Below are positions 1-64,000 of a stretch of 64,000 bases of DNA, in pieces. How positions within the stretch are numbered: position 1 is the first letter of the stretch; each line of letters starts with the position of its first letter. A program made the position numbers and the translations under genes. The notes under the pieces were generated by a model. The model was not told where the DNA came from, did no database searches, and saw only the letters and a list, made by a program, of their open reading frames with translations. The DNA is from Alistipes sp. (GTDB lineage: Bacteria; Bacteroidota; Bacteroidia; Bacteroidales; Rikenellaceae). Where the stretch lies: contig JAFZHB010000019.1 of NCBI GenBank assembly GCA_017555105.1, forward strand, positions 22,561 through 86,560. Direction: 5' to 3'.

Positions 1-1
1 G

Positions 2-139
2 CTGAACCTGCGCCGCTTCGGCAAGAAGGGATCGCAGAATATCAATGACTACGAAAACTCGGGTCAGAATGGCTTCGGACCACACGGCCGAATGATGGGG
101 CCTCCTCCGGGAGGTGGCGGTGTGTTCAGAGCACATTAA
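2..139 (+). CDS. C-terminal end of an outer-membrane protein (partial)
   Basis: Only the last 45 codons and the stop are inside the window, so the gene begins upstream. The tail is NLRRFGKKGSQNINDYENSG followed by a Gly/Pro-rich end, MMGPPPGGGG, and VFRAH. Gly/Pro-rich ends of this kind occur in Bacteroidetes TonB-receptor-like outer-membrane beta-barrel proteins, which is the basis of the tentative call. No domain is left to confirm it. Two strong hairpins follow the stop, so it is the last gene of its transcript. Confidence 0.45.
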   Translation: MNLRRFGKKGSQNINDYENSGQNGFGPHGRMMGPPPGGGGVFRAH

Positions 140-154
140 GTTCTGATACACGAG

Positions 155-235
155 GGGAGGTCGGGCGTGCTGCTCGACCTCCCACCTTCCAAGCATCAGG
201 GGAGACCTCTTTGAGGCCTCCCCTGATCTTTTTTT
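155..235 (+). terminator. Double hairpin with Rho-independent terminator
   Basis: A perfect 9-bp hairpin (155-163 with 175-183) is followed by a second stem, ATCAGGGGAG pairing with CTCCCCTGAT (195-227), and then a run of seven T (229-235). It ends the partial gene at the left edge. The ribD-like gene is convergent and stops just beyond it. Confidence 0.85.
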
Positions 236-251
236 GTCGCCGTGTTGTGTG

Positions 252-1280
252 CTAAAAGAGGTGCTTGTTGATCTGCAATACCTTCTCGCTGAGGGCAGGA
301 TACACCGCTACCTCGACTCCCGCACGACGCAGCGTGTAAGCCCCCTCGCAGCAGACAAAGCAGGCGGGCTCGTAGCAGGCGAAGACCACGCGGGCAAAGC
401 CGTGGCGCAGGATCAGCTGCGTGCAGCTTTCGGGCTCGCTGGCGCGCTTCGAGCAGGGCTCCATCGAGGTGTAGATCGTAGCACCGCGCAGCGATACACC
501 GGCCGCTTCGGCCTTGATAACGGCCTCCTGCTCGGCATGGTGTGTGGCGGAACTTTCGTGTGTGTACCCCGTAAATCGCTCGCCCGAGGGGGTGATGATC
601 AGCGCACCCACGCGGTAACAACTCTGCGAGATCGGGCAGTTGCGGCTCACGGCAATCGCCTCGCTGAGGGCAGCGCAATCCTCCGTGCTGCGGTCCGGTT
701 TTAGACGATAGGTGCGCACCTCCATACCGTCGAGCAGCTCCTCCTCGGGGTCGATGCCGTTCGAGGGGGTGAAGCAGTAGTGTGCTCCGCCCAAGGCCTC
801 GCCGACGGTGATGGTGGGGTTGATCGCTTCGCGTACCACATCAGCCAGCCCCTCCTCGACAAAGAGTGCGAGGATCTCCGCTCCACCCTCGACCATCAGA
901 CGCGTGATGCCGCGGCGCTCGAGCTCGGTCACGATGCGAGCCGCCGTGATAGGCACCGGAGAGAGAATCACCTCGGCTAACCCATCGAGCCGCGGCAGAG
1001 GCTGCGTGGAGAAGACGATGCGACGGGCGTCTCCGACGGTGAAGAAACGCGATTCGGGCGAGAGATCTCCCGAGCGTGTCACGGTGACGCGCACCGGCAC
1101 CCCCTTGAGCGAGGGGTTGTCGCGGCGGACGGTTTCAGCACCCACCAAGATTGCCTCCTGCTCGCTGCGCAGGCGGTGTACGGCAGCCCAATCGGCCTCG
1201 GTGGAGAGGATCAGGCGTTCGGGGGTTTGGTCGTCGAGGTAGCCGTCGGCGGAACGGGCAAAGGAGAGGGTTACTTGCAT
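252..1280 (-). CDS. ribD: RibD-like bifunctional pyrimidine reductase/deaminase with inverted domain order
   Basis: The 342-residue protein combines the two activities that follow GTP cyclohydrolase II in riboflavin synthesis. Residues about 1-200 look like the RibD C-terminal, DHFR-like reductase: ADGYLD at 11-16, ILVGAETVRRDNPSL near 44-58 and VEGGAE at 130-135. Residues about 205-342 look like the zinc cytidine-deaminase fold: HAE at 248-250 and PCS(x9)C at 275-286, matching the H(A/V)E and PCxxxxxxxxxC zinc ligands of RibD. Canonical RibD has the deaminase first and the reductase second, so this order is reversed. The start codon overlaps the end of the upstream phosphoesterase gene by 10 bp, which suggests translational coupling. 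No other rib gene is adjacent. It could instead be a specialised pyrimidine-modifying enzyme. Confidence 0.75.
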   Translation of the reverse strand: MQVTLSFARSADGYLDDQTPERLILSTEADWAAVHRLRSEQEAILVGAETVRRDNPSLKGVPVRVTVTRSGDLSPESRFFTVGDARRIVFSTQPLPRLDGLAEVILSPVPITAARIVTELERRGITRLMVEGGAEILALFVEEGLADVVREAINPTITVGEALGGAHYCFTPSNGIDPEEELLDGMEVRTYRLKPDRSTEDCAALSEAIAVSRNCPISQSCYRVGALIITPSGERFTGYTHESSATHHAEQEAVIKAEAAGVSLRGATIYTSMEPCSKRASEPESCTQLILRHGFARVVFACYEPACFVCCEGAYTLRRAGVEVAVYPALSEKVLQINKHLF

Positions 1281-2422
1281 GATTTGAGTGTTATCAGGGT
1301 GAGTTCAGGTGCAGCACCGATGCGCATGGGATAGCCCACATAGCCGATGCCGTCGTTGACATAGAGCGTGCGATCGTTGAGGTCATAGCGACCGCTCCAA
1401 TGCTCATAAAGCCACGCTGCGGGTGACCACGAACGACCTTCGCCGAGTGGGATCTTGAGCTGCATGGCGTGGGTGTGCCCCGAGAGGGTCAGGTCGCCAA
1501 AGCCACGGGCGAGCACCTCCTTCCAAAGTTGCGGCACATGCACCAGGGTCAGGTTGTAGAGTCGGTTATCTACCCCACTGTAAGCCTCCTCGCCTCCCAT
1601 AAAGGGGAGATCGGCCTTGTGGCGTTGCTTCCAATGGGTGGGATCGTAGGCCAATCCCGTGAGCGAGATCGAATCCGAGCCGCGTACCAGATAGTTGGTG
1701 CTATTCTCGATCACTTGCCACCCCATCGCCTTTTGGCGGGCGACGAGCTGTCGAGTGCTCTCCTCGGGGGAGAGGCGTCTCTGCTTGCGAATGTAGGGGC
1801 CCACATCGTGGTTGCCCAGGACTGAATAGACGGGAGCCTCGATCTGCTGCAGGAGCTGCATAGCGCTGCTGTCGAGCTCCGAGTAACGGATGCTGACCAG
1901 GTCGCCCGTGAAGCAGACCAGGTCGGGCTTGGCGGCGTTGATCTGCTCGATCAGTGCTCCCACCTCACCCTCGAGATCGACCAGCGTGCCGAGGTGCAGG
2001 TCCGAAATGTGTGCAATCCGCAATCCGTCAAAGGCGGCAGGCAGACGATCCGAACAGATCTCTACCTCCGTTACGCGCAGTGCCTTGCGGCCTACGAATG
2101 CCCCCCATAGGAAGAGCCCGGCAACGGCTGCCGTAGCGATGATTCCCAGAAGGCGCACGCCGAGTGCGGAGGCGGTAAGCAGGATCAGGCGTGTGGCGAT
2201 GTAGAGCAACCACCCCCAGGTGCTCCACATGAAGAGGTGCATCGTGGCGGGGGTGTTGTCGATCAGCAGGCCGAGCAGTGTAGTGAGCAGCGGCCACACA
2301 TCGAGCAGCAACAGCACGATGATCCGCAGGGTCATGCGGCGACCCTGCAGCTGCCAACGACGGAGATCGTAGGCGGCACAGATCGAGATCAGAAACAGAA
2401 AGAGTAGTAAAAACATACGCAT
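1271..2422 (-). CDS. Membrane-anchored calcineurin-like metallophosphoesterase
   Basis: From ATG 2422 the product is 383 residues. Four hydrophobic segments fill roughly the first 110 residues (MRMFLLLFLFLISIC, then three more). A YkuE/YaeI-type phosphoesterase domain follows: DLH at 141-143, GD at 173-174, GNHD at 203-206 and GHTH at 315-318, the usual dinuclear metal ligands. Family members hydrolyse phosphoesters at the membrane; the substrate here is unknown. The frame stays open another 54 codons upstream, but that stretch is not protein-like. A TATATTTG promoter element sits 17 nt before 2422 on the minus strand, which decides the start. The gene overlaps ribD by 10 bp and diverges from the porin gene. 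Confidence 0.85.
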   Translation of the reverse strand: MRMFLLLFLFLISICAAYDLRRWQLQGRRMTLRIIVLLLLDVWPLLTTLLGLLIDNTPATMHLFMWSTWGWLLYIATRLILLTASALGVRLLGIIATAAVAGLFLWGAFVGRKALRVTEVEICSDRLPAAFDGLRIAHISDLHLGTLVDLEGEVGALIEQINAAKPDLVCFTGDLVSIRYSELDSSAMQLLQQIEAPVYSVLGNHDVGPYIRKQRRLSPEESTRQLVARQKAMGWQVIENSTNYLVRGSDSISLTGLAYDPTHWKQRHKADLPFMGGEEAYSGVDNRLYNLTLVHVPQLWKEVLARGFGDLTLSGHTHAMQLKIPLGEGRSWSPAAWLYEHWSGRYDLNDRTLYVNDGIGYVGYPMRIGAAPELTLITLKSCK

Positions 2423-2439
2423 CGTGCGATTTGCATCTA

Positions 2440-2447
2440 CAAATATA
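2440..2447 (-). promoter_or_regulatory. -7 element of the phosphoesterase promoter
   Basis: On the minus strand TATATTTG fits the Bacteroidetes -7 consensus TAnnTTTG. It lies 17 nt upstream of the ATG at 2422, predicting a 5' leader of about a dozen bases. The -33 region is only T-rich, not a clean TTTG. Confidence 0.55.
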
Positions 2448-2617
2448 GTACTTTTTGTGGAAAAAAGTGTTGCGATGCGATCTGTTGCCTCGCAAAGCGT
2501 GGCAGGCGTAGATCGGTGGTGTTGGTTTTGGCATATATCTTGCAAAAAATCCGACGAAACATGCCGCAAGGCGAAAACAAACAAAACAAGCGAAACAACA
2601 CCAATTCAATTCAACTT

Positions 2618-3943
2618 ATGAAACGATTTAGACTTTTATTAATGGCTTTGTTGCCCGCCCTGACGGCTTCGGCACAAAACACGGCTGACGGACAAGGCGA
2701 GAACTACTCGCCGACGGTCTATCTGATTGCGGTCGAGGAGATGATCGATGCGGGGAACTCCTGCGACCAGCTCGAAACGATGCAGCTGGCCACACAGGAC
2801 TACCATGAGACCCATCGTGTCGGTTTCCAGCAGCCGCAGAAACCGCAGTTCCTCTTCAGCACGCCGAACAACAAATACTCGTTGGCGCTCGGCGGTTTTA
2901 TCGCCCTGCGTGGTACTTATGACTTCGACGGCATCTCCGACAATCGCGACTTTGTCCCCTACAACATCCCGCTGACGGCTACCTACAACAATCGCCAACA
3001 GCTGCTGATGGATGCCTCGACCTCGCGCCTCTATTTTAAGGGTATAGCCAACACCTCCCTGCTGGGTCGCGTGGTGGTCTACCTCGATGCCGACTTCCGC
3101 GGTAGCGGTCAGACGAACAGCTACAATCCGCGTCTGCGCTCGGCCTACCTCGCCTTTAAGGGCTTCACCTTCGGACGCGATGTGACGACCTTCTGCGACC
3201 TGACGGCTGCGCCGACGACGATCGACTTCCAGGGTCCGAATGCCTACAACTTCAACTTTGCGACGATGATCCGCTACGAGCTCTCGTTGGACGATGCACA
3301 CTGGATGATGGGTGTGGCAGCCGAGATGCCCTCCGTGTCGGGAACCTATAACGCGAACTTCCTCGAGATGCGCCAACGCGTGCCCGACTTCCCGCTCTAT
3401 GTGCAGTATGCCTGGGGTGCATCGCGCGACAGCCACCTGCGTGCTTCGGCCGTGCTGCGTAATATGTATGTGCGCAATGTGGTCGATGCTCGCAATAAGA
3501 GCCTCTTCGGCTGGGGCGTGCAGTTTAGCGGTACGATCGGCGCTACGCCGTGGTTGCGCTTCTTTATGAATGGCGTCTATGGTAAGGGTATTACTCCCTA
3601 CATCCAGGATCTGACCGGCTCGGGGCTCGACTTCCTGCCCGACCAGGCCGGCACGGAGATCAAGGTGATGCCGATGTGGGGCTGGCAGGCTGCAGCGCAG
3701 ATCAACCTCTCGGAGCGGATGTTCCTCTCGGGTGGCTATTCGATGGTGAGCGTCGATCGTGAGAAGGGCTACTCGTTTGCCGATGAGTATAAGCAGGGTC
3801 GCTACGCCTTCGGAAATATCTTCTATTCGCTCACGCCGCGTTGTGCGATCGGAGCCGAGTTCCTCTACGGCGCGCGTAAGAATATGGATAGCGTCAAGAG
3901 CAACGCCCACCGCATCAACCTGCAGATTCAGTATCACTTCTAA
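2618..3943 (+). CDS. Outer-membrane porin (DcaP/OprP-like beta-barrel)
   Basis: A 441-residue protein with a clear signal peptide (MKRFRLLLMALLPALTASA, cleavage before QN) and a beta-barrel pattern of alternating aromatic and polar residues, ending in YHF, the terminal aromatic typical of outer-membrane barrels. The segments SLALGGFIALRGTYDFDG and SRLYFKG resemble DcaP-like or phosphate-selective porin families. It would allow passive uptake of small, probably anionic, solutes; the substrate is not evident. The open frame extends to 2516, but ATG 2618 starts the signal peptide and is chosen. It is transcribed away from the phosphoesterase gene and followed by its own terminator, so it is probably monocistronic. 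Confidence 0.75.
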   Translation: MKRFRLLLMALLPALTASAQNTADGQGENYSPTVYLIAVEEMIDAGNSCDQLETMQLATQDYHETHRVGFQQPQKPQFLFSTPNNKYSLALGGFIALRGTYDFDGISDNRDFVPYNIPLTATYNNRQQLLMDASTSRLYFKGIANTSLLGRVVVYLDADFRGSGQTNSYNPRLRSAYLAFKGFTFGRDVTTFCDLTAAPTTIDFQGPNAYNFNFATMIRYELSLDDAHWMMGVAAEMPSVSGTYNANFLEMRQRVPDFPLYVQYAWGASRDSHLRASAVLRNMYVRNVVDARNKSLFGWGVQFSGTIGATPWLRFFMNGVYGKGITPYIQDLTGSGLDFLPDQAGTEIKVMPMWGWQAAAQINLSERMFLSGGYSMVSVDREKGYSFADEYKQGRYAFGNIFYSLTPRCAIGAEFLYGARKNMDSVKSNAHRINLQIQYHF

Positions 3944-3951
3944 CAAACCGA

Positions 3952-3985
3952 CGGGGAAGATCGAAAAAGGTCTTCCCTGTTGTTT
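3952..3985 (+). terminator. Terminator after the porin gene
   Basis: CGGGGAAGA (3952-3960) pairs with TCTTCCCTG (3971-3979) with one G-U pair, followed by the T-rich TTGTTTG. Confidence 0.7.
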
Positions 3986-4051
3986 GAATAGCATTTTCGT
4001 GCGGCTATAAGTCTTGCTTATATGCCTATCGAAATGTTTGATCGTTTTTTG

Positions 4052-4082
4052 TTTGTTTAATAAAATTTTAATTCTATTTTTG
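4052..4082 (+). promoter_or_regulatory. Consensus promoter of the rubrerythrin gene
   Basis: TTTG (4052-4055), a 19-bp spacer and TATTTTTG (4075-4082) match the Bacteroidetes -33/-7 promoter exactly. The predicted start near 4087 gives a leader of about 40 nt before ATG 4129. Confidence 0.8.
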
Positions 4083-4128
4083 TCCTCGGAAAACAAAATA
4101 AACACAACCAATAACAGAACACAAGATT

Positions 4129-4707
4129 ATGGAAAAGAGCTTAAAAGGTACCCGTACCGAGCAGAATTTGTTGAAGTCGTTTGCTGGTGAGAGCCAGGCA
4201 CGCACGCGCTACACCTTCTTTTCGAGCGTAGCCAAGAAGGAGGGTTACGAGCAGATCGCCGCCCTCTTTATGGAGACGGCCGAGCAGGAGAAGGAGCACG
4301 CAAAGCGTTTCTTTAAGTTCCTCGAGGGTGGTGACCTGGAGATCACGGCAACCTACCCCGCAGGTAAGATCGGCACGACGGCCGAGAACCTCCTCGCTGC
4401 CGCTATGGGCGAGAAGGAGGAGTGGTCGGAGATGTATCCCGAGTTCGCTAAGGTAGCCGAGGAGGAGGGCTTCCCCGCTGTGGCTGCTGCTTTCAAGAAT
4501 ATCGCAAAGGTTGAGGCCGAGCACGAGCGTCGCTACCTGAAGCTGCTGAGCCGCATCACCGACGGTGATTTCTTCCACCGCGATGGTAAGATCTGGTGGC
4601 AGTGCCGCAACTGCGGTTTCATCATCGAGGCTGAGGATGCTCCGAAGGCTTGCCCCGCTTGCCTCCACCCGCAGGCCTACTTCGAGCCGATGAAGGAGAA
4701 CTACTAG
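4129..4707 (+). CDS. rbr: Rubrerythrin
   Basis: A 192-residue non-haem iron peroxidase that reduces hydrogen peroxide in the cytoplasm of anaerobes, using electrons passed through its rubredoxin domain. The N-terminal ferritin-like four-helix domain carries ESQARTRY (21-28), EQEKEH (52-57) and VEAEHERR (128-135), supplying the diiron ligands. The C-terminal rubredoxin domain has CxxC at 159/162 and CxxC at 175/178. Length and domain order are those of classical rubrerythrin. It has its own consensus promoter and terminator, so it is a single-gene unit. It marks the organism as an anaerobe with oxidative-stress defence. Confidence 0.96.
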   Translation: MEKSLKGTRTEQNLLKSFAGESQARTRYTFFSSVAKKEGYEQIAALFMETAEQEKEHAKRFFKFLEGGDLEITATYPAGKIGTTAENLLAAAMGEKEEWSEMYPEFAKVAEEEGFPAVAAAFKNIAKVEAEHERRYLKLLSRITDGDFFHRDGKIWWQCRNCGFIIEAEDAPKACPACLHPQAYFEPMKENY

Positions 4708-4728
4708 TAGAAGAGATCATTTAAGGAG

Positions 4729-4774
4729 ATTAGGGAAGTTAGGGAGAAAGTCCTTGACTTCCCTAAATCTTTTC
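4729..4774 (+). terminator. Terminator after rubrerythrin
   Basis: TTAGGGAAGT (4730-4739) pairs with ACTTCCCTAA (4757-4766), followed by ATCTTTT. Confidence 0.75.
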
Positions 4775-4792
4775 AGGGACTCTAAACGGCGT

Positions 4793-4847
4793 AATTTTGA
4801 ATTTTAAATTTTGAATTTGCCCTCTTTCACTATCTTTACCTTCGCTT
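4793..4847 (+). repeat. A/T-rich direct repeat, copy 1 (left flank of first lipoprotein cassette)
   Basis: Repeated AATTTTGAA-type words (4793-4818) are followed after 6 bp by a 23-bp string (4825-4847, core CACTATCTTTACCTTCG). The same two parts, in the same order and orientation, recur at 8056-8115, where the 23-bp string is identical. The A/T-rich part alone recurs at 46297-46328. The string contains TATCTTTA, which resembles a -7 promoter element. Confidence 0.7.
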
Positions 4848-4876
4848 TGTAAGCACTACTTCCTTTTGTAACAAGA

Positions 4877-4907
4877 GCGTATCTGACCATTAGATACGCT
4901 TTTTTTT
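4877..4907 (+). terminator. Strong terminator of unknown transcript
   Basis: GCGTATCT (4877-4884) pairs perfectly with AGATACGC (4892-4899), followed by eight T. It lies about 100 bp beyond the rubrerythrin terminator with no ORF in front of it. It may end a short RNA starting near 4844 or act as a backup terminator. Confidence 0.75.
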
Positions 4908-4929
4908 GTGCAATATCCCCGCGTGAGTG

Positions 4930-4960
4930 TTTGTTCGTTCCGAAAAAGTTTGTAATTTTG
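4930..4960 (+). promoter_or_regulatory. Consensus promoter of rod-shaped RNA/peptide-lipoprotein locus
   Basis: TTTG (4930-4933), a 19-bp spacer and TAATTTTG (4953-4960) are a full match to the Bacteroidetes promoter. Transcription should begin near 4965, just before the structured region. Confidence 0.8.
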
Positions 4961-4965
4961 TCTTA

Positions 4966-5215
4966 CCGAGTGGTTAAATCCCCTCGGAGACATATTACGA
5001 AAGTGTTTTTCGCTTTTGTCCTAAGTAGGAAATGTGGAAGTTTTCAAAAACTGAAGGGCGAACGAACAGCACTCATTTCTTGTATATGTATGGCATGTGG
5101 CGTATTCTATGCCCATACCCTGCATTACAGGTGTGGGGTATTGCATCGTTTGTTTCAGTTTAGGTCTTTCCACAACCTCCTACTTGATAAACGAAAATCA
5201 GCTCCACACTTTCTG
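4966..5215 (+). ncRNA. Candidate long rod-shaped structured RNA or 5' leader
   Basis: This stretch of about 250 nt starts at a consensus promoter and has no convincing ORF. Its two halves pair into one long hairpin. The paired segments are 4999-5006 with 5206-5213, 5007-5012 with 5192-5197, 5015-5020 with 5186-5191, 5023-5030 with 5178-5185, 5033-5040 with 5167-5174, 5048-5055 with 5154-5161 and 5059-5064 with 5147-5152. Together these give about 50 pairs with a few G-U pairs, separated by small bulges and internal loops. A small 5' hairpin (CCGAG with CTCGG, about 4966-4994) comes first. The shape recalls 6S RNA, but no T-run terminator follows, so it may instead be the leader of the peptide gene at 5273 or a folded inverted-repeat element. 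Identity is unproven. Confidence 0.5.
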
Positions 5216-5272
5216 TTTATATAAAAAATCACCGTTCGAGGAGTTGGCGCGGTAACCTAAACTTTTTTAACC

Positions 5273-5404
5273 ATGAAAAAGAGTTATGTTGTACCCGAAG
5301 CAGAGATTTTAGAGGTACTAGTTGAGCAGGGTTTTGCAGGCACGACCGGTGGCTCAGGTGGTGGCGAAGATCTTGGTGGCGGCACGGAAGGTGACGAGTG
5401 GTAA
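5273..5404 (+). CDS. Small peptide gene upstream of lipoprotein (43 residues)
   Basis: The peptide starts MKKSYVVPEAEILEVLVEQG, continues FAGTTGG, and ends in a Gly/Asp/Glu-rich tail closing with DEW. It has no signal peptide or membrane segment. A second small gene at 43404 encodes a peptide of the same design: M-K, then Y, a Pro, an acidic/aliphatic helix ending V-E-x-G-F-A, and a C-terminal Trp. It too sits directly before a fimbrillin-like lipoprotein. The stop is only 12 nt before the lipoprotein start. I know of similar short conserved peptides in Bacteroidales but no established function. It could be a regulator, chaperone, substrate or peptide precursor. Confidence 0.7.
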   Translation: MKKSYVVPEAEILEVLVEQGFAGTTGGSGGGEDLGGGTEGDEW

Positions 5405-5416
5405 AACGAGAGAACT

Positions 5417-7906
5417 ATGAAACGCTTATGGCTATGGGCAATGCTGTGCGTGTGCATGGCAGCTTGCTCGAAGTCGGCTATAGAGGAGACGAGTATCCCG
5501 GTCGTGGATGCTCCGACACTCTATGCCGAGATTGCAGACGAATCCGCATCGCGCACCTATCTCGAACAGGCCAAATACATGCGTTGGCATGCTGACGACG
5601 AGATTTCGGCCTTCTTGGGTAATACGCTCAACCAACGCTACGGGTTTGATGGTAAGACGGGTGCTAATAGTGGCACTTTCTCGCAGGTGAGCTATCAACT
5701 CGGCACGGGTAACCCGATCGAGGAGATTCGCGCCTTCTATCCCTATGCTGCATCGACCTCGTTCGATGATATTTCGGGCAAGGTGAACTACATCTTCCCC
5801 AAACTGCAAAAGTATGGCGAGGGTGATACCTATGGTCAGGGCGCAAATCCGATGGTGGCAACATCGTCGAGCACCTCGGATACCTTCCTCTATTTCAGAA
5901 ATATCTGCGGCTTCCTCAAGTTGCAACTCTACGGTGACGATGTCACGGTCAAGGCCATTTTGGTCAAGGGTAACCAAGCGGAGAAGTTGTCAGGAGCGGC
6001 AGTGATCACTGCCGAGTACAATGCCAATCCGAGTGTTGCGATGGCAGACGAAGCGACCGAGGGCGTCGTGCTCGATTGTGGCGAAGGTGTCGCGTTGAGC
6101 GAGGACGCAAACAACCCCACGCTCTTCTGGATTGCAATCCCGCCCACGACCTTCAAGGGTGGCTTTACCATTACGATCAAGGGCGACAACGGCAAGGGAC
6201 ATATCCAATCGACCACCAAGCAGCGCATCATCACGCGCAACGAGTATCTGCAGATGCCCGCCTTTGCCGTGGTCTGCAATAAAGAGATTAACGAGGAGGA
6301 TTTCCAAGAGAATGCCCAAACCGAACAGCAGGTGGTAATCCCGAATAATCAGATCTGGTATACAACAATGAGTGGCTTGCCGTATGACATTACGGATAAT
6401 GGCCAATACAACCCCTATGATATGTTCGGCGCAAACATTGTTTCACATGCGTCGCAAGGTGATAAGATTGTAATTGTGTTTGACGGAGATGTGACAAAAA
6501 TCAGCGGTCACTTTGAGACGGGTGCTTTTGGTAAGCCTTTGAAAACTATCACACTCCCTAATAGTATAACAGAGATTGGCCGTGCGGCTTTTGCGGGGAA
6601 TAGTCAAATGGAGAAAATCTCAATTCCGAGTAGCGTTACCAGAATCCTGGGGAATGCATTTAGGAATTGCACATCCCTTACCTCAATCACCATTCCGGAC
6701 GGTGTGACCAATATAAATCCGAGCGCGTTCTCAGGTTGTAGTGCATTGTCCACCTTTAAGGGGAAGTTTGCATCGGCCGATTGTCGTTATTTGATCGATG
6801 ATGGGCGTCTCCTTGCCTTTGCCCCTGCTGAATTAAGTTCATATACGATTCCGAATGAAGTAACAAAAATTGGCGTATATGCTTTCATTAATTGCACTTT
6901 GTTGCGAGAAATTAGCATACCGTCGAGTGTGACCGAGGTTCAGAGCAATGCATTTGAGGGGTGCGCTTCGCTTGCATCTGTCACATTCCCGAACAGTGTT
7001 ACGCACATTGGCGGAAAAGTCTTTAAGAATTGCACGGCATTACGATCGGTAACATGGCCCGAGAACATTGAGCAACTAGGCCCGAATTTGTTTATTGGTT
7101 GCTCGATGCTTACCAGCATAGAGATTCCGCCAATAGTTTCTCAGGTTGCGGGCGAACAATTTCTCGACTGCGTATCCTTAATGTCGATTACGGTTCTCGA
7201 GCGTGTAACCGCAGCGAGCTTCCCGCCTCTATTCAGAGGTTGCGTCTCAATGCGATGTGTGAACTACGAATCAACCACTCCACATGCATATATTCATGAG
7301 CTGCCAGACGGCTGTAAGATTTATGTACCCGCAACTGCGGTCGAAAGCTATAAGAGTGCTTGGCCGGAGTATGCCGATCGCATTGTGGCAAATACGGAAA
7401 ATCCGCCAATTAGTATCCTTGCATACACTGCATCCGAGAAGGTAGCGCCCTATGCCCCCACGGCTATTGATGCAACGCTCCTTAACAATGTGTTCAACGA
7501 AGTCACGCATGAGGGGCTTATCACTTTCGATGGAGCGATTACCACGATTGGGGAACTGAGTTTTTATAGCTTATATTCCTTAAATAGCATTGATCTTCCG
7601 GCATCGGTTGTCGAGATTGGGCGGAGTGCCTTTGATGGCTGTAAGCAATTGCAGCAGATCAGCCTGCCAGAGCGTCTTGCAACAATTGGATATGGCGCTT
7701 TCGATCGTTGTAGAGCACTCCAAACGATATATAGTTTATCGGAGACTCCACCGCTGCTCGGCAGGCATTCATTTGATTCCAGTGTTAGCAATCGTAAAAT
7801 CTATGTGCCAGCGTCTGATGATGACAGCATAATAACCGCTTACAAAAATGCATGGAGCGATTATGCTGATGAGATCGAAGAGTACGACTTCTCGGCAGAG
7901 AAGTAG
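5417..7906 (+). CDS. Surface lipoprotein: fimbrillin-like N-terminus plus BspA-type leucine-rich repeats
   Basis: The 829-residue product starts with a lipoprotein signal (lipobox ending at Cys17, MAAC). Residues about 20-290 resemble the fimbrillin-like N-terminal domain common in Bacteroidales surface proteins (SRTYLEQAKYMRWHADDEIS, later IRAFYPYA). From about residue 310 come repeats of the LRR_5/BspA type, such as LPNSITEIGRAAFAGNSQME and IPSSVTRILGNAFRNCTSLT. Two blocks are separated by a short linker near 625-700. Proteins of this type are displayed on the cell surface and mediate binding or adhesion; the ligand is unknown. The LRR-coding part is visibly richer in A/T than the first 900 bp, so the gene looks like a mosaic. 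It is translated right after the small peptide gene and ends at a strong terminator. Confidence 0.85.
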   Translation: MKRLWLWAMLCVCMAACSKSAIEETSIPVVDAPTLYAEIADESASRTYLEQAKYMRWHADDEISAFLGNTLNQRYGFDGKTGANSGTFSQVSYQLGTGNPIEEIRAFYPYAASTSFDDISGKVNYIFPKLQKYGEGDTYGQGANPMVATSSSTSDTFLYFRNICGFLKLQLYGDDVTVKAILVKGNQAEKLSGAAVITAEYNANPSVAMADEATEGVVLDCGEGVALSEDANNPTLFWIAIPPTTFKGGFTITIKGDNGKGHIQSTTKQRIITRNEYLQMPAFAVVCNKEINEEDFQENAQTEQQVVIPNNQIWYTTMSGLPYDITDNGQYNPYDMFGANIVSHASQGDKIVIVFDGDVTKISGHFETGAFGKPLKTITLPNSITEIGRAAFAGNSQMEKISIPSSVTRILGNAFRNCTSLTSITIPDGVTNINPSAFSGCSALSTFKGKFASADCRYLIDDGRLLAFAPAELSSYTIPNEVTKIGVYAFINCTLLREISIPSSVTEVQSNAFEGCASLASVTFPNSVTHIGGKVFKNCTALRSVTWPENIEQLGPNLFIGCSMLTSIEIPPIVSQVAGEQFLDCVSLMSITVLERVTAASFPPLFRGCVSMRCVNYESTTPHAYIHELPDGCKIYVPATAVESYKSAWPEYADRIVANTENPPISILAYTASEKVAPYAPTAIDATLLNNVFNEVTHEGLITFDGAITTIGELSFYSLYSLNSIDLPASVVEIGRSAFDGCKQLQQISLPERLATIGYGAFDRCRALQTIYSLSETPPLLGRHSFDSSVSNRKIYVPASDDDSIITAYKNAWSDYADEIEEYDFSAEK

Positions 7907-7926
7907 ATTCTGCTTGTAGTACACAC

Positions 7927-7966
7927 CAGCGCGGGTATTGTTTTTAATACCCGCGCTGATGTTTTT
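7927..7966 (+). terminator. Terminator after the LRR lipoprotein
   Basis: A perfect 13-bp stem (7927-7939 with 7946-7958, core GCGCGGGTATT) is followed by TGTTTTT. Confidence 0.9.
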
Positions 7967-7991
7967 AAGGAGGATAGTGGGTGCACTAGGA

Positions 7992-8038
7992 GTAATAGGT
8001 CGAATGGGTGTTCTTATTGAACCGATCAAACCTATTAC
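7992..8038. repeat. ACCTATT-type inverted repeat, copy 1
   Basis: GTAATAGGT (7992-8000) is the exact reverse complement of ACCTATTAC (8030-8038). Similar TAGGT/ACCTA hairpins occur at 42819-42898 and 46211-46277. Here and at 46211 the hairpin is followed by the same A/T-rich word. Confidence 0.6.
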
Positions 8039-8055
8039 ATCTACCCTACTTATTC

Positions 8056-8115
8056 AATTTTGAATTTTGAATTCTAAATTTTGATTTTGGTTTTTCACTA
8101 TCTTTACCTTCGCTT
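8056..8115 (+). repeat. A/T-rich direct repeat, copy 2 (right flank of first lipoprotein cassette)
   Basis: 8056-8084 is a run of AATTTTGAA-type words matching 46297-46325 and closely resembling 4793-4818. 8093-8115 is identical over 23 bp to 4825-4847. Together with copy 1 it encloses the promoter, structured RNA, peptide gene and LRR lipoprotein, about 3.2 kb. Confidence 0.7.
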
Positions 8116-8219
8116 CGCATAGCCTTCCGGCATGCTCCGCTCGGTTTAGATAGGAGGCGGCTCGGCACTGCCCTGTAAATCGGAACAAAAGCGCGACAAA
8201 AGGAGCGTAGCGACCAAGT

Positions 8220-8254
8220 CCCCCTTATCAAAGGGGGATTTAGGGGGATTGTCT
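8220..8254 (+). repeat. CTTATCAAAG hairpin repeat, copy 1
   Basis: CCCC at the left of an invariant CTTATCAAAG pairs with GGGG at its right, followed by ATTTAGGGGGATTGTC. The element at 63936-63974 has the same layout with compensating changes in the stem, CCTCC/GGAGG. It is probably a dispersed intergenic repeat. Confidence 0.65.
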
Positions 8255-8295
8255 ATATCATTTCTATTTAAGTTAAGAGATCTGTTTTACCGTCT

Positions 8296-8420
8296 GTTTT
8301 AGCCTTTCGATTGCCGTAGGCAATGAGCAATAAGTAATAGTAACTCGTGTACAAGCGAGCTTGATGCAGCGAGTTACTATTACTTATTGCCCCTCCTTTG
8401 GAGGGTCGAAAGGCTAAAAC
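8296..8420. repeat. Nested cloverleaf palindrome
   Basis: The outer arms GTTTTAGCCTTTCGA (8296-8310) and its exact reverse complement (8406-8420) enclose three further perfect hairpins: ATTGCC-GTA-GGCAAT (8310-8324), a 21-bp stem (8327-8347 with 8370-8390) and CCCTCC-TTT-GGAGGG (8391-8405). The whole 125 bp could extrude as a cruciform or fold as a four-armed RNA. The rest of the 632-bp gap 7907-8539 holds the terminator, the repeats listed separately and the ettA promoter; I see no gene in it. Confidence 0.8.
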
Positions 8421-8476
8421 CGCAAAACGGCCTTTGGGTGGGTCGCGGCGGCAGTCGCGCTTTTTACCCGATTTTT

Positions 8477-8508
8477 TTTGGCAGTGCGCTCGGCTTTCAC
8501 TATCTTTG
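8477..8508 (+). promoter_or_regulatory. Consensus promoter of ettA-hisS operon
   Basis: TTTG (8477-8480), a 20-bp spacer and TATCTTTG (8501-8508) match the Bacteroidetes promoter. The leader to ATG 8540 would be about 27 nt. Confidence 0.8.
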
Positions 8509-8539
8509 CCCATTAAGACAATAACAAACAACAACAGAT

Positions 8540-10213
8540 ATGGCAGACGAAAAAATTATCTTTTCGATGGTGGGTGTCTCGAAGACCTTCACCAACCAAA
8601 AGAAGGTATTGAACAACATCTACCTCTCGTTCTTCTACGGTGCAAAGATCGGTATCGTGGGTATGAACGGTTCGGGTAAATCGACCCTGATGAAGATCAT
8701 CGCCGGCATCGACAAGAACTTCGATGGCGAGGTGGTATTCTCGCCCGGTTACTCGGTCGGCTACCTCGAGCAGGAGCCGCAGCTCGATGACAATAAGACC
8801 GTACGCGAGGTAGTTGAGGAGGGCTGTGCCGCAACGGTAGCCCTGATGAAGGAGTACGAGGAGATCAACATGAAGCTCTGCGAGCCGATGTCGGACGACG
8901 AGATGGCTGCGCTGATCGAGCGTCAGGGTGAGCTCTACGAGAAGATCGATCAGGTGAACGGCTGGGAGCTCGACACGGTGCTCAACCGTGCGATGGATGC
9001 CCTGCGTTGTCCCGATCCGGATCAGTCGGTGAAGGTGCTCTCGGGTGGTGAGCGTCGACGCGTGGCGCTGTGCCGCCTCCTCTTGCAGCAGCCCGATGTG
9101 TTGCTCTTGGATGAGCCGACCAACCACCTCGATGCCGAGTCGATCGACTGGCTCGAGCAGCACCTGCAGCAGTATAAGGGTACGGTGATCGCCGTGACGC
9201 ACGACCGTTACTTTCTGGACAATGTAGCCGGTTGGATCCTGGAGCTCGACCGCGGTGAGGGTATTCCCTGGAAGGGTAACTACTCGGGCTGGTTGGAGCA
9301 GAAGACCACGCGTATGGCCATGGAGGAGAAGCAGGAGTCGAAGCGTCGTAAGACCCTCGAGCGCGAGTTGGAGTGGGTGCGTATGTCGCCTGCCGGTCGT
9401 CATGCCAAGTCGAAGGCGCGTCTGTCGGCCTACGACAAGATGCTCAACGAGGATACGAAGCAGAAGGAGGAGCGCCTGGAGATCTTCATCCCGAATGGTC
9501 CGCGTCTGGGCGACATCGTGATCGAGGCTCACGGCGTGACGAAGGCCTTTGGCGATCGCGTGCTCTACGAGGATTTGACCTTCTCGCTGCCCCCAGCAGG
9601 TATCGTGGGTGTGATCGGTGCGAATGGTACGGGTAAGACTACCCTCTTCCGCATGATCATGGGCCTGGATGAGCCTACCGCAGGATCGTTCCGCGTGGGC
9701 CCGACTGTGAAGCTCGCCTATGTGGATCAGCAGCACAAGTCGATCGATCCCGAGAAGTCGGTTTATGAGGTGATCTCGGGTGGTACGGACCTGATCACGC
9801 TGGGCAACCGTCAGGTCAATGCCCGTGCTTATGTGGGTCGTTTCAACTTCTCGGGTGCCGATCAGGAGAAGAAGTGCGGTATGCTCTCGGGTGGTGAGCG
9901 CAACCGTCTGCACCTGGCCTTGGCACTCAAGGAGGAGGGCAATGTGCTGCTCCTGGACGAGCCGACCAACGACATCGATGTGAACACGCTGCGCGCCTTG
10001 GAGGAGGGTCTGGAGAACTTCGCCGGTTGCGCCGTGGTGATCTCGCACGACCGTTGGTTCCTCGACCGTATCGCTACGCACATCCTCTCGTTCGAGGGCG
10101 ACTCGAAGGTGGTTTACTACGAGGGTTCGTACTCGGAGTATGAGGCTTGGAAGAAGGCTCAGGGCGAGGATACCACCCCGAAGCGTGTGAAGTATAAGAA
10201 ACTGATGGAGTAA
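8540..10213 (+). CDS. ettA: ABC-F ATPase, energy-dependent translational throttle protein EttA
   Basis: The 557-residue protein has two ABC ATPase domains and no membrane segments. The first has Walker [10 protein letters not shown], signature [12 protein letters not shown] and Walker [12 protein letters not shown]. The second has [21 protein letters not shown] and [12 protein letters not shown] charged linker between the domains and an arm insertion in the first domain fit the ABC-F class. The length equals that of EttA, which binds the ribosomal E site and gates the first elongation step according to ATP/ADP ratio. It heads a run of five same-strand genes, with hisS following after 17 nt, so it is probably cotranscribed from the promoter at 8477-8508. 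Confidence 0.93.
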
Positions 10214-10230
10214 GAATAAACCATAGGACT

Positions 10231-11574
10231 ATGGCACAGAAACCTTCGATTCCAAAGGGTACGCGCGACTTCTCGCCCATCGAGATGATGCGCCGTCAAT
10301 ATATTTTCGATACGATTAAGTCGGTCTTCCGCCTCTACGGTTTTGCCCCGCTCGAGACCCCCTCGATGGAGAACCTCTCTACCCTGCTGGGTAAGTATGG
10401 CGACGAGGGCGATAAGCTCCTCTTCAAGATCCTCAACTCGGGCGACTATGCGGCTAACCTCTCTGATGAAGAGGTGCGCAACGCCTCGAAAATCTCGGAG
10501 AAGGGCCTGCGTTACGACCTCACGGTGCCCTTTGCCCGCTATGTCGTGCAGCACCAGAACGAGCTCTCGTTCCCCTTCAAGCGCTACCAGGTGCAGCCTG
10601 TGTGGCGTGCCGACCGTCCGCAGAAGGGTCGCTACCGTGAGTTCTACCAGTGCGATGTCGATGTGATCGGCACCAAGTCGCTCCTCTGCGAGGTGGAGCT
10701 GATCGAGATCGTGGAGCGCGTCTTCAAGGCGCTGGGTATCCGCGTGGCACTGAAGATGAACAACCGCAAGATCCTCTACGGTATTGCCGAGGTGATCGGT
10801 CACGCCGACAAGATGATGGATATCACGGTGGCCATCGACAAACTCGATAAGATCGGTTTGGAGAATGTGAAGGCCGAGTTGGCGGCTCGCGGACTCGAGG
10901 CAGAGGCGATTGAGCGTCTGCAACCGATTCTTGAGCTTGATGGCACGAACGATCAGAAGCTGAACACCTTGCGTACGGTGCTCGCTGGCTCGGAGACGGG
11001 CTTGAAGGGCATCGAGGAGGTTGCTACGGTACTCGGTCATATCGAGCAGCTGGGCGTTTCGTTGCAGGTCGATGTTGACCTCTCGCTGGCGCGTGGTTTG
11101 AACTACTATACGGGCGCTATCTTCGAGGTAAAGGCGCTCGATTATCAGATCGGCTCGATCTCGGGCGGTGGTCGTTACGACGACCTGACGGGTATCTTCG
11201 GTATGCCTAATATGTCGGGTGTCGGCATCTCGTTTGGTGCTGACCGCATCTACGATGTGATGTTGGGTTGCGACCTCTTCCCCGCCGAGCTCAACTGCTC
11301 GACGCGTGTGATCTTTATGAACCTGGGCGATCAGGAGCAGGCTGCAGCCTTGGGGCTGCTGCGTAAGCTGCGCGATGCGGGTGTGCCGGCCGAGATCTAT
11401 CCCGAGCAGGCGAAGATGAAGAAGCAGATGGAGTACGCGAACCGTCGCGGTATCCCCTGCGTGGTGATCATCGGCTCGCAGGAGCTGGAGGAGCAGGCTG
11501 CCACGGTGAAAAACATGGTGACGGGCGAGCAGCAGAAGGTCGCCTTCGCCGAGTTGGTAGCTGCTTTGCAGTAG
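10231..11574 (+). CDS. hisS: Histidine--tRNA ligase
   Basis: The 447-residue class II aminoacyl-tRNA synthetase charges tRNA-His in the cytoplasm. An N-terminal motif 1 region ([20 protein letters not shown]) is followed by motif 2 ([20 protein letters not shown], then [12 protein letters not shown]), the histidine-specific RGLNYYTG motif near residue 290 and motif 3 ([10 protein letters not shown]). A C-terminal anticodon-binding domain of about 95 residues follows. Length is normal. It lies 17 nt after ettA and 44 nt before the S41 protease gene. Confidence 0.96.
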
Positions 11575-11618
11575 CGATTTTGGAGTAAATTATTGATAAT
11601 AAACACGGTTTAAACTCG

Positions 11619-13157
11619 ATGAAACACCTTCGCTGGCTTTTGGCTTTGTGGCTGATTGTGCTCGTGTGCCCGCTCTGGGCGCAGGAGTCGGAGTCGGTGC
11701 GCCAGCTGCAGAAGTTTGTCCGCACCTACCGTTACCTGGATCGATTCTATGTCGATACGGTGGCGATGGAGCCGATTGTGGAGGGTGCGATTCGGGGTAT
11801 GCTTGAGCAGTTAGATCCCCACTCCACCTACCTCTCGGTGGCGGAGATGAAGCAGGCCAAGGCCTCGCTCGACGGCTCGTTTAGCGGCATCGGTATCGAG
11901 TTCTCGGTGATGCGCGACACGATCTGCGTGGCTCGCACGATTGCCGGAGGACCGGCCGAGCGGGTTGGTGTGATGGCCAACGACCGTATTGTGCGGATCG
12001 ACTCGCTCTCGGCCGTGGGGATGAAGCAGAACGATGTGCCGAATCACCTGCGTGGCAAGCGCGGTACACGGGTCGAGATCGAGGTGGTGCGCCGAGGAGA
12101 GCCTCAGCCGCTGCACTTCACGATTAAACGCGACGATATCCCCCTCCATACGGTGGATGCAGCCTACATGGCTACGCCGAGCGTGGGCTACATCAAGGTG
12201 GGACGCTTCGGGCGCACGACCATGGATGAGTTCATCGCGGCCTACAGCCGTTTGGGCGAGCCGCAGCGACTCATTCTCGATCTGCGCGGTAATAGCGGTG
12301 GATTGATGGATCAGGCGATCGAGATGGCGGGTTTCTTCCTGCCGAAGGGGTCGTTGATTCTCTCGACCGAGGGTCGCGCGGTGGAGCGAACCACCTACGA
12401 GGCGTCGGCCGATGGGGCGAACCTCCACGGTCGTGTGGCGGTGCTGATCGACGAGGTGTCGGCCTCGGCGTCGGAGATCGTCTCCGGAGCCCTGCAAGAT
12501 TGGGATCGTGCGACGATCATCGGCCAGCCGAGTTTTGGTAAAGGTCTGGTGCAGCGTCAGATACCGCTGGGTGACGGCTCGGCCATTCGCCTGACGATTG
12601 CCCGCTATCACACCCCCTCGGGGCGTGTGATCCAGCGCCCCTACGAGGAGGGTAAGCGTGCGGAGTACTACCGCGATGCCTATCGTCAGCGTGCCGACTC
12701 GGTGGCGGACGGAGCACCGCTCTTCCGCACCTTGAAGGAGGGTCGCATCGTCTATGGTGGCGGTGGCATTCGTCCCGATTGCGTGGTGGAGGAGGATACG
12801 ACCTACTACACGCCGGGATATGCCCGTATGGTGCGCCGTGGCTTGGTGCAGCAGAGCGTAGCGGATTACCTGACCGCCAACCAACCGCAGTTGACCGCCT
12901 CCTACCCCGATTTCGAGGAGTTTGATGCGGCGTATGAAGTGCCGCAGGAGCTGCTCGAGGAGCTGAAACAACAAGCGCAGACGAAGGATGTGGCCTGCTC
13001 GGAGGAGGATTACCAGCGCTCCGAGCCCCTCTTGCGTGTGCAACTCAAAGCGCTCGTGGCGCAGCGACTCTATGGGCCCGAGGGCTTCTACCGTGTGATG
13101 AATCCGGCACAGGTGGCAGCCTATGCCGAGGCGGTGCGTCTGCTCGAGCAGGAGTAA
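11619..13157 (+). CDS. S41 carboxy-terminal processing protease
   Basis: A 512-residue secreted serine protease with signal peptide MKHLRWLLALWLIVLVCPLWA. A PDZ domain occupies about residues 85-170 (GIGIEFSVMRDTICVARTIA, GGPAERVGV). The catalytic core follows, with SVGYIKVGRFG, LILDLRGNSGG, the Ser region DEVSASASEIVSGAL and the Lys region GQPSFGKGLVQ, giving the Ser-Lys dyad of the CtpA/Prc family. These proteases trim or degrade periplasmic proteins from the C-terminus. The C-terminal 130 residues form an alpha-rich extension common in Bacteroidetes members. It lies within the ettA-hisS run. Confidence 0.92.
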   Translation: MKHLRWLLALWLIVLVCPLWAQESESVRQLQKFVRTYRYLDRFYVDTVAMEPIVEGAIRGMLEQLDPHSTYLSVAEMKQAKASLDGSFSGIGIEFSVMRDTICVARTIAGGPAERVGVMANDRIVRIDSLSAVGMKQNDVPNHLRGKRGTRVEIEVVRRGEPQPLHFTIKRDDIPLHTVDAAYMATPSVGYIKVGRFGRTTMDEFIAAYSRLGEPQRLILDLRGNSGGLMDQAIEMAGFFLPKGSLILSTEGRAVERTTYEASADGANLHGRVAVLIDEVSASASEIVSGALQDWDRATIIGQPSFGKGLVQRQIPLGDGSAIRLTIARYHTPSGRVIQRPYEEGKRAEYYRDAYRQRADSVADGAPLFRTLKEGRIVYGGGGIRPDCVVEEDTTYYTPGYARMVRRGLVQQSVADYLTANQPQLTASYPDFEEFDAAYEVPQELLEELKQQAQTKDVACSEEDYQRSEPLLRVQLKALVAQRLYGPEGFYRVMNPAQVAAYAEAVRLLEQE

Positions 13158-13181
13158 ACGGCCTAAAAAAAGATCAGAACG

Positions 13182-13790
13182 ATGAAATGGATTAAAAAAC
13201 TCTATGATTGGATGCTCTCGTGGGGCGATTCGCGTTGGGGCGCATTGGCGCTCTTCTGCTTCGCTTTTGCCGAGTCGAGCTTCTTTCCGATACCCCCCGA
13301 TGTGCTCTTGATCGCGCTTTGCCTGGGTGCGGTGGCGCGCTCGTTCCGCTTTGCGGCAATCTGTACGCTCGGTTCGATTGCGGGCGCTATGGTGGGCTAT
13401 TCGATTGGTTATTTCGCTTGGCAGAGTGCTGCGGGTGAGTATACCGCCTTGGCGCACTTCTTCTTCAATCATGTCTTCTCGGTGGAGGCCTTTGAGAAGG
13501 TGGGCTCGCTCTACGACCAATACAACTTCTGGATTGTCTTCACGGCGGGCTTCACTCCCCTGCCCTACAAGATCTTCACGATCAGCGGTGGTCTTTTCCA
13601 CATCAACTTTGTGATGTTCCTTGTCGCGTCGATCATTTCGCGCGGCCTGCGTTTCTTCCTGATTGCGGGACTGATTTGGAAGTTTGGCGCCCCGATTAAG
13701 GGATTTATTGATAAGTATTTCAACCTGTTAGCCATCGCCTTCACGGTGCTCCTTATCGGATCGTTCCTGCTGGTGGGCTACCTGCTTTAA
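13182..13790 (+). CDS. DedA/YqaA-type VTT-domain membrane protein
   Basis: A 202-residue integral membrane protein with about five hydrophobic segments. FAESSFFPIPPDVLLIAL near residue 28 and GFTPLPYKIFTISGG near 125 are the two re-entrant, proline-bearing motifs of the SNARE-associated/VTT superfamily (YqaA branch). DedA relatives move polyprenyl-phosphate or phospholipid across the inner membrane; the substrate here is not evident. It sits 24 nt after the protease gene and 18 nt before aroE. Confidence 0.85.
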   Translation: MKWIKKLYDWMLSWGDSRWGALALFCFAFAESSFFPIPPDVLLIALCLGAVARSFRFAAICTLGSIAGAMVGYSIGYFAWQSAAGEYTALAHFFFNHVFSVEAFEKVGSLYDQYNFWIVFTAGFTPLPYKIFTISGGLFHINFVMFLVASIISRGLRFFLIAGLIWKFGAPIKGFIDKYFNLLAIAFTVLLIGSFLLVGYLL

Positions 13791-13808
13791 TCGGAAACAT
13801 TTACTCCT

Positions 13809-14543
13809 ATGCGACGCTTTGGATTGATCGGTTATCCGCTTGGACACTCGATTTCGGCACGCCACTTCACGGCGAAGTTTGAACAGGAGCAGCTGGCTTG
13901 TTGTTACGACCAGTATGCAATTCCCTCGATCGAGGCGCTCCCCGAACTCTTGGAGACGACGCCCGAATTGGAGGGTTTCAATGTGACGATTCCCTACAAG
14001 CAGCAGGTGATGCGCTACCTCGACGGCATCTCGCCCGAGGCGGAGCGTATCGGTGCGGTGAACTGTGTGCGTCGCACGAAGGAGGGAAAATTGATCGGCT
14101 ACAATACGGATATCGTCGGCCTGCGCACGGCGCTCGATGAGTTGCTGGGTGCTACGGAGGTTGAGCACGCGTTGGTGTTGGGCACGGGTGGCGCTTCGCA
14201 GGCGGTGCAGTATGCCCTCTCGGAGCGTGGTATCGCCTACGACCTGATCTCGCGCGACGAGGCGAAGGGTAACTACACCTACGACAACCTTCCAACGGAG
14301 GTGGTCGAGTCGTCGAAGCTGATCATCAACGCTACACCCGTCGGCACTTGGCCGAATGTGGAGGAGGCTCCGCGTCTTCCGTATGCCTATATCACCCCCG
14401 AGCACCATCTGCTCGACCTGGTCTATAATCCGCCTTTGACGCAATTCCTGGCCTATGGTCAGCAGCGTGGCGCCAAAATTATGAATGGCGAGCGGATGTT
14501 TCTGGGTCAGGCATTAGCGGCTTGGACGATCTGGAATGATTAA
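13809..14543 (+). CDS. aroE: Shikimate dehydrogenase
   Basis: The 244-residue NADP-dependent enzyme reduces 3-dehydroshikimate to shikimate in the chorismate pathway. The substrate-binding domain shows GYPLGHSIS, the catalytic Lys in FNVTIPYKQ, AVNCV and GYNTD. The nucleotide-binding domain has VLGTGGASQAV, and the end motif GERMFLGQA closes the fold. It is slightly short for the family, as is usual in Bacteroidetes. It is the last gene of the ettA-hisS-protease-DedA run and is followed by a strong hairpin terminator. Confidence 0.95.
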   Translation: MRRFGLIGYPLGHSISARHFTAKFEQEQLACCYDQYAIPSIEALPELLETTPELEGFNVTIPYKQQVMRYLDGISPEAERIGAVNCVRRTKEGKLIGYNTDIVGLRTALDELLGATEVEHALVLGTGGASQAVQYALSERGIAYDLISRDEAKGNYTYDNLPTEVVESSKLIINATPVGTWPNVEEAPRLPYAYITPEHHLLDLVYNPPLTQFLAYGQQRGAKIMNGERMFLGQALAAWTIWND

Positions 14544-14556
14544 CAAAACTAAAACA

Positions 14557-14590
14557 ATGAGCACCCAGCAATGGGTGCTCATCTTTTATT
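14557..14590. terminator. Bidirectional terminator between aroE and DUF2007 gene
   Basis: ATGAGCACCCA (14557-14567) pairs perfectly with TGGGTGCTCAT (14572-14582). TCTTTTATT follows on the plus strand and the complement of AACAAAACTAAAAC follows on the minus strand, so it can serve both converging genes. Confidence 0.85.
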
Positions 14591-14795
14591 CCAGGATCAT
14601 TAACTCTTTTTGAGCACGCTCCAACTCTTCGGGGCGCACGACGAGCTGAACAGCTCCTCCAATCGGGTTCAGCGTGGACATATATTCGTTGCGGATGTCC
14701 ACCCAGATTTCAGCGCTTTGCAGGCGCGATTTTGCGATCTCGGCTTCGGCCAAGGAGTTGTACTCCGCCAATACAACAAAGGTCTGGTTCTGCAT
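14586..14795 (-). CDS. DUF2007 small protein
   Basis: A 69-residue cytoplasmic protein: VVLAEYNSLAEAEIAKSRLQ, then SAEIWVDIRNEY, GGAVQLVVRPEEL and a final EKELMILE-like helix. This beta-alpha-beta pattern matches DUF2007, annotated as a putative signal-transducing protein related to PII-like folds. The biochemical role is unknown. It is monocistronic, with TAACTTTA as a possible -7 element on the minus strand some 35 bp upstream, and it converges on aroE. Confidence 0.8.
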   Translation of the reverse strand: MQNQTFVVLAEYNSLAEAEIAKSRLQSAEIWVDIRNEYMSTLNPIGGAVQLVVRPEELERAQKELMILE

Positions 14796-14900
14796 AAAAC
14801 AAACAGCTTTTGAGAAAGGTGCGCTATCGCTCTATAAAGTTATAGCATTTTATTGGAAAAATACAACTCCCTTGCCACGATTTTTCACAGAAATAATGTG

Positions 14901-14908
14901 TATCTTTG
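14901..14908 (+). promoter_or_regulatory. -7 promoter element of dnaE
   Basis: TATCTTTG fits TAnnTTTG and lies 59 bp before the dnaE ATG. There is no clear TTTG 19-21 bp upstream. Confidence 0.55.
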
Positions 14909-14967
14909 TAAGGTAAATCGACCTCAAGAAACGAAACTCGAAAAGTAACCTACAGACCCCGATCACT

Positions 14968-17900
14968 ATGGCGCAATTTGTCCATCTGCATGTCCATTCG
15001 CAATACTCGATTCTCGACGGCCAGGCCTCCATTTCGCGCTTGGTCGATAAGGCGATGGCCGATGGTCAGCCGGGCATTGCACTGACCGATCACGGCAATA
15101 TGTTTGGCGTGAAGGAGTTCTTCAACTATGTGAAGAAGGCCAAGGGTAAGTGCAAGGATGGCATCAAGAGCTGCGAGGCGCGCCTTGCGGGGCTGCGCGA
15201 CGGCTCGATCGAGGTGGATGATCCGGTGGCCGAGGTGGCTCGCTGCGAAGCCGAGTTGGCTGTCTGGCAGCGCAAGGCGGCCTTCAAGCCGATCATCGGT
15301 TGCGAGGTCTATGTGGCGCGTCGTGGCGATTTGACCCTGAAGGATAAGGCGCACAAGGAGGACCAAGGCGGTTGGCACTTGATCCTGCTGGCGAAAAACG
15401 AGCAGGGTTACCACAACCTGGTCAAGATCGTCTCGAAGGCGTGGACGGAGGGTTTTTATATGCGTCCGCGTACCGACCGAAAGGAGTTGGCGAAATACCA
15501 CGAGGGACTCATCTGCTGCTCGGCGTGTCTGGGTGGTGAGGTGCCGAAGCACATCACCGAGGGCAATATGGAGGCGGCCGAGGAGACCGTACAGTGGTAC
15601 AAGAACCTCTTCGGCGAGGACTACTACCTCGAGCTGCAGCTCCACAAGGCAACGGTCGAGCGTGCCAACCATGAGGCCTACCCGTTGCAGTTGGAGGTCA
15701 ATCGCCACCTGCGTGAGCTGGGTGCCAAGTTCGGTGTACGCACGATTTGCACGAACGATGTGCACTTTGTCGATGAGGCCAATGCCGAGGCGCACGACCG
15801 CCTGATCTGCCTCTCGACGGGTAAGGACCTCGACGATCCGAAGCGTATGCTCTACTCGAAGCAGGAGTGGATGAAGACTACGGCCGAGATGGCATCGATC
15901 TTTGGGGACACGGATCCCGAGGCGATGCAGACGACGGTCGATATCTGCAACTCGGTGGAGACCTACTCGATCGACCATGCGCCGATCATGCCCGAGTTCG
16001 ACATTCCAGCCTCGTTTGGCACGGAGGCTGAGTATCGTGCGCGCTTGACGGAGGAGGATCTCTTCAACGAGTTCACGCGCGATGAGAATGGCAACGAGGT
16101 GATGAGCCGCGAGGAGGGCGAGAAGAAGATCAAGAACCTCGGCGGATACGATAAACTCTACCGCATCAAATTCGAGGCCGACTACCTGGCCCATCTGACC
16201 CGCATCGGTGCCAAGAAGCTCTACGGCGACCCCTTCTCGGAGGAGGTCGAGGAGCGTCTGAAGTTCGAGCTGCACATCATGAAGACGATGGGTTTCCCGG
16301 GCTACTTCCTCATCGTGCAGGACTTTATCCGTGCTGCGCGCGAGGAGCTCGATGTCTCGGTAGGTCCGGGTCGTGGTTCGGCCGCAGGTTCGGCCGTGGC
16401 CTACTGTCTGGGTATTACGCAGATCGACCCGATTCGCTACGACCTGCTGTTTGAGCGATTCCTGAATCCCGACCGTATCTCACTTCCCGATATCGATGTC
16501 GACTTCGATGATGATGGTCGAGGTCGCGTCTTGAACTGGGTGACGCAGAAGTATGGCAAGGAGAAGGTGGCGCACATCATCACCTACGGTACGATGGCCA
16601 CGAAGCTCGCCATCAAGGATGTGGCGCGTGTGCAGAAGCTGCCCCTCTCCGAGTCGGATCGCCTTTGCAAGCTCGTGCCGGAGAAGACCCCCGAGGGAAA
16701 ACGCGTGAAGGACTTGGGTCACGCCATCTCGCTCGTCCCCGATTTGAAGGCGGCCGAGGAGTCGGAGGATCCGATCATGCACGATACGATCCGCTACGCC
16801 AAGATGCTCGAGGGCAATGTGCGCAATACGGGTGTTCACGCCTGTGGTACGATCATCTGCCGCGATGACATCACGGATTGGGTGCCGGTATCTACGGCCG
16901 ACGATAAGGATACGGGCGAGAAGATGCTCGTGACGCAGTATGAGGGTTCGGTGATCGAGGATACGGGTCTGATCAAGATGGACTTCCTCGGTCTGAAGAC
17001 GCTCTCGATTCTGCGCGACGCCGTGGCCAATGTGCGCCAGACGAAGGGCATCGAGGTGGATATCGACGACTTCTCGATCATCGAAGATAGAAAAACCTAT
17101 AAACTCTACTGCGAAGGCCGCACGGTCGGCACTTTCCAGTTCGAGTCCCCGGGTATGCAGAAGTACTTGCGCGAGTTGCAGCCCTCGACCTTCGAGGACC
17201 TGATCGCCATGAACGCCCTCTACCGCCCGGGCCCGATGGATAACATCCCCGACTTCATTGCCCGTAAACATGGCCGCAGCCCGATCGTCTATGACATCCC
17301 CGTCATGGAGCGTTATCTGAAGGATACCTACGGCATTACGGTTTACCAGGAGCAGGTGATGTTGCTCTCGCGTCTGTTGGCTAACTTCACGCGCGGCGAG
17401 TCCGATACGCTGCGTAAGGCCATGGGTAAGAAGCTCAAGGATAAGCTGGATGCCCTGAAGCCGAAGTTCATTGCCGGTGGTCAGTCCAATGGCCACGATC
17501 CGGAGGTGCTCGAAAAGATCTGGGGCGAGTGGGAGAAGTTCGCTTCGTACGCCTTCAACAAGTCGCACGCCACCTGCTACTCGTGGGTTGCTTTCCAGAC
17601 GGCTTACCTCAAGGCGCACTACCCCTCGGAGTTTATGGCGGCGGTGTTGAGCCGAAACCTGGCCAATGTAGGTCAGTTGACGATCTACATGAACGAGTGT
17701 AAGCGCATGGGTATCAATGTGCTTGGTTCGGATGTGAACGAGTCTATGAAGACCTTCTCGGCTACGCGTAAGGGCGACATTCGCTTTGGTCTGGCCGCCA
17801 TCAAGGGTGTTGGCGAGGCTGCTGCCGAGAGCATCATCGCCGAGCGTGAGCAGCACGGCCCCTACAAGGATATCTACGACTTCTTCGAGCGTGTGAACTA

Positions 17901-18807
17901 CTCGGTGGTGAACCGTAAGTGTATTGAGAATATGGCCTATGCGGGCTCCTTCTCGGGCTTGATCGACTTCCACCGCAGCAAGTTCTTTGCTGCCGATCAG
18001 CGCGATACGCAGGGGATGACCTTCCTCGAGCAGTTGATTCGCTATGGCCAGCGCTACCAGGCCGAGAAGAGCAATGCCCAGCAGAGCCTCTTTGGTGGTG
18101 GCGGCGTGGTCGATATTCAGCGACCGACGACCCCCGTGGCCTTCGATTGGACGCAGCTCGAGACGCTGAACAAGGAGCGTGAGATGATGGGTCTCTACCT
18201 GACGGCACACCCGCTCGACGAGTTCAAGCTCGTGATCGACAACTTCTGCAAGACGCAGCTCTCGGAGCTGGAGAACCTCGAGCCGCTGCGTGGCCAGGAT
18301 ATTGCTGTGGCGGGTTTGGTGGTCAGCGTGCAGAACCTGACGACGAAGACGGGTAAGAACTTCGGTCGCTTTAAGCTCGAGGATTACAACTCGACCCACG
18401 AATTCAGCCTCTTTGGCAAGGAGTATGAGAACTTCCGCAAATACCTCTTCGAGGGCTACTACCTGATGGTGCGTGGTAAGGTGCAACCCCGCCCCTACCG
18501 TAAGGAGGGTGAACCCGAGCAGTTGGAGTTCCGCATCGGCTCGATGATGCAGCTGCAGGAGGTGCGTGATACGATGATCCGCGAGCTGCAGATCTGGTTG
18601 CCGATCCACGAACTCACGGAGCAGTTTATCAAGGAGTTTGTCCCGGTGGTCAAGCGCTCGAAGGGTAAAACGCAGCTGCGTGTGCAGCTCTACGATCCGC
18701 AGGAGCAGGTGCAGTTGCGCCTCTTCTCGAAGAAGTATCGCGTGGAGCTGACGCAGGAGTTGATCGACTACCTCAATGAGAACGAACTGAAATATACAAT
18801 ATCATAA
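14968..18807 (+). CDS. dnaE: DNA polymerase III alpha subunit
   Basis: The 1279-residue replicative polymerase of the DnaE class. The N-terminal PHP domain shows FVHLHVHSQYSILDG and ALTDHGNMFG, retaining His/Asp residues of the metal site. The polymerase core has GPGRGSAAGS near residue 465 and the catalytic PDIDVDFDDDGR near 510. A helix-hairpin-helix region (IKGVGEAAAESI) and an OB domain (IAVAGLVVSVQNLTTKTGK) follow, then a C-terminal tail for clamp and tau contacts. Length is normal for Bacteroidetes, which carry an insert in the PHP domain. trxA follows after 23 nt. Confidence 0.97.
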   Translation: MAQFVHLHVHSQYSILDGQASISRLVDKAMADGQPGIALTDHGNMFGVKEFFNYVKKAKGKCKDGIKSCEARLAGLRDGSIEVDDPVAEVARCEAELAVWQRKAAFKPIIGCEVYVARRGDLTLKDKAHKEDQGGWHLILLAKNEQGYHNLVKIVSKAWTEGFYMRPRTDRKELAKYHEGLICCSACLGGEVPKHITEGNMEAAEETVQWYKNLFGEDYYLELQLHKATVERANHEAYPLQLEVNRHLRELGAKFGVRTICTNDVHFVDEANAEAHDRLICLSTGKDLDDPKRMLYSKQEWMKTTAEMASIFGDTDPEAMQTTVDICNSVETYSIDHAPIMPEFDIPASFGTEAEYRARLTEEDLFNEFTRDENGNEVMSREEGEKKIKNLGGYDKLYRIKFEADYLAHLTRIGAKKLYGDPFSEEVEERLKFELHIMKTMGFPGYFLIVQDFIRAAREELDVSVGPGRGSAAGSAVAYCLGITQIDPIRYDLLFERFLNPDRISLPDIDVDFDDDGRGRVLNWVTQKYGKEKVAHIITYGTMATKLAIKDVARVQKLPLSESDRLCKLVPEKTPEGKRVKDLGHAISLVPDLKAAEESEDPIMHDTIRYAKMLEGNVRNTGVHACGTIICRDDITDWVPVSTADDKDTGEKMLVTQYEGSVIEDTGLIKMDFLGLKTLSILRDAVANVRQTKGIEVDIDDFSIIEDRKTYKLYCEGRTVGTFQFESPGMQKYLRELQPSTFEDLIAMNALYRPGPMDNIPDFIARKHGRSPIVYDIPVMERYLKDTYGITVYQEQVMLLSRLLANFTRGESDTLRKAMGKKLKDKLDALKPKFIAGGQSNGHDPEVLEKIWGEWEKFASYAFNKSHATCYSWVAFQTAYLKAHYPSEFMAAVLSRNLANVGQLTIYMNECKRMGINVLGSDVNESMKTFSATRKGDIRFGLAAIKGVGEAAAESIIAEREQHGPYKDIYDFFERVNYSVVNRKCIENMAYAGSFSGLIDFHRSKFFAADQRDTQGMTFLEQLIRYGQRYQAEKSNAQQSLFGGGGVVDIQRPTTPVAFDWTQLETLNKEREMMGLYLTAHPLDEFKLVIDNFCKTQLSELENLEPLRGQDIAVAGLVVSVQNLTTKTGKNFGRFKLEDYNSTHEFSLFGKEYENFRKYLFEGYYLMVRGKVQPRPYRKEGEPEQLEFRIGSMMQLQEVRDTMIRELQIWLPIHELTEQFIKEFVPVVKRSKGKTQLRVQLYDPQEQVQLRLFSKKYRVELTQELIDYLNENELKYTIS

Positions 18808-18830
18808 ACCAATTAAAAAACAACACAACT

Positions 18831-19139
18831 ATGGAGATTAACAAGACTAACATCGACGCGTTGCTGGCAGGTGATCAGCCCGTTGTAATCGATTTCTGGG
18901 CAGAGTGGTGCGGTCCTTGCCGCGCAATCGCTCCCTATGTAGAGGAGTTGGCTGCCGAGTATGAGGGCAAGGTTGTTATCGGCAAGTGCGATGTCGAGGA
19001 GAACGACGAGATCACGATGAAGTATGGCGTGCGCAACATCCCGACGATCCTCTTCATCAAGAACGGTGAGGTGGTTGACAAGCAGGTCGGCGGTTGCTCG
19101 AAGAGCGCTCTGGAGGAGAAAATCGCAAAATTGCTCTAA
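18831..19139 (+). CDS. trxA: Thioredoxin
   Basis: The 102-residue cytoplasmic disulfide reductase has the classical WCGPC active site at residues 26-30, preceded by VVIDFWAE and followed by the cis-Pro region NIPTILFI. It keeps protein thiols reduced using thioredoxin reductase, which is not in this window. No signal peptide is present. It sits between dnaE and the epimerase gene, only 3 nt from the latter, so the three are likely cotranscribed. Confidence 0.96.
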   Translation: MEINKTNIDALLAGDQPVVIDFWAEWCGPCRAIAPYVEELAAEYEGKVVIGKCDVEENDEITMKYGVRNIPTILFIKNGEVVDKQVGGCSKSALEEKIAKLL

Positions 19140-19142
19140 GCC

Positions 19143-20135
19143 ATGATTCGCTGCATTGATTGGAACGGCATGCAGGCTGTCGAGTTCTCGAAGGGGGACT
19201 ATGTGGCGCTGTTGATCCCGTCGGTGGGTGCCAACCTGGTGCGCCTGGCCAACACGAAGCTGGGTGTGGAGATCCTCCGCACGCCTACGGCTGAGGAGGT
19301 GGAGACCTTCAAGACGCGTCCGCAGATCTTCGGTCTGCCGCTCTTGTTCCCGCCCAACCGCATCGAGGATGGTCGTTACACCTTCGAGGGTCGTACCTAC
19401 CAGTACCCCATCACGATCGAGAAGGAGCAGAACTACCACCACGGCATCATCAAGGGCGAGCCCTTCGTGGTGTCGAAGGCCAAGGAGGATGACAAGTCGG
19501 TGACGATCGAGTGCCGCTACTATTCGAATGCGGCGAACGATGCCATCTACCGCGACTTCCCGCACGAGTTTAAGTGCAAGATCGTCTACAAGCTCTCGCA
19601 GGAGGGTTTGGAGCAGGAGGTGATCTTCGGCAACAAGAGCAAGGAGAATATGCCCGTTGGCGTAGGTTTCCATACGCCGATGCTGATCCCCTTTGCCGGT
19701 GGCGAGGGTAAGGAGTACCTGATGCGTGTTGCTGTGGGTGAGCAGGTGGAGCTGAGCCCCCGCAACCTCCCCACGGGTAAGACGCTGCCGCTGACGGAGC
19801 AGTTTGCCAAGCTGCGCGAGGGCGGTCTGCAGACGACCGATTGCGAGGCGATCGAGGCCGGTTTCACGCTGCGTGAGATCGAGGTCGACGGCAAGCCCTA
19901 CCGCGGTGCTGTCGTAGAGCATACGCCGAGCGGTGTGCGCACCTTCTACGAGGTGGATGAGCAGACGACCTACTGGACGATCTGGAACAACGGAGGTCAG
20001 GTCAACTACTGCTGCCCCGAGCCGCAGTCGTGGATCACGAATGCCCCCAACGCTGCTGATCCGAAGGCCGCAGGCTTCGTCTTCGTAGCCCCGGGTGAGA
20101 AGTGGCGTGCTGTCTATAAGATGTATGCCAAATAA
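19143..20135 (+). CDS. Aldose 1-epimerase family protein
   Basis: The 330-residue protein belongs to the galactose mutarotase-like superfamily. GLPLLFPPNRIEDGRYTFEG (about 60-85), NYHHGII near 100, VGFHTPMLIPF near 178 and the late Glu-containing CCPEPQSWITNAPNA correspond to the sugar-binding Arg, the His residues and the catalytic Glu of mutarotases. It probably interconverts alpha and beta anomers of a hexose or sugar phosphate. The substrate is not determined by the sequence. It begins 3 nt after trxA and is closed by a terminator. Confidence 0.85.
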   Translation: MIRCIDWNGMQAVEFSKGDYVALLIPSVGANLVRLANTKLGVEILRTPTAEEVETFKTRPQIFGLPLLFPPNRIEDGRYTFEGRTYQYPITIEKEQNYHHGIIKGEPFVVSKAKEDDKSVTIECRYYSNAANDAIYRDFPHEFKCKIVYKLSQEGLEQEVIFGNKSKENMPVGVGFHTPMLIPFAGGEGKEYLMRVAVGEQVELSPRNLPTGKTLPLTEQFAKLREGGLQTTDCEAIEAGFTLREIEVDGKPYRGAVVEHTPSGVRTFYEVDEQTTYWTIWNNGGQVNYCCPEPQSWITNAPNAADPKAAGFVFVAPGEKWRAVYKMYAK

Positions 20136-20171
20136 TTGGTCGACCGATCGAACCAATCGCATTTGATGGTC

Positions 20172-20212
20172 GAGGGAGTGTACAAAATTGCACACTCCCT
20201 CTGCTTTTTTTT
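20172..20212 (+). terminator. Terminator after the epimerase gene
   Basis: GAGGGAGTGT (20172-20181) pairs perfectly with ACACTCCCTC (20192-20201), followed by TGC and eight T. Confidence 0.9.
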
Positions 20213-20224
20213 GAAAATTATTTC

Positions 20225-20232
20225 TAATTTTG
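20225..20232 (+). promoter_or_regulatory. -7 element of the small secreted-protein cluster
   Basis: TAATTTTG fits TAnnTTTG and lies 35 bp upstream of ATG 20268, right behind the terminator whose T-run occupies the -33 region. Confidence 0.55.
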
Positions 20233-20267
20233 TAAAAGAATGTTCCCTAAATAAACTATTGACAACA

Positions 20268-20675
20268 ATGAAGCGACTTCTTTTACTCTGTTTTGCGTGC
20301 GCAATTGCCTGCGTAGCTTCGGCACAAAACATCATCACCTACACAAATACGAAACAAGTCGTAAATGGCGTAGAACACGAAGGCAACTACAGCCAACTGC
20401 AGATCGTTTTTGACGGCAACAAGCTCAAACTCCCGCAATATTCAAGTCTGACCTATCTCTACGACCATCAAGAGAACGGATGGTCGATCTACTACTACGC
20501 TGTGTGGAACAATTGGGGTGGTCAATGGCAACTGTTTAAAAACGACTGGTATGCTGTATCTCCGGATAGACAAACACTCAACAAGGGTGGACGGGCTGTA
20601 AATGGCGGTGCCCTCATAGTGAATGTATATAAGGAAGGCGTACAGCACAAGAGCATCGGTCCGATGTATGAGTAA
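20268..20675 (+). CDS. Small secreted protein, paralogue 1
   Basis: The 135-residue protein has a signal peptide (MKRLLLLCFACAIACVASA) and a mature beta-rich, Tyr/Trp-rich domain: TYTNTK, YLYDHQENGWSIYYYAVW, WYAVSPDRQT and the end HKSIGPMYE. I do not recognise a family. The frame extends upstream to 20136, but ATG 20268 starts the signal peptide and fits the promoter at 20225. It is tandem to a close paralogue 29 nt downstream. The cluster is noticeably poorer in GC than its neighbours, which hints at recent acquisition. Confidence 0.75.
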   Translation: MKRLLLLCFACAIACVASAQNIITYTNTKQVVNGVEHEGNYSQLQIVFDGNKLKLPQYSSLTYLYDHQENGWSIYYYAVWNNWGGQWQLFKNDWYAVSPDRQTLNKGGRAVNGGALIVNVYKEGVQHKSIGPMYE

Positions 20676-20704
20676 AACAAAATAGTTCTGACCAAATTGA
20701 TCTT

Positions 20705-21124
20705 ATGAAACGATTTCTTTTATCCCTCTTTGCGTGCGCAATTGCCTGCGTAGCTTCGGCACAAAACATCCTCACCTACACGAATACCAAGGATATCAAG
20801 TACGGTGCGGAGTATGAGGGTAACTACAAGCAGATGCAAGTCTCTTTCAATGGGAACCAAATGTTGTATTATCCTATTGGGACACAGCTACCCCCAAGTA
20901 CCTATCTTTACGACCATCAAGAGAATGGTTGGTCGGTCTATTACTATGCTATATGGATTCAGGATAACTACAACAGAGGGTGGCGCGTCATGAAAGGTAG
21001 TTGGTATGCAGTCTCTCCGGATCGGCAAACAATCAATCAAGGTGTTCAGTATTCGGATGTGTATGTCGTTCATGTCTACAAACTAGGCACGCAGCACAAG
21101 AGCATCGGCCCAATGTATGAATAA
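20705..21124 (+). CDS. Small secreted protein, paralogue 2
   Basis: The 139-residue protein is a tandem duplicate of the preceding gene. The signal peptides are nearly identical, and both share TYTNTK, YLYDHQENGWS(V/I)YYYA, SWYAVSPDRQT and HKSIGPMYE. Differences concentrate in the middle of the mature domain. No Cys remain in the mature part. It is presumably periplasmic or surface-exposed, with unknown function. It lies 29 nt after paralogue 1 and 12 nt before the Cys-motif protein gene, so the three form one transcript. Confidence 0.75.
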   Translation: MKRFLLSLFACAIACVASAQNILTYTNTKDIKYGAEYEGNYKQMQVSFNGNQMLYYPIGTQLPPSTYLYDHQENGWSVYYYAIWIQDNYNRGWRVMKGSWYAVSPDRQTINQGVQYSDVYVVHVYKLGTQHKSIGPMYE

Positions 21125-21136
21125 AACCGGAAAATT

Positions 21137-21763
21137 ATGGTTTGGCGAGTTTTAATCATCGTATTGTTGGCGTTGTGCCAAACATCGTTCGCGTATGCGC
21201 AAAAGCGCGTAGAGTATTATGTGCACACTAAGACCTACTATAAGAACGGAACGGTCGCAACCGAACCGGGTACCAGCGGCCAATTCATTACACGCAATGG
21301 ACAGGTGTGCTACGACTCGAATCGGGATGGGTTCAGTGTCGATAACGGCAGTTTGCAACTGAAGATCCAACAAGGAAGCACCTCCAAATATGTGGGCAGT
21401 TGCTACTACAAAGGGGAGTGCTCGTACACCTTCTACGACGACCGAGGCGTGCTCAACATCGAAGATATTTTGGGCAATGTCTATGTCTATAAGCGCCAAA
21501 CGCCCGCGGCGCATATCACCACCAGTTCGTTGATCAAGGAGCGCCCCAAGAGCGAGGTGGTCATCGTCAATCCGACGACAACTACGCCCTCCCAAAAGAT
21601 TGTTTCTTGCGGTGTATGCCACGAAACGGGCAAGTGTAGCTCTTGTTACGGCAAGGGCATCTCACCCCACCACGCCCCGGGTATCATTGTCCAATGTGGC
21701 GCGTGCGGAGGCACCGGCAAATGCACTACTTGTAAAGGAACGGGACACTACCAACTCTATTAA
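21137..21763 (+). CDS. Secreted protein with DnaJ-like CxxCxGxG zinc-finger tail
   Basis: The 208-residue protein has a signal peptide (MVWRVLIIVLLALCQTSFAYA). Its N-terminal beta-rich domain has motifs reminiscent of the two upstream proteins (VHTKTYYKNG, ending NVYVYKR). After a Ser/Thr/Pro linker, residues about 150-208 carry CGVCHETGKCSSCYGKG and CGACGGTGKCTTCKGTGHY, the CxxCxGxG repeats of the DnaJ central zinc domain. Similar tails occur in exported Bacteroidetes proteins of unknown function. It is the last gene of the cluster and is followed by a terminator. Confidence 0.75.
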   Translation: MVWRVLIIVLLALCQTSFAYAQKRVEYYVHTKTYYKNGTVATEPGTSGQFITRNGQVCYDSNRDGFSVDNGSLQLKIQQGSTSKYVGSCYYKGECSYTFYDDRGVLNIEDILGNVYVYKRQTPAAHITTSSLIKERPKSEVVIVNPTTTTPSQKIVSCGVCHETGKCSSCYGKGISPHHAPGIIVQCGACGGTGKCTTCKGTGHYQLY

Positions 21764-21771
21764 CGAAAAAA

Positions 21772-21799
21772 CCTGTCCGACAATTCGGGCAGGCTTTTT
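21772..21799 (+). terminator. Terminator after the secreted-protein cluster
   Basis: CCTGTCCGA pairs with TTCGGGCAGG around a short loop, followed by CTTTTTG. Confidence 0.8.
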
Positions 21800-21847
21800 G
21801 CTGCTTAGGGCGGTTTGGGCACTTTTTAATTCCCCTAATTTTGAATG

Positions 21848-22366
21848 CTAAAAGTGCTCTACAAACACCGTCTCGCCGAGGGGCTTGCGCATCGTGTCGT
21901 GGCGTTCGGGCGAAGCGGGCTCACCTGCGCCGTGGCCTACGAGCAGGATATTTACCGGCTCAAGGTGATCGGGCAGACCGAACTCACTGCGTACCACCTC
22001 GGGCTTGAACATACAGATCCAGAGCGTATCCAGACCCAGCGCCGTGGCAGCCAGCATCATATGGTCGGTGACGATCGAAGTGTCGATGTCGCCGATCTGC
22101 TTGCCGTCGTATTTGCGCGTCCAGGCGGTGTTGGTATCGGCGCATACGATGATGGCCAACGGAGCACCGAAGTCGCGGGTGCAACGCGCCAGGCGCGCCA
22201 TACCCTCCTCCGACTCCACGACCAGGAGTCGCTGTGGCTGGAAATTGCACCCCGTGGGGGCTACTCTACCCGCCTCCAAGATCTGCTCCAGCTCTTCGCG
22301 GGTCACTTTCTCTGCCGTGTAGCTGCGGCAGGCGTATCGTTTCTTTACCAGACTCAAAAAATCCAT
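21848..22366 (-). CDS. Nitroreductase family protein
   Basis: The 172-residue FMN-dependent oxidoreductase has KKRYACRSYTAEKVTREELE (the conserved RRS/RSY FMN-phosphate contact), RVAPTGCNFQPQRLLVV near residue 34 and a late DHMMLAATALGLDTLWIC helix, all typical of the nitroreductase fold. It uses NAD(P)H to reduce quinones or nitro compounds; the physiological substrate is unknown. It is shorter than NfsB-type enzymes and like the small nitroreductases of anaerobes. The gene is transcribed divergently from htpG, with TATATTTG on the minus strand about 30 bp upstream of its ATG. Confidence 0.88.
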   Translation of the reverse strand: MDFLSLVKKRYACRSYTAEKVTREELEQILEAGRVAPTGCNFQPQRLLVVESEEGMARLARCTRDFGAPLAIIVCADTNTAWTRKYDGKQIGDIDTSIVTDHMMLAATALGLDTLWICMFKPEVVRSEFGLPDHLEPVNILLVGHGAGEPASPERHDTMRKPLGETVFVEHF

Positions 22367-22457
22367 CGTCTTCTAATTTTCAGTTAACAAGAACAAATAT
22401 AGTGCAAATTTGTGACTTTGTCATACTCCGACCGACAGAATGGCAGAAAATTCGTGC

Positions 22458-22472
22458 TGGCACACCGTTTGA
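22458..22472 (+). promoter_or_regulatory. Candidate sigma-54-type promoter of htpG
   Basis: TGGCAC, five bases and TTGA place GG at -25/-24 and GA at -13/-12, one base from the sigma-54 consensus TGGCAC-N5-TTGC. No TAnnTTTG lies at a usual distance from the htpG start, and a TGTC...GACA inverted pair (about 22420-22438) lies upstream. This is tentative. Confidence 0.35.
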
Positions 22473-22521
22473 TATAGATAGCGTATCAAACAGCAAACAA
22501 CAAAAAAACAAGATAAGCACT

Positions 22522-24582
22522 ATGAGAAACGGAACAATCGGGGTGACGACTGAGAACATCTTCCCCGTAATCAAGAAATTCCTCTATTCGGACCACGAGA
22601 TCTTCCTGCGCGAGTTGATCTCCAATGCGGTGGACGCCTCGCAGAAGATGCGCACGCTCTCCTCGAAGGGTGAGTTTAAGGGCGAGCTCGGCGAGCTGAA
22701 GGTCGAGGTGTCGGCCGATCCGGACAAGCGTCTGCTCTTTATCAAGGACCACGGTATCGGCATGACGGCCGAGGAGGTGGATCGCTACATCAACCAGATC
22801 GCCTTCTCGGGTGCCGAGGAGTTTATGGCCAAGTATCAGGATCAGGCCATCATCGGCCACTTCGGTCTCGGTTTCTACTCCTCGTTTATGGTCTCGGACA
22901 AGGTGGAGATCTACACCCACTCCTACCGCGAGGGGGCCAAGACGGTGCATTGGAGCTGCACGGGCACGCCCGAGTTTGAGATGGAGGAGCTCGACGATAG
23001 CCGTGAGCGTGGCACAACGATCGTGCTGCACCTCTCGGAGGAGATGAAGGAGTATGCCGAGCCGACGAAGATCGAGGAGCTCTTGAAGAAGTATTGCCGC
23101 TTCCTCCCCGTGCCCGTACTCTTTGGTAAGGTGAAGGAGTGGAAGGACGGTAAGTATGTCGATACGGAGAAGGAGAATGTTATCAACAACATCGACCCGC
23201 TCTGGACGCGCAACCCGAGCGAGATCACCGAGGCGCAGTACAAGGAGTTCTACAGCGAGCTCTACCCGATGAGCGAGGAGCCCCTCTTCTCGATCCATCT
23301 GAATATCGACTACCCCTTCAACCTGACGGGTATCCTCTACTTCCCGAAGATCCGCAACAACTTCGAGATTCAGAAGAACAAGATCCAGCTCTACTGCAAC
23401 CAGGTCTATGTGACGGATCAGGTGGAGGGCATCGTTCCCGAGTATCTGACGCTGCTGCACGGTGTGATCGACTCGCCGGATATCCCGCTCAATGTATCGC
23501 GCAGCTACCTGCAGAGCGACCCGAATGTGAAGAAGATCTCGGGTTACATCACGCGCAAGGTGGCTGATCGCCTGCAGGAACTCTTCAAGACGATGCGCAC
23601 GGACTACGAGCAGAAGTGGGACGACCTGAAGGTCTTCATCCAGTATGGCCTCTTGACCGATGAGAAGTTCGCCGAGAAGGCGTGCGATATCATGCTCTGG
23701 AAGAGCGTCTCGGGCAGCTACTACACGCCGAAGGAGTACACCGAGCTGGTGAAGGAGCAGCAGACCGACAAGAATAAGGATCTCGTATTCCTCTATGTCG
23801 ACGACGCCGTGGCGAAGCACGCCTTTGTAGAGGCGGCCAAGAACAAGGGCTATGATGTCTTGGAGCTCAATGGTCAGCTCGATAACCACTACATCAACTG
23901 GTATGAGCAGAAGAACGAGCATACGCGCTTCGTGCGTGTGGACAGCGATGTGGTCGAGAAACTGATTCAGAAGGCCGAGCCGCAGACGATGACCCTCACG
24001 ACGGCACAGCAGGAGCTGCTGACGCCCGTCTTCGAGAGCCAGATGCCGCAGGACGAGCAGATCAACTACCACATTTCGTTCGAGCCGATGTCGGCTGACG
24101 ATGCCCCCGTAGTGATCACGCAGAATGAGTTCATGCGCCGCATGAAGGAGATGGCTGCGATGGGTGGCGGCGGTATGAGCCAGTTCTATGGCCAGATGCC
24201 CGACCACTTCACGATTGCCGTCAATGGCAACCACCCCATCGTGATCAACATCCTGGGCGAGGTGGAGCACTCCTACGGCGATAAGCTCCGCACGATGACC
24301 AAGAAGATCGATGCTGCCGTAGCTGAGGAGCAGCGCTTCGAGGAGGTTGTGAAGGGCAAGAAAGAGGAGGAGCTTACGAGCGAGGAGAAATCGACGCGCG
24401 AGGAGCTCTCGAAGAAGATCATCACGCTGCGTGAGGAGCGCGACGAGCGCCTGAAGGAGATCGGCACGGAGAACAAACTCGTGAAGCAGATTATCGACCT
24501 GGCACTCCTCTCGAACGGACTCTTGAAGGGTAAGTCGCTCACCGACTTTATCCAGCGTTCGATCTCGCTCATCGAGAAGTAG
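22522..24582 (+). CDS. htpG: Molecular chaperone HtpG (Hsp90)
   Basis: The 686-residue ATP-dependent chaperone. The GHKL ATPase domain shows ELISNAVDASQKM, the ADP-contact region DHGIGMTAEEV and GHFGLGFYSSFMV. The middle domain has the catalytic Arg region (LNVSRSYLQ), and the C-terminal dimerisation domain ends ISLIEK. Length is as expected for Bacteroidetes. The frame is open upstream to 22234, but ATG 22522 begins the conserved N-terminus. It appears monocistronic and is closed by a strong terminator. Confidence 0.97.
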   Translation: MRNGTIGVTTENIFPVIKKFLYSDHEIFLRELISNAVDASQKMRTLSSKGEFKGELGELKVEVSADPDKRLLFIKDHGIGMTAEEVDRYINQIAFSGAEEFMAKYQDQAIIGHFGLGFYSSFMVSDKVEIYTHSYREGAKTVHWSCTGTPEFEMEELDDSRERGTTIVLHLSEEMKEYAEPTKIEELLKKYCRFLPVPVLFGKVKEWKDGKYVDTEKENVINNIDPLWTRNPSEITEAQYKEFYSELYPMSEEPLFSIHLNIDYPFNLTGILYFPKIRNNFEIQKNKIQLYCNQVYVTDQVEGIVPEYLTLLHGVIDSPDIPLNVSRSYLQSDPNVKKISGYITRKVADRLQELFKTMRTDYEQKWDDLKVFIQYGLLTDEKFAEKACDIMLWKSVSGSYYTPKEYTELVKEQQTDKNKDLVFLYVDDAVAKHAFVEAAKNKGYDVLELNGQLDNHYINWYEQKNEHTRFVRVDSDVVEKLIQKAEPQTMTLTTAQQELLTPVFESQMPQDEQINYHISFEPMSADDAPVVITQNEFMRRMKEMAAMGGGGMSQFYGQMPDHFTIAVNGNHPIVINILGEVEHSYGDKLRTMTKKIDAAVAEEQRFEEVVKGKKEEELTSEEKSTREELSKKIITLREERDERLKEIGTENKLVKQIIDLALLSNGLLKGKSLTDFIQRSISLIEK

Positions 24583-24607
24583 GCGATCTGCCGGATAGGA
24601 AAAAGAG

Positions 24608-24653
24608 ACGAGGTTGTCCAACCATATGTTGCGACAACCTCGTTTTGTTTTTG
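24608..24653. terminator. Bidirectional terminator between htpG and the FAD synthetase gene
   Basis: ACGAGGTTGTC (24608-24618) pairs with GACAACCTCGT (24633-24643). The T-rich run follows on the plus side and AAAAAGAG precedes it for the minus side. Confidence 0.88.
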
Positions 24654-24654
24654 T

Positions 24655-25218
24655 TTAGCGTTGAAGGAGTTCGATCGGATGTCCCAAGAGGCGTTCGGCC
24701 GATTGATGATCTCCTGCGGCAATGTGCTCCCGGATCAGCGTGGAGCTGACGCGCTCGCCCTCGATCTCGCACGCCTCGACCTCACTGACGGCAAGTGTTG
24801 CGATCTGGAGTTCGTGTGCCGAGAGACGATCGTGACCAAAGCGGTGGTTGTAGCCGGCCACCAGGACGCGGGCGTTGAGCTTTCCGATCAGGAAATCGCG
24901 GGCAAAGGCCTCGCCGCTCTGTGCGGCAGTTGCCTGGTTGAAGGGCAGGATGACCAGCGTGTCGACTCCGTAGGCGGCCAGAAGCGCAGCCTTCTCCTCA
25001 TCGGAGGTGAGCAGCTGCAATCCCTCGCTCCGTCCCAGCGCGATGCGCGGATGGGGATCGAAGGTGACCACTACGCGTCGCAGCCCATCGCGCTTGGCGA
25101 CCTCATTGAGCCGCTTGAGCAGCGCCTGATGTCCCAGGTGTACACCGTCAAACGAGCCCACCGTAACGACTGTGGGCTGCTCGAAGCGTGTGATTTGATC
25201 GGCTCGAAGCTGCTGCAT
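24655..25218 (-). CDS. FAD synthetase domain protein (RibF without riboflavin kinase)
   Basis: The 187-residue protein corresponds to the FMN adenylyltransferase half of RibF. Seen are TVGSFDGVHLGHQALLKRL (nucleotidyltransferase HxGH-type motif), VVTFDPHPRIALG, FNQATAAQSGEAFARDFL, AGYNHRFGHDR and the late STLIREHIAAGD helix. Canonical RibF continues for about 120 residues with a riboflavin kinase domain. Here the protein stops at LLGHPIELLQR, exactly at the domain border, and a terminator follows. It should make FAD from FMN and ATP but not phosphorylate riboflavin. It is the last gene of the dnaN-to-rex run, 3 nt after rex. Confidence 0.82.
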   Translation of the reverse strand: MQQLRADQITRFEQPTVVTVGSFDGVHLGHQALLKRLNEVAKRDGLRRVVVTFDPHPRIALGRSEGLQLLTSDEEKAALLAAYGVDTLVILPFNQATAAQSGEAFARDFLIGKLNARVLVAGYNHRFGHDRLSAHELQIATLAVSEVEACEIEGERVSSTLIREHIAAGDHQSAERLLGHPIELLQR

Positions 25219-25221
25219 GGA

Positions 25222-25866
25222 TTAGGCGTTGAGGTCGGCCTCCTTGACAAAGTAGGCCACTTTCTCGAGCAGGGTCGTGATGTCGTAGTTCTCCACGACA
25301 ATGCCCTGCGGGAAGTTCAAAGGTGTAGAGGTGAAGTTCAGCACCCCCTTGATGCCGGCGTTGATGATCGGCACGACCAGCTGCGGGGCTACGGTTGTCG
25401 GGAGCGAGAGCACGACCATCGAGAGGTTCAGCTCCTCGACCATCTGCTCGAACGACTGCATGTGGTAGCACGGAATGCCATCGATCACCGTGCCGACCTT
25501 TGCGGGGTCGATGTCAAATGCGGCGGTGATCTTCAGCTTCAGACGACGGCCGTTGAAGTAGCGCGTGATCGCCTGTCCGAGGTGACCCATGCCCAATACG
25601 GCGATGTTCATCGGCTCCTCGCTGTCGAGGATCGAGGAGATGTAGTCGATCAGCACCTCCACATCGTAGCCCTTCTTCGTGTCGCTCGAGAAACCGATCA
25701 GCATCAGGTCGCGGCGCACCTGCACCGCCGTGATGCCGTGCATGCCGGCCAGGATGTGCGAGTAGATGTGCGTGATCCCCTGCTTCTTGCACGAAAGCAG
25801 GGTGCGACGGTATTCGCTGAGGCGTTCGATCGTCTTTTCGGGAATCGGGTTCGGAAGTGTGGCCAT
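25222..25866 (-). CDS. rex: Redox-sensing transcriptional repressor Rex
   Basis: The 214-residue repressor releases DNA when the NADH/NAD+ ratio rises. Residues 1-80 form the winged helix (TIERLSEYRRTL, then GITAVQVRRDLMLIGFS as recognition region). GMGHLGQA at 92-99 is the Rossmann NAD(H) motif, and FDIDPAKVG plus the late YFVKEADL helix complete the domain-swapped fold. It usually controls fermentation and respiration genes. I did not find a full Rex operator in the window. It lies between the LysM protein gene (13 nt) and the FAD synthetase gene (3 nt). Confidence 0.95.
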   Translation of the reverse strand: MATLPNPIPEKTIERLSEYRRTLLSCKKQGITHIYSHILAGMHGITAVQVRRDLMLIGFSSDTKKGYDVEVLIDYISSILDSEEPMNIAVLGMGHLGQAITRYFNGRRLKLKITAAFDIDPAKVGTVIDGIPCYHMQSFEQMVEELNLSMVVLSLPTTVAPQLVVPIINAGIKGVLNFTSTPLNFPQGIVVENYDITTLLEKVAYFVKEADLNA

Positions 25867-25879
25867 CGTATGCGGTGGG

Positions 25880-27715
25880 TTACTCGATGCTGATGGTGAA
25901 GTTGCTGTGGTAGTTTACACGCATCCAGCTCGTGTTGTTGTGGTTCGAGGTGGGTTCCTCCTGCTCGAAGCGGTAACGCGTCTGCAACGGCTCATAGCGG
26001 CGATCCTCCAGGTCGTACTCGATGTCGTTGAACATCGCCGGGCAGAAGATCATCGCAGCGTCGTAGCCACGATAAGCATAGAGCGACGGCAACAACGAGA
26101 AGGCGCGGATGTAGGCGCGATCGAAGTCGAGGATCACCTGGCTGTCACGCTTGGCGTGGTAGGTCGTGAAGAAGACAACACGGTTCTTGAAGAAGATCGT
26201 GCGGTCGATGTTGTTGTAACGATTCCAACGCGTATTGCCGATGACGCGGTAGTTGGGGTTGCCCAGCGCGCGTGCGCGGATGTTCGTGTCGGCCGAGGCC
26301 AATGCCGCCAAGATGCGGTCTACCTCGATCTCGTTGTCGGCCATCACGACGAAGAGGTGCTCGTCGTCGTTCTGCAGCAGCGGCGAGAGGTCCGAGGGGT
26401 TGATCTCATCCTCCTTCAGCTTCACCGACGGGTGTACATATTCGTATTGGTAGGTCTCGTAGGTGCGATCGCCCAGCAGTGCCAGGATCTCCTGCTCGAA
26501 GGCCTTGTCCGTGCGCTCGGTGTAGATGAGCGTGATGCGCGTACCGGCGGCCAACAGATCCTTCGCTTTGGCATACTTCTGCTGCGGGTTGGGAGCCATC
26601 TGGAAGAGCGCATCGCTCTGGATGCGGGTCATGTGAGCCAGGGGCGAGACCACGGGGATCTGCTTCTCCTCGGCCAGACGCACCACGGGCTCCATCTGAT
26701 CCTCGTAGATCGGGCCTACGATGAGCTTGGCGGTGCGAACGGCCTCCTCCTGCGTCAGCTCCTCAATGCGGGCGGTCGAACGCTGCGTGTCGAAGAGACT
26801 GAGATCCACCGAGTGGCCATAGCGCGTGCGCACACTGTCCAGACCGAGTAGGAAGCCGCGGTAGAAGCTGATGTAGTTCTCGTTCGGCGTTCCCTCCTGC
26901 GTCAGTGGCAGCAGCAGGGCTACACGCAGCGGGTCGCAGGTGCAGTGGGCACGGAAGTCGATGCTCGTGTGGTTGCCGATCGTAGTCGGTGCAGACTCCT
27001 CCTCGGCTTGCACGCTCGGTGCAGCGCTCTCCGGGTTGCGAAGTTTGATGATCGCACCGGCCTTCAGGTCGCTTGGCTGCAAGCCGTCGTTGAGTGCCGT
27101 CAGCTCCTCGGTGGTGATACCTGCACGGCGCGAGAGCGAGTAGAAGGTATCCCCCGCTTGCACCACATAGTACTCCTCGCCCACCGTGGCTACGCTGTTG
27201 AGCTGCTCGGTGTAGGCCTCCCACTGTGCCATCATCTCCTGCTCGTCGCTCTTGCCGATCTCCTTCTTGCGAATCAGGATCTCCTGTCCGAGGCTGAGGT
27301 GTGCCGGGTCGATCGAGGGGTTGTCCTCGATGATCGTCTGCACGGGAACCTCATAGAGTCGCGCAATGGCGTAGAGCGTTTCGCCCTTCGCTACATAGTG
27401 CATCGCAAAGGTCTTTTTCAGACGCTTCTCGTCGCTCTTCGTGCGGGCAGTATTCGGCGTGCTCTCAGGCTCAATAGTGGGAATACGCAACTTTGCACCC
27501 GCCTTCAAACCCTCACTGAGCGTCGGGTTGTGTTGGAGAATCAGGCTCTCGCTCACGGCGTACTCCTGCGAGAGCGCGTAGAGCGTCTCACCCGCAGCAA
27601 CGGTATGCACATAGTACTTCGTGCCGTTGATATAGACCTTCGTGGTCGATTTCTCGATGGCTGGCACGGAGAGTGCCGAAAGCATCAGCAGCAGCGCTGC
27701 ACAACATCTCTTCAT
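25880..27715 (-). CDS. LysM-repeat protein with periplasmic binding-like domain
   Basis: The 611-residue exported protein (signal MKRCCAALLLMLSALSVPA) has three LysM domains at about 35-79, 102-149 and 181-229 (YYVHTVAAGETLYALSQEYA, MHYVAKGETLYAIARLYE, YYVVQAGDTFYSLSRRAG), which bind peptidoglycan glycans. Residues about 265-605 resemble the type I periplasmic-binding fold (RVALLLPLTQEG, KLIVGPIYEDQMEPV, VVSPLAHM) as in amino-acid-binding proteins and LpoA. It probably anchors at the cell wall and may regulate or sense cell-wall synthesis. This is inference from the domains. It lies between the exonuclease gene and rex. Confidence 0.87.
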   Translation of the reverse strand: MKRCCAALLLMLSALSVPAIEKSTTKVYINGTKYYVHTVAAGETLYALSQEYAVSESLILQHNPTLSEGLKAGAKLRIPTIEPESTPNTARTKSDEKRLKKTFAMHYVAKGETLYAIARLYEVPVQTIIEDNPSIDPAHLSLGQEILIRKKEIGKSDEQEMMAQWEAYTEQLNSVATVGEEYYVVQAGDTFYSLSRRAGITTEELTALNDGLQPSDLKAGAIIKLRNPESAAPSVQAEEESAPTTIGNHTSIDFRAHCTCDPLRVALLLPLTQEGTPNENYISFYRGFLLGLDSVRTRYGHSVDLSLFDTQRSTARIEELTQEEAVRTAKLIVGPIYEDQMEPVVRLAEEKQIPVVSPLAHMTRIQSDALFQMAPNPQQKYAKAKDLLAAGTRITLIYTERTDKAFEQEILALLGDRTYETYQYEYVHPSVKLKEDEINPSDLSPLLQNDDEHLFVVMADNEIEVDRILAALASADTNIRARALGNPNYRVIGNTRWNRYNNIDRTIFFKNRVVFFTTYHAKRDSQVILDFDRAYIRAFSLLPSLYAYRGYDAAMIFCPAMFNDIEYDLEDRRYEPLQTRYRFEQEEPTSNHNNTSWMRVNYHSNFTISIE

Positions 27716-27728
27716 TGTTTCTGTTTTG

Positions 27729-28493
27729 CTATTTTTTGTCGCGCATGCGAATCTCGGTGATCACCTTCTTGGTGTAGAGCGGGAAATCACCGTTCATCAT
27801 CCATGCATAGTAACTCGGTTCGTTGCGGAAGACCTCAGCCACCGAACGGCCGCGGTGCTTACCAAAACCGAAGACCTCCTCCTGCTGCTCGTTGTAGAGC
27901 ACATAGCCGGCATAGTCGGCAGCCTTGCCGCGCTCGGAGAACTCGGCCAGGAAGTCGATGTCGTTCTCCAGATCGTCGTAACGCTCGAGCTGGGCCTTCA
28001 ACACCTCGTAGGTGGCACGCGTATCGGCCTCGGCCGAGTGGGCGTCCTCCAGGTCGCGGTCGCAGTAGAACTTATAGGCGGCGACCAGGGTGCGCTGCTC
28101 CTTCTTGTGGAAGATGTTCTGCACATCGATAAACCTGCGCTGCTTGAGGTCTACATCGACCCCCGCACGCAGAAACTCCTCGACCAGCAGCGGTAGGTCG
28201 AATCGGTTGGAGTTGAAGCCACCGAAGTCGCACCCCTGGATGAACTGTGCCAACGATTTGGCCAGCTGCTGGAAGGTGGGCTCGTTGCGCACATCCTCAT
28301 CCGTGATGCCGTGTACGGCCGTAGCCTCGGGCGGAATGGGGATCGTAGGATTCACCTTGCGGGTCTTGGGGATCTCCGTTCCGTCGGGCATGATCTTGAT
28401 CATCGAGATCTCGACGATGCGATCCTTGGAGGTATCGACGCCCGTCGTCTCCAGGTCAAAGAAGACGATCGGGCGTTTCAGATTGAGCTTCAT
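27729..28493 (-). CDS. DnaQ-like 3'-5' exonuclease
   Basis: The 254-residue DEDDh exonuclease has FFDLETTG (Asp13, Glu15), GFNSNRFDLPLL with the third acidic residue and HSAEADTRATY with the catalytic His and last Asp. The C-terminal part, FGKHRGRSVAEVFRNEPSYY, matches the small domain found after exonuclease domains in Bacteroidetes. It may act as the proofreading epsilon-like subunit or in repair. Its start lies only 5 nt after the dnaN stop, linking it to the replisome clamp gene. Confidence 0.9.
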   Translation of the reverse strand: MKLNLKRPIVFFDLETTGVDTSKDRIVEISMIKIMPDGTEIPKTRKVNPTIPIPPEATAVHGITDEDVRNEPTFQQLAKSLAQFIQGCDFGGFNSNRFDLPLLVEEFLRAGVDVDLKQRRFIDVQNIFHKKEQRTLVAAYKFYCDRDLEDAHSAEADTRATYEVLKAQLERYDDLENDIDFLAEFSERGKAADYAGYVLYNEQQEEVFGFGKHRGRSVAEVFRNEPSYYAWMMNGDFPLYTKKVITEIRMRDKK

Positions 28494-28498
28494 TGCCT

Positions 28499-29623
28499 CT
28501 ATGCGTTGATCATCATCGGCATGAGCAGCATGAGCGTTGCCGAGCTCTGCTTGTCGTCGTAGACGGGCTTGAAGACACCGGCACGGGTCGAATCAGCCAG
28601 CTCGATCAGCACGGTCGGCGTGGCGATGTTCGAGAGGATCTCCACCAGGAAGGTTGACTTGAAACCGATCGAGATCGGCTCACCGTCGTAGCTGCACGAG
28701 AGGGTCTCGTTGGCCGACATCGAGAAGTTGATGTCCTGTGCCGTCAGCGTGATCTTGTTGTTGGCGATATCCATGCGGATGAGGTTCGTCGTCGGATTCG
28801 AGCAGACAGCTACGCGCTTGATGCCGTTCAGCAACTCGATGCGATCGACGAGCAGCTTGTTCGGGTTGGCCGTCGGAATCACAGCGTTGTAGTTCGGGAA
28901 GGTGCCCTCGATCAGGCGGCACGAGAGCGTGTGGCTCTTGAGCTCGAAGCAGGCGTTGTTCGAGTCGTACGACACCTTGATGTCGTCCTCCTCCTTCAGC
29001 AGGATGTTCTTCAGCAGGTTGGCGGGCTTCTTGTGCAGGATGAAGGCTGCCGAGGTCTCGTTCTCGATCTCAGCCTCGTACTTCACGAGCTTGTGAGCAT
29101 CCGTACCTACGCAGGTGAGCGAGCCGGGCTGCAGGTTCATGTATACACCATTCATCACGGGACGCAACTCGTCGTCGGCCGTGGCGAAGATCGTCTTGTT
29201 GATACCGTTTACCAGCAGGTCTACATTGAGCATGAACTCCTTCTTCTCGTTGTTGAGCTGCTGCATGGCGGGATAGCTTACGGCGTTGGCACCCGGAATC
29301 GAGAGCGAACCGCTCTTCCAGCTGATGGTGATCTCCCAGTTCTTCTCGTTGACCTCAATCGTGAGCGGCAGTTCGGGGAACTCCTTGAGCGAGTCGAGGA
29401 TCTGCTTCGAGGGGGCAGCAACCATGCCGGCGCTCTCTACGCTCTCAACCTCCAAACGGCCAATCAGACGCGTCTCCAGATCCGAAGCAGTTACCTTCAG
29501 CGTGTTGCCCTCGAGCTCCATGAGGAAGTAGTCGAGGATGGGAAGCGTGTTCTTGTTGCTGATCACTTTGCCGGTGGTAGCCAGCAGCGAAAGCAGGGCC
29601 GAGCTTGATACAGTGAATTTCAT
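28499..29623 (-). CDS. dnaN: DNA polymerase III beta subunit (sliding clamp)
   Basis: The 374-residue clamp has three consecutive clamp folds. The N-terminus MKFTVSSSALLSLLATTGKV, the middle LEGNTLKVTASDLETRL and GLITL-like KITLTAQDINF segments, and the C-terminus ATLMLLMPMMINA match DnaN. It rings DNA and tethers DnaE and other clamp-binding proteins. It is not next to dnaA here. It is followed by exonuclease, LysM, rex and FAD synthetase genes with gaps of 3-13 nt, so it appears to lead a long operon, possibly behind the phosphorylase gene 48 nt upstream. Confidence 0.96.
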   Translation of the reverse strand: MKFTVSSSALLSLLATTGKVISNKNTLPILDYFLMELEGNTLKVTASDLETRLIGRLEVESVESAGMVAAPSKQILDSLKEFPELPLTIEVNEKNWEITISWKSGSLSIPGANAVSYPAMQQLNNEKKEFMLNVDLLVNGINKTIFATADDELRPVMNGVYMNLQPGSLTCVGTDAHKLVKYEAEIENETSAAFILHKKPANLLKNILLKEEDDIKVSYDSNNACFELKSHTLSCRLIEGTFPNYNAVIPTANPNKLLVDRIELLNGIKRVAVCSNPTTNLIRMDIANNKITLTAQDINFSMSANETLSCSYDGEPISIGFKSTFLVEILSNIATPTVLIELADSTRAGVFKPVYDDKQSSATLMLLMPMMINA

Positions 29624-29671
29624 TGTTGTGTTAGATTTTTTATTGTTTGATTATTTTTTTCGTTGGAGTTC

Positions 29672-30550
29672 TTAGTCAAGGGTGGCGAGTTTGTCCAGCG
29701 CCATCTGGATCATCTGCTTCACGAAGGGTTTGTAGTCCGTGCAAGCATCGAGGGCGATGCGCTGGGCGATGATCGTGCAGATCGTCGCAGCGCGGTGTCC
29801 CATCAGTGCAGCCAGACCGGCCAGCGCCGATCCCTCCATCTCGAAGTTGGTGATGCGGCGACCGGCATACTCGAAGTTCTCGATCTTCTGGTTCAGGGTC
29901 GGATCCTGCGGCTGCAGGCGTACCCAGCGACCCTGCGGGGCGTAGAAGCCCGGGGCAGCGATCGTGATACCCTCGCGGGTCGAGTCCTTGAAGAGCTCAA
30001 AGAGCTCCTTGTCTGCGTCGACAAAGTAGGGAGCGGGCAGTTTCGGATTCCAATTCGTATGCTCCGAGAAGGCCTTTTCGAGCTCCAGGTCACACACTTC
30101 GTCGCGGCCGGCGTAGTAGGTCAGCAGGCCGTCGAAGCCGAGCGAGGTGCGTGAGAAGACCACTTCGCCCACCTTGATGTCGGGCTGAATGGCGCCCGAG
30201 GTGCCGAGGCGTACGAGCGTCAGGCGACGCTTCTCGGCGCGCTCCTGGCGAGTTGCAAAGTCGATGTTGGCCAAGGCGTCGAGCTCGGTCACCGAGATGT
30301 CGATGTTGCCGATGCCGATACCGGTCGAAAGCACGGTCATGCGCTTGCCTTTATAGCTGCCCGTTACGGTGTTGAATTCGCGGTTGGAGACGCGGCACTC
30401 GATCTGGTCGAAGTGCTCGGCAATCAGGGCTACACGACCCGGATCACCCACCAGTAGAACGATGTCTGCCAGCTGCTCGGGGTGCAGGTGCAGGTGGAAA
30501 ATTGAACCGTCATCGTTGATAATCAACTCGGAAGAGGGTATCGTTCTCAT
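29672..30550 (-). CDS. Nucleoside phosphorylase (uridine phosphorylase-like)
   Basis: The 292-residue PNP/UDP-family enzyme has LLVGDPGRVALIAEHFD (phosphate site), GIGIGNIDISVTELDAL, RLGTSGAIQPDIKVGEVV and NFEMEGSALAGLAALMGH (base/ribose site with the conserved Glu-Met-Glu). It cleaves a nucleoside with phosphate into base and ribose-1-phosphate in salvage. The exact nucleoside is uncertain, with uridine phosphorylase the nearest match by eye. A promoter lies directly upstream at 30582-30612. The gene is divergent from glmM. Confidence 0.88.
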   Translation of the reverse strand: MRTIPSSELIINDDGSIFHLHLHPEQLADIVLLVGDPGRVALIAEHFDQIECRVSNREFNTVTGSYKGKRMTVLSTGIGIGNIDISVTELDALANIDFATRQERAEKRRLTLVRLGTSGAIQPDIKVGEVVFSRTSLGFDGLLTYYAGRDEVCDLELEKAFSEHTNWNPKLPAPYFVDADKELFELFKDSTREGITIAAPGFYAPQGRWVRLQPQDPTLNQKIENFEYAGRRITNFEMEGSALAGLAALMGHRAATICTIIAQRIALDACTDYKPFVKQMIQMALDKLATLD

Positions 30551-30581
30551 TTTTTGTCGTTTTTTAATTGTATATTTGGCA

Positions 30582-30612
30582 TAAAAGTAATAATTTTACA
30601 ACGAATAACAAA
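30582..30612 (-). promoter_or_regulatory. Promoter of the nucleoside phosphorylase-dnaN run
   Basis: On the minus strand TTTG (30609-30612), a 19-bp spacer and TACTTTTA (30582-30589) match the consensus except for the last base of the -7 element. The leader to ATG 30550 is about 27 nt. Confidence 0.65.
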
Positions 30613-30674
30613 GCAAATAAGCGAAATTTTTTATTTAATATAGGTATTGACCCTATCAAAAATCAATCCGACAA

Positions 30675-32060
30675 ATGACACTTATCAAATCCATTTCGGG
30701 TATCCGTGGTACGATCGGCGGTGCTGCGGGTGAGAATCTCACGCCGATTGATGTGGTGAAGTTCACCACGGCCTATGCTCGTCTGATCAAGTCGCGCAAT
30801 CCGCAGCGCAGAATCCGCATCGTGGTGGGTCGCGATGCTCGCCTCTCGGGTGAGTTGGTGGCCGACCTGGTGGAGGGTACGCTGCTGGCAGCCGGTGCTG
30901 ATGTGATCGACCTGGGTATGTGCACCACACCCGGTACGGAGATGGCGGTCATTACCAAGCGCGCCGATGGCGGTATCATCATCACCGCATCGCACAACCC
31001 GCGCCAATGGAACGCCTTGAAACTGCTCAATGCCGAGGGTGAGTTCCTCTCCGACGAGGAGGGCAAGCAGGTCTTGGCGATGGCCGAGGAGGCCTACGAC
31101 TACCCCGCTATCGACGAGATTGGCAAGGTGCTCTCGCGTGAGGATTTCAACGAGGAGCACATCCGTCAGGTGCTGGCGCTGCCGCTGGTTGATGTAGAGG
31201 CGGTGCGCAGCCGCAAGTTCCGCGTGGTGGTCGATGCGGTGAATTCGATCGGTGGCGTGGTGATCCCCCGACTGCTCGAGGAGCTGGGTTGCGAGGTGAT
31301 TCGCCTGAACTGCGACCCGACGGGCGAGTTTGCCCACAATCCCGAGCCGCTGCCCGAAAACCTGACCGAGATCTCGGAGGTGATCGTGCGTGAGGGTGCT
31401 GACCTGGGTATCGTGGTCGATCCCGATGTGGATCGTCTGGCCTTTGTGAACGAGGATGGTTCGATGTTTGTTGAGGAGTACACGCTGGTGGCGGTGGCTG
31501 ACTATATCCTCTCGCGCAAGGTGGGCAATACGGTCTCGAACCTCTCCTCGTCGCGTGCCCTGCGCGATGTGACGGAGCGTCACGGCGGATGCTATGCTGC
31601 GGCTGCCGTGGGCGAGGTGAATGTGGTGACCAAGATGAAGGAGACGGGCGCTGTGATCGGCGGCGAGGGCAATGGCGGTGTGATCTACCCCGAGTTGCAC
31701 TACGGTCGTGATGCGCTGGTCGGTACGGCACTCTTCCTCACCTACCTGGCCGAGAAGGGCATGAAGATGACCGAGCTGCGCAAAACCTACCCCGCTTACT
31801 TCGCCTCGAAGAACAAGATTCAGCTCACGCCGGCGATCGATGTGGATAAGGTGCTCGTCGAGATGAAGGGTCGCTATGCCCACGAGCAGGTGACCGATAT
31901 CGATGGTGTGAAGATCGATTTTGCGGAGAATTGGGTGCACCTCAGAAAGTCCAATACCGAGCCGATCATCCGTGTCTATACGGAGGCCAAATCGATGGAG
32001 GAGGCCGAGGCGCTGGCGCAAAAGTTTATGGCCGAAATCAAGTCAATCTGCAACCTGTAA
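30675..32060 (+). CDS. glmM: Phosphoglucosamine mutase
   Basis: The 461-residue alpha-D-phosphohexomutase interconverts glucosamine-6-P and glucosamine-1-P for UDP-GlcNAc synthesis. It shows SGIRGTIGG at the N-terminus, the phosphoserine loop IITASHNPRQWNALK, the metal loop VDPDVDRLAFV, the sugar-binding GEGNGGVIYPELHYGRDAL and the phosphate-binding RKSNTEPIIRVY. These point to the GlmM branch, although other phosphohexomutases are close. The M20 peptidase gene follows after 12 nt. Confidence 0.9.
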   Translation: MTLIKSISGIRGTIGGAAGENLTPIDVVKFTTAYARLIKSRNPQRRIRIVVGRDARLSGELVADLVEGTLLAAGADVIDLGMCTTPGTEMAVITKRADGGIIITASHNPRQWNALKLLNAEGEFLSDEEGKQVLAMAEEAYDYPAIDEIGKVLSREDFNEEHIRQVLALPLVDVEAVRSRKFRVVVDAVNSIGGVVIPRLLEELGCEVIRLNCDPTGEFAHNPEPLPENLTEISEVIVREGADLGIVVDPDVDRLAFVNEDGSMFVEEYTLVAVADYILSRKVGNTVSNLSSSRALRDVTERHGGCYAAAAVGEVNVVTKMKETGAVIGGEGNGGVIYPELHYGRDALVGTALFLTYLAEKGMKMTELRKTYPAYFASKNKIQLTPAIDVDKVLVEMKGRYAHEQVTDIDGVKIDFAENWVHLRKSNTEPIIRVYTEAKSMEEAEALAQKFMAEIKSICNL

Positions 32061-32072
32061 ACAACTGTAAAT

Positions 32073-33434
32073 ATGGATCAAGTAAAGAATTATATCGAAG
32101 CGAATAAAGATCGATATCTGAGCGAGTTATTCGACCTGCTGCGTATCCCGTCGATCAGTGCCGTTTCGGCGCACAAACCCGACATGGTGCGCACGGCCGA
32201 GTGGCTGGCTGCGGCGCTCGTGAAGGCGGGTGCCGACCGTGCCGATGTGATGCCCACGGAGGGCAATCCGGTGGTCTATGGTGAGAAGATCATCGACCCG
32301 AAGGCGAAGACCGTATTGGTCTATGGTCACTACGATGTCATGCCGGTCGATCCGCGCGAGGAGTGGCACACGGAGCCCTTCGAGCCGGTGGTGAAGGAGG
32401 GTCGCATCTGGGGTCGCGGTGCAGACGATGATAAGGGTCAGCTCTTCATGCACATTGCTGCTTTTGAGGCGATGTGTGCAACCGATTCGCTGCCCTGCAA
32501 TGTGAAGTTTATGCTCGAGGGTGAGGAGGAGATCGGCTCGCCGAGTCTCTATGGCTTCTGCGCCAAGAATAAGAAGCTGCTGAAGGCGGATATCATCCTC
32601 GTGTCGGATACCTCGATGCTCTCGATGGATCAGCCCTCGATCACCTGCGGTCTGCGTGGCCTGGCCTATATGGAGGTGGAGGTTACGGGTCCGAATAAGG
32701 ACCTGCACTCGGGCCTCTTTGGCGGTGCAGTGGCCAATCCGGCCAATGTGCTGACGCGACTCGTCTCGCAGCTTGTTGACGACGAGGGTCGCATCACGAT
32801 TCCGGGATTCTATGATAAGGTGCGCGAGCTGACTCCGGCGGAGCGCAAGGCCTTCAACAAGGCGCCCTTCTGCCTGCGCAAATACAAGCAGGCGTTGGAG
32901 ATTGGTGCTGTCGAGGGCGAGGCCGGCTATACGACCCTGGAGCGTACGGGTGTGCGTCCTTCGCTCGATGTGAACGGCATCTGGGGCGGCTACATCGGCG
33001 AGGGTACGAAGACGGTGATTCCGTCGAAGGCCTCGGCGAAGATCTCGATGCGTCTGGTGCCCGATCAGGACCACACGGAGATTGCCAAGCTCTTTGAGAA
33101 GCACTTCAAGGCGATTGCTCCGAAGAGCGTGAAGGTGAAGGTCAAGGCACTGCACGGCGGTCAGCCCTATGTGGCTCCGACCGATATGCCCGCCTACAAG
33201 GCTGCCGAGAAGGCCATCGTGAAGACCTTCGGCAAGAAGCCCCTCCCCTTCTATTCGGGCGGTTCGATCCCCATCATCAGTGGGTTTGAATCGATTCTGG
33301 GTATCAAATCGCTCCTCATCGGCTTCGGTCTCTCGCAGGATGCGATCCACTCGCCCAACGAGAGCTACGGCTTGGATCAGTTCTATAAGGGAATTGATAC
33401 CATTCCTTACTTCTACAAGTACTTCGCCGAGTAG
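32073..33434 (+). CDS. M20 family dipeptidase/peptidase
   Basis: The 453-residue cytoplasmic zinc peptidase has the metal ligands VLVYGHYDVMPVD (His, first Asp), WGRGADDDKGQ (bridging Asp), EGEEEIGSPS (catalytic Glu and ligand Glu), DTSML and a late GFGLSQDAIHSPNES (His ligand). A lid domain with DLHSGLFGGAVANPANVL is inserted, as in carnosine-dipeptidase-like M20 enzymes. It probably hydrolyses dipeptides taken up by the cell. There is no signal peptide. It follows glmM after 12 nt and ends at a strong terminator. Confidence 0.9.
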   Translation: MDQVKNYIEANKDRYLSELFDLLRIPSISAVSAHKPDMVRTAEWLAAALVKAGADRADVMPTEGNPVVYGEKIIDPKAKTVLVYGHYDVMPVDPREEWHTEPFEPVVKEGRIWGRGADDDKGQLFMHIAAFEAMCATDSLPCNVKFMLEGEEEIGSPSLYGFCAKNKKLLKADIILVSDTSMLSMDQPSITCGLRGLAYMEVEVTGPNKDLHSGLFGGAVANPANVLTRLVSQLVDDEGRITIPGFYDKVRELTPAERKAFNKAPFCLRKYKQALEIGAVEGEAGYTTLERTGVRPSLDVNGIWGGYIGEGTKTVIPSKASAKISMRLVPDQDHTEIAKLFEKHFKAIAPKSVKVKVKALHGGQPYVAPTDMPAYKAAEKAIVKTFGKKPLPFYSGGSIPIISGFESILGIKSLLIGFGLSQDAIHSPNESYGLDQFYKGIDTIPYFYKYFAE

Positions 33435-33456
33435 CACTGCGACCGAAGATAAGAAA

Positions 33457-33488
33457 AGGCTGCCCCAATTGGGACAGCCCTTTTTTTT
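33457..33488. terminator. Terminator between the M20 peptidase gene and glyA
   Basis: GGCTGCCCC pairs with GGGACAGCC around AATT with one mismatch, followed by eight T. AAGAAAA on the other side gives a weaker signal for glyA, which converges. Confidence 0.82.
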
Positions 33489-33503
33489 GTTGGCAGTGGA
33501 GGC

Positions 33504-34784
33504 TTACCAAGCGTAGAGCGGGTAGTTTGCCATCAGCGCATTCACATCCTTGCGTACGGCTGCAATGTTCTCCTCGTTCTCGGGGTCGTGCAGCACACGG
33601 TCGATCAGCGATACGATGTAGTCCATATCCTGCTCTTTCAGACCGCGCGTCGTGATGGCGGGCGTACCGAAGCGCAGACCCGAGGTCAGGAAGGCCGAAC
33701 GCGAATCGAACGGCACCATGTTCTTGTTTGTCGTGATGTCGGCTGCTACGAGGCACTTCTCGGCCAATTTACCGGTCAGCTCGGGGAACTTCGTGCGCAG
33801 GTCGATCAGCATCAGGTGGTTGTCCGTACCGCCCGATACGATCTTGTAGCCACGCTTCGTGAAGGCCTCGGCCATCGCCTGGGCGTTCTTCTGCACCTGT
33901 GTCTGGTACTCCTTGTAGGCGGGCTCGAGCGCCTCACCAAAGGCTACCGCCTTGGCGGCGATGACATGCTCCAGCGGACCGCCCTGGATGCCCGGGAAGA
34001 CCGCCGAATTGAGGATCTGCGACATCTTCTTTACGACACCCTTCGGCGTGGTCAGACCCCACGGGTTGTCGAAGTCCTGACCCATCAGGATGATACCGCC
34101 ACGCGGACCGCGCAGGGTCTTGTGGGTCGTCGAGGTGACGAAGTGAGCATACTTCACGGGGTTCTCCAAGAGGCCTGCAGCGATCAGACCGGCCGTGTGA
34201 GCCATATCGATCATCAGCAGCGCACCTACCTTATCCGCAATATCGCGCATACGCTTGTAGTCCCACTCGCGCGAGTAGGCCGAAGCACCACCCACGATCA
34301 GCTTCGGACGGCACTCCTCGGCCAACTGCTCCATCTTCTCGTAGTCGATCGTACCGGTGGCCTCGTCGAGCTGGTAGCTGACAGCCTTGAAGTACTTACC
34401 CGAGAAGTTCACGAGCGAGCCGTGCGAGAGGTGACCACCGTGAGCCAGGTCGAGACCCATGAAGGTGTCGCCGGGCTGCAACACGGCAAAGAAGACAGCC
34501 ATATTGGCCTGCGCACCCGAGTGGGGCTGCACATTGGCATACTCGGCACCGTAGAGGCGGCAGATGCGCTCGATGGCGATCTTCTCGACCTCATCGACCA
34601 CCTCGCAACCACCATAGTAGCGCGCTGCGGGATAACCCTCGGCATATTTGTTCGTGAGAACCGATCCCATGGCGGCCATCACCTGGTCGCTGACGAAGTT
34701 CTCCGATGCGATGAGCTCGATGCCGTGCATCTGGCGGCTGCGCTCACGATCGATCAAATCGAAAATTGCGGTATCTTTTTTCAT
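33504..34784 (-). CDS. glyA: Serine hydroxymethyltransferase
   Basis: The 426-residue PLP enzyme converts serine and tetrahydrofolate to glycine and methylene-THF. It shows [63 protein letters not shown] and [18 protein letters not shown], where the Lys after THK-type context binds PLP. The frame opens 11 codons earlier (34817), but [12 protein letters not shown] at 34784 is the natural N-terminus, and a TACCTTTG element lies about 30 bp upstream of it on the minus strand. It is divergent from fhs, so two one-carbon enzymes share an intergenic region. Confidence 0.95.
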
Positions 34785-34814
34785 ATTTCGTGGTTTGTTT
34801 TTGATCTTCTTTGG

Positions 34815-34822
34815 CAAAGGTA
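34815..34822 (-). promoter_or_regulatory. -7 element of glyA
   Basis: TACCTTTG on the minus strand lies 30 bp before ATG 34784. The -33 region is T-rich (TTTTTCTT). It lies inside the longer open frame, which argues against the upstream ATG. Confidence 0.6.
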
Positions 34823-34898
34823 CGCTTTCTTTTCAAGAAAAATGTTTACCTTCGTAGCAAATTATCGACAAAATATCAGAAGAAATAACTTTCAATCT

Positions 34899-36566
34899 AT
34901 GAAATCAGATATCGAAATTGCTCGCAGCATCGAGCTTGTGAAGATCAAGGAGCTGGCAAAATCGTTCAATATGCCAGAGGATTATGTGACCCACTACGGC
35001 CGCCACATGGCCAAGGTGGATATTTCGCTCATCGACGAGGAGAGGGTGAAGAACGGTAACCTGATTCTGGTGACGGCCATCACCCCGACCAAGGCCGGTA
35101 TCGGCAAGACGACCGTGTCGGTAGGTCTGGCGCTGGGTATGAACAAGATCGGCAAGAAGGCTTTTTTGGCGCTTCGTGAGCCCTCGCTGGGCCCCTGCTT
35201 CGGCATGAAGGGCGGTGCGGCAGGTGGCGGTTATGCCCAGGTGCTGCCGATGGAGAAGATCAACCTGCACTTTACGGGTGACTTCCACGCCATCACCTCG
35301 GCCAACAACATGATCTCGGCCCTGCTCGACAACTACATCTACCAGAACCGCGACAACGGCTTTGGCCTGAAGGAGATCCTCTGGCGTCGCGTGCTGGATG
35401 TCAACGACCGCTCGCTCCGCTACATCGTGACGGGTCTGGGTCCGAAGACCAACGGCGTCACGCAGGAGGCAGGCTTCGACATTACGCCCGCTTCGGAGAT
35501 TATGGCGATCCTCTGCCTGGCGAAGGATGAGGATGACCTGCGTCGTCGCATCGAGAACATCCTCCTGGGCTACACCTACGACAACAAGCCCTTCACGGTG
35601 AAGGATCTGGGCGTGGCCGGTGCGATTGTGGTGCTGCTGAAGGATGCCCTCTCGCCCAACCTGGTGCAGACGACCGAGCATACGCCTGCCTTTGTGCACG
35701 GCGGTCCGTTTGCCAACATTGCCCACGGATGTAACTCGGTGCTGGCCACGAAGCTGGCGATGACCTATGGCGAGTATGCCATCACGGAGGCGGGCTTTGG
35801 CGCTGATCTGGGTGCAGAGAAGTTCTACGACATCAAGTGCCGCAAGGCGGGCTTGAACCCGAAGCTCACGGTGCTGGTCGTAACGGCGCGTGCCCTGAAG
35901 ATGCACGGCGGTGTGGCGCAGGATATGGTGGGTCAGCCCAACCTGGAGGCTCTGAAGGTGGGTATTGCGAATATGGAGAAGCACCTCGAGAACCTGGCCA
36001 AGTTCGGTCAGACGGCTGTGGTGGCCTTCAACCGCTATGGCGACGATGTGCAGGAGGAGATCGACTATGTACGCGAGCACTGCGCCAAGATGGGCATCGG
36101 TTTTGCAGTCAACAACGCCTTCGTGGAGGGCGGTGCAGGTGCTGTGGAGTTGGCCGAGCTGGTCGTGAAGACGATCGAGGAGAAGCCCTCTGCGGAGCTG
36201 AACTTCGCCTATGCCGACGAGGACGATGTGCCGACGAAGATCGGCAAGGTGGCTGCCGACATCTACGGTGCTAAGCAGGTGACCTTCAGCGCTACGGCCA
36301 AGAAGAAGTTGGCCATGATCGAGGAGCTGGGCTATGCGCACTTCCCGATCTGTATTGCCAAGACGCAGTACAGCTTCTCGACCAACCCGAAGCTGATCAA
36401 TGCGCCGAAGGGGTTCGATTTCCAGGTGCAGGACATCGTGATCAATGCCGGTGCGGAGATGCTGGTGGTCATCTCGGGCGAGATTATGCGTATGCCGGGC
36501 TTGCCCAAGCAGCCGCAGGCGCTGCATATCGACATCGTGAATGGCGAGATCGAGGGCTTGTCGTAG
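34899..36566 (+). CDS. fhs: Formate--tetrahydrofolate ligase
   Basis: The 555-residue enzyme makes 10-formyl-THF from formate, THF and ATP. It has [20 protein letters not shown] (P-loop), [40 protein letters not shown] and HAITSANNM, all hallmarks of the family. The open frame extends far upstream through the reverse complement of glyA; the true start is [16 protein letters not shown] at 34899. A weak -7 element (TACCTTCG, 34847-34854) overlaps the glyA promoter region. Formate use also fits purT at 60821, which takes formate directly. Confidence 0.97.
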
Positions 36567-36602
36567 GCCATTGATCGACCCACTCAATAACAACTAAACG
36601 CT

Positions 36603-37502
36603 ATGAAACGACTCTTTACGCTCCTGCTCTCCGTCGTGGCGCTGTATGCGGCGCAGGCACAGGAGATCGTGCTCCCCTCCGAGCCCGTTGCACTTCCGGC
36701 CATTGATGCCCGCGCGTTGGGTATGGGCGGCGTGGCGATGGCCTCGGCGTCGGGTGCGCATACGCTCTATGACAATGCGGCGATGACCGCCTTTGCGACC
36801 TATCCGGCCAAGTTCTCGACCTCCTACTACGGGCAGACCGACTTCGACTACTATGCCCTCTCGGGCTATCTGCGCCTGGGTAGAGGCCATGTGGTGCAGG
36901 CGGGTTGGCGACAGTACCTGCGCGAAAAGGGAAACCACGATTCGGCCATCGACCTGGGCTACTCGCTCCGCTTGGGCGAGCAGTGGTCGGTAGGTGTGGT
37001 GGGTCGCTACCTCGATCTGAAGCGCTACGACGAGCGTGCCTCGGCCCTGGCCTTCGATCTCTCGGCCGCTTGGCAGCGGGGGTTGGAGTCGCTGGGTGAG
37101 TATGCGCTCCTGCGCGTGGGTGCGAAGGTGGAGAATCTGGGCGGCTTCTTCGAGGATGCCCCCTATACCCTGCCGGTGAGCCTCAAGGCGGGTGCGGCAC
37201 TCGAGACCTACTTCTCGGAGTTGCATCAGCTAACCGTGGGTGTGGATGCGGGTTACTGCTTCAACCCCTCGGCCGTGCGTGGCTTTCAGGCCGCAGTGGG
37301 TGCAGAATATACCCTGATGCAGTTGATTCGTCTGCGTGCGGGTTACCACCTGGGCGAAAAGGGGGGCTACAACCCCTCCTACGGCTCGGTCGGTGCAGGC
37401 GTCACGCTGCTCCATCTGCGCGTGGACTTCGCCTATCTCTTGGCCGAAAAGAACTCGTGGCTCAGAAACACCTACAGCATCAGTTTTGGGTTGGATTTTT
37501 AG
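36603..37502 (+). CDS. PorV/PorQ family outer-membrane protein
   Basis: The 299-residue protein has a signal peptide (MKRLFTLLLSVVALYAAQA) and a FadL-like barrel start: IDARALGMGGVAMASASGAH and TLYDNAAMTAF. Repeated aromatic beta-strands end in TYSISFGLDF. This resembles PorQ and PorV, outer-membrane parts of the type IX secretion system, although stand-alone members exist and no other T9SS gene is seen here. It follows fhs by 36 nt and ends at a terminator shared with the convergent phosphatase gene. Confidence 0.72.
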   Translation: MKRLFTLLLSVVALYAAQAQEIVLPSEPVALPAIDARALGMGGVAMASASGAHTLYDNAAMTAFATYPAKFSTSYYGQTDFDYYALSGYLRLGRGHVVQAGWRQYLREKGNHDSAIDLGYSLRLGEQWSVGVVGRYLDLKRYDERASALAFDLSAAWQRGLESLGEYALLRVGAKVENLGGFFEDAPYTLPVSLKAGAALETYFSELHQLTVGVDAGYCFNPSAVRGFQAAVGAEYTLMQLIRLRAGYHLGEKGGYNPSYGSVGAGVTLLHLRVDFAYLLAEKNSWLRNTYSISFGLDF

Positions 37503-37523
37503 GAAGAGCGATTAGAGACAACG

Positions 37524-37566
37524 AAGGGCGATTAAGGTTTTTACTCCTTAGTCGCCCTTAGCGTTT
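37524..37566. terminator. Terminator between the PorQ-like and phosphatase genes
   Basis: AAGGGCGATTAAGG (37524-37537) pairs with CCTTAGTCGCCCTT (37546-37559) with one G-U pair, followed by AGCGTTT. It probably works in both directions. Confidence 0.75.
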
Positions 37567-37583
37567 CTGAATGGCTATCTCTT

Positions 37584-38057
37584 CTACGCCTGCTCGGTCA
37601 GCTCCTCCAGCAGTCGTTCGCAGGCCTCCTCCAAGAGGTCGAGCACAATCTCAAAACCCTCGTGCCCCTCGTAGTAGGGATCGGGTACATAGCTGTAGTG
37701 GGTCTGGCCGAAGAACTCGCGCATGCGGTAGATCTTCTCGCCGTCGGCACGCGAAGGAGCCAGGCGGTGCACCGTCTCGTAGTTGTAGTCGTCCATCACG
37801 ATGATGCGGTCGAAGCGCTCGAAGTCGGCGCTGCGGATCGGTCGGGCGTGGTGGGTCAGCTCGTAGCCACGCGCAGCAGCGGCACGACGCATACGCGGAT
37901 CGGCCAGTTCGCCGGCGTGACCCGAATAGGTGCCGGCCGAGTCGGTCGTGATCCGATCAGTAAGCCCTCTGCGGGCAACCAGGGTGCGGAAGATCTCCTC
38001 GGCTGCCGGGGAGCGACAGATGTTACCGAGGCATACGAAAAGGATGCGCTGTTTCAT
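37584..38057 (-). CDS. Low-molecular-weight protein-tyrosine phosphatase
   Basis: The 157-residue phosphatase has the P-loop CLGNICRS at residues 9-16 (Cys9, Arg15) and the general-acid loop VPDPYY near residue 124. It dephosphorylates tyrosine in proteins, often those that control capsule or polysaccharide export; no kinase partner is adjacent. The promoter (TTTG-N20-TACCTTTG) ends just 5 nt before the ATG, so the mRNA may be leaderless. It is convergent with the PorQ-like gene and divergent from the YtfJ-like gene. Confidence 0.93.
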   Translation of the reverse strand: MKQRILFVCLGNICRSPAAEEIFRTLVARRGLTDRITTDSAGTYSGHAGELADPRMRRAAAARGYELTHHARPIRSADFERFDRIIVMDDYNYETVHRLAPSRADGEKIYRMREFFGQTHYSYVPDPYYEGHEGFEIVLDLLEEACERLLEELTEQA

Positions 38058-38062
38058 AGGGA

Positions 38063-38094
38063 CAAAGGTAGTGAAAAAGCCTCAAATCGGCAAA
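38063..38094 (-). promoter_or_regulatory. Consensus promoter of phosphatase gene, abutting the start codon
   Basis: On the minus strand TTTG (38091-38094), a 20-bp spacer and TACCTTTG (38063-38070) are followed by only five bases before ATG 38057. Confidence 0.75.
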
Positions 38095-38176
38095 TTCGCC
38101 TCGTTTGGTCGCTCTTTGTGCCGATTTGGGAGAAAACAAATCCCCTCGACACTACCCCATTTCCCGAAAAAAAGGC

Positions 38177-38184
38177 TATCTTTG
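38177..38184 (+). promoter_or_regulatory. -7 element of the envelope gene run
   Basis: TATCTTTG fits TAnnTTTG and lies about 30 bp before ATG 38214. The -33 region has no clean TTTG. Confidence 0.55.
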
Positions 38185-38213
38185 CACCGTTATTTATACA
38201 AATAAAAGCGATG

Positions 38214-38723
38214 ATGAAACAGTGGAGTTTGCTGGCTGCACTCCTGCTCGTTTGCGGGGTGGCCACGGCGCAAGAGCAGATGCATAAGGTGGAGAATGTG
38301 GTTCTGAAGGGGCTCGACGGGTCGCAGTGCTCGTTGCCGATGTTTGGCGAGAAGAACCTGATCATCTTCTATGTCGATCCCGACCGCCACAAGCAGAACG
38401 AGGCCTTCACCTACGAGATGGAGGAGCACCATCTGGCCGAGGGCGAGGAGATCGTCGGCTTTGGTGTGCTGAACCTCAAGGACTCGATGCTGCCGAATGT
38501 GCTGGTGCGCACGATTGCCCGTAAACGCACCGAGAAGAACGGTGCTACGGTGCTGGTCGATGACAATCGCACGCTCTCGACGGCGTGGGGCTTGGGCGAC
38601 TGCAACAACCTCTTTACGCTGATCCTCGTCTCGAAGGAGGGTGAGATCTCCTTCCTCGGGAAGGGCGAACTGACCGAGGAGCAGCAGAAGGCCTTCTACA
38701 AGGCGCTGGATCAATACCGATAA
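38214..38723 (+). CDS. YtfJ-like exported thioredoxin-fold protein
   Basis: The 169-residue protein has a signal peptide (MKQWSLLAALLLVCGVATA). The mature part, with LKGLDGSQCSLPMFGEKNLI, IFYVDPDRHKQNE, GATVLVDDNRTLSTAWGL and VSKEGEISFLGKGELTEEQ, resembles the YtfJ family, which has a thioredoxin-like fold without a CxxC. Function is unknown. ATG 38211 is directly in front, giving one extra Met, and cannot be excluded. It is the first of four closely spaced envelope genes (3, 11 and 16 nt gaps). Confidence 0.7.
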   Translation: MKQWSLLAALLLVCGVATAQEQMHKVENVVLKGLDGSQCSLPMFGEKNLIIFYVDPDRHKQNEAFTYEMEEHHLAEGEEIVGFGVLNLKDSMLPNVLVRTIARKRTEKNGATVLVDDNRTLSTAWGLGDCNNLFTLILVSKEGEISFLGKGELTEEQQKAFYKALDQYR

Positions 38724-38726
38724 GCG

Positions 38727-39881
38727 ATGCGCTGCAGGCGGTGGCTGTTGGTGGCCGGATTGCTCCTCGTGGTGGGCGCAGGACGAGCCGAGGGGCTCGA
38801 TTCGTTGTCGCAGAGTCCGCGTAAGGGGCTCGTGAGGCGTGTGGTCGATTACTTCGGTCAGTCGACCGTGGATCGCACGGCAGAGCGTGCTATCGACTTC
38901 ACCTTTGCCGGCGGACCCAGCTACTCGAAGACAACCGAGCTGGGCTTGGGTCTTCTCGGGTCGGGGCTCTACCGCCTCGATCGGCAGGACAGCGTGACCC
39001 CTCCCTCCGATATCTCCTTCTACGGTACGATCTCCACGACGGGCTTCTACTCGTTGGGAGCTACCGGAAACACCATCTTCCGCGACCGCAACCGTCGCCT
39101 CTCCTACGAGCTCTCGTTCACCTCTTCGCCGCGTGACCTCTGGGGCATAGGCTATCAGGCGGGGCGCACGAACCCTCCGACCAAGATCCTCGAGCAGCGA
39201 TATGCCCTCGAGGTGCAGTTCCGTCAGCGCATCGTGGCCGACGCCTACCTGGGTGCGCTCATCGACCTGGATTACCGCCGAGGACGCGACTTTGACGCAA
39301 CGGCCGACGCCTACATCCACCACCAACGCCGCGAGTACCTCGCTACGGGCGTGGGTCTGCTGGCCGAGTACGATACGCGCGACTTTATTCCGAACCCCTC
39401 GCGGGGCGTTTACCTCGCCCTGCAACAGATCCTCTACGCACGGGGGCTGGGCAACTGCTCGGACTCCTTCTGGCGTACGATCTTTACGGCCGACTACTAC
39501 CGGCAGGTGTGGCGCGGAGGCGTGTTGGCCTTCGATCTCTACGGAGAGTTGAACACGAAGGGCACGCCCTGGACCATGCTGGCACGCCTCGGTGGCAGTG
39601 CCCGTATGCGCGGCTACTACGAGGGGCAATATGCCGACCGCAACCTGGTGGTGGGTCAGGTCGAGCTGCGCCAACACCTCTGGCGACGCTTTGGTGGCGT
39701 CGTGTGGGGCGGTGCGGGTAATGTCTTTCCGCGCATGAGTAGCTTCCGCTGGGCGGAGACGCTCCCCAACTACGGTTTGGGTCTGCGCTGGGAGCTGAAA
39801 AAGCGGGTGAATGTCCGCATGGATTACGGCTTCGGTCGGGCGACGAGCGGTTTCCTGCTCTCGATCAACGAGGCCTTTTAA
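38727..39881 (+). CDS. BamA/TamA-like outer-membrane beta-barrel protein
   Basis: The 384-residue protein has a signal peptide (MRCRRWLLVAGLLLVVGAGR) and an Omp85-type barrel without POTRA domains. Its start, IDFTFAGGPSYSKTTELGLG, is the first barrel strand. DTRDFIPNPSRGVYLAL, GGSARMRGYYEGQYADRN (loop 6 RGY/F-like motif) and RVNVRMDYGFG near the end are typical of the bacterial surface antigen domain. It may insert or export a substrate, with the YtfJ-like protein 3 nt upstream as possible partner; this is inference. Confidence 0.82.
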   Translation: MRCRRWLLVAGLLLVVGAGRAEGLDSLSQSPRKGLVRRVVDYFGQSTVDRTAERAIDFTFAGGPSYSKTTELGLGLLGSGLYRLDRQDSVTPPSDISFYGTISTTGFYSLGATGNTIFRDRNRRLSYELSFTSSPRDLWGIGYQAGRTNPPTKILEQRYALEVQFRQRIVADAYLGALIDLDYRRGRDFDATADAYIHHQRREYLATGVGLLAEYDTRDFIPNPSRGVYLALQQILYARGLGNCSDSFWRTIFTADYYRQVWRGGVLAFDLYGELNTKGTPWTMLARLGGSARMRGYYEGQYADRNLVVGQVELRQHLWRRFGGVVWGGAGNVFPRMSSFRWAETLPNYGLGLRWELKKRVNVRMDYGFGRATSGFLLSINEAF

Positions 39882-39892
39882 CGACGAAAACA

Positions 39893-41605
39893 ATGAAGCA
39901 TCAACTTCGTAACCTCCGACAACGCTTGTGGAGAAGCCGCAGCCGCCTCACGCCGCTGCTGGCGCTCTATTTCGTGCTGTCGCTCATCCTGCCGAACTGT
40001 GTGCTGACGATCACCGAGAGCTACTCCCTCTGGTCGAAGGAGGCGGGGATCCTCCTGCCGCTGGGCTTCTACCTGATGTGGAGCGTGGCGCTGCGGCGCT
40101 CGGGTGTGATGATCTGGCTCGGCTTCCCGTTCATCTTCTTTGCCGCCTTCCAGCTCGTGCTGCTTTACCTCTTTGGCGACTCGATCATTGCGCCCGATAT
40201 GTTCACGAATGTCGTCACGACCAACCCGAACGAGGCAGGCGAACTCCTGGCCAACATCTACCCCGCCGTGGTGGGGGTCGGGGTGGTCTACCTGCCGATG
40301 CTCTGGCTCGCCTGGCGTGAGATTGCCCATCGTCACCTCCTCTCGTCGAAGGCGCGTGCCACGATTGGATTGACGGGTGCAGCGCTCTTTCTCTTGGGCT
40401 TGCTGCTGCTGTGGCCTGCCTCGCGGGTGCGCGAGGAGCGGCACATCCTGCGCGACGAGATCTTCCCGATCAATGTCGCCTACAATGTCTATCTGAGTGC
40501 TACGGAGCTGCGCAAGACGCTCCACTACGAGGAGCTGACGGCCGACTTCCGATTCGATGCCCACCGCACGGCTCAGAGCGCGGGACGCGAGCTCTATGTC
40601 TATGTCATTGGCGAGGCTTCGCGTGCGATGAGCTGGTCGCTCTACGGCTATGAGCGGGAGACTACGCCCCGCCTGGCGGAGGTGGAGGAGCTGGTGCTCT
40701 ACCGCAATGTGCTCACGCAGAGCAACACCACGCATAAGAGTGTGCCGATGATGCTCTCGTCGGTTCATCCCGCACACCACGAGGCGATCTACCACCGCAA
40801 GGGGTTGCTGGCGCTCTTCTCGGAGGCGGGATTTGAGAGTTGGTTCATCTCGAACCAGCTGCCCCAGGGGGCGATGATCGACAACCTGGCCTCGGAGGCC
40901 GACCACCTGCGCTACCTCGATGCGCCGCGTCACGACGAACAGCTTGTGGAGGCTCTGAAGGCGGTGGTGGCCGAGAGCACGGCCGAGAAGCTGATGGTGG
41001 TGCTCCACTGCTACGGCTCGCACTTCAGCTACTTCCAGCGCTACCCGCGCGACTACGCCCACTACCTCCCCGAGGGGGATGTGGCGATCCACCCGCAGCA
41101 CTACGAGGAGCTGCGCAACACCTACGACAACTCGATCCGCTACACGGACAGCGTGTTGGCCGACCTGATTGATTACCTCCGTAGCCAAGCGGAGATCACC
41201 TCGGCGCTGCTCTACTGCTCGGATCACGGCGAGGACCTCTTCGACGACGAGCGAGGTCGCTTCCTCCACGCCTCCCCCACCACGACGGCCTATCAGCTCC
41301 ATGTGGCCTCGCTGGCCTGGTTCTCGGAGCGCTATCGGGAGGCTTTCCCGGCGAAGGTGGAGGCTGCCGCAAACAACGCCCAAAAGCCCGCTACGACGCG
41401 TGCAATGTACCACACGATGGCCGACCTGGCCTCGATCGAGGGACGCTACTGCGAGCCGCAGAGCTCGTTGGCCTCCGAGGCCTATGATGCCGCTGCTCCG
41501 CGTCGCTACCTGAGTGTGCGCAGCGAGGGGATTCCCTACAGCAAAACGGGGCTGGAGGAGATCGACCTGGAGACGCTGCGTTGCGCCGGAGTGGAGATTG
41601 ACTAA
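39893..41605 (+). CDS. EptA-like phosphoethanolamine transferase
   Basis: The 570-residue inner-membrane enzyme has about five transmembrane segments in the first 180 residues and a sulfatase-fold catalytic domain outside. VYVIGEASRAMSWSLYGYER carries metal ligand Glu241, SNTTHKSVPMMLSS the Thr nucleophile (about Thr280), HCYGSHFSYFQRYP the His region, and LLYCSDHGEDLFD the Asp/His ligands. This is the architecture of lipid A phosphoethanolamine transferases (EptA/MCR class), which lower negative charge and reduce polymyxin sensitivity. The real acceptor in this organism is not known. It sits between the BamA-like and hydrolase genes. Confidence 0.85.
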   Translation: MKHQLRNLRQRLWRSRSRLTPLLALYFVLSLILPNCVLTITESYSLWSKEAGILLPLGFYLMWSVALRRSGVMIWLGFPFIFFAAFQLVLLYLFGDSIIAPDMFTNVVTTNPNEAGELLANIYPAVVGVGVVYLPMLWLAWREIAHRHLLSSKARATIGLTGAALFLLGLLLLWPASRVREERHILRDEIFPINVAYNVYLSATELRKTLHYEELTADFRFDAHRTAQSAGRELYVYVIGEASRAMSWSLYGYERETTPRLAEVEELVLYRNVLTQSNTTHKSVPMMLSSVHPAHHEAIYHRKGLLALFSEAGFESWFISNQLPQGAMIDNLASEADHLRYLDAPRHDEQLVEALKAVVAESTAEKLMVVLHCYGSHFSYFQRYPRDYAHYLPEGDVAIHPQHYEELRNTYDNSIRYTDSVLADLIDYLRSQAEITSALLYCSDHGEDLFDDERGRFLHASPTTTAYQLHVASLAWFSERYREAFPAKVEAAANNAQKPATTRAMYHTMADLASIEGRYCEPQSSLASEAYDAAAPRRYLSVRSEGIPYSKTGLEEIDLETLRCAGVEID

Positions 41606-41621
41606 AAAACCATAGAACGCT

Positions 41622-42365
41622 ATGAAACGCCTTTTGCTCTTTACGCTGACCCTGCTTGTGGCTGTGGCCGTCGAGGCCAAGCCGAAGTGGCACGAACAGT
41701 ATCGCTACGACCGCTTCAAGGTGGCCGAGCGCAGCTGCACGGTGGTGCACCCCACCACCACGCCCAATGGCCGCTGGATTGTGCGCCCTGCCTTTCTCGG
41801 GGCTTTCCCCTCGGTGGACGACGCCCTGCTGGCCAAGGGATTCACGGTGGCCTACTGCGATGTGACGCACGCCTATGCCAACCCGCGTGCCGTGGCCGAC
41901 TTCGAGGAGTTCTACCACACGATGCGCGAGCGTTACGGGCTCCGTGAGCGCTTCATCATCGAGGGCTTCAGCCGTGGCGGCTTCTTCGCCCTGACCTACG
42001 CCATCCAGCACCCCGAGCAGATCGAGAAGATCTATGTCGATGCGCCGGTGTGCGACCTGAAGAGTTGGCCCTCGCCTCAGGAGGCGAAGCTCTATGCCGA
42101 GGCGGTGCGGTTGTGGGAGGAGGCAGGTGCCTCGTTTGAGGAGCACCACGACTACCCGATCCGCCACTTCCACCGCATTGTGGAGGCGGGTATCCCCGTC
42201 ATCGTCTGCTATGGCGAGGCGGATGAGATTGTTCCCTACGAGGAGAACTTCGGCCGCATTGCCGCCCAATATGGCCGCCGCATCAAGCAGATCGGCAAGC
42301 CCGCGTGTGGCCACCACCCCCACTCGCTCGACAACCCGAAGCGAATCGTGCGCTTCTTGAAGTAG
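41622..42365 (+). CDS. Exported alpha/beta hydrolase
   Basis: The 247-residue protein has a signal peptide (MKRLLLFTLTLLVAVAVEA). The alpha/beta hydrolase fold is shown by the nucleophile elbow EGFSRGG (Ser117), GEADEIVPY (Asp201) and CGHHPHSL (His near 231). It is likely a periplasmic esterase or peptidase of unknown substrate. It is the last gene of the envelope run. Directly after its stop begins the GTCACA repeat array, with no ordinary terminator visible. Confidence 0.82.
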   Translation: MKRLLLFTLTLLVAVAVEAKPKWHEQYRYDRFKVAERSCTVVHPTTTPNGRWIVRPAFLGAFPSVDDALLAKGFTVAYCDVTHAYANPRAVADFEEFYHTMRERYGLRERFIIEGFSRGGFFALTYAIQHPEQIEKIYVDAPVCDLKSWPSPQEAKLYAEAVRLWEEAGASFEEHHDYPIRHFHRIVEAGIPVIVCYGEADEIVPYEENFGRIAAQYGRRIKQIGKPACGHHPHSLDNPKRIVRFLK

Positions 42366-42505
42366 TCACAGCTGGTCACAAAAGTCACAGCAGTCACAAA
42401 AGTCACACAAGTCACAAAAGTCACAAAAGTCACACAAGTCACAAAAGTCACACAAGTCACAAAAGTCACACTAGTCACGCCCTGTGACCGTGTGACTTGT
42501 GACTA
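42365..42505 (+). repeat. GTCACA tandem array, left arm of an inverted pair
   Basis: Twelve 9-bp units (42375-42482), mostly GTCACAAAA and GTCACACAA, follow a first GTCACA at 42365. A unique end, GCCCTGTGACCGTGTGACTT plus GTGACT, closes at 42504. The reverse complement of seven consecutive units and of the whole end piece recurs at 43145-43238. GTCACGCCCTGTGAC (42474-42488) also makes a local hairpin. The array starts on the last base of the hydrolase stop codon. Confidence 0.9.
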
Positions 42506-42560
42506 AAGGTGTGTAGTTGGGTGGGTGAGGTTAAGGTCGCTTAAACTCCACCTTCGTTTT

Positions 42561-42650
42561 TTAAGTCATCTTGACTCCTTTTAAGTCACTTTGACTGTTG
42601 TGTTCAGTCTATTAAGTGACTTAAAGTGTCTTAATTGACTTAAAGTCTTA
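42561..42650. repeat. TTAAGTCA-type repeats with perfect hairpin
   Basis: TTAAGTCA words recur in both orientations. TTAAGTCACTT (42581-42591) is the exact reverse complement of AAGTGACTTAA (42614-42624). The TCAC/GTGA core is shared with the arrays on either side. Confidence 0.65.
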
Positions 42651-42765
42651 AAGCTAAAGCTACGCCTCCCTCCGTGATGCAGCGTGACTTAAAACTTCCG
42701 TAAAGTACGCTCCCTCACGGGGGGTAGTGTGCTGCTGCCCGATTGTAGGGCAACCTACAGAGGGA

Positions 42766-42807
42766 TCATACAATATATATAGTTATTAATATATATATTT
42801 AGTATGA
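42766..42807. repeat. A/T-only palindrome
   Basis: TCATAC (42766-42771) and GTATGA (42802-42807) enclose two ATATATAT blocks around AGTTATTA, an easily melted inverted repeat in the middle of the repeat-rich gap. Confidence 0.6.
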
Positions 42808-42818
42808 TTACGATGTAG

Positions 42819-42898
42819 TATAGGTTATTTAGGTAGTATGGGTAACATAGGGTTCATCAGCATAGACCTATGTTACCTATTATACCTATATATCCTAT
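42819..42898. repeat. ACCTATT-type inverted repeat, copy 2
   Basis: GGTAACATAGG (42841-42851) pairs with CCTATGTTACC (42867-42877). Outside it TAGGTTATTTAGGTAGTAT faces TATTATACCTATATATCCTA, extending the hairpin imperfectly. It is related to the repeats at 7992 and 46211. Confidence 0.65.
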
Positions 42899-42989
42899 CT
42901 TTCCAAAGCTCCCGCTCCCGCGTAGGCTCACAATTACACCGAGTGACTCACTCGCCTACTCACCCGCTCCCGCTCACACATTCGCTTCC

Positions 42990-43124
42990 GCCTCCTCTAC
43001 GGCAGCCTCCTCTACGGCAATCTCCACTACGGTAGCCTCCACTACGGCAGCCTCCTCTGCGGCAGCCTCCACTACGGCAGCCTCCTCTGCGGCAGCCTCC
43101 TCTGCGGCAGCCTCCACTACGGCG
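42990..43124 (+). repeat. Nine 15-bp tandem repeats
   Basis: Units read GCCTCC(T/A)CT(A/G)CGGCA, nine in a row, with the third unit diverged at its first base and near its end. In one plus frame they read Ala-Ser-Ser/Thr-Thr/Ala-Ala, but the surrounding open frame (42870-43241) is low-complexity and does not look like a gene. The 1,038-bp gap 42366-43403 holds these repeats and nothing else that I can recognise as coding. Confidence 0.85.
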
Positions 43125-43144
43125 GCCTACGCAGATCACCCGTT

Positions 43145-43268
43145 AGTCACAAGTCACACGGTCACAGGGCGTGACTTTTGTGACTTGTGTGACTTTTGTG
43201 ACTTTTGTGACTTGTGTGACTTTTGTGACTGCTGTGACTAAGTGTGACTAAGTGTGACTGCCTGTGAC
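43145..43268 (-). repeat. GTCACA tandem array, right arm of the inverted pair
   Basis: 43145-43175 is the exact reverse complement of 42474-42504. Seven 9-bp units (43176-43238) repeat in order the units 42384-42446, and three 10-bp units ending GTGAC follow. The left arm has 27 bp (three units) more between end piece and shared units. Unit polarity is opposite to the left arm. Confidence 0.9.
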
Positions 43269-43403
43269 CGACGAAAAAGAGAAAAAATAGGTCGATTTGT
43301 TAAAAAAATGGTTCAAACCCTTGCAGGTTGTGATAATTTTTTTATAATTTCGTATGTATGGCCACGCAAGAAATTGAATAAAACCTTAAAAATACCTAAC
43401 ACT

Positions 43404-43508
43404 ATGAAACAGACTGCGTACGAGATGCCCACCATCGAGGTGATTGAGGTAACCGTTGAGAGTGGTTTTGCCGCCAGCACGGTTGATTTTGAGAACGGTG
43501 GCTGGTAG
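43404..43508 (+). CDS. Small peptide gene upstream of lipoprotein (34 residues)
   Basis: The peptide reads MKQTAYEMPTIEVIEVTVES then GFAASTVDFENGGW. It has the same design as the 43-residue peptide at 5273: N-terminal M-K, Tyr, Pro, an E-V-rich stretch ending V-E-S/Q-G-F-A, and a final Trp. It likewise precedes a fimbrillin-like lipoprotein, starting about 30 nt before that gene. No signal peptide is present. A weak -7-like TAATTTCG lies about 50 bp upstream. Function is unknown. Confidence 0.7.
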   Translation: MKQTAYEMPTIEVIEVTVESGFAASTVDFENGGW

Positions 43509-43540
43509 CCGTGTGTCGTGAACTTAAAAAAGCAAGGATG

Positions 43541-46117
43541 ATGAAACGCATGATAACTCTGCTGTCGGTGGCTGCGTTGGCTTCCTGCAGCACGGAGGCG
43601 CTCGAAGAGCCCTCCATTCCCGTTGCAGGTGAGCGCGTGGTCGTATCGGCCACGATTGGCGCATCGGACGGTCGTGTGGCGATGGAGGAGATCGAAGATC
43701 CCGCCGGCAACTATGTGAAGGTGAATTGGAGAAACGATGACAGCCCCGAGGAGTTTGCGGTGAAGACCGGCAGTGGCAGTCAGTCTATTGTTCACTTTGC
43801 CCAGACCGAGTCGACCGAGGACAGCCCCTCGCTCTTTGAGGGTCCATCGCTGCGGCCAGGATCGTACAAGGCCATCTACCCCCCGGAGTTTTTCGCGTAC
43901 GGTAACACGGAGATCGTTGGCAACCTGAGTCGTCAGACGGGTGAACTGACGGAGTCGCTCTGCATGATGTACGATTCGAACAGCAACGGCAAGAGCTTTC
44001 ATTTCAAGCACCAGACGGCCATCATCAACCCGACCTTCAAGGTGGGAAATCGACCGTTGGCCACCAATACGATCACCAGCGTGAAGTTGATCAGTGAGAC
44101 CATTCCGAATAAGTGTGACTATTTGCAGTGGGGAACGGTGAATGTGAATGTGGATTGCGACGCGTTGGAGGAGATCTACATCTATATAATGGCCAAGGTG
44201 GGTGTAGAGGATGTGGATCGCTCGTTTGATGTCTATGTGACGACCACCGACTCGCATAGCTACCACGGCACGCTGACCGTGCCCGAGGGCAAGCGGCTCG
44301 AGCCGGGTAAGTTCTACACGCCGACGATCGCGCTGACGGCGCCCGTCGAGCAGTTCGATATGGCCACGACCGAGCCGACGCCCGACGAGGAGATCGTGGG
44401 TGATGGTTCGGCCGAAGAGCCCTACAAGATCGCCACGGCAGGTGACCTGGCCTGGATGCTCGGCAAAGTGCAGATGGGTATGCGCTCGAACACCCACTTC
44501 CAGCTGGAGTCGAATTTTGCGATCGAGAGCGACGCGGAGCACCCCTGGACGCTGGGTAGCATTGTGAGCCCCTTCACGGGTGTGCTCGACGGCAAGGGAC
44601 ACACGATCACGGGTACTTTGGTGGCCAATCCCTCGGCCATTACGGCAGGCTTCGTGGGTGCAAACCAGGGTGAGATCAAGAACCTCCATATTGATGCTAC
44701 GGTGGTAGGCAGCGCAGCGGTCTTCGACCTGATGGGTGTAGGCATTCCGATCGGTGGCGTAGGTGCTGTAGCGGGTCTGAATCAGGGCATCGTGGATGGC
44801 TGTACGAGCAGTGGTACGGTGTGCAGCGAGCTGATGCAGGAGAATGGCCTGGTGGCCGTAGGTGGCCTGGTGGGTGTCAATCTCGGTGTGATCTCCAACT
44901 CGACCAACACGGCTGCCGTGCAGGCTGCCCCCTACGATGGTTCGCTCTTGGTGGCCATCTCGACGGCGGGCGGTATCGCGGGTGGTATTGCCGGTGGCGC
45001 AATCGTGGGCTGCACGAACAACGGAACGGTGGAGGGCGCCACTTCGTCGAATATGGATGAGGATCCCGATGAGGGTCTCTCGCTCACGGCGGGTATTGTC
45101 GGCCTCTGTATGCCGGCAGCCGATGTGCAGATCTCGGGCTGCTCGAATACGGTAGCCATCACGGGTGCAGGTACGCGCAACTACGACGCGCTGGCCAACG
45201 ACACCTACACGGCAGGCATCGTGGCCTTCATCAAGAATACGGATATGGGTGCTTCGGTCACGATCTCCGAGTGCCAGAACAGCGCTCCGATCACGGGCGG
45301 TGTCTCGGCTTACTGTGGCGACTCGTTTGTGGGTGGCATCGTGGGTGTGAACAACATGGCCAACATCTCGAATTGTGTGAATACGGCCGCTGCAACGATC
45401 ACGGCAGGTGATGCGATGGCGACCGAGACCTCGGAGCATAACTACGAGCCGGGCTACACCTACGCAGGCGGTATCGTGGCCAACCACCGCGGTCATATGG
45501 ACGATAATCAGACCTGGATTGTGACCGCTCTGCTGAGTGATTGCCAGAACTACGCTGCGGTGAATGGTCCGCTGGAGGGTGTGCGTTGCTATCTGGGTGG
45601 CATTGCAGGCTGCAACGAGGGCGGTCACGCCGTGATTGAGCGCTGCAAGAACTACGGTGCACTCACGGGTCGTGGCTCGGAGAAGACCGACAACCTCTAC
45701 CTGGCAGGCATCGTGGGCGTGAGCAATGGCAGTGCAGCGACGATCGCCTACTGCGAGAACCACGGCACGGTGACGGGCGGTATCAGCGGCTACGACAACC
45801 ACACGGCAGGTATCGCAGCCTACAGCACGGGACAGTGCAGCGAGCCCGGCTATGAGGGTTGGATCGCGCGTATCTACGGTTGCGTGAATAAGAGCACGGC
45901 GACGATCACCCCGGGTACCTACCTCGGCTATGGCAACCCCGACTACCTCGCTCAACTGTGGGCTACGGGTGGCCTGGTGGCCTATAACTGGAGCTTGGTG
46001 TGCAACTGCTGTGTCGATGAGACGAACTACGGCGATGGTCAGCTGATTGGCTATGGTACGCCTGTGGTAAGTGGCGAGCACGATGAGCAGAACCATATCA
46101 ACACGCCCGAAGCGTAA
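43541..46117 (+). CDS. Surface lipoprotein: fimbrillin-like N-terminus plus GLUG repeats
   Basis: From ATG 43541 (43538 adds one Met) the product is 858 residues. Its lipobox ALASC ends at Cys16. Residues about 20-280 form a fimbrillin-like domain (RVVVSATIGASDGRVAMEEI, YKAIYPPEFFAYG) parallel to that of the lipoprotein at 5417. The remainder is built of GLUG-type repeats rich in Gly and Cys, such as GGLVGVNLGVISNSTNTAA, GGIAGGAIVGCTNNGTV and GGIAGCNEGGHAVIERCKNYG, which fold into beta-solenoids in surface adhesins. It is probably surface-exposed and binds an unknown ligand. Base composition is like the host throughout, unlike the first lipoprotein. A terminator follows. Confidence 0.83.
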   Translation: MKRMITLLSVAALASCSTEALEEPSIPVAGERVVVSATIGASDGRVAMEEIEDPAGNYVKVNWRNDDSPEEFAVKTGSGSQSIVHFAQTESTEDSPSLFEGPSLRPGSYKAIYPPEFFAYGNTEIVGNLSRQTGELTESLCMMYDSNSNGKSFHFKHQTAIINPTFKVGNRPLATNTITSVKLISETIPNKCDYLQWGTVNVNVDCDALEEIYIYIMAKVGVEDVDRSFDVYVTTTDSHSYHGTLTVPEGKRLEPGKFYTPTIALTAPVEQFDMATTEPTPDEEIVGDGSAEEPYKIATAGDLAWMLGKVQMGMRSNTHFQLESNFAIESDAEHPWTLGSIVSPFTGVLDGKGHTITGTLVANPSAITAGFVGANQGEIKNLHIDATVVGSAAVFDLMGVGIPIGGVGAVAGLNQGIVDGCTSSGTVCSELMQENGLVAVGGLVGVNLGVISNSTNTAAVQAAPYDGSLLVAISTAGGIAGGIAGGAIVGCTNNGTVEGATSSNMDEDPDEGLSLTAGIVGLCMPAADVQISGCSNTVAITGAGTRNYDALANDTYTAGIVAFIKNTDMGASVTISECQNSAPITGGVSAYCGDSFVGGIVGVNNMANISNCVNTAAATITAGDAMATETSEHNYEPGYTYAGGIVANHRGHMDDNQTWIVTALLSDCQNYAAVNGPLEGVRCYLGGIAGCNEGGHAVIERCKNYGALTGRGSEKTDNLYLAGIVGVSNGSAATIAYCENHGTVTGGISGYDNHTAGIAAYSTGQCSEPGYEGWIARIYGCVNKSTATITPGTYLGYGNPDYLAQLWATGGLVAYNWSLVCNCCVDETNYGDGQLIGYGTPVVSGEHDEQNHINTPEA

Positions 46118-46142
46118 GCGCGAGGGGCACTGCAACAAGAAA

Positions 46143-46173
46143 GGCTGTCTGTTTATTCAGGCAGCTTTTTTTT
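46143..46173 (+). terminator. Terminator after the GLUG lipoprotein
   Basis: GCTGTCTG pairs with CAGGCAGC with one G-U pair around TTTATT, followed by eight T. Confidence 0.85.
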
Positions 46174-46210
46174 GGGGGGGGGCTTGCAAGAGCTGTGATG
46201 AGCAAGAGAT

Positions 46211-46277
46211 AATAGGTAGTATAAGTAGAATAAGTAAAATAGGTTTAATAAGTCCTATTAAACCTATTATACCTATC
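46211..46277. repeat. ACCTATT-type inverted repeat, copy 3
   Basis: AATAGGTTTAATA (46238-46250) is the exact reverse complement of TATTAAACCTATT (46256-46268), and AATAGGTAGTAT at 46211 faces ATTATACCTAT. It resembles the hairpins at 7992 and 42819. Confidence 0.65.
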
Positions 46278-46296
46278 AAACCCATTAAACCTATTT

Positions 46297-46328
46297 AATT
46301 TTGAATTTTGAATTCTAAATTTTGAATT
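46297..46328 (+). repeat. A/T-rich repeat, copy 3
   Basis: The first 29 bp match 8056-8084. As there, it follows an ACCTATT hairpin downstream of a fimbrillin-like lipoprotein gene. The 23-bp companion string of copies 1 and 2 is absent. Confidence 0.65.
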
Positions 46329-46334
46329 AAAACA

Positions 46335-46358
46335 GAAAAGGCCACCCATTGGGCAGCC
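46335..46358 (-). terminator. Terminator of the Hc1 histone gene
   Basis: On the minus strand GGCTGCCC pairs with GGGTGGCC with two G-U pairs, followed by TTTTCTGTTTT. Confidence 0.65.
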
Positions 46359-46382
46359 TATTCTTTTGCGAGCGTAGCGACC

Positions 46383-46556
46383 TTATTTCGCAGCCTCTAC
46401 CGAAACCTTGCGGAACTCCTTCATGAGCTTCGCGATCTCAAGAGCAGCCTTGCGAGCGCGCGTACCGGCAGCCTTGTTGCCCTTCTCTACCTGAGCGTTT
46501 GCATTTGCAGCAAATACCTCATACTGTGCATTGATCTGTGCTACTAATTCTTTCAT
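46383..46556 (-). CDS. Histone H1-like protein Hc1
   Basis: The 57-residue protein is basic and helical: MKELVAQINAQYEVFAANAN, then AQVEKGNKAAGTRARKAALE and IAKLMKEFRKVSVEAAK. This matches the short Hc1-type histone-like proteins of Bacteroidetes, thought to bind DNA and compact the nucleoid. The open frame runs further upstream, but a TATCTTTG promoter element (46589-46596, minus strand) lies inside that extension, so ATG 46556 is the start. It is monocistronic. Confidence 0.88.
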   Translation of the reverse strand: MKELVAQINAQYEVFAANANAQVEKGNKAAGTRARKAALEIAKLMKEFRKVSVEAAK

Positions 46557-46588
46557 TGTCTTGTGTTTTTTAAGGTTGTTATCGATTA

Positions 46589-46617
46589 CAAAGATATAAA
46601 ATCTTTCTAAAAACAAA
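46589..46617 (-). promoter_or_regulatory. Promoter of the Hc1 histone gene
   Basis: On the minus strand TTTG (46614-46617), a 17-bp spacer and TATCTTTG (46589-46596). The spacer is shorter than the usual 19-21. Confidence 0.65.
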
Positions 46618-46728
46618 CAGATTAAACAACTTTTTTCGCGCTCAAACCCCTTTTTTTGCCCCTCCGGCTCCGATTTTTCGCTCACTCGGTATGTTTTTTG
46701 CCCCTCGGCGGCTCAAAACGGAATCCCG

Positions 46729-47835
46729 ATGAACAGAATCTACCCGCTCCTCGTCGCCCTCCTCTTGGTGGGTTGCAAGGCCAAAACCGCCCTTCAGACC
46801 CCTCCGGCGCTGCGCCTCCCCGTGGCCGAGGTGGTGTGCGACACGCTGCCGCAGCGTATGCAGTTTATCTCCTACCTGCAGAGCAACTTCGATGCAGTGA
46901 TCCAGCCCCGCGTCAACGGCTTCCTCGAGAGCAAGCAGTTCTCGAACGGTATGCCCGTCAAGCGAGGGTCGGTGCTCTTTACGATCGACCGCTCGCAGTT
47001 CACCAACACGATGCTCTCGGCCGAGGCCTCGTTGCAGTCGGCGCGAGCCCAGGCTGTCGAGGCGCGCAACAACTACGAACGCGCCGTGCCGCTCGCTGCG
47101 ATGAATGCCATCTCGCGTGCCGAGCTCGATCAATACACCGCCCAGCACAAGGCTGCCGAGGCTGCCGTGCGCTCCGCGGTGCAGTCGCTCCGCAACGCCC
47201 AACTCGATGTGAGCTACACGAGGATCCTCTCCCCGATCGACGGCATCGTGGCGGGAAGCGCTGCCCACATCGGCGATTATGTGGGCCCGGGCACGGAGTT
47301 TACGGTGCTGACCACGGTCTCGAACATCGATACGATGTCGGTTGACCTGGCGATCCCGATGGCCGAATACCTCCGCTATGCGGGGGATCGGGCAACGATC
47401 TACGACAATGCAGCGCTGCTGGCCGAGATTCGCCTCACGCTGGCCGACGGCTCGCGCTACCCGACGGAGGGACACTATAAATATACGCGTAAGGATGTCT
47501 CCTCATCGACCGGTACGATTGTGCTGGTGGTCGGCTTCCCCAATCCGCAGCAGCGGCTCAAGCCCGGTCAGTTTGCACGGGTCGAGGCCGCTATCGGGGG
47601 TGCGACACCCCGCCTGCTGGTGCCGATCGAGGCGGTGAGCCAGGTGCAGGGCGTAGGCTCGGTGTGGGTGGTCGCTGCGGACAGCACGGTGCACTACCGC
47701 GAGGTTGTACCTGCCGAGCGCTACGGTGCGCTGTGGGCCATCGAGTCGGGCATCGAGGCGCACGAAAAGGTGGTGCTGGCAGGCCGACAGAAGCTCCGCA
47801 ACGGAGCGAAGATTATCCCCGTAAAGCAGCAGTAA
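46729..47835 (+). CDS. RND efflux periplasmic adaptor lipoprotein (AcrA/MexA-like)
   Basis: The 368-residue membrane fusion protein has lipobox LLVGC (Cys16). A lipoyl half-motif (IQPRVNGFLESKQFSNGMPV, KRGSVLFTID), an alpha-helical hairpin (about 90-155, SAEASLQSARAQAVEARNNY), the second lipoyl half (VSYTRILSPIDGIVAG) and a beta-barrel domain (PGQFARVEAAIGG) follow in order. It bridges the inner-membrane pump and outer-membrane channel encoded by the next two genes. The pump start is 2 nt after its stop. Confidence 0.93.
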   Translation: MNRIYPLLVALLLVGCKAKTALQTPPALRLPVAEVVCDTLPQRMQFISYLQSNFDAVIQPRVNGFLESKQFSNGMPVKRGSVLFTIDRSQFTNTMLSAEASLQSARAQAVEARNNYERAVPLAAMNAISRAELDQYTAQHKAAEAAVRSAVQSLRNAQLDVSYTRILSPIDGIVAGSAAHIGDYVGPGTEFTVLTTVSNIDTMSVDLAIPMAEYLRYAGDRATIYDNAALLAEIRLTLADGSRYPTEGHYKYTRKDVSSSTGTIVLVVGFPNPQQRLKPGQFARVEAAIGGATPRLLVPIEAVSQVQGVGSVWVVAADSTVHYREVVPAERYGALWAIESGIEAHEKVVLAGRQKLRNGAKIIPVKQQ

Positions 47836-47837
47836 GG

Positions 47838-50800
47838 ATGGAAAAGTTCTTTATCTCGCGTCCGATTTTTGCCATCGCGTTGGCCATCGGCATCGTGGCC
47901 GTAGGTCTCCTCTCGCTCCTCGATCTCCCCGTGGAGCAGTATCCCGACATCACGCCACCCGTGGTCGAGGTGTCGGCTACCTATGTGGGTGCCGATGCCG
48001 AGACGGTGAATAACACCGTGGCCACGCCCCTGGCGCAGAGCATTATGGGTGTGAGCGACCTGCTCTATATGCAGGGCACCTCGGCCGGTGATGGGTCGAT
48101 GACCCTGCAGCTGATCTTCGATGTGGGATCGGATCCCGATATGGATGCCGTCTTCACGCAGAACCGCGTCGCCTCCGCTACGCCGCAGCTCCCCGAGTCG
48201 GTGACCCAGCAGGGGGTAACCACGCAGAAGACGATGACGGGCTTCCTGATGGTCTACGCCCTCCACAGCGACGGTCGCTACGACGAGTCGTTCCTCTCGA
48301 ACTACGCCTACATCAACCTGCAGAACGAGCTGCTGAAGATCAACGGTGTGGGTAAGGTGGAGATTATGGGTGCCGGCGAATATGCCATGCGTGTCTGGCT
48401 GAAACCCGACCTGCTGAACTACTACGGCATCCCGCTTGCGGCTGTCACGGAGGCTATCGCCGCACAGAGCGGGGTCTACCCTGCCGGTAAGTTTGGTGCC
48501 GAGCCCGCACCCGAGGGAACGGTCTACACCTATACGATCACCCTGCCGCCCCAGTACGACACGGCCGAGGAGTTCTCCGAGATGCTCATCTACACCACCC
48601 CCGAGGGTGAGCAGGTGCGCCTGCGCGAGGTGGCCGAGGTGGCGCTGGGCAGCCGGAGCTATGGCGTCAGCTCCCGCTTCGAGGGTCAGCCGACGACGCT
48701 TATGGTGGTCTATCAAGAGCCCGGCAGCAACGCTATGCAGGTGGGTGATGCCGTGCGCAGTGCGATGGCACGCGCCGAAAAGCGCTTCCCCGATGGTGTG
48801 GAGGCTCGCGCCATTGTCGATACGACCACTTCGATCCGTGCCGGCATCGAGGATATCTTCCGCACGCTTCTCGTCGCCCTCCTGCTCGTGGTGCTGATCA
48901 TCTACCTCTTCATTCAGGATTGGCGTGCCACGATCATCCCGCTCATCGCCATCCCCGTCTCACTCGTGGGTGCTTTTGCCCTCTTTCCGCTGCTGGGCTT
49001 CTCGCTCAATGTCATCTCGCTCCTGGCCCTGGTCTTGGCCATCGGTCTGGTGGTGGACGACGCCATCGTGGTGGTCGAGGCCGCACAGGTGAACATCGAG
49101 CAGGGGCTCTCGCCGCGCGAGGCTGCCGTGCAGGCGATGCGCAATGTCGCCTCCCCGATCATCGCAACGACGGTGGTCCTCCTGGCTGTCTTCGTGCCCG
49201 TGTCGCTTGCAGGAGGCATTACGGGGTTGATGTTCCAGCAGTTTGCCGTGACGATCGCCGTCTCGGTGGTGATCTCAACCTTCAACGCCCTGACGCTCTC
49301 GCCGGCGCTCTGCGCCCTGCTGCTGCGTCCGAAATCGACGAGCGGAAAGGGGCTCTTCGGGGGCTTCAACCGCTGGTTCCGGCACCGCACTGAGCGCTAC
49401 TTGGCGCTGACCCCCAAACTGATGCACGCCATGAGGCGTACGGTACTCTTTTTGGTGGTTGTTATTGTGCTGATTGTCAGTCTGTGGCGTTGGTTGCCTC
49501 AAGGATTCCTGCCGGATGAGGATCAGGGCTACCTGATGGTGATGGTCCATACGCCCGAGGCCTCCTCGGTGCAGGTGACGCGTCAGGCGATGATGCACGC
49601 CGATACGCTCATCCGCAGCCGAGCGGATGTGGCTGCCACCTCCTATGCGGCGGGTTTCAACCTGATGGCGGGTGTGGCCGCTACGGATAGCGGTGTGATC
49701 TTCGTCTCGCTGGTGCCCTATGCCAAGCGATCGCTCTCGGCGATGGAGATCGCCCGCGTGTTGACCGAGGAGCTCTATGCCGCCGTACCCGAGGCCACCT
49801 GCTACGCCTTTATTCCCCCTTCGATCCCGGGCTTGGGAATCACCTCGGGTGTCTCGGTCGAGGTGCAGGATTTGGAGGGTCGAGGCACTGCCTACCTGGC
49901 CGAGCAGACCGACCGCCTCATCGAGGCACTGCAGCGTGAACCTTCGATCAGCGCCGTGACGACGCAGTTCAACGACGGCGTGCCCCAGCGACGCCTCGAG
50001 GTGGATCGTGAGCAGGCATTGGCTCTTGGGGTCGATTTAGGGACGCTCTACGGCAACCTCTCGACCTTCCTGGGTGGCACCTACATCGATAACTTCACGC
50101 GCTTTGGACGCCTCTATCAGACCTATATCCAGGCCGCTCCCGACTACCGCACCGACCGCACCTCGCTCGAACGCTACTATGTCACCTCCTCCTCGGGCGA
50201 GTCGATCCCGATCCGCACGCTGGTCGAAGTGGTTGACACGGTGGGTGTGGAGTTTGTGAACCAGTTCAACCTCTACCGATCGATCTCGCTGACGATCACT
50301 CCGTCACGCGGAGCTTCTACCTCGACGGTGATGGAGCGCATCGTGGCGGTGAGTGAGGAGATCCTCCCTGAGGATGTGGCAACGACCTGGAGCGGTGTCT
50401 CGTTCCAGGAGGCTGCCGCAGCGGCCAAGGGCAATTGGATCTACCTCGTGACGCTGCTCTTTGTCTTCCTGGCGCTCGCCTCGCTCTACGAGTCGTGGGG
50501 CTTGCCGCTGGCCATTCTGCTGAGTGTGCCGATTGCTGTGCTGGGAGCTGTGCTCTTCGTCTGGGTGGGTCACCGCCTTAATCCGCTCTTTGTGAACGAC
50601 CTCTATATGCAGATCTCGCTCGTGATGCTCATCGGTCTGACGGCCAAGAACGCCATCCTCGTGGTGGAGTATGCCGACCGCCTCTTCTTCGACGAGGGTC
50701 GCTCGCTGGAGGAGGCTACGCTCGAGGCAGCACGGCTGCGCCTGCGTCCGATCCTGATGACCGCCTTCTCGTTCATCCTGGGTGTGATGCCGTTGGTCTT

Positions 50801-50969
50801 CGCCTCGGGGGTCTACTCCACGGCACGCAACATCATGGGCTTGACGCTCGTCGGAGGTATGCTCTTCGCTACCTTGCTGGGCATCTTTCTCTATCCGGCT
50901 CTCTACTATTTGGTGGCACGCATCGGTCGTTTCGAGCGTCGCCGCGAACGCAAAATGCAACAGTTATGA
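47838..50969 (+). CDS. RND efflux transporter (AcrB-like)
   Basis: The 1043-residue proton-driven pump starts MEKFFISRPIFAIALAIGIV and has the HAE1 layout of 12 membrane segments with two large periplasmic loops (about 30-340 and 560-870). VEQYPDITPPVVEVSATYVG, GLVVDDAIVVVEA (proton-relay Asp pair in TM4) and LIGLTAKNAILVVEYA (Lys in TM10) are diagnostic. Likely substrates are drugs, bile salts or fatty acids, not predictable here. The frame is open upstream into the adaptor gene; ATG 47838 is the natural start. Its stop overlaps the next start in ATGA. Confidence 0.95.
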   Translation: MEKFFISRPIFAIALAIGIVAVGLLSLLDLPVEQYPDITPPVVEVSATYVGADAETVNNTVATPLAQSIMGVSDLLYMQGTSAGDGSMTLQLIFDVGSDPDMDAVFTQNRVASATPQLPESVTQQGVTTQKTMTGFLMVYALHSDGRYDESFLSNYAYINLQNELLKINGVGKVEIMGAGEYAMRVWLKPDLLNYYGIPLAAVTEAIAAQSGVYPAGKFGAEPAPEGTVYTYTITLPPQYDTAEEFSEMLIYTTPEGEQVRLREVAEVALGSRSYGVSSRFEGQPTTLMVVYQEPGSNAMQVGDAVRSAMARAEKRFPDGVEARAIVDTTTSIRAGIEDIFRTLLVALLLVVLIIYLFIQDWRATIIPLIAIPVSLVGAFALFPLLGFSLNVISLLALVLAIGLVVDDAIVVVEAAQVNIEQGLSPREAAVQAMRNVASPIIATTVVLLAVFVPVSLAGGITGLMFQQFAVTIAVSVVISTFNALTLSPALCALLLRPKSTSGKGLFGGFNRWFRHRTERYLALTPKLMHAMRRTVLFLVVVIVLIVSLWRWLPQGFLPDEDQGYLMVMVHTPEASSVQVTRQAMMHADTLIRSRADVAATSYAAGFNLMAGVAATDSGVIFVSLVPYAKRSLSAMEIARVLTEELYAAVPEATCYAFIPPSIPGLGITSGVSVEVQDLEGRGTAYLAEQTDRLIEALQREPSISAVTTQFNDGVPQRRLEVDREQALALGVDLGTLYGNLSTFLGGTYIDNFTRFGRLYQTYIQAAPDYRTDRTSLERYYVTSSSGESIPIRTLVEVVDTVGVEFVNQFNLYRSISLTITPSRGASTSTVMERIVAVSEEILPEDVATTWSGVSFQEAAAAAKGNWIYLVTLLFVFLALASLYESWGLPLAILLSVPIAVLGAVLFVWVGHRLNPLFVNDLYMQISLVMLIGLTAKNAILVVEYADRLFFDEGRSLEEATLEAARLRLRPILMTAFSFILGVMPLVFASGVYSTARNIMGLTLVGGMLFATLLGIFLYPALYYLVARIGRFERRRERKMQQL

Positions 50970-52333
50970 TTCGACGACTCTCTACCCTCCTGCTCCTCGC
51001 CTGCCTGGTGGCGGCCTGTGCACCGAGACTCTACCCACCCACCGTCGAGGTGAACGACGCCTACCGCTATGGCGATCGCTTTCGGCAGGACACGCTCCAG
51101 GTGGATAGCTGCTGGTGGCGCCTCTTTGGCGACACAACCCTCAATCGGCTCGTGGAGCGAGCCCTGGAGCAGAACCGCGACCTCCGAAGCGCTGCATCGC
51201 GCATCGAGCAGGCACGCGAACAGCTCCGCATTGCCCGTGCTGCCTTCCTCCCCGCCGAGGGGTTTGAACTGGAGGCCAAGCCGACCTACAACCGCGAGAC
51301 GAAGATCGTGCAGAGCTACGCCGTGGGGGCTACCCTCTCGTGGGAGATCTCGCTCTTTGGAGCGCTGCGCCATACGACGGAGGCTGCCCGTGCCGAGTAT
51401 GCGGCTGCGGTGTGGAGCGCACGCGGTGTGGCCCTCTCGTTGGCTGCCGAGGTGGCCACCGCCTACTTCACCCGCTTGCAGTACGAACGCGACCTGCTGA
51501 TTGCCACCCACACCTATCAGCTGCGCCGTGAGTCTGCTGCGCTGATCGACTCGCTCTACCGCCACGGTATGTCGAGCGGCATCGACCGCGAGCAGGCCTA
51601 CAGCCAGGTCTATCAGGCCGAAGCCGATATTCCGCGCTATCGCTCGGCCATCGAGCAGAGTGGCTTGGTACTCAACCTGCTGCTGGGTGAACCGCCCCAA
51701 CGGGTGCTGTATGGGGTTGGTGAACGCCTGCTGACCGATCGGCAACCCGACACGCTCGGGATCGGTGTGCCGTCGGAGCTCCTGCAGCGCAGACCCGATG
51801 TGATGGCCTCCTACTACGCCCTGCAACAGGCTGCTGCCAAGGTGGGTGTGGCGCGTGCAGCGCGCTTCCCGTCGCTCATGCTCACAGCCAACGGAGGCAT
51901 AGGTGCAGCCTCCATCCGGGGGCTGAGCTCCTCCAATCCGGCCGTATGGTCGGCCGTGGGTACGCTCACTACGCCCCTTTGGGCGGCTGGCAAGCTCAAA
52001 GCCGAGGAGCGCACGATGGTGGCCGCCTACAACGAGGCTGCCTACGGTTACGAGCAGACCCTTCTGGGAGCCTTCTCCGATGTGGAGCAGACGCTCTCCA
52101 CCCTCGCGGCCAACCGCATCGAGACAGAGCGATACAGAGCCCTCGTGGCCTCCTATACGACCATCGACGAGATGGCACACGCCCTCTACCGCAACGGAAT
52201 GATCAACTACTTGGAGGTGATCGATGCCGAGCGTACGCTCTATGCGGCACGCATGGAGCTGGTGAATCTCGTGGCGCAGCAGTACATCAACTATGTGACG
52301 CTCTGCAAGGCGTTGGGAGGTGGTTGGAGGTAG
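50966..52333 (+). CDS. Outer-membrane efflux lipoprotein (TolC/OprM-like)
   Basis: The 455-residue NodT-family outer-membrane factor has lipobox LVAAC (Cys18). It shows the duplicated helix-strand layout: LVERALEQNRDLRSAASRIE, ARAAFLPAEG and SWEISLFGALR in the first half, and LLQRRPDVMASYYALQQAAA, VARAARFPSLMLTANGG and LTTPLWAAGKLKA in the second. It completes a tripartite efflux complex with the adaptor and pump, and overlaps the pump gene by 4 bp (ATGA). Confidence 0.95.
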   Translation: MIRRLSTLLLLACLVAACAPRLYPPTVEVNDAYRYGDRFRQDTLQVDSCWWRLFGDTTLNRLVERALEQNRDLRSAASRIEQAREQLRIARAAFLPAEGFELEAKPTYNRETKIVQSYAVGATLSWEISLFGALRHTTEAARAEYAAAVWSARGVALSLAAEVATAYFTRLQYERDLLIATHTYQLRRESAALIDSLYRHGMSSGIDREQAYSQVYQAEADIPRYRSAIEQSGLVLNLLLGEPPQRVLYGVGERLLTDRQPDTLGIGVPSELLQRRPDVMASYYALQQAAAKVGVARAARFPSLMLTANGGIGAASIRGLSSSNPAVWSAVGTLTTPLWAAGKLKAEERTMVAAYNEAAYGYEQTLLGAFSDVEQTLSTLAANRIETERYRALVASYTTIDEMAHALYRNGMINYLEVIDAERTLYAARMELVNLVAQQYINYVTLCKALGGGWR

Positions 52334-52379
52334 GTGTAAAAACCCACCTCTTGCGATAGCACTTTTCGCAGAAAAAGTG

Positions 52380-52387
52380 TATCTTTG
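52380..52387 (+). promoter_or_regulatory. -7 element of the feoAB operon
   Basis: TATCTTTG lies 27 bp before ATG 52415. A T-rich -33 region without a clean TTTG precedes it. No Fur-box-like palindrome is obvious to me. Confidence 0.55.
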
Positions 52388-52414
52388 CCCAGATTTATAT
52401 TTGGCAAAGCACTT

Positions 52415-54784
52415 ATGCGTCTCTCTGAACTGAAAACAGGCGAATCGGCAACTATACTGAAAGTAATCGGACACGGTGGCTTCCGCCGGCGCATCGTCGA
52501 GATGGGCTTCATCCGCGGCAAGCGGGTGGAGGTAGTCTTGAACGCTCCGCTGAAAGACCCGATCGAGTACCGCATTATGGACTACGAGGTCTCGTTGCGT
52601 CGCAGCGAGGCGCAGATGGTCGAGGTGCTGACCGACGAGGAGGCGCGTCAACTCTTGCAGGAGCAGGAGAATGCTCCGGTCTATGCCGAGGAGATGCTCA
52701 TGCAGACGATCGACGAGGTGGTGACCCGCCGCAGCCGCACGATCACGGTAGCCCTGGTCGGCAACCCGAATAGCGGCAAGACCTCCCTCTTCAATGCCCT
52801 TTCGGGTGGCCACGAGCATGTGGGTAACTACAGCGGCGTGACCGTGGGTGCCAAGTCGGGCACACGCTACTACCGCGGTTATCGCTTCGAGATCACCGAC
52901 CTGCCGGGCACCTACGCCCTCTCGGCCTATACCCCCGAGGAGCAGTATGTGCGTGCCCATCTCGCGGAGCAGACACCCGATGTGATCATCAATGCCGTGG
53001 TGGCCTCGAACCTCGAGCGCAACCTCTACCTCACAACCGAACTGATCGACATCAACCCCCGCATGGTGGTTGCCCTGAATATGTACGACGAGCTGAACGC
53101 CAGCGGATCGACGCTCGACTACGACGCCCTGGGGCGTATGTTGGGTGTGCCGATGGTGCCCGTGGAGGCCCGCAACCGCAAAGGTATGGAGGAGCTGCTC
53201 GACACGGTGATTGCCGTCTACGAGAATAGCGACGACCGCGTGCGCCACATCCACATCCACCAGGGTTCGGTCATCGAGGAGAGCCTGCAGTTGCTCTGTG
53301 CGCAGATGGCTCCTTTCCGCGATGAATTGCCGAAGGCCTTCCCGCCGCGCTACTTCGCCTTGAAGCTGCTCGAGGGGGATCGCCAGGTGGAGCAGATGCT
53401 CGCCTCGTGTGCCGGCTATGCGCGTTGGTGTGAGGTGCGTGATCGCGAGGTGAAACACATCGTCTCGGCGCTCGAGGAGGATGTCGAAACGGCGCTGACG
53501 AACCAAAAATATGGATTTATCTCGGGTGCCCTGAAGGAGACCTTCTCTGCCGGACAGCGCGAGGAGCAGTCGGCCACGAAGCTCATCGACACCTTCGTGA
53601 CGCACAAGCTCTTCGGCTTCCCGATCTTCTTCCTCATGATGGGACTGATGTTCTGGTGCACCTTCTCGCTGGGCGCTTATCCCCAGGAGTGGATCGATGC
53701 CCTGGTGGGCTGGATCGGCTCGCTGGTCGATCGCTGGATGCCCGACGGAGTGCTGCGTGACCTCCTCTCGGAGGGCGTCATTGGCGGTGTGGGTTCGGTG
53801 ATTGTCTTCCTGCCCAACATCATGATCCTCTACCTCTTCATCTCGTTTATGGAGGATTCGGGCTACCTGGCGCGTGCTGCCTTCATCATGGACCGTGTGA
53901 TGCACCGCGTGGGTCTGCACGGTAAGTCGTTCATTCCGCTCATCATGGGCTTCGGCTGCAATGTGCCGGCTATCATGGCCTGCCGCACGATTGAGAGCCG
54001 CTCGAGCCGCCTGATTACGATCCTCATTACCCCCTTCATGTCGTGCAGTGCCCGCCTGCCGGTCTATATCCTGCTGACGGCGGCCTTCTTCCCGCTGTAT
54101 GGTGGTTGGGTATTGACGGGGCTCTACCTGCTGGGTGTGGCGATGGCGATCCTGACGGCGCGCCTGATGCGCCGGTTCTTCTATCCGGTCGATGAGACCC
54201 CCTTTGTGATGGAACTTCCGCCCTACCGCCTCCCGACCTGGCGCACGACCCTCTCGCACATGTGGGACAAGTGTGCACAGTACCTGAAGAAAATGGGAGG
54301 CATGATCCTCGTGGCCTCGATCATCATCTGGTTCTTGAGCTACTATCCGCGCACGAACGAGCAGACGCTGCCCACGGAGAACCACTACGAGAACTCCTAC
54401 CTGGGGCGTTTGGGCAAGGCCTGCGAGCCGGTCTTCGAGCCGCTGGGTTTGGAGTGGAAGACCGGAGTGTCGCTCCTCTCGGGTGTGGCTGCCAAGGAGA
54501 TTGTCGTGAGCACGATCGGTGTCTTGTATGCTGTCGATGATGCCGATTCGGAGGAGGGTTCGATGTCGTTGGCGCGTAAGTTGGCTGCCAGCGGCGACTT
54601 TACGACCGCCTCGGCGCTTGCGCTGTTGGTCTTTGTGCTGCTCTACTTCCCCTGCATCGCAACGATTGCCGCGATTAAATCCGAGCTCGGCTGGGGTTGG
54701 TCGATCGGAGCACTGATCTACAACACGGCGCTGGCTTGGGTGGTGGCGTGGATCGTCTATGCCTTTGCCGGTCTGTTTATATAG
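52415..54784 (+). CDS. feoB: FeoAB fusion ferrous iron transporter
   Basis: The 789-residue protein fuses FeoA (residues about 1-75: MRLSELKTGESATILKVIG, GGFRRRIVEMGFIRGKRVEV) to FeoB. FeoB has a G-protein domain with GNPNSGKTSLFNAL (G1), DLPGTYAL (G3) and VALNMYDEL (G4), then gate domains with paired membrane segments (FIMDRVMHRVGLHGKSFIPL, GFGCNVPAIMACR) and the C-terminal half ending WVVAWIVYAFAGLFI. It imports Fe2+ across the inner membrane. The fusion is common in Bacteroidetes. ATG 52415, not 52385, begins FeoA. The Cys-rich companion follows after 13 nt. Confidence 0.95.
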   Translation: MRLSELKTGESATILKVIGHGGFRRRIVEMGFIRGKRVEVVLNAPLKDPIEYRIMDYEVSLRRSEAQMVEVLTDEEARQLLQEQENAPVYAEEMLMQTIDEVVTRRSRTITVALVGNPNSGKTSLFNALSGGHEHVGNYSGVTVGAKSGTRYYRGYRFEITDLPGTYALSAYTPEEQYVRAHLAEQTPDVIINAVVASNLERNLYLTTELIDINPRMVVALNMYDELNASGSTLDYDALGRMLGVPMVPVEARNRKGMEELLDTVIAVYENSDDRVRHIHIHQGSVIEESLQLLCAQMAPFRDELPKAFPPRYFALKLLEGDRQVEQMLASCAGYARWCEVRDREVKHIVSALEEDVETALTNQKYGFISGALKETFSAGQREEQSATKLIDTFVTHKLFGFPIFFLMMGLMFWCTFSLGAYPQEWIDALVGWIGSLVDRWMPDGVLRDLLSEGVIGGVGSVIVFLPNIMILYLFISFMEDSGYLARAAFIMDRVMHRVGLHGKSFIPLIMGFGCNVPAIMACRTIESRSSRLITILITPFMSCSARLPVYILLTAAFFPLYGGWVLTGLYLLGVAMAILTARLMRRFFYPVDETPFVMELPPYRLPTWRTTLSHMWDKCAQYLKKMGGMILVASIIIWFLSYYPRTNEQTLPTENHYENSYLGRLGKACEPVFEPLGLEWKTGVSLLSGVAAKEIVVSTIGVLYAVDDADSEEGSMSLARKLAASGDFTTASALALLVFVLLYFPCIATIAAIKSELGWGWSIGALIYNTALAWVVAWIVYAFAGLFI

Positions 54785-54797
54785 CGAAGTGGAGGCG

Positions 54798-54953
54798 ATG
54801 GATTGGCAGCAGTGGATCGTGTGGGCGATTTTAGCCGTCGTGGTGGCACTTGTTGTGCGCTGGCTTTGGCGTGCACTCTTCTGCCGGAAGCAGGGAGCGT
54901 GTGCCGGTTGCAGTGCGGCGCATTGTGCCTTTAGAAAGGAGCAAACAAAATGA
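54798..54953 (+). CDS. FeoB-associated Cys-rich membrane protein
   Basis: The 51-residue protein has one membrane segment (WIVWAILAVVVALVVRWLWR) and a short cytoplasmic tail with four Cys (FCRKQGACAGCSAAHC). Small proteins of this kind often follow feoB and are proposed to help ferrous iron transport; the mechanism is unproven. A GGAGG 3 nt before the ATG serves as an unusually good ribosome-binding site for this organism, and with the family start it argues against the earlier ATG at 54759. Its stop overlaps the lrgA start by 4 bp. Confidence 0.85.
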   Translation: MDWQQWIVWAILAVVVALVVRWLWRALFCRKQGACAGCSAAHCAFRKEQTK

Positions 54954-55309
54954 TAGGCGTAGTTTGGATCTTGCTCTGCTGGTTGATTGGGCAGGGTGTC
55001 AGCCACCTGGTCGATGGCTATGTGTCGGGGAACATTGTTGGTATGGTGCTCCTCTTCCTGCTCCTGCTCCTGCGGGTAGCCAAGGCCGAGGATGTGCGCC
55101 CCGTGGCGAAGTTCCTGCTCGGCACGATGGCGCTCTTCTTTGTCCCCTATGGTGTGGGGCTGATCGAGTCGTATCGGGTCATTCTGGATAACCTCTGGGC
55201 GATTGTGGTCGCAGCCGTGCTCTCGACGGTCGTGGTGCTCCTGGTCACGGGACACACCTTCCAGTGGATCAACCGCCTCTTCGGGCACAAAACCGCGAAA
55301 AAACGATAG
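54950..55309 (+). CDS. lrgA: CidA/LrgA family membrane protein
   Basis: The 119-residue protein has four membrane segments, with SGNIVGMVLLFLLLLLRV and LLGTMALFFVPYGVGLI matching the holin-like LrgA/CidA family. With LrgB it affects murein hydrolase activity or exports small organic acids, as shown for relatives. It overlaps the Cys-rich gene by 4 bp and precedes lrgB by 4 nt. Confidence 0.9.
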   Translation: MIGVVWILLCWLIGQGVSHLVDGYVSGNIVGMVLLFLLLLLRVAKAEDVRPVAKFLLGTMALFFVPYGVGLIESYRVILDNLWAIVVAAVLSTVVVLLVTGHTFQWINRLFGHKTAKKR

Positions 55310-55313
55310 ACCT

Positions 55314-56006
55314 ATGGCGGCGATTTACACTTCCGATCTCTTTCTGCTGACGCTCACCTGCCTCTTGTTTGTGGTGGGCGGAGCGCTCTATCGTCGGGTG
55401 CGCTTGGCGCTGCTGCACCCTGTTCTGCTCACCTTCGTGGCGATGATCGTCTTCTTGAAGTGGGCCGAGATCCCCTATGCGCAATACAAGGAGGCAACCT
55501 CGATCCTGGAGTTCCTGCTGGGTATGTCGGTCGTCTCGCTCGGATACCTGCTCTATGAGCAAGTGGAGCGTCTGAAAAAGAACCTCCTGCCGATTCTCGT
55601 TTCGACCCTGGTGGGGTGCGTTGCGGGGGTGCTGAGCGTGGTCTATATCGCCAAATGCTTCGGCGTAGATCGGGTGATCCTGCATTCGATTGCCCCCAAG
55701 TCGGTCACCGTGCCCATTGCGGTGGCGATCGCCGAGCCGCTGGGTGGTCTGGTGTCGCTGACCTCGGTCGTGGTCTTCTGTGTCGGGATTTTTGGTTCGC
55801 TCTTCGGAGTGACGATCCTGCGTCGAGGTGGTGTGCACACCCCCGAGGCGTTGGGCTTTGCGCTGGGAGCAGCCTCGCACGGCATCGGTACGGCACGCGC
55901 CATCGAGGTAGGTGCTGTGGAGGGTGCGTTGAGCGGTCTGGCCATGGCTCTGATGGGTGTAGCTACCGCCCTGCTTACGCCGCTGTTGGAGCACTACCTC
56001 TATTAA
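55314..56006 (+). CDS. lrgB: LrgB family membrane protein
   Basis: The 230-residue membrane protein has about seven hydrophobic segments. It shows LEFLLGMSVVSLGYLLYEQV, the conserved HSIAPKSVTVPIAVAIAEPL and GFALGAASHGIGTARAIEVG, the two signature regions of LrgB. It works together with LrgA, encoded 4 nt upstream. The frame is open upstream in lrgA, but MAAIYTSDLFLL at 55314 is the proper start. It closes the feoAB-lrgAB run. Confidence 0.92.
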   Translation: MAAIYTSDLFLLTLTCLLFVVGGALYRRVRLALLHPVLLTFVAMIVFLKWAEIPYAQYKEATSILEFLLGMSVVSLGYLLYEQVERLKKNLLPILVSTLVGCVAGVLSVVYIAKCFGVDRVILHSIAPKSVTVPIAVAIAEPLGGLVSLTSVVVFCVGIFGSLFGVTILRRGGVHTPEALGFALGAASHGIGTARAIEVGAVEGALSGLAMALMGVATALLTPLLEHYLY

Positions 56007-56072
56007 ACGCGTCGAAGAAAAGTTCCTGAAACGGCGAATTCTGCGCCGTGGGTGATAAATCCACGCCCGAAA

Positions 56073-56104
56073 TTTCCATATATCCGACGGAAATTGTACC
56101 TTTG
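56073..56104 (+). promoter_or_regulatory. Promoter of the AspT-like transporter gene
   Basis: TTTC (56073-56076), a 20-bp spacer and TACCTTTG (56097-56104) fit the consensus with one mismatch in the -33 box. ATG 56137 follows at 32 bp. Confidence 0.65.
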
Positions 56105-56136
56105 TGGCAAGTATCATTTTTTTAGGTTAGGATAGT

Positions 56137-57801
56137 ATGGAGTGGTTACAATCCCTCTTTTTTGGTCAAAGCATTGCCCAGGCCGTGTTGGTGATCTCGC
56201 TCGTGATCACGCTCGGTATCATGCTGGGTAAAATCAAGATTGGCGGCATCTCGCTCGGCGTCACCTGGATTCTCTTTGTCGGAATCGCTATGAGCCACTT
56301 TGGTATGTCGATCAACGGCGAGATTCGCCATTTCGCACAGGAGTTTGGCTTGATTCTCTTCGTCTTTTCGATCGGTCTGCAGGTCGGACCGAGCTTCTTC
56401 TCCTCCTTCAAACAGGGAGGCATGAAGCTCGTCGGATGTGCTGCGGCGATTGTGCTGCTGGGTGTGCTGACGGCCGGTGTATTGCACCTGGTGACGGGTG
56501 TGCCCATTCCGACGATGGTCGGCATCCTCTCGGGTGCGGTGACCAATACCCCCGGTCTGGGTGCTGCGCAGCAGGCCTATGTCGATACGGCCGGTGTTCA
56601 AGATCCGTCGATTGCGTTGGGCTATGCTGTGGCCTACCCGCTGGGTGTGGTCGGCATCATCCTGACGATCATCTTCCTGCGCTTCGCTCTGCGTGTGAAG
56701 CTCGAGCGCGAGGATGAGGAGCTGGCTGCTCTCTCCCACGAACACCACCTGATCGAGAAGTTCTCGCTCGAATTCACCAACCAGCTGCTCGACGGCCGCT
56801 CGGTGGAGTATATCCGCGACCTGATCAACCGCCAGTTTGTGATCTCGCGTGTGATCCATGCCGATGGTGAGCTGACGATGGCCGATGGCGATACGCTCCT
56901 CCACCTGGGCGATAAGGTGCGTATGATCTGCCAGCCCGAGGACTCGGAGGCGATCACCGCCTTCTTTGGCCATACGATCGAGATGAGCGACGAGGAGTGG
57001 GGACACAATGTGCCGAATGCACACTTCATCTCGCGCCGCATTCTGATCACCAAGCCGGAGATCAACGGCAAGAAGTTCTCGGATCTGCGTCTGCGCACGA
57101 AGTACGGCATCACGATTACGCGTGTGAACCGTGCCGGTGTCGACCTGCTCCCCTATCAGGGCTTGGAGCTGCAGGTGGGTGACCGTGTGATGGTGGTGGG
57201 CCCCGAGAAGTCGGTTGCCAAGGTGGCCGATGTGCTGGGTAACTCGCTCAAGAAGCTCGACCACCCGAACCTCATCACGCTCTTTGTCGGCATTGCCCTC
57301 GGTATCCTGCTCGGCTCGATTCCGCTGCTCAACATCCCGCAGCCCGTGAAGCTCGGTCTGGCCGGTGGCCCGCTGGTGCTGGCTATCCTGATCGGTCGCT
57401 TCGGTACGCACTTCGGTCTGGTGACCTATACGACCATGAGCGCCAACCTGATGTTGCGCGAGATCGGTATCGCCCTCTTCCTGGCCTGCGTGGGTCTGGG
57501 TGCAGGCGAAGGCTTCATCGACGCGATTGTGGGTGGTGGTTATCGCTGGATCGGCTACGGTGCAATCATTACGGTATTGCCGCTGTTGCTGGTCGGTACC
57601 TTTGCACGCCTGGTGCTGAAGATGAACTACTATACGCTGATCGGTATGATCTCGGGTGCGATGACCGATCCCCCGGCATTGGCCTACTCGAGCACGCTCG
57701 CCGGTAACGATATGCCGGCCGTGAGCTACTCGACGGTCTATCCGGTGGTGATGTTCCTGCGTGTGGTGACGGCACAGATCTTTATTCTCTTCGCTTTATA
57801 G
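56137..57801 (+). CDS. AspT/YidE-type transporter with TrkA-C domains
   Basis: The 554-residue integral membrane protein belongs to the aspartate:alanine exchanger superfamily. Two homologous membrane halves (about 10-185 and 385-554) each carry the repeat signature, GILSGAVTNTPGLGAAQQAY in the first and GMISGAMTDPPALAYSSTLA in the second. Between them lie two RCK_C/TrkA-C domains (about 205-370). The substrate is unknown; relatives exchange amino or dicarboxylic acids. The GH43 gene follows after 12 nt. Confidence 0.88.
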   Translation: MEWLQSLFFGQSIAQAVLVISLVITLGIMLGKIKIGGISLGVTWILFVGIAMSHFGMSINGEIRHFAQEFGLILFVFSIGLQVGPSFFSSFKQGGMKLVGCAAAIVLLGVLTAGVLHLVTGVPIPTMVGILSGAVTNTPGLGAAQQAYVDTAGVQDPSIALGYAVAYPLGVVGIILTIIFLRFALRVKLEREDEELAALSHEHHLIEKFSLEFTNQLLDGRSVEYIRDLINRQFVISRVIHADGELTMADGDTLLHLGDKVRMICQPEDSEAITAFFGHTIEMSDEEWGHNVPNAHFISRRILITKPEINGKKFSDLRLRTKYGITITRVNRAGVDLLPYQGLELQVGDRVMVVGPEKSVAKVADVLGNSLKKLDHPNLITLFVGIALGILLGSIPLLNIPQPVKLGLAGGPLVLAILIGRFGTHFGLVTYTTMSANLMLREIGIALFLACVGLGAGEGFIDAIVGGGYRWIGYGAIITVLPLLLVGTFARLVLKMNYYTLIGMISGAMTDPPALAYSSTLAGNDMPAVSYSTVYPVVMFLRVVTAQIFILFAL

Positions 57802-57813
57802 CCCGCTAAGGGA

Positions 57814-59478
57814 ATGATTCGCCTGCTCCATAGTCGCCTGGCTCGGTTGGTTGTGATCTCGCTGCTGCTGCTCGGATCCTCCACCGCGTGCTCGCGCTTG
57901 CGGCAGGTGGATGCTGTACAGCTGACTACGGTCGGCAACCCCTTCCTTCCGCTCTGGGAGCATATCCCCGATGGCGAACCCTATCTCTTCGAAGATCCCG
58001 ATAACCCCGGGCACTACCGTGTTTACCTCTATGGCTCGCACGATAGCCGTAGGGATGACTACTGCGGCCGTGAGTTGGTGCTCTGGTCGGCCTCGGTAGC
58101 GGATCCGACCCATTGGCGCTACGAGGGGGAGATCCTGCGCGTGGATCGCAATCGCCAAGGCGAGCTGCTCCACCCCGAGGGGCTGGCCGATATTCTCTTT
58201 GCGCCCGATGTGGCGCTGGTAACCGCCTCTGACGGCACGAAAACCTACTACCTCTACCCCAACGATCAAGCCTCGGGACGAAACTCACTCGTGGCTAAGT
58301 CCTCGCGTCCGGATGGTCCTTTCGAGGTCTGCAACTGGAGTGAGCAGCGCGAAAACCGCACCGAGGGGGTGCTGGGATTTGATCCTGCGGTCTTTGTCGA
58401 TGACGACGGGCGAGCCTATGGCTATTGGGGCTTCAAACGCTCCTATGCCGCCGAGCTCGATCCTGCCACGATGACCACGCTGAAACCGCATACGCAGATC
58501 GTGGAGGATATGGTGCCGAACATCGACGGGGAGGGCGACTTCCGCTTCTACGAGGCCTCTTCGATGCGCAAGGTGAAGGATAAGTATATCTTCATCTACA
58601 GCCGCTGGACGCGCGAGGGGGAGTTTGGCCTACCGCTCTCGAACTACACGCTGGCCTACGCTTATGGCGACCATCCGCTTGGTCCCTTCACCTATGGCGG
58701 TACAATCATCGATGCCCGTGCACGCGAAACGGATGCCGCAGGGCGCGTGATTGCCTCGGCAACCATTACGGGCAACACGCACGGCAGCATCTGCCAAATC
58801 AACGGACAATGGTATCTGTTCTACCACCGCCAGACGGGCTCGAATGAGTTTGCACGCCAGGCGATGGTTTCACCGATCACACTGACCGTAGAGGAGGGAG
58901 CAGGTGGCAGGGTCTCGATCTCGGAGGCAGAGTACACCTCCGAAGGTTTTGCCCTGGAGGGACTCGATCCCACGGAGCGCCACTCGGCAGGCATCGCCTG
59001 CTGGCACACGGGCCCCAAGCCCGCCATCCATAGCTGGCCCAACAAACACCATTTCGGCTCCTACATCGAGCCTGCGTATGGCACGGAGGATCGCTTCGAT
59101 GCCCCCTATGCGCTGCACAACAACACGAATGCAGTCGTCAATAATACGGATGGCTCGATCGTGGGATACAAGTATTTCAACTTTACCAAGACCCACCAAC
59201 AACACGATCTCAAGCTTCACCTGCGCCTGATTCCTGCGGGTGTGGAGGGTGAGATCGTGGTGATGCTCGATCGCCCGTGGTCGTCGCAAGGGGGTATCGA
59301 ATTGGGTCGAATCACGCTGCAAGCCGATATGGCACAGAGCCCTACGGAGTTCAAGGTGGCACTACCCCACCTCTCGGAGGTTCGTGGCAAACACGCGCTC
59401 TATTTCCTCTTTACCTCCCCTGTCCGGGAGCAGTCGATCTGCACGCTGCTCGATTTCGTAATTCGAGGGGAGGCGTAA
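57814..59478 (+). CDS. GH43-type glycosidase lipoprotein
   Basis: The 554-residue lipoprotein has a lipobox at SSTAC (Cys26). A five-bladed propeller of the GH43 type covers about residues 35-370: GEPYLFEDPDNPGHYRVYLY, LFAPDVAL, FDPAVFVDDDGRAYGYWG (Asp region), YEASSMRKV (acid Glu region) and NTHGSICQINGQWYLFYHRQ. A C-terminal beta-sandwich (about 400-554, FNFTKTHQQHDLKLHLRLIP) resembles a carbohydrate-binding module. It probably removes arabinose or xylose units from plant glycans. No SusC/SusD pair is adjacent. It follows the transporter gene by 12 nt. Confidence 0.8.
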   Translation: MIRLLHSRLARLVVISLLLLGSSTACSRLRQVDAVQLTTVGNPFLPLWEHIPDGEPYLFEDPDNPGHYRVYLYGSHDSRRDDYCGRELVLWSASVADPTHWRYEGEILRVDRNRQGELLHPEGLADILFAPDVALVTASDGTKTYYLYPNDQASGRNSLVAKSSRPDGPFEVCNWSEQRENRTEGVLGFDPAVFVDDDGRAYGYWGFKRSYAAELDPATMTTLKPHTQIVEDMVPNIDGEGDFRFYEASSMRKVKDKYIFIYSRWTREGEFGLPLSNYTLAYAYGDHPLGPFTYGGTIIDARARETDAAGRVIASATITGNTHGSICQINGQWYLFYHRQTGSNEFARQAMVSPITLTVEEGAGGRVSISEAEYTSEGFALEGLDPTERHSAGIACWHTGPKPAIHSWPNKHHFGSYIEPAYGTEDRFDAPYALHNNTNAVVNNTDGSIVGYKYFNFTKTHQQHDLKLHLRLIPAGVEGEIVVMLDRPWSSQGGIELGRITLQADMAQSPTEFKVALPHLSEVRGKHALYFLFTSPVREQSICTLLDFVIRGEA

Positions 59479-59497
59479 ATAATTTTATCGAAAATCG

Positions 59498-59528
59498 TTT
59501 GCAGGAGTCGCTGTTTTTGCTAATTTTG
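59498..59528 (+). promoter_or_regulatory. Consensus promoter of the aminotransferase gene
   Basis: TTTG (59498-59501), a 19-bp spacer and TAATTTTG (59521-59528). ATG 59568 lies about 34 nt beyond the predicted start. Confidence 0.8.
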
Positions 59529-59567
59529 TAATAATAAATAGAGAACAAACTAAAACAAACTACAGAT

Positions 59568-60749
59568 ATGGGTGTAAAAATCGACCGTTCGCATCGTCTG
59601 GACGGTATTGGTGAGTACTATTTCTCGCGCCGCTTGCGTGAGATCGCAGAGATTGAGGCCTCGACGGGTCGTCAGATTATCAAGCTGGCTATGGGTAGCC
59701 CCGACCTGCCGCCCCACCAGTCGGTGATCGATCGTCTGTCGGCAGAGGCACAGCGTCCCGATGTACATAAGTATATGTCCTACAAGGGCGAGCCGATCCT
59801 GCGCAAGGCCTTTGCCGATTGGTATAAGAAATGGTATCGCACGGAGCTCGATTACAACGCTGAGGTGCTGCCGCTCATCGGCTCGAAAGAGGGTATCATG
59901 CATATCTGTATGACCTTCCTCAACGAGGGTGACAAGGTGCTGGTTCCCAACCCGGGCTACCCCACCTACTCGGCTGCTGTGCGCTTGGCCGGTGGTGAGA
60001 TGGTGACCTATGCGCTGAACAAGCAGACGAACTTCTACCCCGACTTCGAGGCGATCGAGGCTGCCGGCTTGGAGGGCGTGAAGATGATGCTTATCAACTA
60101 CCCGAACATGCCGACGGGTCAGACCCCCTCGATGGAACTCTTCGAAAAGATCATCGCCTTTGGTCGCAAGCACAACATCCTGATCGTACACGACAACCCG
60201 TATAGCTTTATCCGCAACGCCGAGAAGCCGATCTCGATCATGGAGGTCGAGGGCGCACGCGAGGTGGCACTCGAGATGAACTCGCTCTCGAAGGCTCACT
60301 CGATGGCCGGCTGGCGCGTGGGTGTCGTAGTGGGCAAGAAGGAGTGGATCGACTCGATCCTGACCTTCAAGTCGAACATGGACTCGGGTATGTTCTACCC
60401 CATCCAGGCGGCTGCAGATACGGCTCTGGCACTCGGTGAGGAGTGGTTCGAGGAGCTCAATGCGATCTACTACGGCCGTGAGCGTCAGGCCTATGCCCTG
60501 CTCGATGCGCTGGGCTGCCGCTACCGCGAGCATCAGGCTGGTCTGTTTGTCTGGGCCGAGCTCCCCGAGGGCTACGAGGGCGACAGCTTCTCGTTCTCGG
60601 ACGAGGTGATGGAGCAGTGCGATGTCTTCCTCACGCCGGGCGGTATCTTCGGCTCGGAGGGTAACGGCTATATCCGCATCACGCTCTGCTGCCCCGAAGC
60701 GCTGCTGAAGAAGGCTACGGATAATGTGGTAGCCAAGTTCAAGAAGTAG
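59568..60749 (+). CDS. PLP-dependent class I/II aminotransferase
   Basis: The 393-residue fold-type I aminotransferase has AMGSPDLPPHQSVIDRL, YPTYSAAVRLAGGEM, NYPNMPTGQTPS (substrate/PLP Asn-Pro region), VHDNPYSF (Asp-Tyr) and NSLSKAHSMAGWRVG, with Lys242 binding PLP. By eye it is close to LL-diaminopimelate and alanine/aspartate aminotransferases of Bacteroidetes. The exact amino-acid substrate cannot be fixed. It is monocistronic, with its own promoter and terminator. Confidence 0.88.
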   Translation: MGVKIDRSHRLDGIGEYYFSRRLREIAEIEASTGRQIIKLAMGSPDLPPHQSVIDRLSAEAQRPDVHKYMSYKGEPILRKAFADWYKKWYRTELDYNAEVLPLIGSKEGIMHICMTFLNEGDKVLVPNPGYPTYSAAVRLAGGEMVTYALNKQTNFYPDFEAIEAAGLEGVKMMLINYPNMPTGQTPSMELFEKIIAFGRKHNILIVHDNPYSFIRNAEKPISIMEVEGAREVALEMNSLSKAHSMAGWRVGVVVGKKEWIDSILTFKSNMDSGMFYPIQAAADTALALGEEWFEELNAIYYGRERQAYALLDALGCRYREHQAGLFVWAELPEGYEGDSFSFSDEVMEQCDVFLTPGGIFGSEGNGYIRITLCCPEALLKKATDNVVAKFKK

Positions 60750-60771
60750 ACGAAGATTACCTTTAAATAGA

Positions 60772-60806
60772 AAGAAACCTGCCTTTTGGGGCAGGTTTCT
60801 TGGTTT
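60772..60806. terminator. Terminator between the aminotransferase gene and purT
   Basis: AAGAAACCTGCC (60772-60783) pairs perfectly with GGCAGGTTTCTT (60790-60801), followed by GGTTTATT. The convergent purT stops just beyond it. Confidence 0.82.
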
Positions 60807-60820
60807 ATTGCGGGGAGTGA

Positions 60821-62002
60821 TTAGTTCTTGCTGATCACACGCACCTTGGCGGCTGCAGCCTTCACGCGGTCACGCAGCTCGTCGAGGCTCGATCCGTGCG
60901 GTGCATAGCCCACCACGACGCCCATACGGCGGTTCTTGCGGGCGGTCGGCTTGCCAAAGAGGCGGATGTCGGTGCAGGGATGGTCGGCCAGCGCAGCCTC
61001 CACACCCTCGTAGTCGGGCTCGAGTGCCGAAGCCTCCTCGGCCAGGATCACGGCCGACGCACCGATGCGCTCGAAGGTGATCTCGGGGATCGGAAGACCC
61101 AACACAGCGCGGGCATGCAGCTCAAACTCGCTGAGGTTCTGCGTGCCGGCCAGTGTTACCATACCCGTATCGTGCGGACGGGGCGACAGCTCCGAGAAGT
61201 AGACACCGTTCTCGTGGCTGAGGAAGAACTCCACGCCCCAGATACCGGCACCGGTCAGCGCCTTCGTCACGGCAGCAGCCATACGCTGTGCCTCCTGGAG
61301 GTGCTCCTCCGAGATCTCGGGCATCTGGAAGCTCTCGCGGTAGTCGCCACCCTTCTGTACATGGCCGATCGGCGGGCAGAAGAGCGTCTCGCCGTTGTGC
61401 TGCGTCACGGTCAGCAGCGTGATCTCGCTGTCGAAGGCGATGAACTCCTCGACGATGAGCTCCATGATGTCGCCACGCGAACCCTCGCAACCATACTGCC
61501 ACGAATGCTCCAGGTCGGCAGCCGAGTGAGCTACCGACTGACCCTTGCCCGATGAGGACATGAGCGGCTTGATGACGCACGGATAGCCGATCTTCTCGGC
61601 GGCCTCCTTCAACTCTTCGAACGACTTGGCGTAGAAGTATTTAGCGGTCTTGAGCCCCAGCTCCTTGGCGGCCAGGTCGCGGATTGCCTTGCGGTTCATC
61701 GTGAAGTTCACGGCACGCGCACTCGGCACTACCGTGATGCCCTGCTGCTCGAACTCGTAGAGACGCTCCGTGCGGATCGCCTCGATCTCGGGAACAATCA
61801 GGTCGGGGTTATGCTTCTTGACGGCGGCAGCCATCGCCTCGCCATCCAACATATCGAATACCTCATAATCGTCGGCAACCTGCATGGCCGGCGCACCGGC
61901 ATACTTGTCGCAGGCAATCACCGTCTGACCCAGACGCTGTGCGGCGATTACGAACTCTTTGCCCAGCTCACCCGAACCAAGCAGGAGGATTTTTTTTGCC
62001 AT
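60821..62002 (-). CDS. purT: Formate-dependent phosphoribosylglycinamide formyltransferase
   Basis: The 393-residue ATP-grasp enzyme uses formate and ATP to formylate GAR in purine synthesis. It shows [55 protein letters not shown] (ATP-grasp loop), [12 protein letters not shown] and [16 protein letters not shown]. The open frame extends 19 codons upstream to 62059, but [14 protein letters not shown] at 62002 is the family start, and a TATCTTTG promoter element lies between. With fhs at 34899 it indicates that formate is an important one-carbon donor. Confidence 0.95.
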
Positions 62003-62031
62003 ACTCTTTTGTGTTTTGGATTCTTTGCCTA

Positions 62032-62039
62032 CAAAGATA
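62032..62039 (-). promoter_or_regulatory. -7 element of purT
   Basis: TATCTTTG on the minus strand lies 29 bp before ATG 62002. A TTTG occurs 22 bp upstream of it, slightly further than usual. Confidence 0.6.
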
Positions 62040-62101
62040 ATAATTTTTTGTGCATTCACCTCAAAAAAAACGACGATTCGCCCTACGAATGGAGGAAAAA
62101 T

Positions 62102-62132
62102 TTTGCCGATAGCGAAAAAATAGCTATATTTA
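62102..62132 (+). promoter_or_regulatory. Promoter of the pectate lyase gene
   Basis: TTTG (62102-62105), a 19-bp spacer and TATATTTA (62125-62132) match the consensus except for the final base. ATG 62167 follows at 34 bp. Confidence 0.7.
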
Positions 62133-62166
62133 CTACCATAAATTAAACCTTAAAGCGAATAACTGT

Positions 62167-63789
62167 ATGAAACTCCGTAAAACCGCCTGGTTGCTCGGCG
62201 GCTTGCTGTTGTCGATGACAGCGACGACGGCCAAACCCAAACCTACACTCAACGACGAGGTGCGCGCCAAGATGCGAGCCGCAACCGAATTTATGATGGA
62301 GAAGGTGAGCTACGATGGTGGCTTCGTGTGGACCTATCTGCCCGACTTCTCCCGCCAGTGGGGTGAGATGGAGGCCAAGCGTACGATGGTGTGGATTCAG
62401 CCCCCGGGAACGCCGTCGATGGGTCATCTGCTGCTCGACGCCTACCACGCCACGGGCGATGAGTACTACTACGAGCAGGCTGAGCGTGTGGCTGGTGCGC
62501 TGATCTGGGGTCAGCTCGAGTGCGGCGGTTGGAACTATGTCTTCGACTTTGCGGGTGAGAACTCGCTCAAGGATTGGTACAACACGGTCGGTAAATCGGG
62601 TTGGCGTCTGGAGGAGTTCCAGCACTACTACGGCAACGCTACCTTCGACGACGGCGGCACGATGGAGGCTGCGAAGTTCCTCCTGCGCATCTATGTCGAG
62701 AAGAATGATCCGAAGTATCGCCCCGCCCTGGATAAGGTGATCCGCTTCGTGTTGACGAGCCAATATCCGATCGGCGGCTGGCCGCAGCGCTACCCGTTGC
62801 GTTACGACCACCCCTTCCACGGAAAGGCCGACTACTCGTCGTTCCTGACGCTCAACGACGATGTGATCCCCGAGAATATCGAGTTTCTCACCTACTGCTA
62901 CCAAGCACTTGGTATGCAGGAGCTTAAAGAGCCGATCTATCGTGCGATGTACCTGATTATCTCCATGCAGCAAGGTGCTCCCTATGCCGGTTGGGCTGAC
63001 CAATATACGGTCGAGGATGTGCTGCCGGCACACGCCCGCTCCTACGAGCCGCGTGCGGTCAATACGGGCACGACGGTGCGTGCGGTGAACCTCTTGATGC
63101 AGTACTACCGCCTGACGGGCGATACACGCTTCCTGAACGGCATTCCGGCCGCCATCGACTTCTTGGAGAAGTGTGCCCTGCCGCAGGATATGGTGGAGCG
63201 CAGCGATCGCGGTGGTTATCGTATGCCGGGTGGCATCCTGGCTCCTCGCTTTATCGATCCCGATACGGGCAAGCCGCTCTTCGTGCACCGCTCTGGTACG
63301 AATGCCTACAACGGACGCTATTTTACGAATCAGGATCCTGCCAATACGATTGCTCACTACAGCTCATTTTATACGCTCTATCCGCAGATGTTGCGCGAGC
63401 GCTTCGAGGAGGTGAAGCAGCTGTCGCGCGAGGAGCTGGTGAAAGAGTCGCCCTTCCTCAATACGGAGCTGGTGGCACTGCCTAAGTACTTTATGGGTGT
63501 TGGTGGCCCGCGTGGTGAGCAACCTGTGACGGAGGAGTCGGTGCGCAAGGTGATGCAGGCGCAGGATGACCAGGGTCGTTGGCTCGTGCCGCTGGGCACC
63601 ACCTCGAACCCCTACAAGCCCTGCCTCGATGATACGCCGAGCTATGAGACGAAGTACACCTCGACCTATGTGGGCGACGAGCACGACACCTCGCCCTTTA
63701 AGTGCGAGACGGGCGAGCTTTGCATCTCGGTGAAGGCTTACATCGCCAACATGGCACAGTTGATCCGCTTCCTGGATCCCGAGAAATAA
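62167..63789 (+). CDS. Pectate lyase, PL10-like
   Basis: The 540-residue protein has a signal peptide (MKLRKTAWLLGGLLLSMTAT). The (alpha/alpha) barrel is marked by VSYDGGFVWTYLPD, IWGQLECGGWNYVFD, RFVLTSQYPIGGWPQRYPLR and TLNDDVIPENIEFL. The GGWPQ segment and surrounding Arg/Asp residues are characteristic of pectic acid lyases of family PL10. It should cleave polygalacturonate by beta-elimination outside the cytoplasm. The last 130 residues look like an added domain. There is no SusC/SusD or other pectin gene nearby. Confidence 0.8.
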   Translation: MKLRKTAWLLGGLLLSMTATTAKPKPTLNDEVRAKMRAATEFMMEKVSYDGGFVWTYLPDFSRQWGEMEAKRTMVWIQPPGTPSMGHLLLDAYHATGDEYYYEQAERVAGALIWGQLECGGWNYVFDFAGENSLKDWYNTVGKSGWRLEEFQHYYGNATFDDGGTMEAAKFLLRIYVEKNDPKYRPALDKVIRFVLTSQYPIGGWPQRYPLRYDHPFHGKADYSSFLTLNDDVIPENIEFLTYCYQALGMQELKEPIYRAMYLIISMQQGAPYAGWADQYTVEDVLPAHARSYEPRAVNTGTTVRAVNLLMQYYRLTGDTRFLNGIPAAIDFLEKCALPQDMVERSDRGGYRMPGGILAPRFIDPDTGKPLFVHRSGTNAYNGRYFTNQDPANTIAHYSSFYTLYPQMLRERFEEVKQLSREELVKESPFLNTELVALPKYFMGVGGPRGEQPVTEESVRKVMQAQDDQGRWLVPLGTTSNPYKPCLDDTPSYETKYTSTYVGDEHDTSPFKCETGELCISVKAYIANMAQLIRFLDPEK

Positions 63790-63810
63790 CGCTTTTCGAA
63801 GAGATTAAGG

Positions 63811-63863
63811 AAATTAGGGAGTTTAAGGAGTTTAGCGACTCTTTAACTCCCTAAATTCTTTTT
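63811..63863 (+). terminator. Terminator after the pectate lyase gene
   Basis: AATTAGGGAGTTTAAGGAG (from 63812) pairs with CTCTTTAACTCCCTAAATT with two small mismatches, followed by CTTTTTAT. Confidence 0.78.
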
Positions 63864-63867
63864 ATAT

Positions 63868-63882
63868 GTGGCGTCCCGCCAC
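63868..63882. repeat. GTGGCG/CGCCAC hairpin
   Basis: GTGGCG-TCC-CGCCAC is a perfect hairpin. A longer relative, GTGGCGG-TTTTAT-CCGCCAC, lies at 63980-63999, so the pair brackets the terminator and the CTTATCAAAG repeat at the right edge. Confidence 0.6.
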
Positions 63883-63894
63883 CTCCACAAAAAA

Positions 63895-63924
63895 AGCGTC
63901 CCATAGGGAACGCTAATTTTTTTT
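63895..63924. terminator. Second, probably bidirectional, terminator
   Basis: AGCGTCCC pairs with GGGAACGCT with one bulged A around ATA. Seven A precede it and eight T follow it after AA, so it can act on both strands, possibly for a gene beyond the window. Confidence 0.7.
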
Positions 63925-63935
63925 GTAGCTTGTTA

Positions 63936-63974
63936 AGCCTCCCTTATCAAAGGGAGGTTTGGAGGGTTTGTCGA
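63936..63974 (+). repeat. CTTATCAAAG hairpin repeat, copy 2
   Basis: CCTCC-CTTATCAAAG-GGAGG is followed by TTTGGAGGGTTTGTC. Compared with 8220-8254 the core is the same while stem bases changed on both sides, so pairing is kept. Confidence 0.65.
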
Positions 63975-64000
63975 TATAAGTGGCGGTTTTATCCGCCACC

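Follow-up and report, generated by a model that had tools for sequence, protein, structure and literature searches.

Inverted repeat arrays in an Alistipes genome as the probable ends of a mobile element with an ATPase-bearing partner

The segment 42363-43268 of a 64,000-nucleotide stretch of an Alistipes sp. genome (the window; G000:C17:22561-86560 of a MAG of 1.77 Mb, 86% complete) is probably a mobile element of 0.9 kb that is non-autonomous and has inverted, iteron-like ends; its autonomous partner would lie on contig C14 of the same genome. Comparison of the sequences indicates mobility through shared ends, sites that are empty in congeners, a near-identical relative at different loci and the association of an ATPase gene with the arrays. 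ATPase elements with inverted arrays would represent a previously undescribed type of mobile DNA in bacteria, and the window feature is most likely a gene-less member of it. The literature searched, in which few subscription papers were covered, contains no description of such an element.

The window element and its probable partner on contig C14

The window element begins with the stop codon of a host gene and consists of two inverted outer arrays, two inner blocks and a core with smaller repeats:

41622-42365, plus strand: left flanking host gene, an alpha/beta hydrolase; its stop codon TAG is the start of the element
42363-42478, plus strand: outer array of the left terminus; 13 GTCAC cores (42365-42478), mostly in 9-bp units; opens with the TAG that is the hydrolase stop codon
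42474-42506, plus strand: left inner block GTCACGCCCTGTGACCGTGTGACTTGTGACTAA, 33 bp; a centre and three inverted units; shared without change by the four ends in the genome
42505-43144, no strand: element core, without ATPase match; two ORFs without Pfam match
42559-42651, no strand: small internal inverted repeats of TTAAGTCAC / GTGACTTAA units
42820-42898: internal palindrome of roughly 9-bp units (ATAGGTTAT ... CCTATTATA), arms 84% complementary
42990-43128: 15-bp tandem array (GCCTCCTCTACGGCA), 9.3 copies
43143-43175, minus strand: right inner block, reverse complement of 42474-42506
43171-43268, minus strand: outer array of the right terminus; 11 GTGAC cores, GTCACA-type when read inward

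The original prediction gave the coordinates and units of both arrays correctly and described the arms as exact reverse complements that differ only in three extra units on the left. Positions 42383-42451 and 43171-43239 indeed pair at 100% over 69 nt, but the longer pairing of 100 nt reaches 93%. The three extra left-hand units are present, with the spacers acta, aaaa and acaa counted outward from the centre, and the next seven units are equal on both sides. The outermost units differ, with the spacers aaaa and agctg on the left and actta, actta and aggca on the right, which makes the claim of a single difference a slight overstatement.

The 64-kb window contains five arrays of at least four equal 5-mers at a distance of 7-11 bp, compared to zero in five block-shuffles of the window. 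Two of these arrays are the element ends, two lie inside the element and one is located at 4793. The inner block of each end carries three units in the reverse direction across a GCCCT centre, so that each end is itself palindromic. As single strands, the ends fold better than shuffled sequences (DNA fold; z -3.4 for the left and -2.9 for the right end), which lends support to the earlier suggestion that the arrays could form a large folded structure. No RNA family reaches its gathering score in 42000-44000.

Elsewhere in the genome, the exact array pattern occurs at one place, G000:C14:67256-68911, likewise as an inverted pair; it is absent from the 60 relatives searched. A looser GTCAC pattern matches 7 of 41 genus genomes, compared to 4 of 41 for a backward control pattern, which matches strongly in G062. 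The many control matches of G062, together with GTCAC runs in G028, a genome that lacks an ATPase hit, point to other array types in the genus.

The C14 element (locus L031:5247-6935) is ∼1.7 kb long and contains one recognisable gene between its inverted arrays, a 417-aa ORF on the minus strand (L031:5367-6620). This ORF matches AAA_25 only, and Pfam reveals no transposase or recombinase in L031:5247-6935; the other reading frames contain six more ORFs (81-231 aa) without a Pfam match. In an alignment of the four ends of the two elements, all share GTCACGCCCTGTGACCGTGTGACTTGTGACTAA, and TAGTCACAGCTGGTCACA begins one end of each, namely the left terminus of the window element and the leader end of the C14 element (L031 near 6934, minus strand). 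The ATPase of the partner would bind the GTCACA units of both elements, at each of their two ends. A full-length transposase-bearing element with matching ends was not found in the 86%-complete assembly, where the array pattern is restricted to the window and the ATPase element. Contig C14 also carries a seven-copy GTTTC array (L171:11563-11622), seemingly inside a coding sequence by reading.

The core of the window element speaks against the mobile-element explanation, as its sequence appears to have no homology to the autonomous element. Compared with the ATPase-bearing and array-only loci, it yields only two weak BLAST matches of 30-37 bp (E 0.002 and 0.007) and nothing in tblastn. The ATPase element was accordingly rejected as the source of the core.

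Insertion sites and distribution in the genus

At both loci, the host gene ends on the TAG that opens the element. The stop lies earlier than in the orthologues of relatives, by one codon at the C14 site and by 2 to 6 codons in the hydrolase. Of 22 congeners searched, only G008 and G020 have closely related genes on the flanks (hydrolase orthologues at 69-70% and racemase orthologues at 83-87%), and both sites are empty in both. At the C14 site, these two genomes have ∼100-120 bp with a terminator-like hairpin (by reading) instead of the 1.8-kb region. At the window site, the hydrolase gene is followed by ∼92-99 bp and then by an Hc1-like gene (Pfam; 46383 in the window), so that everything from 42365 to 46382, with the peptide and GLUG lipoprotein genes, is additional DNA of the window genome. 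It amounts to 4 kb and exceeds the 0.9-kb element, a point against the mobile-element explanation. The 34-aa peptide gene (43404-43508) and the GLUG lipoprotein gene thus lie in a lineage-specific region, which shows a smaller palindromic array of ∼9-bp units (CCTATTAAA) near its other edge, at 46210-46295 after the GLUG lipoprotein gene. The lipoprotein gene appears to be no more than a neighbour of the arrays.

The original prediction had also proposed that the enclosed segment may invert and, as a promoter, control the lipoprotein gene. An invertible segment responsible for phase variation of the peptide and GLUG lipoprotein genes is highly improbable. The long, near-perfect inverted repeats agree with this idea, as does the occurrence of opposite orientations at one locus shared by two congeners. 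The elements concerned, L116 and L126, have the closest ATPases (82%) but different units, so that replacement or re-insertion fits as well as inversion. No Pfam recombinase is found among the main genes scanned at 36.6-52.3 kb, and G008 and G020 lack both the segment and the lipoprotein gene at this place. A scan for sigma-70-type promoters, with Bacteroidales-type promoters outside its scope, shows one promoter-like site, compared to 1.4 expected by chance; it lies on the minus strand, and no outward promoter on the plus strand was detected. The promoter-like sequence nearest to the peptide and GLUG genes (∼43330-43352, by reading) is located outside the enclosed segment. Furthermore, like arrays enclose ATPase genes beside unrelated housekeeping genes.

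A search with the ATPase alignment yields 57 loci, 53 of which are titled Alistipes sp., uncultured Alistipes or Rikenellaceae bacterium; 42 of these 53 titles name a ruminant gut sample. Among 150 genomes of the family, 43 match the ATPase at an E value of 1e-30 or better, and all matches above 320 bits belong to the genus of the window. Within the genus, 59 of 180 genomes match with an E value of at most 1e-60, and in 53 of these the score exceeds 260 bits. An inverted repeat pair of any unit flanks the ATPase gene at 41 of 46 genus loci (those of 54 with at least 250 bp on either side of the gene, some of them near-duplicates), compared to 0 of 8 more distant homologues (L151, L153, L154 and L157 from other taxa and L059-L062, whose flanks were cut from the match and not from the gene; L059 is a weak homologue from within the genus). 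The five loci without the pair are L108, L119, L120, L128 and L131; the first four have an upstream array, and L131 has none. In 22 ATPase elements, the outermost cores are spaced 1.33-1.84 kb apart.

Array-only elements are found twice in G027 and once each in G003 and G035. Their unit, and mostly also their centre, resembles that of the ATPase element of the same genome. G028 contains GTCAC runs (L210-L212) but no ATPase hit; at the loci taken from G028 and G061, the GTCAC runs show no palindromic end of the form seen in the window. These runs count against the mobile-element explanation.

Mobility within the family is indicated by an element that is 98.7% identical over the 981 bp available in two MAGs and lies beside valS in one (L118) and rsfS in the other (L143). 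The match stops 7 bp beyond the last unit. RGIG6253 harbors three internally deleted copies with 81-88% identity on three contigs, and RGIG8952 harbors two more diverged internally deleted copies. In RGIG6253, the DNA common to the copies continues beyond the GTAAC arrays and includes more inverted arrays, so that the array does not mark the edge in this case. The family thus combines presence or absence at orthologous sites with the occurrence of one element at different sites, as defines a mobile element.

Several sites are shared by multiple species according to flank similarity, namely the valS side (L116, L118, L126, L127, and L135), the rsfS side (L112, L119, L134, and L143) and the murG side (L107, L121, L123, and L124), with the gene names checked in one locus each. 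Elements at shared sites often have different units and occur in both orientations, which suggests preferred sites or repeated replacement. One pair, L136/L137, occupies the same site in two MAGs. This recurrence near valS, rsfS and murG and the site common to L136 and L137 could also be expected of stationary regulatory or replication-related iteron arrays, and the units and palindromes do resemble protein-binding iterons. Arrays that are not ends of mobile elements are nonetheless very unlikely in view of the empty sites, the near-identical element at two loci in two MAGs and the multi-copy derivatives.

The mobile element favored here leaves no sign of target-site duplication. In 23 elements, the longest word shared by the flanks averages 4.13, compared to 4.15 in mispaired flanks, with no excess; the sole 11-bp flank repeat is that of L114. 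Some known transposon families make no target duplication. The Y1 transposase (Y1_Tnp) is matched in 0 of 41 genus genomes, including that of the window, and in 5 of 14 control genomes. The lack of target duplication in the 23 elements and of Y1 transposase in the 41 genomes disfavors some of the usual routes of movement.

The ATPase and its repeat units

All 10 ATPase members tested match Pfam AAA_25, 9 of the 10 match the DnaB-like helicase of PHROG, and none of the 10 matches an NCBIfam family. A conserved segment after the ATPase core is read as a putative winged helix, with weak Pfam hits in a few members, and is followed by a variable C-terminal tail. No strand-transfer domain is recognised in the protein. 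The ATPase of the window genome on C14 has the acidic, SSB-like C-terminal tip EEEDTPF. Acidic tips ending in PF occur in 21 of 49 ATPases, and 28 of 49 have no PF tip. The acidic tips resemble the end of the SSB from the same genome, DPDDLPF; in SSB, the acidic tip recruits partner proteins. In several elements, the right array continues in frame into the ATPase tail as V-T-x or V-S-x repeats. In L072, L075, L079 and L216, the right array lies partly inside the ATPase gene and encodes VTx/VSx, the period of nine keeping the frame.

Plasmid and phage proteins that match the ATPase show 28-39% identity over at most 68% of its length. The peptide patterns also occur in 29 stretches of viral contigs, of which none is a relative. 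A defence system was considered and rejected: PADLOC mads_8 matches 2 of 10 members with a best E value of 4.7e-05, and the protein of the window genome itself has no match. Solved structures gave a single match at an E value of 0.29, judged to be chance.

Each element has its own unit of 8-10 bp. Read inward, the units are GTCACA, GTAACA, GTTACA, ATTACA, CGAACA, TTAACA, TTTACA, CTCACA, GCCACA and ATAACG, with a few unclear. Unit classes were assigned partly by eye, and 40 rows were tested, which remain from a 49-row table after removal of 8 unclear units and the near-duplicate L137; this table differs from the set of 49 ATPases used for the C-tip counts. On a tree of the ATPase core with the winged helix left out (40 rows), the unit class changes at least 20 times.

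The recognition helix of the putative winged helix tends to change with the unit. A basic residue followed by T, S or H at helix positions 2-3 is found in 10 of 10 GTCACA elements, compared to 4 of 30 others, a rule chosen after the data were seen. Seven independent GTCACA contrasts give a mean of 6.2 in the same direction and 0 in the opposite direction (median p of 0.03; range, 0.016-0.063). An aspartate at helix position 3 occurs in 5 of 5 CGAACA elements on three branches and in 0 of 35 others, where three pairs alone cannot reach significance. With core distance removed, the distance between helices correlates with that between units (partial Mantel r of 0.18; 7 of 3000 permutations as high), in contrast to the remainder of the winged helix, which is without correlation (344 of 3000 as high). 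A genus-wide search for held-out elements yielded 30 loci, of which only L247 is less than 97% identical to elements already used; L247, with an SRTNAAM helix and GTAAC units, contradicts the helix rule. Mutual information between residue columns and units was set aside, as it is uncorrected for descent and has its top column at residue 246 in the ATPase core. Moderate evidence from sequence comparison thus suggests that each ATPase reads its own ends via the putative winged helix. The alternative raised originally, that a protein binds the GTCAC core, gains support from this covariation, with exceptions.

The covariation also bears on the possibility of an ordinary MITE-like element that a conventional transposase (DDE or other) moves in trans, with the ATPase as cargo and the arrays as incidental features. 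Such an element is unlikely. Gene-less copies exist and no strand-transfer domain is recognised in the element, as this explanation would have it, and a DDE transposase or tyrosine recombinase elsewhere in the genome could act in trans, given that the genome-wide search covered Y1 alone. However, the arrays occupy only two places in the 86%-complete genome, no transposase is recognised in the elements or their scanned neighbours, Y1 transposase is absent from the 41 genomes and target duplication was not found. The tendency of the ATPase helix to covary with the ends is a further argument against a role as cargo.

Possible mechanism and related systems

For the ATPase-dependent element, a multistep mechanism can be envisaged. 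The ATPase would assemble on the arrays and melt or loop the palindromic ends, followed by the recruitment of host proteins that handle single-stranded DNA through the SSB-like tip of its tail. In the last step, the element would be copied or excised by host enzymes and placed at a new site. The C14 ATPase would act in trans on the window copy. More generally, and with somewhat less than even chances, the family may be a class of elements that moves without a transposase: a RecA/DnaB-like ATPase would read element-specific end arrays by a fast-changing winged helix, its SSB-like tail would bring host replication and repair enzymes for cutting and copying, and gene-less copies, including that of the window, would parasitise the ATPase of their own genome via the shared unit. 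If this is right, mobile DNA includes a kind whose defining features are an ATPase and a repeat code instead of a transposase, and the odd inverted repeat arrays found in these gut bacteria would have an explanation. The roughly 40 elements, which differ in their units, would then form a natural series for the joint change of DNA-binding specificity and binding sites, and the family would allow a test of whether DNA can be moved by host replication proteins alone.

REPIN/RAYT and IS200/IS605 elements, which depend on a Y1 transposase, are similar in their palindromic ends and the lack of target duplication, and REPINs and related elements are moved in trans; the difference lies in the absence of a Y1_Tnp match from all 41 genus genomes. 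RepA/DnaB-type replication ATPases of Bacteroidales plasmids and phages and iteron replicons have the AAA_25 core, the DnaB-like helicase match and iteron-like repeats in common with the elements described here, which in contrast form a chromosomal unit with one recognisable gene.

The long inverted ends of short tandem repeats seen here resemble those of the Foldback-type transposons Foldback, Galileo and Tetris of Drosophila, which likewise have long inverted ends with internal tandem repeats and ends-only copies. Foldback types are eukaryotic, whereas the present elements are bacterial and their only recognised gene encodes a RecA/DnaB-like ATPase. Galileo has a transposase of the P superfamily (PMC3573991). 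In the same order as Alistipes, the BrickBuilt MITE of Porphyromonas gingivalis is also short, non-coding and mobile, with inverted ends and tandem repeats. BrickBuilt carries 23-nt repeats internally, its 12-bp ends are similar to those of the IS5 family, and three of the four copies with both ends show short duplications (PMC4596501). Here, unlike in BrickBuilt, the arrays themselves are the ends, and duplication was not found.

ATPase elements are often surrounded by outer shells of inverted arrays whose units are different (TTAGGGAAn, GGACCCTTn, and ATGGGTAnn), as at L148, L149, L152, L116, L126 and L217; these shells are perhaps the ends of nested elements from other families at these sites. 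L215 (G149:C1:990548-991456), from a single-contig genome, is a divergent relative (44%) with the tip HDEPF and shows a GTAAC/GTTAC palindrome only downstream; it is possibly a differently built member of the family.
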